Of a stretch of 37,145 bases of DNA, positions 1-37,145 are shown one piece after another. Under the pieces are notes generated by a model, which did not search any database, was not told the origin of the DNA, and saw only the letters and a program-made list of their open reading frames with translations. The position numbers and the translations under genes are program-made. The stretch spans positions 1 through 37,145 of the forward strand of contig JAGODF010000003.1 in NCBI GenBank assembly GCA_017998375.1. The letters are read 5' to 3'. Numbering within the stretch: the first letter of the stretch is position 1; each line of letters begins with the position of its first letter. This DNA is from Spirochaetota bacterium. GTDB lineage: Bacteria; Spirochaetota; UBA4802; JAGODF01.

Positions 1-1010
1 CCCGCTGATTTGAGGATTCGCAGAAAATTCAACGTCGTCCACAAGCTTTGTTCCCCGCTTCCCGCATCATCTTCTTTTGTGAACAGCATGCCCTTGTTGA
101 AATTGTCGTAGGGGATGACGCCTTCCGGTGATTGGCGCATCATGATGAAGTTGAAAGGTTCTCCGGTGCGGGGGTCGCTGAAATGACCGGCGCGGGCCGT
201 GCAGAGAAGACCGTAGAGAATGTCGTACTGGCAGAAAACCGGGAGTCCCAGGCGCGGTTCCGTGCCGTAGAGGCCGCTGTTGTATGGTGTCACCGGGGTG
301 CCGGAAGAAGGAGACAGGCGAGATGACAGTAGAAATTCCGAGGCCCGCACCAGGGCGCGCGTGCAAGCATCATCGCCCGAACGGAGGAACGACAGCGCCA
401 TGGCGCAGGCAGCTGTGGCGATTATGCAGCTTCGCGTTGCGGGATCCGCTTCCCGGGAAAGGCCGGCGCCGCTCCTGTTGAAGAGCAGGAACGTTGTCAT
501 CCCGAGAAATCCTGCGACGGGGCAGTGGAGCCATCCGCCGTCTTCCCGCTGGTGGTCTGTGATCCAGCGGGCGGCACGCCGCGTTTCCTCTCCCGCATAC
601 CCGGCCATCAACGCAAGGCGCAGGACCTCACCGGTGAGGCAGGCATCAGGATAGCGGGGTTTCCACCTGCCGGAAATGCCTCCGTCCGGATTTTGCCATC
701 GGGAAAAAATATCGATGATGGTTTTTTCCACGAGGGGTTCGCGGCAATCCAGTCCGGAAGACACGGCCCGGGCGAGTATCCACGCGGAGCCGTTTTCGAT
801 GGATGCAAAATTTTTCGGATTGCCGAGGATACCGTTTTGGGAGCGGGACAGGATATCTTTCGTGAAAGAACAGTCCCTCATTGCTGAATACGCCGATTCC
901 AGGCGGCTCCCCGATTCGCCGGCGATATCCCGGAGGGCAAGGTACCTGACCGCGGGATTGGAGCCCCCGAGAAGTAACGGGAGGGAATTGCCGTTCAGGT
1001 ACCTGTTCAC
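1..1010 (-). CDS. Squalene-cyclase/prenyltransferase-like alpha-toroid protein, C-terminus cut by the window edge
   Basis: Seen: an open minus-strand frame of about 336 codons runs from a GTG at 1010 to the window edge without a stop, so the C-terminus is missing. The start lies five bases after the stop of the upstream TPR gene, which suggests one transcript; there is no strong Shine-Dalgarno. The translation contains SNPAVRYLALRDI near the N-terminus and two QW-like turns, QNPDGGISGRW and HQREDGGWLH. These are typical of the alpha/alpha-barrel fold of squalene cyclases and protein prenyltransferases. I see no clear DxDD cyclase acid motif in the visible part. Several predicted proteins with this fold are not true terpene cyclases, so the substrate is unknown. 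No signal peptide is visible with this start. Confidence 0.65.
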   Translation of the reverse strand, partial: MNRYLNGNSLPLLLGGSNPAVRYLALRDIAGESGSRLESAYSAMRDCSFTKDILSRSQNGILGNPKNFASIENGSAWILARAVSSGLDCREPLVEKTIIDIFSRWQNPDGGISGRWKPRYPDACLTGEVLRLALMAGYAGEETRRAARWITDHQREDGGWLHCPVAGFLGMTTFLLFNRSGAGLSREADPATRSCIIATAACAMALSFLRSGDDACTRALVRASEFLLSSRLSPSSGTPVTPYNSGLYGTEPRLGLPVFCQYDILYGLLCTARAGHFSDPRTGEPFNFIMMRQSPEGVIPYDNFNKGMLFTKEDDAGSGEQSLWTTLNFLRILKSA

Positions 1011-1015
1011 ACCGC

Positions 1016-1744
1016 CTACTTTTTGAGGCGCGCCCGGGCGAATTCCAGGTTCGCCTTGATGGACCTGCTCTCGGGATTGATGAGGTGGGCCTTTTCCAGG
1101 TACTTCACTGCGACGTCATGCTTTCCCATGGCGATGAGGCTGTATCCCACGTTGTTCATGATCTCCGCGGAGCCGGTGTTCATGGAGAGCGCGGCGGTGA
1201 AGGCGGTATTCGCCTCCGAGGGGCGGTCGAGCTTCATGAGCACGAGCCCCAGGCCGTTGTACGCTCCGTACAGTTCGGGATTGATGGAAATCGACTTCTC
1301 GAAGAGCTCCTTCGCCCTCCAGAGGCTGTCGTTGTGCATCGCAATCCTGCCGTAGGCGTAATAGAGCATTGCGTCCTTGTTGATATCGAGGCCCTTCTTT
1401 ACGTAGCTCTCTGCGTCCTTGTACCGCTTCATGTCCGCGAGCATGAGCGCCATGTCCACGTAGGGATCCACGCTGTCTGGGCGTATCTGCATGCACTTCT
1501 GGAAGTGCTGGGTCGATGAATCGCGGTTGCCGAGCTTCCAGTGGTTGTGCGCCGCGAGGAAGCGGATCTTGTAGTTTGGCGAGGATGGATCGGAGTCCTT
1601 TTTCGCGTCGAGTATGCTGCCGAGGATTTTCAGCGATTCACGGTGCTTTTTCTCGTCGAAGAGCCTGAGGGCCTCCTCGTACGACGCGTGCGCCGCCGGT
1701 ATCATGAGCATGAAGAGGGTGATAGTTGCCAGGAAAGATCTCAT
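1016..1744 (-). CDS. Secreted tetratricopeptide-repeat protein
   Basis: 242 residues. The N-terminus has a Sec-type signal peptide (hydrophobic core after MRSF, cleavage probably near AAHAS). The rest is a chain of about five TPR-like helix pairs, with typical patterns such as YYAYGRIAMHNDSLWRAKEL and AYNGLGLVLMKLDRPSEA. TPR arrays bind protein partners; a periplasmic scaffold role is inferred. The ATG at 1744 is preceded by GGAG about eight bases upstream. The downstream toroid gene begins five bases after this stop. The strong terminator of ppdK separates this unit from the gene upstream, so its promoter should lie in the short stretch 1745-1770 or transcription leaks through the terminator. 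Confidence 0.85.
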   Translation of the reverse strand: MRSFLATITLFMLMIPAAHASYEEALRLFDEKKHRESLKILGSILDAKKDSDPSSPNYKIRFLAAHNHWKLGNRDSSTQHFQKCMQIRPDSVDPYVDMALMLADMKRYKDAESYVKKGLDINKDAMLYYAYGRIAMHNDSLWRAKELFEKSISINPELYGAYNGLGLVLMKLDRPSEANTAFTAALSMNTGSAEIMNNVGYSLIAMGKHDVAVKYLEKAHLINPESRSIKANLEFARARLKK

Positions 1745-1761
1745 CGCGTGACTCCGTAGAA

Positions 1762-1798
1762 AAAATTAAAGCCGGGGGAACAGTGCGGTTCCCCCGGC
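1762..1798 (-). terminator. Rho-independent terminator of ppdK
   Basis: An 11-bp perfect stem (1771-1781 with 1788-1798, GC-rich) and a six-base loop are followed on the minus strand by a T-rich run (complement of 1762-1770). It sits 12 bases after the ppdK stop. Confidence 0.9.
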
Positions 1799-1810
1799 AT
1801 GTGCATTCTG

Positions 1811-4528
<2,718 letters not shown>

Positions 4529-4572
4529 GGCGCTGTCTCCTTCATCAATAATTGATAATCAGTGCGGGAGTT

Positions 4573-4601
4573 TATATATCGAAAAGTCTTTGTACGGTCA
4601 A
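4573..4601 (-). promoter_or_regulatory. Sigma70-like promoter for ppdK
   Basis: On the minus strand TTGACC (4601-4596) and TATATA (4578-4573) are separated by exactly 17 bases, about 45 bases upstream of the ppdK start. Confidence 0.75.
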
Positions 4602-4647
4602 GCCCATTAATCGGCGCAAAAAGAAAAAAGTGTCCGCAATTTTATCA

Positions 4648-4676
4648 TTGATTTTACGGGCGATAAAGATTATATT
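4648..4676 (+). promoter_or_regulatory. Sigma70-like promoter for the outer-membrane protein gene
   Basis: TTGATT (4648-4653) and TATATT (4671-4676) are 17 bases apart on the plus strand, back to back with the ppdK promoter. The predicted transcript would begin near 4683, leaving a leader of about 135 bases before the preferred start at 4818. Confidence 0.6.
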
Positions 4677-4817
4677 TTCAGGGCGGTTTTTCACGGTTCG
4701 GATCCTTTCCCTTTCAGCGAAGGCGTGAAAACGGAGGGGGATGATAGGATTTCCGGAAAAAATTTACATCGGGAATCGGCGCGACCGGTACAGGTAACAT
4801 GCCTCGACAGGAATGAT

Positions 4818-6125
4818 ATGAAACACCTGATGACAATGATGCTCGCGATAATGGCGCTCGCGCCGGTGAAACAGATTTTCGCACAGGGCATGGCATCGGC
4901 CATGGGGGAAATGACCTCCGTGGTGCTCGACGGCCCCTTCGATGTCTCGCGCAACCCGGCGCTCCTCGCCCAGGAGGAGCGCACGGGCGCGCTTGGGTTC
5001 GCGTTCATCTATCAGCCCTACGATTCCTACAGGTCGTCGGCGGACGCGAATTTCGCCACACCGCTGTTCACCACCATCGATAATGATTTCCTCGTGTTCG
5101 ACCCCGACACGCTGCTCCTCATCGGCGGGGCCGCTTTCTATGTGCGGTCGGGCGGCGTGGCGTTCGGGATGTCGGCTTCGCACTCCTACAACAAGGAGGA
5201 AGCGGACAACCTGTTGCGGCTGACAATCTCATTAGGGCCGACGACAAGCAGGATGTATTCCGAGAGCAGCGAGCGGAAAAGGGAAACGCAGTCGAACATG
5301 GATTTTGCCTACCTTGTGGCGCCGGGGCTTTCTCTCGGCGCGCAGTTCCAGTTTAAATACAGCACATCGTCGAAGGTCGAGGAGAGCAGTTCGTACATAG
5401 GGGCGGTCCTGGATAGCGAAGAAGAAACAAGGGAAGACGTAAAGACCTACATGTCCACGCTGAATGTCGGCGCGCTGTACAGGACCTCGTTCCTCCAGGC
5501 GGGAGCGGTTGTCACGGCCGGGGATTACACGCTGAAGAGAACCTCGTACTCCGAAATCAAATATCAGCCGCCGCCGACAGTCGCGTACGATATCTCCGAC
5601 GTGACTTCCCTTGAGGGAGTGTACAACGGCGCTCCCGGAATGGTAGCGGGATGTCTCTACTCTCTGACCGGAAATTTCGATGTGGCCGCGGAAGCCGGTT
5701 TTAAAATACCGATGGAATATCAGGAAAGCGGCCTGGCGCCTTCGGGAACAGGGTATGAGGATACCGATATCACGACGAAAAACCGGTTCATGTACCTTGT
5801 ATCCGTCGGAGCGCAGTACCGCGTTGACGCTGGTCTGAAGCTGGCGTGCGGGGGGCTGATGAGGGCGTTTTCCTTCGAGAGCGAGTCCGTCTCCCCGTCG
5901 GCGGTTTCGGAGCAGGAGGTCGATTACCGGCTCTACAGCTTCAGGATGGGGCTTGAGAAGAAGGTCTTCGACAGCGGCTATATCGTGCTCTTCACGGCGC
6001 TGGACTACGGGACTTTTTCCATGAGCATGCGCAGCACGGAGGCTTCAGCGCTTTCCATGGAGTTCGATATTAATCGCAGCGTATTCAGCATCAACGCCGG
6101 CATATCGTACATCCACTTCTTTTAA
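4818..6125 (+). CDS. Putative outer-membrane beta-barrel protein (OmpP1/FadL/PorV-like)
   Basis: 435 residues from the preferred ATG at 4818. The frame opens earlier, at a GTG at 4725, but only the 4818 start puts a signal peptide at the N-terminus (MKHLMTMMLAIMALAP, cleavage after IFAQ), so the first 31 codons are probably leader. After the signal comes the FDVSRNPALLAQ segment, which recalls the N-plug region of FadL/PorV-type proteins. The rest alternates short amphipathic strands and polar turns, and the protein ends in aromatic residues (YIHFF), a usual outer-membrane barrel signature. Transport of hydrophobic compounds is possible by analogy, but no substrate can be read from the sequence. 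It lies 44 bases upstream of the DUF2339-type gene and may be cotranscribed with it. Confidence 0.75.
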   Translation: MKHLMTMMLAIMALAPVKQIFAQGMASAMGEMTSVVLDGPFDVSRNPALLAQEERTGALGFAFIYQPYDSYRSSADANFATPLFTTIDNDFLVFDPDTLLLIGGAAFYVRSGGVAFGMSASHSYNKEEADNLLRLTISLGPTTSRMYSESSERKRETQSNMDFAYLVAPGLSLGAQFQFKYSTSSKVEESSSYIGAVLDSEEETREDVKTYMSTLNVGALYRTSFLQAGAVVTAGDYTLKRTSYSEIKYQPPPTVAYDISDVTSLEGVYNGAPGMVAGCLYSLTGNFDVAAEAGFKIPMEYQESGLAPSGTGYEDTDITTKNRFMYLVSVGAQYRVDAGLKLACGGLMRAFSFESESVSPSAVSEQEVDYRLYSFRMGLEKKVFDSGYIVLFTALDYGTFSMSMRSTEASALSMEFDINRSVFSINAGISYIHFF

Positions 6126-6169
6126 ATAATTTCAAAACATCCGTTCAGCCCGATACGGGGAGGTCCCGC

Positions 6170-9130
6170 ATGGAGTTCACTCTGTTCCTGGTTGTTGTCG
6201 CGATTATCTATCTCCTGGTGAGATCAAGGAAGCTCAAAAAAAATATTCGCGCTCTGGAGACGCGGCTCGAGTTGATTGAAAAGCATGCCGGCGTCGTGTC
6301 CCAGGAAGAACCCGCCGCCATCGCGTTACCGGAAGCGAGCGTCATGCCGGAGCGTGTACCGGAGCCCGTTCCCGAACCGGAACCAGCCCCGCCAGCACGG
6401 GAGAAAATCGCCGCTGCCGCCGGGGAGTCGGAAGTACCGCGCGGCATCACCCCGCGTGTCGAGCCCGTGGAAGAGCCGGAATGGAAGAAGAACTCCGGGG
6501 AAACGTGGAAGAAGCTGGAGAAGCGTTTCGCGGAAAACTGGACCGGCATCATCGGCGCCGTGGTGATGGTGATGGGGGTGGCGTTCCTCGGTGTGTACGC
6601 GGCGCTGAAGATGACGCCGCTGTTCAGGTTCCTTATCATCACCGCCTTCGCGGCATTCCTGTTCGCGCTGTATCTTTTCCTGCGAAAGAAGGAGGCCTGG
6701 CGCGGCCTGGCGCACTGGCTCCGGAGCAGCTCCGGCGCCATCTTCCTCTTCGCCTGCCTGGGTTCGGGAGGCATCCCGGGCCTGAAGTGGATTGACGACC
6801 CGCTCTATGCCCTGGCGCTCCTGGTTGTCGGTATCATCATCAACCTCGTGTTCGGCTTCGCGGGCGGGACGCAGGTCTTCGCGTCGCTCCACGTGGTGCT
6901 GAGTCTGGTGGCGCTGGGCTTAGCGCCGCAGAACCAGACGACGATGATTCTTTCCGCCGTGGTGGTGCTCTTCGGCGTAATACTCGCATACCGCGACCGC
7001 TGGGAGTACCACCTGATGGTGAGCATCACCGGCTACCTGGCGTACCACTTCTACTGGTTCCACGAGTCCGGCCTCTTCGACGGGGAGGCGATACCGCTGG
7101 AGGCGCGGCTTACCGGCATCGCGGCGACCGGCGTCATCGGCATCGCCGCCGCGCTGATCCATTACCGGAGGATGTATCGGAGCGAGAAGTTCGACGCGGT
7201 GCCGTTCATCGCCCACCTGGTGAACTGGTGCTACATGGCCGCGGGGTTCCTCCTCTACACAACTGGCTCGAAGTGGAACACGGTCATCCTGGGTGTCGCG
7301 GCGCTCTGCGCGTTCATCCTTGCGCGCCGCGCGAGAACGCTCGGCATCAGGTGGCTCTTCGTCACCGATACGCTTATCGCCCAGGCGATCGCCCTTATCG
7401 CGCTTTCCACGCTGGAGCGCTGGGAGGTGGACGGCCTCTACGTGATGGGCATCATCTTCCTCGAGGTGATGATGTTCATGGCGGTGATGATACTGGAAAA
7501 GGAGAAACTGCTCTCCAGGATCGGAGGGTACCTGCACCACTTCACATCGCTCATGCTCATCGGCTTCGCAATGGATATGCTGGATACAGCCAGCGTCAAC
7601 TCGGTTACGCGCTGTTCCATCACCCTCGCTACGGCGTTTCTGGCGGGGCTGGCGCTTCACGTGTTCATGGTGAAAAAACGGGACGAGCTTGCGGACTCCA
7701 TCGACATTTATTTAAGGGGGGAAGCCGTGTCGCGTTTTTCCGTGGGCGGTATCATCCTGTCGATCATGCTGGTGGCCTGTTTCTCCGTTGTCCACCGGTA
7801 TGCCTGGGCGCCCTTCGCCGCGGCGGGCGCGCTGGCGGCGCTTCTCTTCCTCAGGCTGCGCATCCAGTCCAACGGCTTCGGCGCGGGGCTGGTGGTGGCG
7901 GCGGTGGGAGTGCATCTTCTCTGCTGGCAGCATATCGGAGGGGAGATCGATCTTACAGAAATGCAGAAACTGGCGTATGCCCTGCCGCTCCTGGTCGTAT
8001 CGCTGGCCGGCATCGCGGCCTCCCGCGTGGAGGCGACCGGAAGGCGGTATGCGTGGATAGGGATTTATCTTTTCAATCTGCACGTCGCGCTCACTGCGTA
8101 CTACGCGCTCAATTCCGTGTCGCCGTTCCTTCCGGGGCTGGTCTGGATACTGCTTTCGCCGCTTTACCTGGAGCTGGCGCTATTTCTCCGGAGGAAGTTC
8201 GGCGCGGTCCTGGAGGAGTGGGGCAAACCTGACCGCCACCTGCTCAACGCGGGCTGCGTGTTCGTGGCGCTGTTCCTGGCGCGGCACGTCGTGGTGCACA
8301 TGCAGTCGGAGCTTTACCTGGGGCCGCTGAAGGTGAGGTTGATACTCGAGCTCCTGGGCATTGCGGTGATGCTCTACTGGGCGCTGGCGAAAGGGCCGGT
8401 CATGGAGAAACCCTACGCCTTCTGGACGAGGGTCCATCCTCTCTTCTGGGAGGGCGTCGTCGCGTTTTCGCTATTCACCGTGGCACTGGAAACTCCGTCG
8501 GTATGGCATCCCGCGGCGTGGATGATATCGGCGCTGGCGCTGCTGTTCGCCGGACGCGTCTGGAAGGGCCTTCTCTCGCGGTTCAGGCTCTACTCGCTTT
8601 TGCTCTTCTGGGTGGCCGCGTTCCACGTCGCGTTCATATCGAGCACCCAGGCGGGGCCGTCGCAGTACTGGCTTGACCAGGAATGGACCGGAGGCCTCGC
8701 GGGCATCGCGCTCATGTTCGCGTGGGTGATACTCTACAACAGGCTGGGAGATCTTGCCTCGGTCACGTTTCCCTTCGACGCGCCGCGCTTCGGAAGGCTC
8801 ATCGCCGCGGTGGGACGCCGGGTGCATCTCTGGATCTACTACCCGTTCTTCATCGCCATCGCGCTCTTTCTCTACTGGTCCTTCGACAGCGCGATACTGA
8901 CTCTCCTGTGGGTCGCGGAGGCGTTCGCGATCTTCGTTCTGAGCGTGGTCCTCAAGGAGAACCACTTCCGTTATCTTTCCATGGCGGCGCTCATCGGCTG
9001 CCTGCTGCGCCTGGTGTTCTACGACCTGGCGCGTACGGCGACCATCACCCGCGCGCTGGTGTTCCTGGGGGTGGGGATGCTCATGCTCGCGATGAATTAT
9101 CTCTACGGCAGGTACAAGGAGAGGTTCTAA
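6170..9130 (+). CDS. Large polytopic membrane protein, DUF2339-like
   Basis: 986 residues. Order of parts: an N-terminal transmembrane helix (about residues 2-18), a short basic coiled-coil stretch to about 45, a Pro/Glu-rich linker (about 50-100, with repeated PEP units), then a long series of roughly twenty or more hydrophobic helices to the C-terminus. The layout and the transition KRFAENWTGIIGAVVMVMGV resemble the DUF2339 family of predicted membrane proteins, whose function is unknown. The start has a strong GGGGAGG Shine-Dalgarno about seven bases upstream. The M48 protease begins one base after this stop, so the two are probably translationally coupled; a shared envelope role is inferred. 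Confidence 0.8.
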   Translation: MEFTLFLVVVAIIYLLVRSRKLKKNIRALETRLELIEKHAGVVSQEEPAAIALPEASVMPERVPEPVPEPEPAPPAREKIAAAAGESEVPRGITPRVEPVEEPEWKKNSGETWKKLEKRFAENWTGIIGAVVMVMGVAFLGVYAALKMTPLFRFLIITAFAAFLFALYLFLRKKEAWRGLAHWLRSSSGAIFLFACLGSGGIPGLKWIDDPLYALALLVVGIIINLVFGFAGGTQVFASLHVVLSLVALGLAPQNQTTMILSAVVVLFGVILAYRDRWEYHLMVSITGYLAYHFYWFHESGLFDGEAIPLEARLTGIAATGVIGIAAALIHYRRMYRSEKFDAVPFIAHLVNWCYMAAGFLLYTTGSKWNTVILGVAALCAFILARRARTLGIRWLFVTDTLIAQAIALIALSTLERWEVDGLYVMGIIFLEVMMFMAVMILEKEKLLSRIGGYLHHFTSLMLIGFAMDMLDTASVNSVTRCSITLATAFLAGLALHVFMVKKRDELADSIDIYLRGEAVSRFSVGGIILSIMLVACFSVVHRYAWAPFAAAGALAALLFLRLRIQSNGFGAGLVVAAVGVHLLCWQHIGGEIDLTEMQKLAYALPLLVVSLAGIAASRVEATGRRYAWIGIYLFNLHVALTAYYALNSVSPFLPGLVWILLSPLYLELALFLRRKFGAVLEEWGKPDRHLLNAGCVFVALFLARHVVVHMQSELYLGPLKVRLILELLGIAVMLYWALAKGPVMEKPYAFWTRVHPLFWEGVVAFSLFTVALETPSVWHPAAWMISALALLFAGRVWKGLLSRFRLYSLLLFWVAAFHVAFISSTQAGPSQYWLDQEWTGGLAGIALMFAWVILYNRLGDLASVTFPFDAPRFGRLIAAVGRRVHLWIYYPFFIAIALFLYWSFDSAILTLLWVAEAFAIFVLSVVLKENHFRYLSMAALIGCLLRLVFYDLARTATITRALVFLGVGMLMLAMNYLYGRYKERF

Positions 9131-9131
9131 T

Positions 9132-10055
9132 ATGAGAAAATTCAGGTTTGTGCTGCTGTTCATCATACTCGCGGGCGGGGTTCTGGCGGGATATCACATC
9201 TTCCACGGGAAGCTCTACACTCCCTTCGATTCCACGCTGGCGCCCGTCTTCCAGCTTGTGGGGAGTACCACATCCGCCATGAGCCGCGCCCTCACGAAGG
9301 TCATTCCCGTGGACGCTCTGGACGAAAAGGAGTTCGGCGACGCTATCGCCCTACGCTTCGGAAACCGCGACACCATAGACGATCCACGGCACCGCTACGT
9401 AAACAATCTCATGGGAAGCATCGCCCGGTACCGGAAAAAGCCGTTCGAGTACCGGGTCTTCGTCATCGAAAACCCGTCGCCGAACGCATGCGCCTTTCCC
9501 GGCGGCGTCATCCTGGTCACCGAAGGGCTCCTGCGCGTAATGGTGTCCGAGGCGGAGGTGGTGTCCGTTCTCGCCCACGAGATGGGGCACGTGGAGCTGT
9601 CGCACTGCCTGGACACGGTGCGCTTCCAGCTCCTCGCGCAGAAGGTCGGTTCCGCGGAAATGGGCAAGCTGGCGGACATCGCGGTGGCCATCCTGGCGAG
9701 GCACACCTACAGCAAGACCCAGGAGGACGAGGCGGACAGCTATGCATGGGGGATGATGCTGAACACGGCGTACAATCCCTCGGCGCTGGGCGGCGCCTTC
9801 GCGAAGCTCCTGTCGTACGGGGAGATATCACATGGTACGGCCTACGGGGAGAAGGCCGACCCGCTGAGGGAATACCTCATGACGCATCCACACATGGCGC
9901 TCCGGCGGGAGAAGTATTCAGAGCGCGCCCGGATCTGGTGGAACGGCAACCCGGAAGCCAGGAAATACGATGGAGTAAGAAACCTGAAAAAGCTGAAGGC
10001 GTTCTCCGCAGGCATTACGTTCCCGGAAGAGTGGGTTATCCGGGACCGGGGATAA
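9132..10055 (+). CDS. M48-family zinc metalloprotease, membrane-anchored or secreted
   Basis: 307 residues. A hydrophobic N-terminal helix (about residues 5-22) either anchors the protein or is cleaved, placing the catalytic domain outside the cytoplasm. The zinc site is visible: HEMGH with His149 and His153, and the third ligand Glu198 in the EDEADSYA segment downstream. The ANACAFPGG-like motif (here NACAFPGGVILV) before the active site is typical of the M48B/BepA-LoiP type periplasmic proteases that handle outer-membrane proteins. This role is by family analogy. The gene starts one base after the DUF2339-type gene, and an outer-membrane barrel gene lies further upstream, which fits an envelope quality-control context. 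Confidence 0.9.
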   Translation: MRKFRFVLLFIILAGGVLAGYHIFHGKLYTPFDSTLAPVFQLVGSTTSAMSRALTKVIPVDALDEKEFGDAIALRFGNRDTIDDPRHRYVNNLMGSIARYRKKPFEYRVFVIENPSPNACAFPGGVILVTEGLLRVMVSEAEVVSVLAHEMGHVELSHCLDTVRFQLLAQKVGSAEMGKLADIAVAILARHTYSKTQEDEADSYAWGMMLNTAYNPSALGGAFAKLLSYGEISHGTAYGEKADPLREYLMTHPHMALRREKYSERARIWWNGNPEARKYDGVRNLKKLKAFSAGITFPEEWVIRDRG

Positions 10056-10074
10056 ATGGAAAGATCACGTAGTA

Positions 10075-10103
10075 TTGACTTTCCATGAAAAGTTTGCTAC
10101 ATT
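10075..10103 (+). promoter_or_regulatory. Sigma70-like promoter for the lipoprotein/caspase-like pair
   Basis: TTGACT (10075-10080) and TACATT (10098-10103) are 17 bases apart, just after the M48 gene. Transcription would start near 10110, about 40 bases before the lipoprotein ATG. Confidence 0.6.
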
Positions 10104-10149
10104 TTCTCCGCCGCGACTGCGGATTCAGGGGAAACAACAGGGAGGAGCG

Positions 10150-10665
10150 ATGGACATGAGAAAAATATGCGCGCTGGCGGTCCTGTGCGCGGCGGTTGCC
10201 CTGGCGGGGTCCTGCCGGCAGGAGACCGCGCCCGGCGGAGGGGACACAATGGAATCGAAAATCACACAGAAAGTCAGGGATTTTTTGGGGAGCGATATCA
10301 TCGACATCATCAAGAGCCCGGATAAAGTTGAAAGCTACAGGGTGGATTTCCACAAGACGGGGAAGGGCGAGAACCTCGGCGGGTATCCGGTCAAGGGCAA
10401 GGGGCCGGACCTGGCGCCCAAGCAGATCGAGCGCCTACAGCTGATGCTCCTCGACGAGAACACGTACCTGTTCGACGTGGTGAAAAAATGCCTCTTCCTC
10501 CCGGAATACGCCTTCCGGTTCGTCAGGGGGGACCGGTCCGTGATCGTCCTGGTGTGCTACAGCTGCGAGGAACTGACCTTCGTGTACGGGGGGAGGGAAC
10601 TCCTGGAAGACTTCAACAACGCGACGCGGCGCATGAAGGCGCTGACGGGCGAACTATTCAAATGA
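10150..10665 (+). CDS. Small predicted lipoprotein
   Basis: 171 residues from the ATG at 10150, which follows a strong GGGAGGAG Shine-Dalgarno. The frame opens further upstream at 10075, but that codon overlaps the -35 box and lacks a ribosome site. The N-terminus is a lipoprotein signal (CALAVLCAAVALAGSC) with lipidated Cys23 expected. The mature part has no family I recognise; it contains the cysteine pair CYSCEE and a stretch about a two-sided strand fold (VEYR/ESYRVDFHKTGKG region). It is followed after 13 bases by the caspase-like gene and shares its promoter, so the two products may act together in the periplasm. Confidence 0.75.
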   Translation: MDMRKICALAVLCAAVALAGSCRQETAPGGGDTMESKITQKVRDFLGSDIIDIIKSPDKVESYRVDFHKTGKGENLGGYPVKGKGPDLAPKQIERLQLMLLDENTYLFDVVKKCLFLPEYAFRFVRGDRSVIVLVCYSCEELTFVYGGRELLEDFNNATRRMKALTGELFK

Positions 10666-10678
10666 ACGGAGAAAGGCC

Positions 10679-12310
10679 ATGAGGAGGATGATACGATGTG
10701 CCGGAGCAGTTATGCTTCTTGCCGCAGCGGTGTGCTTCCTTCCCTCGGCGGCGCGGTCCGCGACTATCCACGCGATACTCGTGGGCGACACGGTTGACCC
10801 GAACATCGGCCGGGGCGACAAGCTCGACCTGGACCTGATGACCGGCCTATTGCGGGACGCGTCGAAGCAGACGGGCATGCGGCTCAACATGCGGGTGTTC
10901 GATGACAAGATTATCAGGTCGCAGATCATGAGCGCGGTCCAGGCACTGCGCCCGGAGAGCAACGATACCGTGGTCTTTTTCTACACGGGGCACGGCTACA
11001 GGACGAGCTCCTTCAGGGACAAGTGGCCCGCCTTCGCGCTGAAAAACGAGAGCGGCGGATCGGCGGGGCTCGACCAGAAGTGGGTCTACAACGAGCTGAA
11101 GGACAAGGGAGCGCGGCTCCTCATAGTGATGGCGGACGCCTGCAACAGCGTCGTTCCCGACGGCGCCATCGACACGCGCATGGCGCTTCGCAGCGGGAAG
11201 GAGCTGCCGGAGAGCTATAAAAAGCTCTTTCTCGAGGCCAGGGGCACCATCCTGGCGTCGAGCAGCATTCCCGGGCAGTATTCCTACAGCGGAAGCAACG
11301 GCAGCCAGTTCACCGTCGCGTTCATAGAGTCGGTCAGGAAGGCCCTCGCAGGAACGAATCCTTCCTGGGAGCCGATCATGCGGGAAGCGACGCGCCCGCT
11401 CTACGGCGGGCAGCAGCAGCCGCAGTTCGCGATGAACGACGCGGCAGGCACTCCCGGCGAGGGGGAGCGCGATACGAGCGCCGACGACCGCGGCTCATCT
11501 GAGCCTTCCGGGGGAGGGGAGGATGCGACGCTGGGGCTGGGCAACCTGCTGGTCGAGATGGAGAGCCAGGTGCAGTACAGCGCGCAGTCGTCCCAGTGGC
11601 CGGGAATGCGCGAGCGCTGGATGCAGGGCGCCTACGGAGCCGGAACCAGTGCCGCGAAAATGCGCGACGTGCTCATAGCCTTCGAACAGCACATGAAGCC
11701 GCAGTCGATGAAGGAAGGCTGGAGCGCGAGGAAGGCGTCATGGACCGGTTCCGTGAGGACGGCGTCGAATATCGCCCAGCTGGCGCGGCCCCTCCTCGAC
11801 GTTGAGGCGGCGATATCGGAATCGGCGTTCGGTCCCGCCTGGAGCGGCCAGCGGTCGGGGTGGCAGGCGAGGGTCCGCGGCTTCGGAGGCTCCTCCGGCG
11901 GAGGCGCCGACGAAAGGGAGGATTCCGGCGGCGGTGAATCGCCAGCGGGCGGGGGTGTCTTCGGCGGGCTCCTCATCCGGGTCGAAGAAAGTATGATATC
12001 GTCCGCCATGGAGCAGGCCTGGAGCGGCCGGAAAAGCCAGTGGCAGAACGACGTGAGGAGCGCGGGCGACAGCGTGAACCGCCTGCGGGAACTCATGGTG
12101 ACCTTCGAGACCAACGTGAAGTACGACGCCCAGGAAAGCTACTGGCGGAACAGGAGGGCCGACTGGGTGAGAAGGTCGAATTCGGCGCGGGACATTGACG
12201 AGCTTAAGCGGCTCCTGGTGGAAGTCGAGAGCTCCATCAAGTACTCGGCGCAGGTCGAGTCATGGAGGGAGGAAAGGGCCAACTGGCTGCGGCAGGTCCA
12301 GGGGCAGTAG
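10679..12310 (+). CDS. Secreted caspase-like (C14) protein with six E/W/W repeats
   Basis: 543 residues. A signal peptide (hydrophobic core about 9-22, cleavage near SAARSA) exports it. Residues about 30-230 form a caspase/metacaspase-type domain: the strand VVFFYTGHGY gives His105 and the strand LLIVMADACNS gives Cys155, with the usual spacing for the C14 catalytic dyad. Residues 290-543 hold six copies of a 40-41 residue unit, split after the third by a Gly/Ser/Glu-rich linker (about 403-430). Each unit has invariant Glu6, Trp18 and Trp25. The Shine-Dalgarno GGAGAAAGG precedes the start. Caspase-like domains are Arg/Lys- or Asp-specific proteases or inactive scaffolds; specificity and substrates here are unknown. 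Confidence 0.85.
   Translation: MRRMIRCAGAVMLLAAAVCFLPSAARSATIHAILVGDTVDPNIGRGDKLDLDLMTGLLRDASKQTGMRLNMRVFDDKIIRSQIMSAVQALRPESNDTVVFFYTGHGYRTSSFRDKWPAFALKNESGGSAGLDQKWVYNELKDKGARLLIVMADACNSVVPDGAIDTRMALRSGKELPESYKKLFLEARGTILASSSIPGQYSYSGSNGSQFTVAFIESVRKALAGTNPSWEPIMREATRPLYGGQQQPQFAMNDAAGTPGEGERDTSADDRGSSEPSGGGEDATLGLGNLLVEMESQVQYSAQSSQWPGMRERWMQGAYGAGTSAAKMRDVLIAFEQHMKPQSMKEGWSARKASWTGSVRTASNIAQLARPLLDVEAAISESAFGPAWSGQRSGWQARVRGFGGSSGGGADEREDSGGGESPAGGGVFGGLLIRVEESMISSAMEQAWSGRKSQWQNDVRSAGDSVNRLRELMVTFETNVKYDAQESYWRNRRADWVRRSNSARDIDELKRLLVEVESSIKYSAQVESWREERANWLRQVQGQ
11546..12310 (+). repeat. Six-fold protein repeat encoded in the caspase-like gene
   Basis: Units begin at residues 290, 331, 371, 431, 472 and 512 of the product. 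Typical starts are LLVEMESQ, VLIAFEQH, PLLDVEAA, LLIRVEES, LMVTFETN and LLVEVESS. Every unit carries Glu at position 6 and Trp at positions 18 and 25; units 1, 5 and 6 also share a Y-S/D-A-Q element at 11-14. Units 3 and 6 are shorter (32 residues). The DNA copies are diverged, so this is a protein-level repeat and not a recent tandem duplication. A helical hairpin per unit is my inference. Confidence 0.9.
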
Positions 12311-12337
12311 CGCGAAATGGCATCGGGAAGCACTAGG

Positions 12338-12361
12338 CCGCGGCGCCGAAATGCGCCGCGG
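12338..12361. terminator. Hairpin between convergent genes, probable shared terminator
   Basis: A perfect 9-bp GC stem (12338-12346 with 12353-12361) with a six-base loop lies between the stops of the caspase-like gene (plus) and the rhomboid gene (minus). Neither side has a strong T run, so termination strength is uncertain. Confidence 0.5.
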
Positions 12362-12366
12362 TTGTG

Positions 12367-13311
12367 TCAGAGTCCGTAACGCTGTACGCGACGGAGGAAA
12401 CAGGCGTCGAAAGTATCGCACTTCCTGCAGTAGTCGTCGTCCGCGGTGTAGTCGGAGTCGGGGCAGATGCCCGGGGCGTCGTCGTCCTTCATGATGCGAA
12501 GGTATTTGATGAACTGGACCTCGTCGTCGTTCAGCGCGTCGGGGCCCAGGCTCTCCAGCTTTTTCAGGATGTTCACCTTGAACTCGGTGTTCCGGTCGGA
12601 GGCGGCGGATGATTTTTCATGGAGCGTCCTCTGGTGTTCCTCCAGGTTCTTCATGATCCGGTTCTGGAGTATCTTCGTCCTGAACGATATCGCGTGCTTC
12701 CTGAAGATGATGAAATAGACGATGCCGAAGAACAGGCCGCCCAGGTGCCCCAGGTGGGAGATGTTCCCCAGCCCTCCCTGCAGTTCCAGGAAGAGTTCCA
12801 GGGCGCCGTACAGGACCACCAGGTATTTCGCCTTGATGGGGACGAAGAAGAACAGCAGGAGCTCCGCGTTGGGATAGAGGATGCCGAAGGCCAGCAGCAG
12901 GCCGAAGACCGCGCCCGACGCCCCGATGGTAGGCAGCCCGTACGCGGGGCCGCCGGTGATCAGGCTCATGACGTAGATGGTGATGCCCGCGCCCACCCCG
13001 GTGAAGAAATAATAGAACAGGAAGCGCTTCACTCCCCACTCCTGTTCAATGGGCATGCCGAAGATCAGGACGGCATACATGTTGAAAAAGAGGTGGGCGA
13101 AGCCGCGAGTGTCGTGCAGGAAAAGATAGGTGACGAACTGCCAGACGTAGAGCTTCGTCGTCACCAGGGCGGGCGTCAGGGCGAAGTATTGCAGGGTCAT
13201 CTGGTAAAACTCCGCGCTGAACAGGATCTGCACGGCGAACACGATTACATTCGCCATGATCAGCTTGATTACCACGCTCTGGTATGCGGTCTGTTGTTCT
13301 CTGCTTTTCAT
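12367..13311 (-). CDS. Rhomboid-family intramembrane serine protease with C-terminal cysteine tail
   Basis: 314 residues. Residues about 10-215 form a six-helix rhomboid core. Catalytic Ser132 sits in GASGAVFG and His189 in SHLGHLGG; the first-loop region and the HLFFNMYAVLIFG helix (the HxxxN motif) are also present. Rhomboids cut transmembrane helices of client proteins inside the membrane. The C-terminal cytoplasmic tail of about 100 residues is unusual: it is charged and ends with four cysteines spaced CX11CX2CX5C, which could bind zinc or an iron-sulfur cluster. The start has only a weak ribosome site. The gene follows the YkgJ-type cysteine-cluster gene by 37 bases on the same strand and is probably cotranscribed. 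Confidence 0.93.
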   Translation of the reverse strand: MKSREQQTAYQSVVIKLIMANVIVFAVQILFSAEFYQMTLQYFALTPALVTTKLYVWQFVTYLFLHDTRGFAHLFFNMYAVLIFGMPIEQEWGVKRFLFYYFFTGVGAGITIYVMSLITGGPAYGLPTIGASGAVFGLLLAFGILYPNAELLLFFFVPIKAKYLVVLYGALELFLELQGGLGNISHLGHLGGLFFGIVYFIIFRKHAISFRTKILQNRIMKNLEEHQRTLHEKSSAASDRNTEFKVNILKKLESLGPDALNDDEVQFIKYLRIMKDDDAPGICPDSDYTADDDYCRKCDTFDACFLRRVQRYGL

Positions 13312-13348
13312 GAAAATTCACGCTACATATCGGCGGCCTGACGTAAAG

Positions 13349-13687
13349 TCATTTTTTCCACAGGGGGCACAGTTCCGAGGAGCCCGGCGTGAAGCGCCGG
13401 CACACCAGCGGGCGCGTTTCATAAATCTCGCAGGAGTAGCTCGCCCCGCCCCATACCAGGAAGGGGCAGCCGTGCAGTATCCGGCCGGTCCTGGACGATA
13501 CGAGGTGATCCCCCACCCAGACGGGGCTCTCGTTTTCCAGGACATGAATGATATCGTCCCGCCCCTGGGATTTCCAGCGCTCCCGGTCCTCGTCTTCCAC
13601 CTGCGACACCAGGGCCGCCATGTTCGCGAGACAACACTTCCCGCACCGTGCGCATTCACTGCTGGATGTTGCGTCTTCCCGTGGCAT
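13349..13687 (-). CDS. YkgJ-family cysteine-cluster protein
   Basis: 112 residues from the ATG at 13687 (a GTG directly before it is an alternative). Eight cysteines lie in the pattern of the YkgJ/UPF0153 family, proposed to be zinc or iron chelating: ECARCGKCC at the N-terminus, CPFL in the middle, then SCEIYETRPLVCRRF and a last Cys near LCPLWKK. The reaction is unknown for the family. A GGA lies about six bases before the start. The rhomboid gene, itself with a cysteine-rich tail, follows on the same strand. Confidence 0.88.
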   Translation of the reverse strand: MPREDATSSSECARCGKCCLANMAALVSQVEDEDRERWKSQGRDDIIHVLENESPVWVGDHLVSSRTGRILHGCPFLVWGGASYSCEIYETRPLVCRRFTPGSSELCPLWKK

Positions 13688-13738
13688 CACGTTCCGTTGC
13701 CGGAGATCGGAGCGTTCCTGTCCCCGGCATTAAAATAT

Positions 13739-13779
13739 TTGACACCGGTACCGTAACTGATACTGTAGAAACATGTCAA
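13739..13779. promoter_or_regulatory. Face-to-face TTGACA elements between ykgJ-like and dsbD genes
   Basis: A perfect TTGACA at 13739-13744 reads rightward and another at 13779-13774 reads leftward, 29 bases apart, so they form TTGACA-N29-TGTCAA. The best -10 boxes are weak (TACTGT at 13761-13766 on plus with a 16-base spacer; TACGGT-like on minus with 18). They could be overlapping divergent promoters or the arms of an operator. Confidence 0.4.
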
Positions 13780-13868
13780 TGTTCTTTTAGGAAGTGCATT
13801 TTTGGACAGTGTGCCGGCTGCGCGCTAACTTAAGAGTCACATATATCGCTGACGGTACCGATACCCTG

Positions 13869-15752
13869 ATGAAACACACGCACATCGCTCTCATCATTCT
13901 GGCCGCATCGATTGTGATGCAGGCGCCGCTTCCGGCGGAAGCGGCGGAGTACCGCGCCTACCCGGAGCCATCCGGGCTGTCGGTCCCGGCCGGCGGTGAA
14001 AGCTACATATCACTGATCTTCGAAATTCCGCCAGGGCACCACATTTACGGCAATCCGCTGGGCCCCGGCACCGGCAAGCCCACGACGGTGCGGCCCGCGA
14101 AATCGTACGACGGCATTACATTCCGGCCCACCAGGTATCCCGGGGCGAAGATATACTTTTCTCCCGGCGACAGGGGATACGTACGGATATACGAGAAGAG
14201 CGCGCGGCTGTTCATTCCCCTTGAAATTGACCGGAAGGCGGCGCCGGGAGAACGGAGAATCTCGCTGCTGGTCGATTCCCTGCTCTGCAACGAAGGCACC
14301 TGCATCCCCAGGGAATTCACTCTGGATTTCACGCTGCGCGTCCTCGCCGCGAATGAAAAGGGCACCGTCCATGGCGCGGACATCACGGCGCTTTTCGCCG
14401 CTGCGAAAGAGGCGGGGGACGATACCGTCCTGGAAAGGCCCGGCGGGCCGAGTTCCGTGCAGGCGAATATTCCCTACGACTTCCAGCCGAGGTACGTGTC
14501 CGCGGGCGACGTCACGAATGTCCTACAGGCGATACTCTTCGGCCTCCTGGCGGGACTCATACTGAACTTCATGCCCTGCGTCCTTCCCGTCGTGAGCCTC
14601 AAGGTCATGAACTTCGTGACCATGGGGCACGACGATCCCCGGAAGGTGCTGAAGATCGGCGTCCTTTTCTCGCTGGGGATCCTCACGGTGTTCCTGGTCC
14701 TGGCGTCCCTGGCCGCCTTCCTGGGCTACGGGTGGGGCGATCTCTTCAAGAAGAAAGAATTCATCATAGGGATGATAGGCATCATCTTCGCCCTCGCGCT
14801 TTCCATGTTCGATGTCTTCACCATCACTCCGCCGTCAGTAGCCGGAAAGCCCGATACCGGTGGCGTCCATCCCTACGTGGACGCCTATGCCAAGGGGCTG
14901 CTCGCCACGCTCCTGGCGACGCCCTGCAGCGGGCCCTTCCTGGGCGGCACGCTCGCCTGGGCGCTCACGCGCCCGCCCCTCACCGTGTTCGTCATCTTCG
15001 TCAGCGTGGGTGTCGGCATGGCGTTGCCGTACCTGGTCCTGGCGGCCAGGCCGTCGCTTCTCAGGTTCGTGCCGAAGCCGGGAGAGTGGACCATCACCCT
15101 AGAAAGGATCATGGGCTTTCTCCTGATGGCGACGGTCGTGTATCTTACCGGCGTTCTCGAGGCCGGGCTCGTGCTCCCGACGCTCTGGTTTCTCCTCTTC
15201 GTCTTCGCCGGTTTCTGGCAGTACGGGAAGTACGGGTCCATCGTGAACCCGCGGCTCACCAGGGCCCTGTCGGCCGCGGCGCTTGTCGTCATCGTCGCGG
15301 GGGGATACTGGATGTCATACCATTCCGGCGGCGGGGGTGATACGGGGCCGGCGCCTGCGGCGGGAAGTGAGTTTTCCCTCCGGCGCCTCGCGGACAACAA
15401 CGCGGCGGGGAAGATATCCATCGTGAAATTCACCGCCGACTGGTGTCCCAACTGCTCACTGGTGGAGCGCACCTCCCTCTACACAGAGCGGGTGATGAAG
15501 CTTGTGCGCGACAGCGGCGCAGACCTCATGGTGGCGGACATCACGCGCCACAACCCGGAGGCGGAGGCCCTCATGAAGAAGCTCGGCACCAGGTCGATCC
15601 CCTTCCTCGCGGTGTTCCCTTCCGGGGAGCAGTTCCTCAAGCCCTGGTGCCTCCGGGACATGTACTCCGAGGGCGACGTGGCGGGCTCCATCGAAAAGGC
15701 GATGAAGGCGGTTCCCGATATCGACATCGACTCCATCAGGTTCAACCAGTGA
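13869..15752 (+). CDS. dsbD: Thiol:disulfide interchange protein DsbD
   Basis: 627 residues from the preferred ATG at 13869, which gives a signal peptide (MKHTHIALIILAAS, cleavage near AEAA). An upstream GTG at 13794 adds 25 residues that spoil it. The protein moves electrons from cytoplasmic thioredoxin to periplasmic proteins. All three parts and all six redox cysteines are present: an N-terminal DsbD-alpha domain (CNEGTC, Cys140 and Cys145), an eight-helix membrane domain (NFMPCVLP with Cys237; ATPCSGP with Cys353), and a C-terminal thioredoxin domain (DWCPNC, Cys526 and Cys529). No good Shine-Dalgarno is seen. It heads a plus-strand gene run reaching to thpR. Confidence 0.95.
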   Translation: MKHTHIALIILAASIVMQAPLPAEAAEYRAYPEPSGLSVPAGGESYISLIFEIPPGHHIYGNPLGPGTGKPTTVRPAKSYDGITFRPTRYPGAKIYFSPGDRGYVRIYEKSARLFIPLEIDRKAAPGERRISLLVDSLLCNEGTCIPREFTLDFTLRVLAANEKGTVHGADITALFAAAKEAGDDTVLERPGGPSSVQANIPYDFQPRYVSAGDVTNVLQAILFGLLAGLILNFMPCVLPVVSLKVMNFVTMGHDDPRKVLKIGVLFSLGILTVFLVLASLAAFLGYGWGDLFKKKEFIIGMIGIIFALALSMFDVFTITPPSVAGKPDTGGVHPYVDAYAKGLLATLLATPCSGPFLGGTLAWALTRPPLTVFVIFVSVGVGMALPYLVLAARPSLLRFVPKPGEWTITLERIMGFLLMATVVYLTGVLEAGLVLPTLWFLLFVFAGFWQYGKYGSIVNPRLTRALSAAALVVIVAGGYWMSYHSGGGGDTGPAPAAGSEFSLRRLADNNAAGKISIVKFTADWCPNCSLVERTSLYTERVMKLVRDSGADLMVADITRHNPEAEALMKKLGTRSIPFLAVFPSGEQFLKPWCLRDMYSEGDVAGSIEKAMKAVPDIDIDSIRFNQ

Positions 15753-15782
15753 ACGGGAAAGGCCGCTGACGGCAGGTAACGC

Positions 15783-17345
15783 ATGGAAAACAGCAAGCGG
15801 GAGCATTCCCCGGGCTATTACCGGAAGCTTCTCGAGAACGTCAACGAATACATCTACAGCGTGAGGTACGAGAACGGCGTCGCCGTGTCTACCTATCACA
15901 CCCCCGCGTGCCGGAAAATCACCGGCTACACCGTGGACGAGCTGAACGCCGACGGGAACCTCTGGTTCTCGATGGTGCACACCGACGACCGGGACAGGGT
16001 CAACGAGTTCATCGGGAGCACGCTGGGCGATAAAACCGAGGGCTCCATAGAGCACCGCATCATCGACAAGGAGAAGAGAACGCGCTGGGTCTCCAACAAG
16101 ATCGCCGTAGTGCGGGACGCGGCCGGCGCGATCAGGTATGTGAACGGCTTCATCGTCGACATCACCGAAAGAAAGACGGCGGAGGAGGAACTGGTGAAGC
16201 TTTACCGGGCGGTGGAGCAGAGCCCCGCCACGGTAGTCATCACCGACGTGCGGGGCACAATAGAGTACGTGAACCCCAAGTTCACCAGGCTCACGGGATA
16301 CACCTACGCCGAGGCCATCGGGAAGAATCCCCGCATTTTAAAATCGGGCGAGCAGGGCAGGGAGTTTTATCGGGACCTCTGGGATACCATCGCGGCAGGA
16401 AAGGAATGGCGCGGCGAGTTCCACAACAGGAAGAAGAACGGCGAGCTCTACTGGGAGTTCGCGTCCATTTCGCCCATCAGGGACTCGGAAGGCCGCGTGA
16501 CGCATTTCGTGGCGGTGAAGGAGGACGTCACCGAGCGCAAGAGGTCCGAGGAGGCGCTCCGCGTCAGCGAGGAAAAGCTCCGGCTCAGGAACAACGCCAT
16601 GGAGAAGGACCTGAAACTCGCCCAGATCATCAACAGGACCGTCCTGCCGAAGAACCCTCCCGTGACGGAGAGGATCCTCGTCGATTACCGCTACGTGCCG
16701 CTGGACAAGGTGGGCGGCGATTATTTTTCCTTCATGAATGGCGAGGACGGCTCCTTCAGCGTGTTCCTGGGAGACGTGGCGGGCCACGGCATCGCGGCGG
16801 CCCTGTTTATCACTCTGGTCAAATCGGTGAGCGACCGCATCTACCGGGAATTCGGAAATGACCCGGAGCGCTACCTGGGGATGATAAACCGCCTCCTGAT
16901 CGACGAGATGCCCTCATACTTCATCACCGCGGTGTACGGAATTTTCAGGTTCGACGGGGGCCGCGCCACACTGACGCTGGCCAACGGCGGACATCCCCAT
17001 CCGGTAATCTACCGCGCAGGGGAGGGCGCTTTCATCCAGGTAAAAACCTCGGGTACGGTCATTGGGATGATAGATACCGCCGTGTACCGCCGTGAAACGA
17101 TCGACCTGGCCCCGGGGGACCGCGTCTACCTGTTCACGGACGGGATCCCCGAGGCGGAGAACATGAAAAAGCAGATGATCGGGTTCGACGCGGGGCTCGT
17201 CGATATTTTCAGGAGATCCCACCGCGCGGACCTGGGGGAGACTCTGGACGGAGTTCTTGAGGAAGTGAAAAAATTCACCGGCGCGAAACCGGTAGACGAC
17301 GACATCGTGCTGATCGGGCTCGAGGTGAGGGACCGGCGGACATGA
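15783..17345 (+). CDS. PAS-PAS-PP2C serine phosphatase (SpoIIE/RsbU type)
   Basis: 520 residues, no membrane segment. Two PAS domains (about 10-130 and 135-255, each ending in a D-x-TERK motif), a short coiled linker with the LRLRNNAMEKDLKLAQ helix, then a PP2C_SIG/SpoIIE phosphatase domain from about 285. Metal-site acids are visible in VGGDYF, GDVAGHG, YLFTDGIPEA and VDDDIVLIG. Proteins of this design dephosphorylate anti-anti-sigma (STAS) proteins in partner-switching pathways, with the PAS domains sensing a small ligand or redox state. The STAS proteins at 33-35 kb are possible partners, but this is inference. The stop overlaps the start of the DHH gene (ATGA), a sign of translational coupling. 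Confidence 0.93.
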   Translation: MENSKREHSPGYYRKLLENVNEYIYSVRYENGVAVSTYHTPACRKITGYTVDELNADGNLWFSMVHTDDRDRVNEFIGSTLGDKTEGSIEHRIIDKEKRTRWVSNKIAVVRDAAGAIRYVNGFIVDITERKTAEEELVKLYRAVEQSPATVVITDVRGTIEYVNPKFTRLTGYTYAEAIGKNPRILKSGEQGREFYRDLWDTIAAGKEWRGEFHNRKKNGELYWEFASISPIRDSEGRVTHFVAVKEDVTERKRSEEALRVSEEKLRLRNNAMEKDLKLAQIINRTVLPKNPPVTERILVDYRYVPLDKVGGDYFSFMNGEDGSFSVFLGDVAGHGIAAALFITLVKSVSDRIYREFGNDPERYLGMINRLLIDEMPSYFITAVYGIFRFDGGRATLTLANGGHPHPVIYRAGEGAFIQVKTSGTVIGMIDTAVYRRETIDLAPGDRVYLFTDGIPEAENMKKQMIGFDAGLVDIFRRSHRADLGETLDGVLEEVKKFTGAKPVDDDIVLIGLEVRDRRT

Positions 17346-19126
17346 TCTACCGGGACCTGCTCCAGAAAATGACCGACGTGCTGAAAAAGTACGGCTCGGT
17401 CCTGGTCTACATCAAGGGCTCCCCGGACCCCGACGCCATCGCGTCGTCCTATGCCATCATGAAGCTCTGCGGGCTTCTCGGCATACGATCTGACATTGTC
17501 GCAGAATCGCCGTCGTCCCTGCCGCAGAACAGCGCCATTATCAGGAAGCTCAACATTCCCGTGAAGTTTGAGAAGAACGCGGGCGAACTTGCCCATTATG
17601 ATGCGTATGTGGTCACGGATTTCCAGTCGGCGGTGGTTAAGGGGCTTACGGGGAAAATTCCCTGCGCGCTCCATATCGACCACCACGAGAAGATCGACGA
17701 GGACCTGGAAGTCGGGCTGAAGGTGGCGGGGGTGAAGGCCGGCTCCGTGAGCACCATCATGGCCCTGGCGATTGGCGAATCCGCCCTGCCGGAAAAAGGT
17801 GAGCTCCTGGAGGCCGCGGGGACCGCCCTGGTCCTGGGCATCCAGACCGACACCGATAACTATCGCCACGCAGGCGACGACGATATCCGCGCCCTGAAGG
17901 TACTGGGCCCCTACAGTGACCGGAACATCATCCGCGAGATATCGGGCATACCTTTTTCCGACGAAACGGTGTCGCTTCTGAAAAAGGCCAGGACCGAAAA
18001 GACCGCCTACAAGGACTGGATCATCGCCGGGGTGGGATTCATCAGCGAAAAGCACCGTGACAGCATCGCCATCATCGCGGACCTGCTCCTCGCGGAGGAT
18101 GACCAGCGCACCACGGTGGTGGTCTTCGCCCTGGTGGAAAAAAACGGCGGAAAGAACCTGGTGCTGGACGCGTCGGTGCGCACCAGGGACAGCGACCTCG
18201 ACCTGGATTTCCTCATCAAGCAGATCACGACGGAAGGCGGCGGGCGGACGTACAAGGGCGCCTACCAGGTGAACCTCGACTATTTCGCCGACTGCCCGGA
18301 CAGGAACATGCTCTGGGAACTGGTACACCGGACCACCCTGTCGGTCCTCGAAAAAACGCGCGATAACATCCACATCATAGAGCTGAAGGGGGTCTACAGG
18401 AACATGAAGCGGAAGCTCTCGTCCCTTTTCCGGGGCTCTGCCGCGCTGGCCGTCGCCATGACCCTGGGGGCCGGCTCCATGTCATGCTCCAAAAAGTTCG
18501 GGATCGTGCGGGGGACGCGGCCCGCGGAGAGGGCCGACGTGGAGGTGAACCGGAAGCAGGGGTGCGCCCTCATCCGGCACCGGGATTTCGACATCGCCGC
18601 CCAGGAGATCGGGCTGGGCGACTGGGTGAAGCTCCTGGAGCACGAGATTTTCCTCAGGAGAAAGGGGCAGGCGGAGGCGCGGATACCGCGCCTGCACTTT
18701 TTCCACATAGTCATTTCGAACGCGGGGGCGGCGCCGGTGAGGCTGGAGGAGGCGCTGGTCAGGTACGGCGGCACGGAAGTACGGGCGCTGTCCACGGAGA
18801 CGGTCCTGGACAGATGCAAGTCCCCCGCGTATGCCGCCATCAACATGAAAAGCCTCCTGGGGAACAAGCGCTACCTCGGCGAGAAGTGGTGCGTCGGAGA
18901 GATTGATTACACGAAGGACGCGGTCGATTACCGCTTCGACTTCATCGCTCCCGGCGACACCGCTATCCGCATCGTGGCCTTCGACTGGATTCCAGTGCAG
19001 CACCGCAAGCTGAAATTCCTGGTGAAGGTGCGCGGACCCGAAGGCGACGCAAGGACGGTTGATTTCGATTTTACGCGTCTGGAATACAGGACGAAGGGCG
19101 GGCACTTTACAAGGAAAAAGGAGTGA
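17342..19126 (+). CDS. DHH/DHHA1 phosphoesterase joined in frame to a lipoprotein-like domain
   Basis: 594 residues as read. Residues 1 to about 350 are a complete NrnA-like DHH protein: SPDPDA (motif I), VVTDFQ (II), IDHHEK with Asp113-His114-His115 (III), LGIQTDTDNYRH (IV) and a DHHA1 end with GGGRTYKGAYQVNL. Such enzymes cut short oligoribonucleotides, pAp or cyclic dinucleotides with manganese. At Met355 a second N-terminus appears: basic KRK, a hydrophobic stretch, then a lipobox-like GSMSC, followed by about 205 residues of unknown function. Normal DHH proteins end where the junction lies. Deleting one G from the five-G run at 18388-18392 would end the DHH frame with a TGA overlapping ATG 18404. 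So this is either a real fusion or two genes merged by an indel. Confidence 0.8.
   Translation: MIYRDLLQKMTDVLKKYGSVLVYIKGSPDPDAIASSYAIMKLCGLLGIRSDIVAESPSSLPQNSAIIRKLNIPVKFEKNAGELAHYDAYVVTDFQSAVVKGLTGKIPCALHIDHHEKIDEDLEVGLKVAGVKAGSVSTIMALAIGESALPEKGELLEAAGTALVLGIQTDTDNYRHAGDDDIRALKVLGPYSDRNIIREISGIPFSDETVSLLKKARTEKTAYKDWIIAGVGFISEKHRDSIAIIADLLLAEDDQRTTVVVFALVEKNGGKNLVLDASVRTRDSDLDLDFLIKQITTEGGGRTYKGAYQVNLDYFADCPDRNMLWELVHRTTLSVLEKTRDNIHIIELKGVYRNMKRKLSSLFRGSAALAVAMTLGAGSMSCSKKFGIVRGTRPAERADVEVNRKQGCALIRHRDFDIAAQEIGLGDWVKLLEHEIFLRRKGQAEARIPRLHFFHIVISNAGAAPVRLEEALVRYGGTEVRALSTETVLDRCKSPAYAAINMKSLLGNKRYLGEKWCVGEIDYTKDAVDYRFDFIAPGDTAIRIVAFDWIPVQHRKLKFLVKVRGPEGDARTVDFDFTRLEYRTKGGHFTRKKE
18404..19126 (+). 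CDS. Probable separate lipoprotein inside the DHH reading frame
   Basis: 240 residues if translated from ATG 18404. The N-terminus reads MKRKLSSLF, a hydrophobic core ALAVAMTLGAG and a lipobox-like SMSC, as expected for a lipidated protein. The body has no recognised family; it is charged, with segments such as HFFHIVISNAGAAPVRLEEA and VAFDWIPVQHRKLKFLV that look like beta strands. An AAGGGGG run lies about 11 bases before the ATG and AGGA three bases before. It is listed separately because its features fit an independent start better than the middle of a cytoplasmic enzyme; it lies in the same frame as the upstream gene. Confidence 0.5.
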   Translation: MKRKLSSLFRGSAALAVAMTLGAGSMSCSKKFGIVRGTRPAERADVEVNRKQGCALIRHRDFDIAAQEIGLGDWVKLLEHEIFLRRKGQAEARIPRLHFFHIVISNAGAAPVRLEEALVRYGGTEVRALSTETVLDRCKSPAYAAINMKSLLGNKRYLGEKWCVGEIDYTKDAVDYRFDFIAPGDTAIRIVAFDWIPVQHRKLKFLVKVRGPEGDARTVDFDFTRLEYRTKGGHFTRKKE

Positions 19127-19175
19127 CCGATACCGGCGGCTGCGGCAACGAACGATTTCCGGAGAGGCACTGGCG

Positions 19176-19469
19176 ATGAAGATAGATGAGCGGATACTGT
19201 CCCGCGCCGCGGAGCTGGCGCGGCTGGAACTCTCGGAAGATGAAAAGTCCGAGTTCGCTCGCCAGCTTACGGACATCATCGGGTACGTGAAAAAGATCGA
19301 AGAGCTGGACACGGACTCCGTGGAGCTTGAGGACGCCGTTCCCGGCCGTGTACACCCGCTCCGCGACGATTCCCTCCGTGAATCGCTGCCGCGTGAAGAG
19401 GTCGGGAAGATGGCGCCGGAATTCGGGGACGGCCATGTCGTCGTGCCGCGCATACTGGGGGAACGCTGA
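19176..19469 (+). CDS. gatC: Glutamyl/aspartyl-tRNA amidotransferase subunit C
   Basis: 97 residues, the normal GatC size. The start at 19176 is preceded by GGAGAGG; the frame also opens at 19059 but that part is inside the previous gene. GatC holds the GatA and GatB subunits together in the enzyme that converts Glu-tRNA(Gln) or Asp-tRNA(Asn) to the amidated form. Seen: the ARLELSEDEKSEFARQL helix, YVKKIEELDT and the PREEVGKMAPEF ending with the proline-rich tail, all typical. gatA and gatB are not in this window. The gene overlaps the start of thpR by one base (TGATG). Confidence 0.92.
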   Translation: MKIDERILSRAAELARLELSEDEKSEFARQLTDIIGYVKKIEELDTDSVELEDAVPGRVHPLRDDSLRESLPREEVGKMAPEFGDGHVVVPRILGER

Positions 19470-20032
19470 TGGTGCGCTTGTTCATCGCCCTGGATATCGA
19501 ACCGGCCGCCGTGGAAAGCCTGCGCCCCGCCGTGGATTTCCTGTCCCGCTACCGGTCGATCCTGAAAACGGTGGAGCCTGAAAATTTCCACATAACCCTG
19601 AAGTTCCTGGGCGAGTGCGGCGCGGGCCTGGCGGATGACGTGGAGCGCGGGTTCGCGGCGCTCGGGCCTCCCCGAAGCGCCGTGCCGTACGAACTGAAGG
19701 GGCTGGGCTCTTTTCCCGGCATGGACCGAGCGAGCGTTCTCTGGTGCGGCGTCCGCGCCGATGAAACGATGGTCCGCGACATCTTCGGCGCAATCGAGCG
19801 GTTCACCACCGCCCTGGGCTTCGCGCCGGAAAAGAGGGGCTTCACTCCGCACGTCACCCTGGCGCGGGTGAGGAAAGGCATGAAGGTGACCGCGCCTATC
19901 GCGGAATTCGTGAAAAAAAACGCGGACACTGGTTACGGGACGTCGGAGTTCTGTTCCATCACCCTCTATTCGTCGCGGCTCACGCCACAGGGGCCGCTCT
20001 ACACCGCCCTGAAAAAAATCATCCTCCCCTGA
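19469..20032 (+). CDS. thpR: RNA 2',3'-cyclic phosphodiesterase (2H/LigT family)
   Basis: 187 residues, the usual length. Two HxTx motifs mark the 2H phosphoesterase fold: HITLKF near residue 33 and HVTLAR near residue 130. The N-terminus MVRLFIALDIEP and the end YSSRLTPQGPLYTAL are family hallmarks. These enzymes open 2',3'-cyclic phosphates on RNA and can join 2'-5' ends in vitro. The ATG overlaps the gatC stop, so translation is probably coupled, and the hairpin at 20040-20068 ends the operon. Confidence 0.93.
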   Translation: MVRLFIALDIEPAAVESLRPAVDFLSRYRSILKTVEPENFHITLKFLGECGAGLADDVERGFAALGPPRSAVPYELKGLGSFPGMDRASVLWCGVRADETMVRDIFGAIERFTTALGFAPEKRGFTPHVTLARVRKGMKVTAPIAEFVKKNADTGYGTSEFCSITLYSSRLTPQGPLYTALKKIILP

Positions 20033-20035
20033 AAA

Positions 20036-20068
20036 TGAAAAGGGGCCGTCCTTTCGGAACGGCCCCTT
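20036..20068. terminator. Bidirectional terminator between thpR and flaB
   Basis: A 10-bp stem (20040-20049 with 20059-20068) with a nine-base loop. Read on the minus strand it is followed by a T-rich run, so it is a good terminator for flaB; on the plus strand it lacks a long T run but follows the thpR stop by eight bases. Confidence 0.85.
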
Positions 20069-20114
20069 GCGGTTGGCTCACGGTATTCCCTATCGTGCGT
20101 CGGTTTTGTTTCTG

Positions 20115-20966
20115 TTAGCTGCCGAGGAGCTGCAGTATCGTCCTCGACTTCATGTTAGCCTGAGCCAGCATTGCAGTACCACTCTGTGTAAGGATCTGAT
20201 CCTTGGTCAGGTCCACAAGAGTTTCGGCCATGTCAGCGTCCCGTATACGGCTTTCAGAAGCCTGCATGTTTTCGAAGGCGTTCATCAGGCCACGGGCCGT
20301 GTGTTCAAGCCTGTTGTAATACGCGCCAAGGTCGGCACGCTGCTTGCTGATCTTGTGAAGAGCGTCTTCAACGATACCGATGGTCCTGTTCGCCATTTCA
20401 GCGGTGCTGAGGTTGGCGAGGAACCGGCCGGTACGTTCCTTGAGCCCGAGGCCCAGAGAGGTCATCGTCTGGATGTAGATGCGCTCCCTCTGATGCATGT
20501 TGGGGCCCATGTGGAACCACATGCTCGCGCGCGCGTTGGTCCTTGAGAATTCGCCCAGGAGGAGCCTGAACTTGTTGAACTCCGCCTGCGACGCGATGCG
20601 GTCGACTTCATCGATGAGGGCCGATACTTCCACCTGGATGAGCTGCCTGTCCAGCTGGCTGTAGATGCCGTTCGATGATTGTACCCCGAGGACCCTGATC
20701 CTCTGAAGTATGGCCGCCGACTGGTTCAAATACCCTTCTGCGGTCTGTACGAGGGACATTCCGTCTTCCGTATTTCTTTCAGCCTGCCTGAGGCCCTGAA
20801 TCTGTGCCCTCATTTTTTCCGATACCGCCAGTCCGGACGCGTCATCGCCGGCCCTGTTGATCCTCATACCGGAGGAAAGCTGTTCCATTGACCTGTTTAC
20901 GTCCCAGTGCTTGAACTTGAGCACCTTGTTCGAGTTAATGGCACTCATGTTGTGGTTGATAATCAT
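20115..20966 (-). CDS. flaB: Periplasmic flagellin FlaB (flagellar filament core protein)
   Basis: 283 residues, matching spirochaete FlaB proteins of about 280-290. The start at 20966 has AAGGAG about eight bases upstream; the frame extends 46 codons further but that part has no coding character. N-terminal D0/D1 helices read [18 protein letters not shown] and [20 protein letters not shown], and the C-terminal helix has [16 protein letters not shown] and [16 protein letters not shown]. The central variable domain is minimal, as in spirochaetes, whose filaments lie in the periplasm. The middle segment [15 protein letters not shown] is characteristic of this group. The gene appears monocistronic, with a terminator downstream and a long upstream region shared with the divergent amidase. 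Confidence 0.97.
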
Positions 20967-21190
20967 GGTAACACTCCTTTGTTTGTTTATGCCCAATCTC
21001 CCTATCGGGCTGTAATACCAGGTTGCGCTTTTTTCAGGGAATACCCTTGAAATGCTGCAACCGTCCATTCCTGCGACATTCACCGGATAGAATGGTTCCA
21101 GCATCGTGGGTGATCAAGTTTTCAAAGAACCGCCGTGCGTCCGTGGGACCGTGCCCTACGTTCTTTATATCGTAGTTTTATAGTGAGAAA

Positions 21191-21270
21191 TTGAAGGCGA
21201 TTTGAAGCGATTTAAGGCGATATTTTTGGGATAATTGGCGTTATGGCGGTTTTATGGGGTGTTTTAGCCT
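21191..21270. repeat. Helically phased decamer repeats
   Basis: Three adjacent copies TTGAAGGCGA, TTTGAAGCGA and TTTAAGGCGA start at 21191, 21201 and 21211. After one degenerate unit, further T-then-GG units follow near 21235, 21242 and 21251 (TTGGCG, TATGGCGG, TATGGGG) with a period of about nine to ten bases. The phase equals one DNA turn. Confidence 0.7.
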
Positions 21271-21407
21271 ATCCGGTCTTTTTTTTGCAGATTATTCCTT
21301 AATCTTTATGTCGGCATTTGAAAAATTACCATAAGCACTTTTTATTTTTTTTTGCATGATACAGGCCGCCCTGGCAGGGGAGGTCCCGCCGAGCCGGCGA
21401 ATTTATC

Positions 21408-21437
21408 TTGACTGTGAATTTTCCCGCCCCGCATGAT
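21408..21437 (+). promoter_or_regulatory. Candidate sigma70-like promoter for the amidase
   Basis: TTGACT (21408-21413) and CATGAT (21432-21437) are 18 bases apart, 33 bases upstream of the amidase start. The -10 matches four of six positions. Confidence 0.4.
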
Positions 21438-21470
21438 TGGTGACCAATTTCACGGCAGGAAAGGCACCGA

Positions 21471-22691
21471 ATGGGTCACGGCCCGATACATCACCGCTCA
21501 CGCCGAGCGCGCAGGCATATCGCCCTCGCGATGATAGCGCTCATGGCGGCGCTGCCCGCTGCCGCCTCCGGCGACAGGTCCGTCCGGCTACAGCGCTGGA
21601 ACTCCGGGGAGTACGTGTCGCTGTACGATTTCTACAAGTCCATGGACGTGGACAACTCCTTCGACATTATAACCCAGCGGGGGAAGATGTACCGCAAGAG
21701 CTCCGTGGCCGTGTTCCAGATAGGGTTTCCCGTGGTGTTGGTAAACGGTCGCCTGGAAAGGGCGGACCGTCCCGTGGCCAGGAAAAGCGGCGAGGTGATG
21801 ATGCCGGCGGAGCTCTTTCTCCCCGTCGCCCGCGCCCTGTATCCCGAGCTTGAGGTCACGGTGTCGTCCGACTCGGTGGTGTTCGCCCGGCATGAAAGGG
21901 AACCGTCGAAGGAAAAGAAAACCGCCGCCAGGGAACCGGTTCAGAAAGAGGCCGCCCCTCCTCAAAAGGAAAGAATAGGCTTCATCATCATCGACGCGGG
22001 CCACGGGGGGAAGGACCCGGGGGCACTGGGAAACGGCGCCCGCGAAAAGGACATCACGCTGAACGTCTCCCGGCACCTGTCCCGCTACCTGAAAGGGAAA
22101 GTCGACGGCGTTTCACTGAAGTTCACCCGGCGCGACGACAGGTTCATCGAGCTTTCGCGGCGCACGGAGATCGCCAACGGCCTGCTCACGAAGAACAGGA
22201 ACGGCATGTTCATCAGCATCCACGTGAACGCGTCGCTGTCGCCCAGGATCTCCGGTTTCGAGACGTATTTCTTGTCGCAGAACCCCACCAACGAGGAGGC
22301 CAGGACCACGGCCACAATCGAGAACAACGTGGTGGTAATGGAGAACACCTCGTCCCGGAAGAAGTACGACGACGTGGAGTACCTGGAGGCGCTCATGCTC
22401 ACCACCCAGATCCAGAAGGAGAGCTCCATGCTGGCCGGCGAAATCCAGGGCACGCTCAACGCCGAAATCAGCGAATTCAAGTCGCGCGGCGTGAAGAAGG
22501 CCGATTTCTACGTGCTCCGCGGTGCGCTGATGCCGGCGGTCCTCGTGGAAACAGGGTACATTTCCAACGCGAAGGAGTCGCGGCGACTGAAGAACGCCGC
22601 CTACCAGAAGAAGATCGCCGAAGGGATAGGCAAGGGCGTGGTCCGCTTTATTACCAGGTACAATGCCATGCTGAAAGACACCGCGGACTGA
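21471..22691 (+). CDS. N-acetylmuramoyl-L-alanine amidase (Amidase_3), exported
   Basis: 406 residues. The arginine-rich N-terminus and following hydrophobic core (ALAMIALMAALPAAAS) form a signal peptide. Residues about 35-130 resemble the small copper-amine-oxidase-N-like domain often found before amidases. A lysine/proline linker leads to the catalytic domain from about 168: zinc ligands His178 (DAGHGGKDPG), Glu233 (RRTEIAN) and His251 (SIHVNAS), and catalytic Glu360 (VETGYISN). The enzyme cuts the bond between muramic acid and the stem peptide, usually for cell separation or wall turnover. No autoinhibitory helix of the E. coli AmiB type is obvious, but residues about 270-310 form a charged insert that might cover the site. 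AGGAAAGG precedes the start. Confidence 0.95.
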   Translation: MGHGPIHHRSRRARRHIALAMIALMAALPAAASGDRSVRLQRWNSGEYVSLYDFYKSMDVDNSFDIITQRGKMYRKSSVAVFQIGFPVVLVNGRLERADRPVARKSGEVMMPAELFLPVARALYPELEVTVSSDSVVFARHEREPSKEKKTAAREPVQKEAAPPQKERIGFIIIDAGHGGKDPGALGNGAREKDITLNVSRHLSRYLKGKVDGVSLKFTRRDDRFIELSRRTEIANGLLTKNRNGMFISIHVNASLSPRISGFETYFLSQNPTNEEARTTATIENNVVVMENTSSRKKYDDVEYLEALMLTTQIQKESSMLAGEIQGTLNAEISEFKSRGVKKADFYVLRGALMPAVLVETGYISNAKESRRLKNAAYQKKIAEGIGKGVVRFITRYNAMLKDTAD

Positions 22692-22782
22692 CGGGCCTAA
22701 TTTTTGTTCCACCGTTAAAAAATAAGTGACAGGTATCCGGGCGGTTTGTATGGTGCAAACGGAGACCACGCATCATCCAACT

Positions 22783-23385
22783 ATGAAAATAAAGCTTTTC
22801 AGCAAGGCAGGCGCCGGGATCGCTGAACTCCGTGAGGGGATTGCGGAGAGGGCAGCGCGTTTCCGGGGCTGGTATTCCGGTCTGGACAGGACGGGGCGGA
22901 CCCGCTTCCTCGTGCTCTTCATCTCCCTTGTCCTCATCGGCGACTACCTGATGTTCTGTTATCATACCGACAAGAATATTTTCAACATATTCCCTCCCAT
23001 CCCCAGGCTTGATACGCGGAGCGACATCAGCATTTACGTGCCCGACAAGGACGCGAAGGAGCTCATGAAGGAGCCCCGCACAATCCAGGTCCCGGACCGG
23101 AAAGACGTGTACGCCGGCATGCTGTACAAAATGGTAGCCCGGGGCTCCATGTTCGACAACACGTCGCACATCGTGCCGGTGAAGACGTTCGTGCGCCACG
23201 TGTGGGTCGGCGAGACGGACTGCGCCATCGATATCGATTTTCACGCGGCGAAGGACCGGATCGAGTCGGTGCCCGGTTCCGACATCGCCTTTCAGAAGGC
23301 CCTCGAAAAAACGATCGCCGAAAATATTCCCGGGATCAGCACCGTCCGGGTCCTCCTGAACGGAGTGCCGCGCAAGTTGTGGTGA
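22783..23385 (+). CDS. GerMN-domain membrane protein
   Basis: 200 residues from ATG 22783; ATG 22750 and GTG 22726 in the same frame are alternatives, and none has a good Shine-Dalgarno. A basic N-terminal part of about 40 residues precedes one transmembrane helix (RFLVLFISLVLIGDYLMF). The outer part from about residue 75 matches the GerMN pattern: strands VRHVWVGETDCAIDIDF, the GSDIAFQKALEKTIAENIP helix and the end STVRVLLNGVPRKLW. GerMN domains occur in envelope proteins, often next to murein amidases as here, and probably bind wall or protein partners; no enzymatic role is established. A functional link with the upstream amidase is inferred from order. Confidence 0.75.
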   Translation: MKIKLFSKAGAGIAELREGIAERAARFRGWYSGLDRTGRTRFLVLFISLVLIGDYLMFCYHTDKNIFNIFPPIPRLDTRSDISIYVPDKDAKELMKEPRTIQVPDRKDVYAGMLYKMVARGSMFDNTSHIVPVKTFVRHVWVGETDCAIDIDFHAAKDRIESVPGSDIAFQKALEKTIAENIPGISTVRVLLNGVPRKLW

Positions 23386-23426
23386 TACCCGCTTTTCCTT
23401 CCCCGGGGCGTAACAACGATAATGAC

Positions 23427-24233
23427 ATGAGTTTTTCTTTTACACAAAAGGACATTGACTACATGACGGAACTCCTGCGGGAAGCGGGGGAGATAGGCCG
23501 TTCCATCCAGCGGAAGGGAGTGCACGCGCGGAGAAAGGAGGACCATACCCTGGTCACCGAGGCGGACCTGGAGATCCAGCGGTTCCTTGTGGAAGGAATT
23601 GGACGCGGTTTTCCCGGCATGAATTTCGTGCACGAGGAGAACCAGTCGGAGAACTTCAGGGATATCGACGGCACCACGCCCCTTGCCGTCATAGATCCGG
23701 TGGACGGCACCTCGGTCTACTCGATGGGCCTGCCGACCTGGAGCATATCGGTGGGCTTTTTCAGCGGATACGAGCCGCGGTACGGGTTCGTGTACAGCCC
23801 GGGATGCGGGATGTTGTTCCATAATGACGACGCGAGGGCGTATCTCAACGGGGAACCCGTCGCGGTCGACACCGGCATGCGGATCGACAGCGAGACGAAC
23901 CTTTTCGTGACCGCGGAAATGTATCAGAACTACAGGATACGTTTCGGCGGGAAGGTGAGGAACCTGGGGTCCACCGCGCTTCACGCGAGCCTGGTGGCCA
24001 ATAATGCCGTGAACAGGACACTGGCGTTCATTGGCAAATCGTACCTCTGGGACTGGGCGGGGGCCGTGCCGGTGGTCATCAGGGCCGGCGGCTTTCTGCG
24101 CTACATGAGCGGCCGCGAGGTGGATTTCCGGGAGATAATGGAAAACTCGTTCAGGATCCCGGAGTACTGCGTCGCCCACTCGGCGGGGAGCGTGGGCATG
24201 ATCAGGGATATTTTCGAACCGCTGGAATCATAA
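23427..24233 (+). CDS. Inositol-monophosphatase-family phosphatase
   Basis: 268 residues, the normal family length. The start at 23427 gives MSFSFTQKD; the frame extends further upstream into the previous gene without coding character, and no strong Shine-Dalgarno is present. Magnesium-site motifs are visible: TEADLEIQ, the acidic HEEN, DPVDGTSVYSMGLPTW, and the late WDWAGAVPVVIRAGG (the WDxAA-type motif). Members dephosphorylate inositol phosphates, histidinol phosphate, fructose 1,6-bisphosphate or 3'-phosphoadenosine 5'-phosphate; the substrate cannot be told apart here. It starts about 40 bases after the GerMN gene. Confidence 0.92.
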   Translation: MSFSFTQKDIDYMTELLREAGEIGRSIQRKGVHARRKEDHTLVTEADLEIQRFLVEGIGRGFPGMNFVHEENQSENFRDIDGTTPLAVIDPVDGTSVYSMGLPTWSISVGFFSGYEPRYGFVYSPGCGMLFHNDDARAYLNGEPVAVDTGMRIDSETNLFVTAEMYQNYRIRFGGKVRNLGSTALHASLVANNAVNRTLAFIGKSYLWDWAGAVPVVIRAGGFLRYMSGREVDFREIMENSFRIPEYCVAHSAGSVGMIRDIFEPLES

Positions 24234-24241
24234 TATTTTTC

Positions 24242-24270
24242 TTGCCTCCCCGGGGGCGGTATACAATACT
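24242..24270 (+). promoter_or_regulatory. Weak candidate promoter before the HD-GYP gene
   Basis: TTGCCT (24242-24247) and AATACT (24265-24270) are 17 bases apart in the gap between the phosphatase and HD-GYP genes. Both boxes are four-of-six matches. Confidence 0.3.
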
Positions 24271-24326
24271 ATTGAAAGGCATGATACGCGACGAAGCTCC
24301 AGGGGTCCCGGACCGGAAAGAACTAA

Positions 24327-26360
24327 ATGAATCTCGCACTGGTTTCCGAAAAAACAAGGGGCACTATTAAACTTCCCGATGGCCACGCGTCGGGGGTGGT
24401 TTTCGCACGCAACGTGGCCGAAGCCCTGGAACAGGCACTTGCCGGGTGCGTCGAGAAGCCCCTCATGGCCATCGTGTTCATGCCGGCCGACGAGTTCCCC
24501 GCTTTCAATGCCGTGTTCAGCAAGTATGATTACCGCGACCTCCTCTACAAGGCCGTCCTGTTCGATCCGGATGGTTCCGCCCCGGTCCTGGGCGATGGGG
24601 AGCTTGGCAGCGTCTATGATCTCCGCACATCTGATATCTCGGGAAAGGAACTCGATTTCCTTCTCCGGCGGGGATTTTCCCTCCTGCGGGAGCTGTACGA
24701 ATACAGGCTGGGAAGGGATGAGTACCTCCTCCAGCTCCTGGACACCAAGCGCGACCAGGAAGACCTTATCAACATTGGGAAGTCCCTTTCCGTGGAAAAG
24801 GACCCCTCCAAGCTCCTGCGGCTGATCCTCTTTTTAAGCAAGAAAATCACGGGCGCAGACGCCGGCAGTATCTATCTCATAGAGGAGAACGAGAAGGGCG
24901 AGAAGCAGCTCCGGTTCAAGTTCTCGCACACCTTTTCCAAGGACATTCCCATCGAGGAATTTGTCATGCCGATGAACATGAAGTCCATCGCGGGCTACGT
25001 GGCCATCACCGGGAAGGTCCTCAACCTCGAGGACATGTACCGGCTCCCGGAAAACTCGTCCTATTCTTTCAATACGTCCATCGACAAGCTGCACAACTAC
25101 AGGTCGAAGACCATGCTCGCCGTGCCCATGCGGAACCACCTGGACGAGATAATCGGGGTGATACAGCTCCTCAACAGCAAGGAGGACATGCGGGGCAACA
25201 GGGAGATCACGGGCAACGAGGCCTTCGAGGTCCGCCTGGAGAAACCGGAGGATTTCGAGACGAAGGTGGTCCGCTTCGATCCGCGCTACGAGGGGCTCAT
25301 GGAAGCGGTGGCGAGCCAGGCGGCCATCGCCATCGAGAACAACCGGATGATCAAGCAGATCGAGACCCAGTTCGAGGAGTTCGTCAAGGCGTCGGTGAAC
25401 GCGATCGAGTCGCGGGACAAGGCGACCTCCGGTCACTCCTTCAGGGTCGCGGAGATATGCAAGGAGATGGCGTTTTCCATCAACCGGGAGGAACAGGGAG
25501 TGTTCAAAGACACTCAGTTCTCCCCCACGGCAATCAAGGAGCTTGAGTACGCGGCCCTGCTCCACGATTTCGGCAAGGTGTATATCGACCTGGCGATATT
25601 CATGAAGGGGAAAAAACTGTTCCCGAAGGACTTCGAGACCCTCATGATGAAGATGAACTACCTGTACCGGATCATCGAGCTGCAGTACATACTCTGCGAG
25701 AACAATCTCCTGGATGAGCTGCGTTCGAAAGAGATACAAAAGCAGGTGGAGAGCTACCGCATGGACCGGGAGCAGAAGCTCGCCTCCGTGAAAAAAATAA
25801 AGGACACGGTCCGGTCGCTGAATGAACCCACGGTGACGGACAGGGACCCCGACGAAATCCTTGAATCAATCGTCAGTGAAATAAGGCAGATACGTTGCGA
25901 CGATATAGAGGGAAACAGCGTCGAGGTGATAGACCCCCCGACGCGCACCAACCTGGCGATAAAGCGCGGAAGCCTCAACGATGAGGAGAGAAAGGAGATA
26001 GAGAGCCACGTGATCCACACCTACAATTTCGTGAGCAAGATCCCGTGGCCCCCCGAGTTCAAAAACATCCCCGAGATAGCCCTCAAGCATCACGAGAAAC
26101 TGGACGGCACCGGGTATCCTTACGGTTTGAAGAAGGAAGAAATTCCCATACAGGCGAGGATGATGGCGATCGCCGACATATACGATGCGCTGACGGCGTC
26201 CGACAGGCCGTACAAGAAGGCTCTCCCCAAGGAAGTCGCCCTGAAGATACTCAACGACGAGGCGAAGAACAACAAGATAGACCCGGACCTCCTGGAGCTG
26301 TTTATCCGCCACCGGATCTACGACAAGGTCGACAAGGATTCCTTCAGGATTGCCGAGTGA
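24327..26360 (+). CDS. GAF / HD-GYP signalling protein with a long insertion in the HD domain
   Basis: 677 residues, soluble. Residues 1 to about 115 form an alpha/beta domain that recalls a degenerate receiver. A helix region leads to a GAF domain (about 150-345, containing TGADAGSIYLIEEN and MLAVPMRNHLDEIIGVIQLLN). The C-terminal HD-GYP domain starts with SRDKATSGHSFRVAE; His413-Asp414 lie in LLHDFGK and Gly596-Tyr597-Pro598 in HEKLDGTGYPYG, followed by ARMMAIADIYDALTASDRPY. HD-GYP proteins hydrolyse cyclic di-GMP. About 110 residues, largely charged coiled helix, are inserted between LHDFGKVYID and the KRGSLNDEERKEIESH segment that normally follows closely. The catalytic motifs are kept, so activity is likely. 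Confidence 0.93.
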   Translation: MNLALVSEKTRGTIKLPDGHASGVVFARNVAEALEQALAGCVEKPLMAIVFMPADEFPAFNAVFSKYDYRDLLYKAVLFDPDGSAPVLGDGELGSVYDLRTSDISGKELDFLLRRGFSLLRELYEYRLGRDEYLLQLLDTKRDQEDLINIGKSLSVEKDPSKLLRLILFLSKKITGADAGSIYLIEENEKGEKQLRFKFSHTFSKDIPIEEFVMPMNMKSIAGYVAITGKVLNLEDMYRLPENSSYSFNTSIDKLHNYRSKTMLAVPMRNHLDEIIGVIQLLNSKEDMRGNREITGNEAFEVRLEKPEDFETKVVRFDPRYEGLMEAVASQAAIAIENNRMIKQIETQFEEFVKASVNAIESRDKATSGHSFRVAEICKEMAFSINREEQGVFKDTQFSPTAIKELEYAALLHDFGKVYIDLAIFMKGKKLFPKDFETLMMKMNYLYRIIELQYILCENNLLDELRSKEIQKQVESYRMDREQKLASVKKIKDTVRSLNEPTVTDRDPDEILESIVSEIRQIRCDDIEGNSVEVIDPPTRTNLAIKRGSLNDEERKEIESHVIHTYNFVSKIPWPPEFKNIPEIALKHHEKLDGTGYPYGLKKEEIPIQARMMAIADIYDALTASDRPYKKALPKEVALKILNDEAKNNKIDPDLLELFIRHRIYDKVDKDSFRIAE

Positions 26361-26418
26361 GCGGGAATGATTACCGGGAGTGCTTCAGCCAGCGCGTTCC
26401 GGCAGACGAGGTAAATGA

Positions 26419-28281
26419 ATGGCCGACTTGAAAAGACTTGTAGATGGGCAGAATTTCGGGGACAATTCGATACCCGCCATCACGCTGAACACCTACCGCT
26501 CTCTCTGGGACAGGGTCTCGTTTCTCGCGAAGGAAAAAGACGGGCAGCCCACCAGGAATTTCGTGCCGGTGAAATCCGGGCAGTTCCTGGAGGAGCAGCT
26601 CTATCTCGCCGCGGGTCTTTACGATGCCGGTGTGAGGAAGGACGATTTCGTCGCGGTGTATTCGCCCAACTCGCTCCGCCACGCGGTGGAAATATACGCG
26701 ATCCTTTCACTCGGCGCGGTGTACGTGCCGATCTACCCGTCCCTCCCCGAGGAGGTCATTCTGTATCTCCTGGAACATTCCGGTTCCCGCGTTCTTTTCG
26801 CCGGTGGGCTGGGCCAGTACCAGCGCGCACTGCCTGTGCTTCACAGGGTAAAGTCGCCGCTGCACAAGATGATCATAGATTTCCCGTTGAGTTCCGCGGA
26901 CAAGAGCATCATTACCTATGAGCAGCTGCTCCGTACCGGTGAAAAATCCGGGAAGCTGGAAACGGTTTTCAACATAATGAAGGGCATTTCCCGGGACGAC
27001 CTTGCCGCACTGGTGTACACGCCCGGCACAATGGGCATCCCGAAGGCCGTGATGCTCACCCACGGCAACTTTATCGCCCAGAGTCCCCTCGCGAAGCTGT
27101 TCGACATCACTACCGGCGACACGCGCCAGTCCCATCTTCCCTTCAGCCATGTCTTCGGTCTGTCCTCGGACCTTTTCGCGAGCGGGCTGATAGGTTCCAA
27201 AATAGCGATCTCCCACACGTTCGACACCGAGGAGGTCGTGAGCGATATAGAGGAGATCAAGCCGACAATTATGTGCTCTGTTCCCCGCATGTACGAAAAG
27301 TTCTACGTGCACGTGGTGCAGGTGATCGAGCGATACAGTGCGTTCAAAAGGTTCCGTTATACCTTCGCGCTGAATATCGGGAAGGAGTATTTCATGAGGA
27401 AGTCGATCGGCAAGCGCATACCGGTCTTCGTCCGCCTCATGCGCCTGCTCATGGCGCCGGTCTACGGCAGGATACGCAAAATCATCAGCATGGACAAGAT
27501 GAGAATACTTTTCTCCGGAGGCGGCCCCCTTTCGGTGGAGGTGGCCTATTTTTTCGGCAGCCTCGGCCTGGAGATACTGGAAGGCTACGGCCTTACGGAA
27601 ACGTCTCCCGTGATTAATGTAAACCTGCCGGGGAAAAGCAGGCCGGGCACCGTGGGCCCGCCCCTCCATGGCGCCGACGAAAAGATATCGGACGAGGGGG
27701 AGATCCTCGTCAGGGGGCCCATGGTCTGCAAGGGGTACCTGAATTACCAGGGCGAGGACGCCGGGGAGTTCTTCACCAGCGACGGGTATTTCCGCACCGG
27801 TGACCTGGGCTCGTTCACCAGCGACGGCTGCCTTATGATAACGGGAAGACTCAAAGACCTTATCATCACCTCCGGCGGGAAAAACATCGCTCCCCTTCCC
27901 CTCGAACAAAAGTTCGCGGCCGATGAATTCATAGAAAGCTTCTGCATAGTGGGAGACAAGCGGAAGTATCTCGCCGCCCTGGTCGTACCGGATTTCGACC
28001 GGCTGCGGGAGTACGCCAGGTCGAGGAACATCGACTACTCCACCAACGAGGACATGGTAAAGAATCCCGAGATAATCACTTTCTTCAAGAAGCGAATCGA
28101 GGAGAGATCGGACACGCTGGCGAGATATGAGCAGATAAAGAAATTCACGCTGCTTTCACACAGTTTTTCCGTAGAGACGGGGGAGCTCACCCTGACGTAC
28201 AAGTTCAAGCGCAGGGCGATACAGGACAAGTACCGGGACATCATCAACACGATGTACCCGGAAAGCAGCATATTGGATTGA
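26419..28281 (+). CDS. Long-chain acyl-CoA synthetase (AMP-forming ligase)
   Basis: 620 residues, normal for eukaryote-like long-chain acyl-CoA ligases. The enzyme activates fatty acids with ATP and CoA at the membrane. Seen: the adenylation core motif from Tyr200 reads YTPGTMGIPKAV, the second core EGYGLTETSP, YFRTGDLG, and GRLKDLIITSGGKNIAP; the C-terminal part has the family ending TYKFKRRAI with a lysine suited to the second half-reaction. The first core differs from the usual YTSGTTGxPKG at three positions, Ser to Pro, Thr to Met and Gly to Ala. GAGG lies before the start. The gene is followed after eight bases by a lipoprotein gene. Confidence 0.93.
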   Translation: MADLKRLVDGQNFGDNSIPAITLNTYRSLWDRVSFLAKEKDGQPTRNFVPVKSGQFLEEQLYLAAGLYDAGVRKDDFVAVYSPNSLRHAVEIYAILSLGAVYVPIYPSLPEEVILYLLEHSGSRVLFAGGLGQYQRALPVLHRVKSPLHKMIIDFPLSSADKSIITYEQLLRTGEKSGKLETVFNIMKGISRDDLAALVYTPGTMGIPKAVMLTHGNFIAQSPLAKLFDITTGDTRQSHLPFSHVFGLSSDLFASGLIGSKIAISHTFDTEEVVSDIEEIKPTIMCSVPRMYEKFYVHVVQVIERYSAFKRFRYTFALNIGKEYFMRKSIGKRIPVFVRLMRLLMAPVYGRIRKIISMDKMRILFSGGGPLSVEVAYFFGSLGLEILEGYGLTETSPVINVNLPGKSRPGTVGPPLHGADEKISDEGEILVRGPMVCKGYLNYQGEDAGEFFTSDGYFRTGDLGSFTSDGCLMITGRLKDLIITSGGKNIAPLPLEQKFAADEFIESFCIVGDKRKYLAALVVPDFDRLREYARSRNIDYSTNEDMVKNPEIITFFKKRIEERSDTLARYEQIKKFTLLSHSFSVETGELTLTYKFKRRAIQDKYRDIINTMYPESSILD

Positions 28282-28289
28282 GGTATTCT

Positions 28290-29024
28290 ATGAGGCGTCA
28301 TTTTTGCAGTGCGATATTATCAGCCTGTGCCGTTCTTTCCCTGCTCCCGGTCTGCGGGAGGGAAAGCGAACCGCTTCAGGACGACCTGAAAAAGAAAAAG
28401 GTCGTGGGGATGATAATAAGGGAAAACTCCGTGATGCGGATAGATCCCATCAAGTACGCGGCCAGGGTGGCCCTCCTGAAACGGGCCGAGATCGTGGAGG
28501 TGGTCGACAAGTCCCGCGAGCTTGATAATGTCAGCGGGTCAACCGGATACTGGTACAGGGTGAAGTCGGCCGGCGGCATTGCCGGGTGGGTCTGGGGGAA
28601 GAACATCCAGTTCTTCACCAACAAGAGCAAGGAAAGCATAGACGGCTTCATCTCGACATTCTGGGAGGAGGAAGCGAAACGCGTCATGAAGGTGATCTCG
28701 GGAAAATGGTGGAGCGTCGACAAGCGTGGCGATTTCACCAAACACGCCCTGGAAATATCGCCCGACGGCAAGTACAAGTCGTACCTGCGCGGGGGCAATC
28801 CCATCATAGGCGAATACAACCTCAATTTCAAGGACAACGAGATTATCTTCCTCAAGGGCACCACGTTTAACCAGAGCCTGCACATCATACAGCGCGGCAC
28901 CATGGTCTACCTGGAAAAAGAAACGGATAAGGATTCCGTGAAGTTCCAGAAGACTTCCAGCAAGCTGGATGAGGAGAAGAAGGAGGAAGAAGGCGCCCCC
29001 GGGGAAGCGGCAGATGCGGATTAA
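28290..29024 (+). CDS. SH3-like-domain lipoprotein
   Basis: 244 residues from ATG 28290 with GAGG just upstream; it begins eight bases after the acyl-CoA ligase stop. The N-terminus ends in a lipobox-like LLPVC, so lipidation is expected. Residues about 35-115 form a bacterial SH3-like fold (GMIIRENSVMRIDP, YWYRVKSAGGIAGWVWGKN). Residues about 130-215 form a second strand-rich domain with GKWWSVDK and EISPDGKYKSYLRG, which resembles small lipocalin-like or META-like barrels, though I cannot name it. The tail is a run of Lys, Glu and Asp. It overlaps the pseudouridine synthase gene by 11 bases. Cell-wall or protein binding at the envelope is inferred. Confidence 0.8.
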   Translation: MRRHFCSAILSACAVLSLLPVCGRESEPLQDDLKKKKVVGMIIRENSVMRIDPIKYAARVALLKRAEIVEVVDKSRELDNVSGSTGYWYRVKSAGGIAGWVWGKNIQFFTNKSKESIDGFISTFWEEEAKRVMKVISGKWWSVDKRGDFTKHALEISPDGKYKSYLRGGNPIIGEYNLNFKDNEIIFLKGTTFNQSLHIIQRGTMVYLEKETDKDSVKFQKTSSKLDEEKKEEEGAPGEAADAD

Positions 29025-29754
29025 CCAGTTTCTCTCCCACGCCGGGATCGGTTCCCGCAGAAAGGTGGAAAAGTTCATACTGGACGGGCTGGTGAAAATC
29101 AATGGCAGCGTCGTCACCGACCTCTCCACGACTGTTGATCCCGAATCGGACGTGGTTACATACGGGAAAAAGCGCGTTATCATCGAGCGGTACTACTATC
29201 TCCTTCTCAACAAGCCCAAGGGTTACATCACCACCGTTGACGACCAGTTCGACAGGCCCAAGGTGATGGACCTCATCCCGGAGCGCTTCCGCCACGCCGG
29301 GGTGGTGCCCGTGGGCAGGCTGGACAGGGACACGGAAGGACTCCTTCTCCTTACCAATGACGGCGATGCCGCCTATGTGCTCACGCACCCGAAGTTCGAG
29401 GTGGACAAGGAATACATTGTCGAGCTCGACAGGCCCCTGGAGGAGGAAGACGCGGTAAAAATCCGGAAAGGCGTGCGCATGTACGGGAGGAGAACCAACC
29501 CGGCGGAAACCACTTTCCTCGACGCGAGCCGGCAGAGGTTGCGGCTGAAGATCAGGGAAGGGAAGAAACGGCAGATTCGAATAACCTTCAGCATGTTTTC
29601 CTACAAGGTGAAAAAGCTGAAACGGATATCATTCGGCCCCCTCGCGCTCCGGGGGGTCCATTCCGGATCCTTCCGGCCCCTGAAGGACAGGGAAGTCGCT
29701 TCGCTGAAAAAGCTTACGGCCCTGGCCCTGAAACCGTTTAAAGCCAACGCGTAG
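29014..29754 (+). CDS. Pseudouridine synthase of the RsuA/RluB family
   Basis: 246 residues. The start at 29014 gives the N-terminal S4 RNA-binding domain (MRINQFLSHAGIGSRRKVEK); the frame opens 15 codons earlier in an arginine-rich non-coding stretch. The catalytic aspartate lies in GRLDRDTEGLLLLTNDG; LLNKPKGYITT and the EGKKRQIR motif complete the family set. The enzyme isomerises uridine in ribosomal RNA; RluB (23S, position 2605 in E. coli numbering) is the closest guess from size and motif order, but RsuA or RluE-F cannot be excluded. The start codon lies inside the preceding gene. Confidence 0.92.
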   Translation: MRINQFLSHAGIGSRRKVEKFILDGLVKINGSVVTDLSTTVDPESDVVTYGKKRVIIERYYYLLLNKPKGYITTVDDQFDRPKVMDLIPERFRHAGVVPVGRLDRDTEGLLLLTNDGDAAYVLTHPKFEVDKEYIVELDRPLEEEDAVKIRKGVRMYGRRTNPAETTFLDASRQRLRLKIREGKKRQIRITFSMFSYKVKKLKRISFGPLALRGVHSGSFRPLKDREVASLKKLTALALKPFKANA

Positions 29755-29884
29755 CGAACCCACCGGCATTGTTCGGCCCTTTCAACCGGGTTGTATATTT
29801 TTCTAATTATTTGCGAACCCCGCGTCGAATAATAAATGTAGACGGTTTCTCGCCATTATTCATTTATTTCAGGGACGCCAGATT

Positions 29885-30469
29885 ATGCAGAACATGGACT
29901 TTTATGCCGGCAAGGAAACCAGGGTGATGAACCATCCCATGGCCCTTCATGACGCGGACAACGTGGCCCGCCTTGACGCGATGTACAGGAAGGAGGCCGA
30001 CCGCAACAAAAAGAAAGCGTCCAGGATGATGTCCCTGATCGTGGGGCTGTGTATCATCTCCTTCACGGCCGGACTGGTCGTGGGAATAAAGTTCGCCGCC
30101 GGTTCCCAGGCGCAGATAATCGATGACGATACGCGGCGCGCCGTAACCCAGATCGGCAGCAGGGTCACGGGACTCATGCCCCAGACGGAACAGGCAGCCA
30201 ATGCGGTGGCCCCCAAGACGGTGTTTCCCCAAAACGAGTATCCCTTTGTTATTAGGCTCAATAGGAATTACAACCAGAAAGCTTCCCAGGAAATCGCCCA
30301 GTTCCTGTCGCAGCGTGGGCATACCGTGATCCTTTCGAAGATACATAACAGATATAAAGTGCATGTGGGTCCCTTCAGGGCGCAGAACGAGGCGGAGTCC
30401 TCAATAAAGCTGATTTCCGAATACGACAAAAGCGACTGGTTCGACAAGATCCAGATTGTTAAGCGATAG
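29885..30469 (+). CDS. Single-pass membrane protein with SPOR-like C-terminal domain
   Basis: 194 residues. A cytoplasmic, charged N-terminal part of about 45 residues is followed by one transmembrane helix (MSLIVGLCIISFTAGLVVGI), a linker, and a C-terminal domain from about 118 (YPFVIRLNRNYNQKASQEIA, KVHVGPFRAQNEAESSI) with the strand-helix-strand-strand form of SPOR domains. SPOR domains bind denuded glycan strands at division sites. The ATG at 29885 follows AGGGACG. Upstream, 29755-29884, is AT-rich with an inverted AATAAATG/CATTTATT pair. Its stop lies 17 bases from a convergent gene; a short 5-bp hairpin (30480-30494) with four T may end it. Confidence 0.72.
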   Translation: MQNMDFYAGKETRVMNHPMALHDADNVARLDAMYRKEADRNKKKASRMMSLIVGLCIISFTAGLVVGIKFAAGSQAQIIDDDTRRAVTQIGSRVTGLMPQTEQAANAVAPKTVFPQNEYPFVIRLNRNYNQKASQEIAQFLSQRGHTVILSKIHNRYKVHVGPFRAQNEAESSIKLISEYDKSDWFDKIQIVKR

Positions 30470-30486
30470 CCCGGCGCGGTTCTGAA

Positions 30487-31374
30487 TTACAGAATTTTAA
30501 ACTCATTCATGATGTTGAGCAGGCGTTCCCTTTTAATCTCCGACGTCCCGTTGCTGAAAACTATCCGCATGAAATAACCCCTGGTGCCGTTGTAAAAATA
30601 GCCCTCGTACCCTGAAAAAGGAGGCGCCAGGCTGTTTTCGATCGCATACACGAGCAACTTCCTTTCGGAGCGAATTTCCCTGCGCTGGTAGATGTCTTTG
30701 CCCAGGGTGATTTCCCAGTGTAGTTTCAGCTCCGCCGTGGATGATATGACCGATTGAAACTCCTCGCTGTCGAGGGCCAGGAGCGCGTCGAATCGTTCCG
30801 GCCGGGCGGAGCGCTCCCGGTTGAATGAAAGTCCCGCGAGGAGGCCATGGTACATGTAACGATGTTTCTTTCTGTGTGAAGAGTTTAAAATCGTGATTTC
30901 AAACGGTGTTTTCATCCGGTAGCGGCTGATCTGGTTTTCCATTGTGATGAAGTCACCGTCACGGTAGAGAATAAGTGGCGATTTCTCGATGTGGCGGGTA
31001 TATCTGGATCCCTCCCGCTTTTTCAGCCTGTTTACCTCGCTGGCGGCACGCGACTGTGCCTTGTATATCCGGTTGTTCGTCATGGGCATGGCGAGAATCG
31101 AATTTAAGATGGCCAGGCCTTCGGGAATATAGTGGTTTTTTACCAGTTCCAGCCCCTGCGAAAGATAATAATCAATTCCGGCAAGCGAAACGGGTTTGTG
31201 TTTGTACTCCGGAGTGCCGGAAGTCCATATTTTGCCCCTGGTGTCGATATAATACCTGTTGCCATCGTGATCCCTGGTGAGAACCCAGCCGGGCAGCTGG
31301 GCATGAAGATGACAGGGTAATAAAATAAAGGTGAAAAAAATTGCTGAAAAAATTTTTGTTAAATTGTGATCCAT
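30487..31374 (-). CDS. Secreted protein of unknown function
   Basis: 295 residues. A clear signal peptide (IFSAIFFTFILLPCHLHAQ) places it outside the cytoplasm. After it comes a distinctive GWVLTRDHDGNRYYIDTRGK segment (probably two strands), an alpha-helical section around 80-130, and a basic beta-rich C-terminal domain (KLHWEITLGKDIYQRREIR, YEGYFYNGTRGYFMRIVFS). I do not recognise a family. Base composition is more AT-rich than the genes to the left. It converges on the SPOR gene and diverges from the Fis-type gene. Confidence 0.72.
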   Translation of the reverse strand: MDHNLTKIFSAIFFTFILLPCHLHAQLPGWVLTRDHDGNRYYIDTRGKIWTSGTPEYKHKPVSLAGIDYYLSQGLELVKNHYIPEGLAILNSILAMPMTNNRIYKAQSRAASEVNRLKKREGSRYTRHIEKSPLILYRDGDFITMENQISRYRMKTPFEITILNSSHRKKHRYMYHGLLAGLSFNRERSARPERFDALLALDSEEFQSVISSTAELKLHWEITLGKDIYQRREIRSERKLLVYAIENSLAPPFSGYEGYFYNGTRGYFMRIVFSNGTSEIKRERLLNIMNEFKIL

Positions 31375-31578
31375 AAGATATACTTATTACCGTGTGAAAT
31401 TACTGGATTATGAAATTTTATTGATAGTAAATTAATATTGGGTATTTTTCTAATTAGAATTGACTAAAACGAACCGTATTATTTTCTGTGACATATGTGA
31501 GCGAGCTATTGTAAGGGTATAGGCTCATATATACAGCAATTATACAACGAATTTTCCCAGGGAACAAGGAGAAGGGAC

Positions 31579-31815
31579 ATGTTAAATCAAAAGGAAAGGA
31601 GTGCATCAATGAATGCCCACGCGAGAGGAAGGAAAAAAGCCGTAAAACTCCCCGATGATTATGAAACCCTTGATAAGGTCGTGGAAAGAGTCGAGAAGGA
31701 ATATATTGTGAAGACTCTTGAGCTGACCAACTGGAACCTTCAGAAAACAAGCCGGGTGCTCGATATAGCGCGCAATACACTGAAAGCCAAGATCAAGAAA
31801 TACGGCATACAATAA
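31579..31815 (+). CDS. Stand-alone Fis-type helix-turn-helix protein
   Basis: 78 residues from ATG 31579, or 68 from ATG 31609. Both starts have an AAGGAG seven bases upstream, so both may be used. Residues about 30-78 are the C-terminal Fis/NtrC DNA-binding module: EKEYIVKTLELTNWNLQKTS, then VLDIARNTLKAKIKKYGIQ as the recognition helix. There is no AAA+ or receiver domain, so it is a minimal DNA-binding or nucleoid-type protein. The region 31375-31578 upstream is very AT-rich and contains the palindrome ACATATGT (31491-31498); no convincing promoter was found. It converges on the tail-anchored protein gene. Confidence 0.85.
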   Translation: MLNQKERSASMNAHARGRKKAVKLPDDYETLDKVVERVEKEYIVKTLELTNWNLQKTSRVLDIARNTLKAKIKKYGIQ

Positions 31816-31836
31816 AGCCCGTTACCGGGAACCGGA

Positions 31837-32886
31837 TTATTGTATCAGTAATACTATAACCATCAGTGCGATGAACAGGGCAGCTATCAACACCGCTATG
31901 TAAAGCATGGTCTGGCTGTCGGTTTCTTTGACGGCCTCGGCTCGGGGGGTGCTGTCCATCTCAATCTTGACGTTTTCCTCCTCCACCACGCGGGCGAGGA
32001 TGTTTTTCGCAACCACACCGTAAATCATGAATCCCCCTTCCGTAAGGGGGATTTTTGCTTTTACCCTTGCCTTCACCGGAAGCCATTCCCCTTCGGTTGT
32101 GACGGCTTTCTGGGCAGATGCGACCTTTTCTGATATCGTATCGTTTTTATCCGTGAGTAGTATCCGTATTTTATCACCCTGCTGGATGTCATTGATGTAC
32201 TTCCCTTTCACGGGTGATACTATCACCCTGCCGGTAATGACGTGCTCGGCGTCCTTTTCTATCTGGGTGATAAGGCTCTCGGGTTCGGACGGGGATGTTT
32301 CCGAGGGCGCCGCAACCCTTGCCGACGAGGGCTCTTCCAAAGGAATTCCCGCAAGTTCAAGGTTGAGCGAACTTGTTCTTTCAAAATCTATCTGGCACTG
32401 GGCCTCGTCCCTGTTGTAGTATTTTTCGATGATTTCCCGAAGGATATCCGTCACGGCTTCGATGTTGTTCTCTGCCACGTAATTGAATACACCGTAACCG
32501 TTGAGGGATGCGATCAGGTGCTGAGTGAATTCATAGGAACTGCCGGCCGTCTTGCTCGTTTCGGCTTCCTCGTTGACGACCTCCTTGAACTTCGAGTAAA
32601 AGAACTTCCAGCCGTCGTTGATTGATATCTTGTCGTTCAGGGATTTGCTCGGCGTGAGCAGGGAATTGAGATTCATGATATAGTTGTTTGCGAGGTTGAA
32701 AAAAACCAGGAATACGCCGTACGTATGGCCTCCAACGGAAAACCGACCCTTGGTTATGGCCACGTCGTTCAACTGGCCGTTGACCATCTGCTTGGCTTTT
32801 TCCATGTCCCCGCCTGTGTATTTCAGCGCGATTTTAATGAGGCGGGTGGTTTCGTTCAGCGCGTTAAATTGATTCGTTTCAGCCAT
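31837..32886 (-). CDS. Tail-anchored membrane protein of unknown function, last gene of the STAS-ATPase cassette
   Basis: 349 residues from ATG 32886, which has AAGGGG at good spacing; a GTG two codons earlier overlaps the upstream stop and is an alternative. Three parts are visible: an N-terminal helical domain (about 1-165, starting AETNQFNALNETTRLIKI), a Pro/Ser-rich linker (about 180-210), and a beta-rich domain (about 215-315, ITGRVIVSPVKGKYINDIQ and QGDKIRILLTDK). A single hydrophobic helix at the very end (MLYIAVLIAALFIALMVIVL) anchors it, leaving nearly all of the protein in the cytoplasm. I do not know the family. Position at the end of the cassette suggests it is the membrane output or sensor. 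Confidence 0.75.
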   Translation of the reverse strand: MAETNQFNALNETTRLIKIALKYTGGDMEKAKQMVNGQLNDVAITKGRFSVGGHTYGVFLVFFNLANNYIMNLNSLLTPSKSLNDKISINDGWKFFYSKFKEVVNEEAETSKTAGSSYEFTQHLIASLNGYGVFNYVAENNIEAVTDILREIIEKYYNRDEAQCQIDFERTSSLNLELAGIPLEEPSSARVAAPSETSPSEPESLITQIEKDAEHVITGRVIVSPVKGKYINDIQQGDKIRILLTDKNDTISEKVASAQKAVTTEGEWLPVKARVKAKIPLTEGGFMIYGVVAKNILARVVEEENVKIEMDSTPRAEAVKETDSQTMLYIAVLIAALFIALMVIVLLIQ

Positions 32887-32888
32887 GT

Positions 32889-33470
32889 TCACCCCTTGGA
32901 AGCGTCAACGATGAATTTTTCGAGAATTTCGTATTTTTTCTGGGGCGGCAGGTTTATGAGTTTTTTTAAACCGCTGATAATCGACTGCCTGTACTTGAGG
33001 GAGGTTTCCAGGATGAAGAAGCCGTCCTTGTCCAGGTTGTTTATGATTGTTACCTTGTTCGTGGGCAGGCGCGATCCGAGAATCGATCCGAAAAACACGA
33101 TCAGATGCTGTGGTGATACGTATTTCACGCTGAGACGGTTTATTCCCATGTCCAGCCGGCTGAGAAGCTTGTAGTCCCTGTAATTGTCCGCCGGGATGTT
33201 TCCCCAGTTCTTCGGGTTGTCCGTAACCTGTATGACGATGCGGTCTTGTTCCTCTGAAACGAGCACCCGGAAATAGGTATTGTAGATTTTGTATGACGAC
33301 AGCAGGCCGAAAAGGCTGTCATTGTCATGGGCCGCGGCGTCCTTCCCTTTTCTGTAAGTTTGTTTTAATGCCATGTATCTGCGCACCTGCCGCGAGGCAG
33401 TGAAACACGTAATGATTTTTTTATCAAGTATGATTTTGCCCGGGTTACGGCATGCCGCGCTGCGTTTCAC
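32889..33470 (-). CDS. Protein of unknown function in the STAS-ATPase cassette
   Basis: 193 residues from a GTG at 33470 that overlaps the upstream stop by four bases (GTGA), suggesting coupling. An ATG at 33374 with AGGTG nearby would give 161 residues. No signal peptide or membrane helix. The middle (YNTYFRVLVSEEQDRIVIQV, VKYVSPQHLIVFFGSI) is strand-rich, and the C-terminus (SIISGLKKLINLPPQKKYEI) is helical. No family recognised. It is followed two bases later by the tail-anchored protein. Confidence 0.68.
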   Translation of the reverse strand: MKRSAACRNPGKIILDKKIITCFTASRQVRRYMALKQTYRKGKDAAAHDNDSLFGLLSSYKIYNTYFRVLVSEEQDRIVIQVTDNPKNWGNIPADNYRDYKLLSRLDMGINRLSVKYVSPQHLIVFFGSILGSRLPTNKVTIINNLDKDGFFILETSLKYRQSIISGLKKLINLPPQKKYEILEKFIVDASKG

Positions 33471-34066
33471 AGTGAATGATACAATAGTACGGAATCATGG
33501 TCGATTTTTCTGATAATTCTCATGCGGTACATCCTTTCGAGCATGGCGAGGGCGTCTTCGTGGCTCATCTCCAGGAATGAGGCGATCTCGGCGGAGGCCG
33601 CGCTCCGGTTTACCCGGAGATAGTTGATAATGTCCCTTTCCTGCGGATTGAGTTCGCCGATGATGTAACTGTTGTGTATCACGCTGTCGGTAACCACCGC
33701 CATGCCTGGCGTGTTCGCGTCGTTGAATGATTTAAAAACCGATGAAATATTCATTACGGCGATGTCGGATATGCCGGCGAGCTTCACGTGGAAGGATGGG
33801 GCGTCTTGCCTTGATTCGGAAATCAGTTTAATTATGAATTCATCGATAAAGGACGGGTCAAGCACCCGGTACCCGGAGAAATCGAGCAGAAGGACTTCCC
33901 CATCGTGGATGTCGGATATCATCCCGCATACTTTGTTGAACAGGCTCTTCCCGAGGGGGCGGGTGATGAGGTCCGGGATCCTGGGTTTCTGGTCGCCGGC
34001 TATTTTGCTTATTTTTATAACCATGGGTATCAGCTTGTTATTAAGTATCGGTGCCGGCGCTCGCAT
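33467..34066 (-). CDS. STAS-like domain (DUF4325-type) plus winged-helix protein
   Basis: 199 residues; ATG 34024 (185 residues) is an alternative start. Residues about 35-130 look like the STAS-like fold: RPLGKSLFNKVCGMISDI, a strand-turn VLLLDFSGYRVLDPSFIDEF and VVTDSVIHN. Residues about 140-199 are a winged-helix module (LNPQERDIINYLRVNRSAAS, EIASFLEMSHEDALAMLERM). STAS-like DUF4325 proteins are known beside HATPase partners, as here; combination with a DNA-binding-type helix suggests transcriptional output, but the winged helix may instead bind protein. Assignment to DUF4325 is by pattern only. Confidence 0.65.
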   Translation of the reverse strand: MRAPAPILNNKLIPMVIKISKIAGDQKPRIPDLITRPLGKSLFNKVCGMISDIHDGEVLLLDFSGYRVLDPSFIDEFIIKLISESRQDAPSFHVKLAGISDIAVMNISSVFKSFNDANTPGMAVVTDSVIHNSYIIGELNPQERDIINYLRVNRSAASAEIASFLEMSHEDALAMLERMYRMRIIRKIDHDSVLLYHSL

Positions 34067-34102
34067 AATTAAGCTGTTCTTTCCCGTTGCGGCCGCGGGG
34101 AT

Positions 34103-34993
34103 TCAGCCTGTAAGGGATATCGATATCTGCGTGCCGGGGAACGGGGCGAGGTCGTTCATCAGGAAGGAGTGCGATACGGTCCCCTGCTTTTTGTTATGCA
34201 TGATGGAAACAGAGGCATTGGATGACCTGATGAAAACGGTCCCCTTCAATCTTTCGACGATGGAGTTCACCTGGTTGAGACCGTAGCCGAAGTCCCTTTT
34301 GCTGGAAATCGTCGTGGTTATAGCCAGCTCGATGAGCTGGGCCGGAGACCGGTACGTGATGGCGGGCTTCGACGCGAAGCTTTCCTGTATCCCGATGCCG
34401 GAATCCGCTATCACGAGCCTGGCGACCTGCTGTTTGCCGAATGAGTATGTCTGCATGGAAAGATAGCCCGAATCCAGGCTGTGTTCGTAGATGTTCTGGC
34501 AGAGCTCGGAAATCACTGTCACGAAATAATCGACAATTGTATCATTGATCCAGGGTTTCAGTATGTGACGGGCCCTCTTCCTGAAAAGCGATATGACCCC
34601 GGTTATCGCCCTGATGCTCTCCCTTTCCTTGTTGGGAATATCGGTTATCTCGATGAGGCTCCTGCTCTGGGAGCTGCGCTTCAGGAAAAAGCGCTCATCA
34701 AGCTTGTCCTTTATGCTGAACACTCCCTTGTTGAAGAAGTCCATACGGTACAGGTACTGGTGGATGGCCAGGGGAATGTTTTTCAGCACGAGTTTCCTGC
34801 CGGTATTTCTCAAATAATTGCGTCCCAGGAGGATGAGTCCCACCATGGAATAGGGCTCTATGAACGTGAGGGGAGAGAGGTCCAGGGAGGTGATAGAGCC
34901 GGAGTAGAGGGGTTCCTGGAGGTTCAATATCTCTTCGAAAGTATACGAATCGTTGAAGTTGTTCGGCACAACAAGGGTATCCCTGGATGTCAC
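34103..34993 (-). CDS. STAS-HATPase fusion protein (first gene of the cassette)
   Basis: 296 residues from a GTG at 34993, which has AAAGGTGG at good spacing; GTG 35002 would place that motif within the coding part. Residues 1 to about 95 resemble a STAS domain (ITSLDLSPLTFIEPYSMVGL). Residues about 145-290 are a GHKL/HATPase domain: N-box ELCQNIYEH with Asn167, DSGIGI with Asp197, and GYGLNQV from Gly236. There is no dimerisation-phosphoacceptor helix with a conserved His, so it is not an ordinary sensor kinase; an anti-sigma-type serine kinase or ATP-gated switch is more likely. Having both a STAS and an ATPase in one chain is notable since in RsbW-type systems they are separate proteins. 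Confidence 0.82.
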   Translation of the reverse strand: MTSRDTLVVPNNFNDSYTFEEILNLQEPLYSGSITSLDLSPLTFIEPYSMVGLILLGRNYLRNTGRKLVLKNIPLAIHQYLYRMDFFNKGVFSIKDKLDERFFLKRSSQSRSLIEITDIPNKERESIRAITGVISLFRKRARHILKPWINDTIVDYFVTVISELCQNIYEHSLDSGYLSMQTYSFGKQQVARLVIADSGIGIQESFASKPAITYRSPAQLIELAITTTISSKRDFGYGLNQVNSIVERLKGTVFIRSSNASVSIMHNKKQGTVSHSFLMNDLAPFPGTQISISLTG

Positions 34994-35016
34994 CGTTACC
35001 ACCTTTATTTTAGTGA

Positions 35017-35048
35017 TAAAAATGCCCCGTTTTCAGGATCCGGGCATT
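35017..35048 (-). terminator. Attenuator-like hairpin ahead of the STAS-ATPase cassette
   Basis: On the minus strand AATGCCC (35048-35042) pairs with GGGCATT (35027-35021), with a 14-base loop, then TTTAT. It lies about 25 bases before the first start codon, where a terminator would only make sense as an attenuator or a barrier to upstream transcription. Confidence 0.4.
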
Positions 35049-35173
35049 AGACCGATAAGAAATTACGGGGCTTTGATTTTTATTTATTTCTTTGTTGACA
35101 AAAAAACGAATATTAATTTTTGTGGTTATCAGTTGTCCTCCTATTTTTTTGACGAACCTCCAAATTTATTCTT

Positions 35174-35200
35174 AAAGGGGATTATATCCCCTTTTTTTTT
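35174..35200 (+). terminator. Strong Rho-independent terminator with no known gene in front
   Basis: A perfect 8-bp stem (35174-35181 with 35187-35194), a five-base loop and a T run to 35200 (nine T) on the plus strand. The nearest genes to the left run on the minus strand, so the terminated transcript must begin in 35003-35173. A TTGACA at 35095-35100 is present, with only weak -10 candidates. Confidence 0.85.
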
Positions 35201-35630
35201 ATCGCCAGGGGCAATGATTCGCCTTCGTCTCCCCTGTAGCACTCATCCTGATATATCCATTCCTCCGATCGGACTTACGAAACCACTCTTGCGAGCATAC
35301 TACAATGGTTTATATACAAATTCAATCAATAAAAATAATTAACAGGCCACTTTTTCAATTTGAGGATAGTTGAGATAACAAGAGCATTCGATGATATTTC
35401 CCAATCAGTGTATCAATGGTTCGATGGAGCATTGCAACTATTTTTATCATGAAAAGAGCGGTTTTTCATGTGAGAATTGGGTGAATGCAGTATCTATATG
35501 GATTGTACAGGTTATGTGCCCATATAATTGTTGACTTATTATCTTATTATGTCTGTGATGAAGTATCTATACCGAGAATATTCGGTCACAGGATGCACAC
35601 AAGGCAAGGGAAAGGATATTTCAGCGGATT
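35201..35630. other. 430-base AT-rich non-coding region before bactofilin
   Basis: No convincing gene on either strand. It holds a perfect 8-bp inverted repeat (35448-35455 CATGAAAA, 35463-35470 TTTTCATG, seven-base loop) without a T run, and a promoter-like pair at 35531-35559. Otherwise nothing is recognised; a regulatory RNA or a decayed gene is possible. Confidence 0.5.
35531..35559 (+). promoter_or_regulatory. Sigma70-like promoter for bactofilin
   Basis: TTGACT (35531-35536) and TGTGAT (35554-35559) are 17 bases apart, about 70 bases before the bactofilin start. Confidence 0.5.
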
Positions 35631-35993
35631 ATGGCACGGGCAATCAAGCAGATAGAAGACAATATCGTCAACAGCATCATCGGCGAGGGTTCAGAATTCA
35701 AGGGAGAATTCAATATCAACGGACTGCTCCGGATTGACGGGAAATTCAAGGGTACCATCCAAACGGAAGGGAAGGTGCTCATAGGGAAATCGGGCGAGGC
35801 CATCACCGATATCAAGGCCAGGGTGGTAGTCGTGGGCGGGCTGGTAAAGGGAAACATTTTCGCGGGGGAGCGGGTTATCATGCTTTCCACGGGACAGGTC
35901 AACGGCAACATTATCACGCCGAGCCTGATCATGGAAGACGGCGTAATCTTTGAAGGGAGCTGTATCATCAACAAGAAAGAGGAAAGCGCCTGA
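35631..35993 (+). CDS. Bactofilin
   Basis: 120 residues. The whole protein is a run of short beta strands with glycine turns, GLLRIDGKFKGTIQTEGKVL and GGLVKGNIFAGERVIMLSTG, the right-handed beta-helix of bactofilins (DUF583/CcmA). The unstructured N- and C-terminal tails are short, and the N-terminal IIGEGSEFKGEF is the usual entry strand. Bactofilins polymerise into membrane-linked filaments that scaffold wall enzymes and cell shape; in spirochaetes they are linked to helical form, but no such role can be read here. An AAAGGA lies about 14 bases before the start. The yaaR gene follows after 19 bases. Confidence 0.94.
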   Translation: MARAIKQIEDNIVNSIIGEGSEFKGEFNINGLLRIDGKFKGTIQTEGKVLIGKSGEAITDIKARVVVVGGLVKGNIFAGERVIMLSTGQVNGNIITPSLIMEDGVIFEGSCIINKKEESA

Positions 35994-36012
35994 ACCGGCA
36001 CGGGTGCGGGTC

Positions 36013-36456
36013 ATGATAGAGATCTATTCGACGAACGCGAAAAAGGAAGAAAAGACCAAAGTAAAGGCGAGAAAAAAAACCGCCGGCACCGTGCAGGTGA
36101 ACAGGTCTTTTTCGGCCAATCTCCAGAACAGCATTCAGTTTCGCGTCGAGGGAACCATCGAGGAGCTGATGGCCGACCTCGAGGAGCAGGAGAAGAAGTT
36201 CCTGGAAAAACAGACCCTCTTCGAGCTCGCGAAGTACAAGGCGATCGTCCAGCATATCCTGAAAACAGTGGTGAGCGATGGATTCAGTACCGCGGTGCTC
36301 AAGCGCTCGCGCTCCGACAGGTCCGACTATCTGATCGTCAGGCAGATCAACGACAAGATCGAGGAAATCCAGGGGAAAATCACCAGGGCCGCTGCGTTCA
36401 ACCTGCTCAAGGATATCGAGGAGATCAGGGGCCTGATCCTGGATCTGATGCACTGA
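36013..36456 (+). CDS. yaaR: YaaR family protein (DUF327)
   Basis: 147 residues from ATG 36013; the frame opens 21 codons earlier inside the bactofilin gene. The basic N-terminus (KARKKTAGTVQVNRSFSANL) and two helices, FLEKQTLFELAKYKAIVQHI and the ending NLLKDIEEIRGLILDLMH, match the YaaR/DUF327 family. The function is not established. In Firmicutes yaaR lies directly before holB, as it does here, which supports both calls. Confidence 0.82.
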   Translation: MIEIYSTNAKKEEKTKVKARKKTAGTVQVNRSFSANLQNSIQFRVEGTIEELMADLEEQEKKFLEKQTLFELAKYKAIVQHILKTVVSDGFSTAVLKRSRSDRSDYLIVRQINDKIEEIQGKITRAAAFNLLKDIEEIRGLILDLMH

Positions 36457-36587
36457 CGAAGGACACAGCGCCTCGCTGCCGGCTGCCCGTCCCATTTCAG
36501 CTACCTGCCCGTCATACTCGCAGCGGAACGTTCCTGGGCCGGCATTACCGCGGTCTCATGTAGCAACAATTATGCGGGGTTTTCGTT
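36457..36587. other. Gap between yaaR and holB
   Basis: 131 bases without a supported gene or a recognisable terminator. I see no clear promoter; holB is probably transcribed with yaaR and bactofilin. Confidence 0.4.
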
Positions 36588-37145
36588 TTGGGAATCAACT
36601 TTACTGATATAGTCGGCCACGAGAGGCAGAAAAAAATACTAACCCGTATTGTGGAAAACCGGACCCTACCGGGAGCGATACTGTTCACCGGCGCGTCCGG
36701 CATCGGCAAGCGGCTTATTGCCGGGAGAACAATCGCGGCTGTATTCTGCCGCAGCGAAAATCCTCCATGCGAAACCTGCCGCGAGTGCCTGCGGGTCGCC
36801 GGGGGTACCCATCCAGATTTCGTCCAGCTGGGGCCCAACGAAAGGGGCGCAATACCCATTGGCAGCGAGGACAGAAAGGAAGCGGGGACCGTACGGTGGC
36901 TGATAGAAAGGCTCTCGATGAAGTCGTTTTCCGGGACCACGTGCGTCCTCGTGGACGGCGTGGATCGCATGAGGATCGAGGGGCAGAACGCCCTTCTGAA
37001 AACCATAGAGGAGCCCGCTCGGGAACCCATATCTTCCTCGTGGCGTCCGGCACCTCCGCCATACTGCCGACCATCCTGTCACGGTGCTTCGAGATGAAGT
37101 TCGCCCCCCTCGACCCGAGTTCGATTATCGGCATTATGGATAAAA
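36588..37145 (+). CDS. holB: DNA polymerase III delta-prime subunit, N-terminal part, with an apparent frameshift
   Basis: Starts at TTG 36588 with GCGGGG at suitable spacing; the C-terminus is beyond the window. The delta-prime subunit is part of the clamp loader. Seen: FTDIVGHERQKKIL, the Walker A GASGIGKRL, and the zinc-binding Cys group CRSENPPCETCREC. The Asp-rich part VLVDGVDRM and the sensor NALLKTIEEP follow. Then the frame goes wrong: after EEPAR it reads EPISSSW and stops at 37097, whereas the frame one base over reads THIFLVASGTSAILPTILSR, the expected clamp-loader continuation. Restoring one G in the three-G run at 37021-37023 joins the two. A sequencing error is the simplest cause; a true pseudogene is possible. 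Confidence 0.85.

Follow-up and report, generated by a model that had tools for sequence, protein, structure and literature searches.

To our knowledge, the exported caspase-like proteases of bacteria have been assigned little function. The closest described relatives of the protein considered here are the bacterial caspase homologues of peptidase family C14 and the metacaspases, with which it has a profile match and a His-Cys dyad in common. In some bacterial caspase homologues the N-terminus forms a helix, possibly a signal peptide; among homologues from Spirochaetes the His and Cys are kept in 89% (PMC3501461). An N-terminal export signal, found in a minority of the bacterial C14 members in that survey, is probably also present in our protein, which differs from the C14 bacterial caspases by an apparently new C-terminal repeat module and by a conserved lipoprotein partner gene. 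The open literature on caspases in spirochaetes, in Leptospira and in bacteria generally yielded no paper naming the repeat pattern.

The window, by which we mean the whole 37,145-nucleotide stretch that was analysed, comes from contig JAGODF010000003.1 of a Spirochaetota genome (GCA_017998375.1) that is 77% complete and divided into 438 contigs. The protein has a likely signal peptide, a caspase-like domain and six units of about 40 residues, encoded directly downstream of the lipoprotein gene (Table 1).

Table 1. Features of the lipoprotein-caspase locus, numbered from the first letter of the window.
Feature	Position	Strand	Basis and remarks
Lipoprotein gene, lipobox ...LAGSC	10150..10665	+	Directly upstream of the caspase gene
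Open reading frame of the caspase-like protein	10679..12310	+	543 aa
Signal peptide of the caspase-like protein	10679..10762	+	Residues 1-28; cleavage site placed by eye after ARSA
Caspase-like (Peptidase_C14) domain	10763..11453	+	Pfam PF00656 match, His105, Cys155
Dyad residue H105	10991-10993	+
Dyad residue C155	11141-11143	+
Linker from caspase domain to first module	11454..11533	+	Low confidence, AF2 pLDDT 22-45
First three-repeat module	11534..11887	+	Profile matches; pLDDT about 75-93 in the full-length AF2 model
Repeats of the first module	11534-11650, 11651-11770, 11771-11887	+	Profile matches
Gly/Ser-rich linker (23 residues) between modules	11888..11956	+	Sequence; AF2 pLDDT 25-53
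Second three-repeat module	11957..12307	+	Profile matches; AF2 of the module alone
Repeats of the second module	11957-12073, 12074-12193, 12194-12307	+	Profile matches

The preliminary description of this DNA, made from its letters, had placed a caspase-like dyad in front of the repeats and a signal peptide at the N-terminus, and both agree with what we find. The Peptidase_C14 model matches the protein at 49.2 bits against a curated cut-off of 21.4, both dyad residues are present, and their HG[YF] and D-x-C-N contexts are kept in 14 of 14 aligned homologues; the NCBIfam model NF047832 (caspase, EACC1-associated) gives 37.2 bits, under its cut-off of 140. Signal peptides were called by eye in all proteins; the one of about 28 residues seen here is plausible, and the N-termini of the homologues are likewise hydrophobic. 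In a full-length AlphaFold2 (AF2) model (pLDDT 65.5, pTM 0.37) both modules are confident and the caspase part is poorly predicted; the best PDB matches returned by Foldseek for that low-confidence part are metacaspase 4 and MALT1 (probability 0.97-1.00, E no lower than 0.013).

We propose, as a reading to which we would give about an even chance, that the repeats constitute a tethered binding or recruitment module for an exported caspase-like peptidase that is paired with a lipoprotein. On this proposal the gene product would be an exported, proteolytically active cysteine peptidase of caspase fold, carrying two compact helical modules on flexible C-terminal linkers. Each module would consist of three helical-hairpin repeats whose Glu, Trp, Arg and Trp residues probably form a shared core, and the modules would most likely keep the peptidase at a periplasmic or outer-envelope target. 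The lipoprotein encoded immediately upstream would anchor or control the peptidase, presumably through physical contact.

The repeat itself is well founded. Six units with Glu6, Trp18 and Trp25 in every unit had been reported, and these residues are indeed present in 6 of 6; pairwise identity between the window units is only about 13-39%. A profile built from other loci, leaving out the window repeats and those of the nearest homologue, recovers exactly the same six units with a whole-sequence E of 2.4e-74. When the same residues were shuffled 2000 times, no shuffled sequence reached the listing threshold of that profile. Over 79 repeats, in a profile numbering that adds 7 to the original one, Trp25 and Trp32 are conserved in 100% and Glu13 in 97%. 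The earlier statement that conservation is confined to these three positions was too narrow, however: position 29, three residues before the second Trp, is basic in 98% (Arg 92%, Lys 6%) and also in 6 of 6 window units, and Gln21 and Val36 are kept in 87% and 86%, respectively. The motif should read E...W...[RK]..W.

Nor are the six units consecutive, since a 23-residue Gly/Ser-rich linker splits them into two three-repeat modules, and they are better read as two modules than as a row of six. Complete modules elsewhere always contain exactly three repeats, or two such blocks with a linker between them. The best match of a repeat in another protein lies at the same repeat position for 95% of the 79 repeats, against 34% when positions are permuted; thus the triplication is old, and the module, rather than the single repeat, is the evolving unit. 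This result, together with the confident helical model described below, supports the original suggestion that selection for a fold, and not recent duplication, accounts for the pattern.

The impression that no named repeat has this pattern was borne out by profile comparison: against Pfam, NCBIfam and PHROGs the module gave no family above cut-off or otherwise convincing. A weak resemblance to DUF7401 (PF24134) recurs, in that, with E values allowed up to 0.1, 8 of the 18 module sequences match; each match covers a single repeat unit and the same stretch of the model (positions about 57-94), and the module could in principle be a remote member of this known though uncharacterised family. We consider such membership quite improbable, as the best match (E 3e-5) reaches 24.6 bits against a gathering cut-off of 27, every module member tried falls under that cut-off, no single stretch passes alone, and none of 39 genomes of the order held a DUF7401 match above it. 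AlphaFold2, given the second module and nine other module sequences, returned a confident all-helical model (mean pLDDT 95.4, pTM 0.87) in which the helices and the short bridges between them recur at equivalent points of every repeat; a structure prediction had been among the checks proposed at the outset. The three repeats might conceivably form a closed ring. Searches with this fold gave no significant match in the PDB (best E 5.3) or among viral models in BFVD (best E 1.2). Two PDB entries matched by sequence, an engineered protein (E 0.002) and a paxillin fusion (E 0.0019), were set aside as due to chance or composition because their scores are low and the fold search did not return them. 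The repeat module is an unnamed, apparently new domain family that has a confident predicted fold and no structural counterpart in the PDB or among the viral models.

The conserved residues may be structural only, in which case they would say nothing about binding. On this basis one might regard the modules as mainly spacers or stabilisers that have no specific ligand, with Glu, Trp, Arg and Trp serving in core packing alone: the invariant positions look like the core of a repeat fold, and the other positions and the net charge vary freely. Small secreted proteins that consist of one module only, two of which are encoded side by side in one genome (L033/L075), are hard to explain in these terms, and we think this alternative rather unlikely. 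Binding of nucleic acid or LPS through conserved positive charge is not supported either, as the net charge of the modules ranges from -4 to +9, which implies no common charged ligand.

The distribution of the module also bears on the binding or recruitment role. Among 59 relatives searched, it was found in each of the four genomes sampled from the window's family and in one further genome (G043), and scanning 393 Spirochaetota genomes with a profile yielded another (G201), so that it extends to two further Spirochaetota lineages outside the window's family. The same search detected a distant form in a fourth lineage, in the five sampled genomes of one genus (g8) of family f6; it matches the module in profile-profile comparison (probability 96%, E 3.9e-9) and can be read as two blocks in which the third repeat is shortened. 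In three loci (L052, L053, L054) the gene for this distant repeat protein directly follows a pair of genes (clusters 1 and 4) that are CYTH-like and GerMN-like by eye, and in G003 this gene pair recurs at a distance of about 4 kb from the gene of a module lipoprotein (L041:12885-14194). The sensitive profile search covered Spirochaetota, and other phyla were scanned with exact short peptide patterns; that scan returned Spirochaetota records alone, which is weak evidence for absence elsewhere because it depends on two such patterns. No relatives of the module were found in plasmids, phages or viral contigs.

The proteins that carry the module are varied. They include stand-alone secreted proteins of about 145 residues, lipoproteins, and two-module proteins of about 300 residues, and the module also occurs C-terminal to a CsgG-like/PPC lipoprotein; in one example (L027) CsgG and PPC are both above the Pfam cut-off, and in another (L036) CsgG is above it and PPC below (24 versus 25.9). 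PPC (PF04151) resembles the module in being an accessory domain that recurs at the C-terminus of exported proteins, and in these CsgG-type lipoproteins it adjoins the module on its upstream side. It is a different family; the module is predicted all-helical. Behind a caspase, the module occurs twice in the window protein and in those of G002 and G043 and once in that of G201, so that three caspase-like domains besides that of the window are accompanied by the pattern, a recurrence that the preliminary description had thought worth checking. Its treatment as a feature of the caspase does not survive: the majority of copies form secreted proteins on their own, belong to lipoproteins or lie behind a CsgG/PPC-type lipoprotein, and two genomes of the window's family (G001, G003) have 4-7 modules and no such caspase, which argues that the main job of the module is not specific to caspases. 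Domains used for binding or targeting usually occur, as this one does, on varied exported proteins, and we infer that the module probably has a binding or recruiting function within the envelope. That it forms a substrate- or wall-binding arm, as first proposed, is a conjecture.

The partner in such binding could be another module, so that caspases would be drawn to lipoproteins or small secreted proteins that bear modules, much as death domains recruit animal caspases, but in the periplasm. The window's own genome has seven further module places, on other contigs and on other exported proteins, and caspases with two modules are present in three genomes, as such homotypic recruitment might lead one to expect. 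The G201 caspase has one module, however, and no other was found in that genome (78% complete), and module proteins persist where the caspase is lacking; we hold both the homotypic scheme and the death-domain analogy to be very doubtful. The neighbourhoods of the stand-alone copies do not single out a ligand. These neighbours include Hsp33, ComEC, CoA-ligase-like and cytochrome genes, and no operon common to all stand-alone modules was found. In three genomes of the family stand-alone module genes adjoin, by eye, an Hsp33-like gene (L026, L033, L040), and in two genomes of the genus multihaem-cytochrome-like genes lie a few kb from two-module lipoproteins (L030:220-1632, L035:3447-4802; Pfam was run on the L035 copy only).

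A link to the lipoprotein encoded just upstream had also been suggested, and comparison among genomes strengthens it. The ORF list starts this gene at a TTG at 10075; the ATG at 10150 fits the signal peptide and the homologues. The lipoprotein has no Pfam or NCBIfam match, and its lipobox Cys is aligned in four sequences. Elsewhere in the lipoprotein and its homologues (L107-L120) a Cys in a KKC segment and a later Cys are kept, and the first Cys of a C..C pair is replaced in G043. A clear homologue (E below 1e-20) was detected in 14 of 393 Spirochaetota genomes, and in 14 of 14 it lies directly upstream of a caspase on the same strand (coordinates by eye), a co-occurrence that is not independent for each genome because relatives share ancestry. 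In the window the two genes are separated by a 13-bp gap with no promoter-like site inside, and one such site lies upstream of the lipoprotein gene. Four genomes of family f36 (G104, G123, G127, G151) each have several divergent caspase-like genes and no match to the lipoprotein profile.

All 14 paired caspases carry some C-terminal domain behind the caspase domain. The four with modules group together (support 100/99 in a midpoint-rooted tree), and the other ten have a different domain of about 95 residues with two conserved Cys. This two-Cys domain is seen in caspases L091-L100 from other Spirochaetota; in the two examples compared with Pfam (L092, L093) it has no match above cut-off, and its homology to the module is not supported (hhalign probability 1.7%). 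Since ten related caspases beside the same lipoprotein family carry this unrelated domain, the module is not needed by the caspase and is an exchangeable accessory.

The constant presence of a C-terminal domain may also be taken to mean that the modules regulate the caspase, masking its active site or being cut off by autoprocessing in the linker, with release switching activity on. Linker processing is common in caspase-fold peptidases, and long low-confidence linkers separate the parts in the AF2 model. We nevertheless judge a regulatory function unlikely, as most module copies are found without any caspase, including those of the two family genomes that lack this one, and the full-length model gave no confident docking. 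The low-confidence linkers that flank the first module also count in favour of tethered binding modules. Several observations speak against binding or recruitment: the stand-alone copies share no neighbourhood that points to a ligand, net charge differs widely between modules, two genomes of the family have modules and no such caspase, and the caspase region is modelled with low confidence.

It is conceivable, if improbable, that this new, compact and pseudo-threefold helical domain, so far seen only in Spirochaetota, is a shared recruitment module of an envelope network, to which it would bring the protease and its lipoprotein. A module of about 115 residues is small enough for expression, crystallisation and ligand tests, and the conserved lipoprotein-caspase pair with its exchangeable C-terminal domains offers a concrete handle on the exported caspases of bacteria.

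Follow-up and report, generated by a model that had tools for sequence, protein, structure and literature searches.

A conserved four-gene unit with a predicted CapK/CapS-like kinase–substrate pair in an order of Spirochaetota

Results

The window, that is, the whole stretch of DNA analysed here, comprises 37,145 nucleotides of a Spirochaetota bacterium (GenBank assembly GCA_017998375.1, contig JAGODF010000003.1). Its minus strand carries four neighbouring genes, called here A to D, and a fifth gene, E. Gene A (34103–35002, 299 aa) encodes an N-terminal STAS-like part fused to a GHKL/HATPase_c part (residues 160–262, at 34217–34525); it starts at the GTG at 35002 or at the in-frame GTG at 34993, which an earlier sequence-only reading had chosen. 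Gene B (33467–34024) encodes a STAS-like (DUF4325) domain and then a winged helix; its conserved start is the ATG at 34024, the reading frame is open to 34066, and 184 aa were aligned from 34021. Gene C (32889–33374) encodes 161 aa from its conserved ATG, an alpha+beta protein with the C-terminal motif PxKKYE..E, and gene D (31837–32886, 349 aa) an alpha/beta N-terminal part, a beta domain and a membrane anchor. Gene E (30487–31374, 295 aa) encodes a predicted exported protein, with a signal peptide read from its sequence.

The sequence-only reading had placed four minus-strand reading frames in an AT-richer area, and this was correct: A runs from 35002 to 34103 and B from 34066 to 33467, C and D end at 32889 and 31837, and the GC content of the A–D area is about 0.42–0.53 against 0.53–0.67 for most of the window. 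The two-base gap between C and D also holds, provided that translation of D begins with the ATG at 32886. The GTGA overlap had to be given up, as it requires a GTG start adding 32 residues to C; the orthologues start near the ATG at 33374, which leaves a B–C gap of 92 bp (33375–33466, minus strand).

The survey covered 247 Spirochaetota genomes, 46 of them from the window's order. A and B were present, as single copies and with largely family-congruent trees, in the same 38 of these 46 genomes and essentially nowhere else among the 247. The suggested cohesion of the four genes was clearly borne out, with A–B adjacent in 38/38 genomes, B–C in 38/38 and C–D in 41/41. The order A-B-C-D was kept in all 38 genomes that have A, which is more than chance. 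A–D are real genes and make up a tightly conserved unit. Gene E lay within 1 kb after D in 33 of 41 genomes and elsewhere beside SPOR/RluB genes, and in most families the unit reaches as far as E. The flanks vary by family, with a 544-aa reading frame (its C-terminus read as GroEL-type) in one and bactofilin in another. One family, f6, has lost A–B and retained C-D-E; it is nested in the D tree next to families bearing A and B (support 0.79–0.87), as would be expected if A–B regulate C–D. Besides f6, five genomes of the order were without A, B and C, four of which are 69–77% complete and the fifth 89%. In G178 the contig ends within D, so absence there means little; its truncated D (L046) was omitted from alignment A4. 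Residue counts come from alignments of 23–26 members, and genomes known by coordinates only (e.g. G150, G183 and G204) enter the linkage counts but not the residue counts.

Chambers et al. (EMBO J 2026, PMC13373217) described CapK/CapS and VapK/VapS, pairs that control immune operons and a toxin. According to that paper, CapK and CapS are a kinase and a phospho-controlled repressor, with 348 of 443 capKS loci upstream of an immune operon. CapS S54 is the demonstrated phospho-acceptor, CapK W68 stacks on the activating ssDNA, and CapS contacts DNA through N145, K151 and the G169–G170 wing, with palindromic operators in the K–S and S–operon gaps. In VapK–VapS–VapC, described in the same paper, the kinase is without an HTH, the substrate binds a protein, and VapC, a PIN nuclease, comes third.

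The profile of A aligned with five CapK proteins (hhalign) at a probability of 98.5 and an E value of 1.8e-15 over 268 columns. The proposed STAS–ATPase fusion stood firmly in its ATPase half, since Pfam placed HATPase_c in A over the cut-off (2e-7) and in 23/23 homologues. Its STAS half was hinted at by Pfam in just 3/23 members (best 0.007–0.009); this fold rests on profile kinship, and the full-length CapK alignment supports it. E166, N170, H174, D200, G202, G204, G239 and G241 of A are invariant in 23/23 members. E, N and H are aligned with CapK E214, N218 and H222 in every row, and these CapK residues, together with DxGxG and a GxGxG-type box, were identical in 15/15 rows compared and in 23/23 A. 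The first 50–60 residues of CapK, with its N-terminal HTH, have no counterpart in A in the alignment, where A begins at the STAS part. The ssDNA-stacking tryptophan is also absent, the position aligned with W68 being F in 8, C in 10 and L in 5 of 23 members, L in Nostoc and C in Alicyclobacillus; this assignment is alignment-based and leaves VapK F54 without a placement.

In B, DUF4325 ("STAS-like") was found in 23/23 members (best 2.4e-9), and the profile alignment with CapS spans both domains (E 2e-10), so that the STAS-like plus winged-helix architecture first read from the sequence is well founded. Against solved structures, the profile of B matched VapS (E 1.2e-4). S57 of B (numbering of the 184-aa stretch; codon at 33851–33853, minus strand) is a serine in 23/23 members and in 14/14 rows of the mixed alignment, in the column of CapS S54. 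The CapS contacts to DNA are not kept: in eight B rows, N145 was found in 0/8, K151 in 1/8 and G169 in 0/8, and G170 was aligned to G in 3/8. The charge of the recognition helix was negative in 18 of the 23 members, zero in 2 and positive in 3.

The RsbW kinship suggested for A found no support. Compared with three RsbW-like proteins encoded in the same genome, A matched at a probability of 7.8 (E 0.0045) over 103 columns, a part of the GHKL domain, against the 268 columns shared with CapK, and an RsbV-like control of the same genome was not aligned with B (probability 0.3). RsbW/SpoIIAB and RsbV/SpoIIAA resemble A–B in the logic of a GHKL serine kinase with a STAS substrate that carries the serine, but they are separate single-domain proteins, and the A–D unit is without a sigma factor. 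Because of the full-length profile kinship on one side and the weak control matches on the other, we place A and B, by profile comparison, with CapK/CapS and not with ordinary RsbW/RsbV. Our literature search listed no relevant work on partner switching in spirochaetes.

The closest plasmid relative found for A is in the pair BAY80308–BAY80307 of Nostoc linckia NIES-25 (31% identity over 97%, 2e-30; full-length profile match with E 1.3e-36). An adjacent STAS–wHTH protein of this pair is a homologue of B (BLASTP 1e-13). The pair differs from A–B in lying upstream of an E2-E1-JAB (Bub-like) operon and in a wing nearer to that of CapS, with K151 and one G kept.

For the model of C (pLDDT 86), Foldseek found nothing under 1e-3, and the best VIA match had a Z of 5.2 (72 residues, aspartokinase). 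The model of D (pLDDT 87) matched SH3/eIF5A/Tudor-like folds (Z 7.1) in residues 223–316, to which the match was confined; on these whole-model searches we assign no fold to C or to the N-terminal part of D. The membrane anchor foreseen at the C-terminus of D was confirmed as a helix of residues 324–348 (31843–31917, minus strand) in the model, hydrophobic in sequence. D belongs distantly to the LIC10486 family (NF047678), a Leptospira family listed as a hypothetical protein in one paper that names it: 26/26 orthologues matched it over the full length (best 2.2e-21), but the D of the window scores 37.5 bits, far below the curated cut-off of 500 bits, and is a distant relative only. Pfam gave no PIN (VapC-like) match for C or D at E values up to 1. 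C, D and E matched no defence family, and none of the PADLOC models matched A–E.

The A–B gaps are mostly 1–20 bp. Between B and C, several families have about 90 bp, and in family f3 the gap is mostly 5–50 bp, with one of 484. A sigma70-like TTGATA-N16-TATAAT lies in the B–C gap of loci L035 and L036 (1/300 shuffles as good), and an inverted repeat, TTTTGTC-N10-GACAAAA, in that of L034 and L040 only, or 2 of 12 gaps of usable length. Neither was clear in the B–C gap of the window. Upstream of A, [CT]CGAT was found within 220 bases in 24/32 regions, and there emerged a motif TT(A/C)A-N16/17-CCGATAAT, which we take to resemble the sigma28 consensus; the copy in the window is weak. A search for RNA families gave nothing above the gathering score.

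Discussion

In this study, we found that A–B share with CapK/CapS a STAS–GHKL kinase gene directly before a STAS–wHTH gene and then an operon, the kinase active-site residues, the phospho-acceptor serine, the length of the S protein (about 184 aa) and full-length profile kinship. They differ from it in the lack of the HTH in A, the F/C/L at the W68 position and the lack of the CapS DNA contacts in B; the downstream genes are not immune genes, and the pair is a core, single-copy and order-wide one, not a scattered one. The kinase without HTH and the match of B with VapS recall VapK–VapS–VapC, but Pfam shows no PIN domain in C or D, and VapS lacks the winged helix of B.

Our favoured explanation, to which we give a probability of about 0.5, is that A and B are a vertically inherited kinase–substrate pair of the CapK/CapS (VapK/VapS) kind, hard-wired to C–D, with B acting by protein binding. 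A would detect a ligand that binds its STAS domain or close by, and the activated GHKL domain would then phosphorylate the invariant serine in the STAS domain of B. Phosphorylation may alter what B binds, either in a B–B dimer or with another partner, and its partner at the inner face of the membrane would be C or D, or the two together. The data show the gene linkage, the domain kinship, the invariant kinase residues and phospho-serine, the loss of the CapS contacts and the anchor of D; that A is an active kinase, that it phosphorylates B, that B exchanges partners and that C or D is the target are inferences. We consider protein binding the more likely output of B than promoter repression because its winged helix lacks the CapS contacts and its recognition helix is mostly acidic. 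The compact switch with a membrane end and a DNA-facing end, as first proposed, stands in part: the kinase/STAS phospho-switch lies in one unit with a membrane-anchored end, C and D may be sensor and output as suggested, and the DNA-facing end is doubtful for the same reason. The family f6 also gives evidence against our favoured explanation. Its C and D, which are without A–B, have kept 19/23 and 31/41 conserved positions, which is no clear loss because the control groups span such values, so no contact site for A or B shows on C or D.

It is possible, though we hold it clearly less probable, that B is a true DNA-binding repressor of its own operon (C–D and possibly E) and is released by phosphorylation by A. 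Many winged-helix repressors contact DNA through residues other than those of CapS. The STAS–wHTH architecture, the length and the phospho-serine of B are preserved, the promoter-like sequence and the inverted repeat in some of the B–C gaps of about 90 bp favour a transcriptional output, and a promoter-like motif precedes A. The gene order is also that reported for the 443 capKS loci. On the other hand, B has not retained N145, K151 or the GG wing, the recognition helix is mostly acidic, the short gaps of f3 leave little room for a promoter, and the inverted repeat is rare among the usable gaps.

We consider it unlikely that A acts as an anti-sigma factor of the GHKL type, perhaps on FliA, with B as its antagonist and D as a motility protein moved from the fliA operon. 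In 5 of the 19 genomes from outside the order with both places listed, a distant homologue of D directly precedes fliA, as it does by reading in L064 and L066; this slot was without D in 5/5 loci read of the window's order, and FliA was found in 20/20 relatives. However, A is remote from RsbW-like anti-sigma factors and has a STAS domain of its own, and a motility regulon does not share the motif found before A. Of its 27 matches in eight genomes of one family, 20 were inside reading frames and 7 were intergenic, 4 of these before A. Flagellin upstream regions did outscore control genes for this motif (29 vs 95, Mann–Whitney p 8e-5). We do not claim a sigma28 motility regulon, because the best flagellin sites were unconvincing, two of the top control matches were SPOR genes, the window copy is weak, the pattern is mostly inside reading frames, and none of the three other intergenic sites lay before an evident flagellar gene.

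There is similarly little probability that A is a GHKL scaffold without kinase function in a merely old synteny. E shows that the SPOR/RluB synteny can persist without functional linkage, but the flanks of A–D changed while the gene order stayed, the glutamate and asparagine of the N-box show no variation, nor do the G-boxes, and A and B were lost together. Least probable is an anti-phage system in which A–B control an immune effector C-D-E: all characterised CapK/CapS/VapK kin are located with immune or toxin genes and an E2-E1-JAB operon follows the Nostoc relative, but the single-copy, largely family-congruent inheritance of A–B is unlike that of mobile defence genes, C-D-E remain without A–B in f6, and neither C nor D can be recognised as an effector.

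Going further than the favoured kinase–substrate pair, we tentatively propose an order-wide housekeeping switch of the CapK/CapS type, in which the winged helix would have turned from a DNA reader into a protein-binding head, so that a type of kinase–STAS pair known from immune and toxin loci only would here steer the tail-anchored D, possibly with a flagellar tie. This tie is suggested because D-like genes adjoin fliA in other spirochaetes, which is a weak hint of motility.

If true, the kinase–STAS pair would be either a general switch borrowed by immunity or one domesticated by a single lineage. A–B would then serve as a contrast case for the parts that sense ssDNA and those that read DNA, as the residues for either task have changed in it. 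The linkage to A–B also offers a starting point for the study of C and D, whose families occur widely across this uncultured order, and of the LIC10486 family, which reaches Leptospira. Elsewhere in the window, the phosphatase at 15783, which the sequence-only reading had mentioned as a possible partner, was confirmed to have PAS-PAS-SpoIIE domains.

Gene organization and conservation

The genes A to D form a non-immune core operon that extends across the order of the window and probably encodes a CapKS-like phospho-switch. The window, contig C202, comes from an incomplete (77%) spirochaete genome. The sequence-only reading had described four minus-strand genes, and these were recovered between 34993/35002 and 31837, where the GC content drops to about 0.42-0.53. 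A carries HATPase_c (2e-7; present in 23/23 homologues), B has the DUF4325 STAS-like domain, again in 23/23 homologues, plus a winged helix, and D has a hydrophobic helix at the C-terminus. The GTGA overlap that had been described for B and C depends on a GTG start; the C orthologues start near the ATG at 33374, and the B-C spacing was therefore set at 92 bp. Between D and E, the opposite strand encodes a 78-aa Fis-type HTH protein (31579-31815, +), whose homologues adjoin D in the loci of families f1, f2 and f4, not in those of f3.

Profile searches with each protein covered 247 Spirochaetota genomes, 46 from the window's order and 201 from outside it. Within the order, the 38/46 genomes with A were also those with B; C was present in 41/46, the D orthologue in 42/46, and the exported protein E (30487-31374) in 41/46. 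The 201 outside genomes gave one weak match for A, two matches each for B and E, and none for C. By coordinates, A-B and B-C were neighbours in 38/38 cases each and C-D in 41/41, so that A to D are conserved together, in agreement with the four-gene cassette first proposed. D and E were at most 1 kb apart in 33/41, and E stays linked to SPOR/RluB genes even where A-D lie elsewhere; E was therefore treated as associated, not core. The genes flanking the unit vary between families: upstream of A, some have a bactofilin and one has a 544-aa ORF with a C-terminus that we take to be of the GroEL type. A contig search with A gave 32 loci, namely 30 from Spirochaetota, Spirochaetes or Spirochaetia MAGs, one from an "uncultured bacterium" and one from Planctomycetota; the order members among them were uncultured MAGs. 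An additional copy of C stands alone in genome G143 (L150:6058-6603), without A, B or D, and the gene beside it presumably has a UvrA-like start.

In family f6 (three genomes, 90-96% complete), C-D-E was kept and neither A nor B was found. The D tree nested f6 beside families that bear A-B (support 0.87 with f7 and 0.79 with f1 added; deeper nodes were weak), and a single joint loss of A-B is therefore the simplest account of f6. The trees of A, B and C showed f1, f2, f4 and f5 as monophyletic; f3 was not monophyletic in the B and C trees, nor was f6 in the C tree. The f6 pattern and the trees fit vertical inheritance with joint loss of the regulator pair. No loss of contact sites on C or D was detected in f6.

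Kinship with CapK and CapS

In Chambers et al. (EMBO J 2026; PMC13373217), CapK is an HTH-STAS-GHKL protein and CapS a STAS-wHTH protein; ssDNA-bound CapK phosphorylates CapS at S54, which takes CapS off the DNA and opens the downstream immune operon, and VapK-VapS acts likewise on the VapC toxin. Our comparison set consisted of five plasmid capKS pairs, one of which bears the CapS accession named in that paper.

In profile alignments, A matched CapK with probability 98.5 and E 1.8e-15 (268 columns), and B matched CapS with probability 96.9 and E 2e-10 (147 columns). The B profile also matched the solved VapS structure (E 1.2e-4); its matches to two CapS proteins of solved structure were weak. 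In the controls, the alignment of A with three RsbW-like proteins of the window's genome was limited to 103 columns (probability 7.8), and an RsbV-like protein gave no alignment with B (probability 0.3), so the RsbW kinship previously suggested was not borne out. The nearest plasmid relative of A was from Nostoc (31% over 97%, 2e-30), and the gene directly after it was a B homologue (BLASTP 1e-13). This locus (L104:5998-11032) encodes STAS-GHKL, STAS-wHTH, a 377-aa protein without a Pfam match and an E2-E1-JAB fusion. The fusion lies two genes past the B homologue, the Bub-like setting of the first capKS discovery, and the locus is likely a capKS-Bub locus outside Pseudomonadota.

E166, N170, H174, D200, G202, G204, G239 and G241 of A were identical in 23/23 homologues and aligned with CapK, while S57 of B was identical in 23/23 and coincided with CapS S54 in each of the 14 rows. 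These conserved residues support a putative phosphorylation of B by A. The switch first proposed for the unit is supported. The PAS-PAS-SpoIIE phosphatase at 15783-17345 (+), whose domains are as first named, is a candidate for dephosphorylating B. The window also encodes a caspase-domain (Peptidase_C14) protein (10679-12310, +) with a likely signal peptide; W-rich repeated segments follow. Unlike CapK, A is missing the N-terminal HTH. At the place of W68, the CapK residue that stacks on ssDNA, 8 of the 23 homologues have F, 10 have C and 5 have L; the signal therefore need not be ssDNA.

Possible outputs of the proposed switch

We give a probability of 0.5 to a protein output, in which B would hold or release C or D according to the state of S57. 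A transcriptional output, with C-D repressed by B, is the less likely alternative. A good sigma70-like promoter lies in the B-C gap of two loci (L035, L036; 1/300 shuffles as good), and an inverted repeat in that of two others (L034, L040), but the gaps are short in most f3 members and the DNA contacts of CapS are not conserved in the eight B rows compared (no row has N145 or G169, one has K151, and three have a G aligned with G170). Moreover, the recognition helix of B is negative in 18/23, neutral in 2/23 and positive in 3/23, and the DNA-facing end first envisaged for the cassette is probably wrong. As several defining features tested were absent, the A-B unit was not classed as CapK/CapS, although it could still function in that manner.

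For the protein output, the partner would be C or D. No PADLOC model matched C, D or E. C gave a confident predicted model with no clear PDB match, and D combines an SH3/eIF5A-like domain (Z 7.1) with a membrane anchor; 26/26 D orthologues match the LIC10486 family full-length, all far below the family cut-off. Distant D homologues lay directly upstream of fliA in 5/19 genomes with both positions listed, and also in L064 and L066. Other spirochaete lineages have a D-like gene between a membrane gene without known function and fliA (L153-L157; L064, L066, L069). The flhF-flhG-TM-fliA run of the window's order had no D in 5/5 loci. The order also has a second D paralogue, located immediately after a single-domain CheY-like receiver protein (L058:7151-8851, L059:7446-8989). 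These fliA and CheY-like neighbours are a hint of a role of D-type proteins in signalling or motility.

Region upstream of A

A conserved promoter-like motif, TT(A/C)A-N16/17-CCGATAAT, was observed upstream of A in L074-L100, and its f3 form, TTCAG..CCGATYAT, was nearly A-specific among intergenic sites. Between A and the bactofilin, 35130-35205 (+) is possibly a small RNA transcribed away from A, with the C-rich stretches UCCUCCU and ACCUCC and a terminator-like hairpin, AAGGGGAUUAUAUCCCCUUUUUUUUU. It had no Rfam match, and its fold z-score was only -1.4. Other families carry the element upstream of A as well (L033/L073, L042, L094), and there the sequence of the hairpin is altered and its pairing retained.
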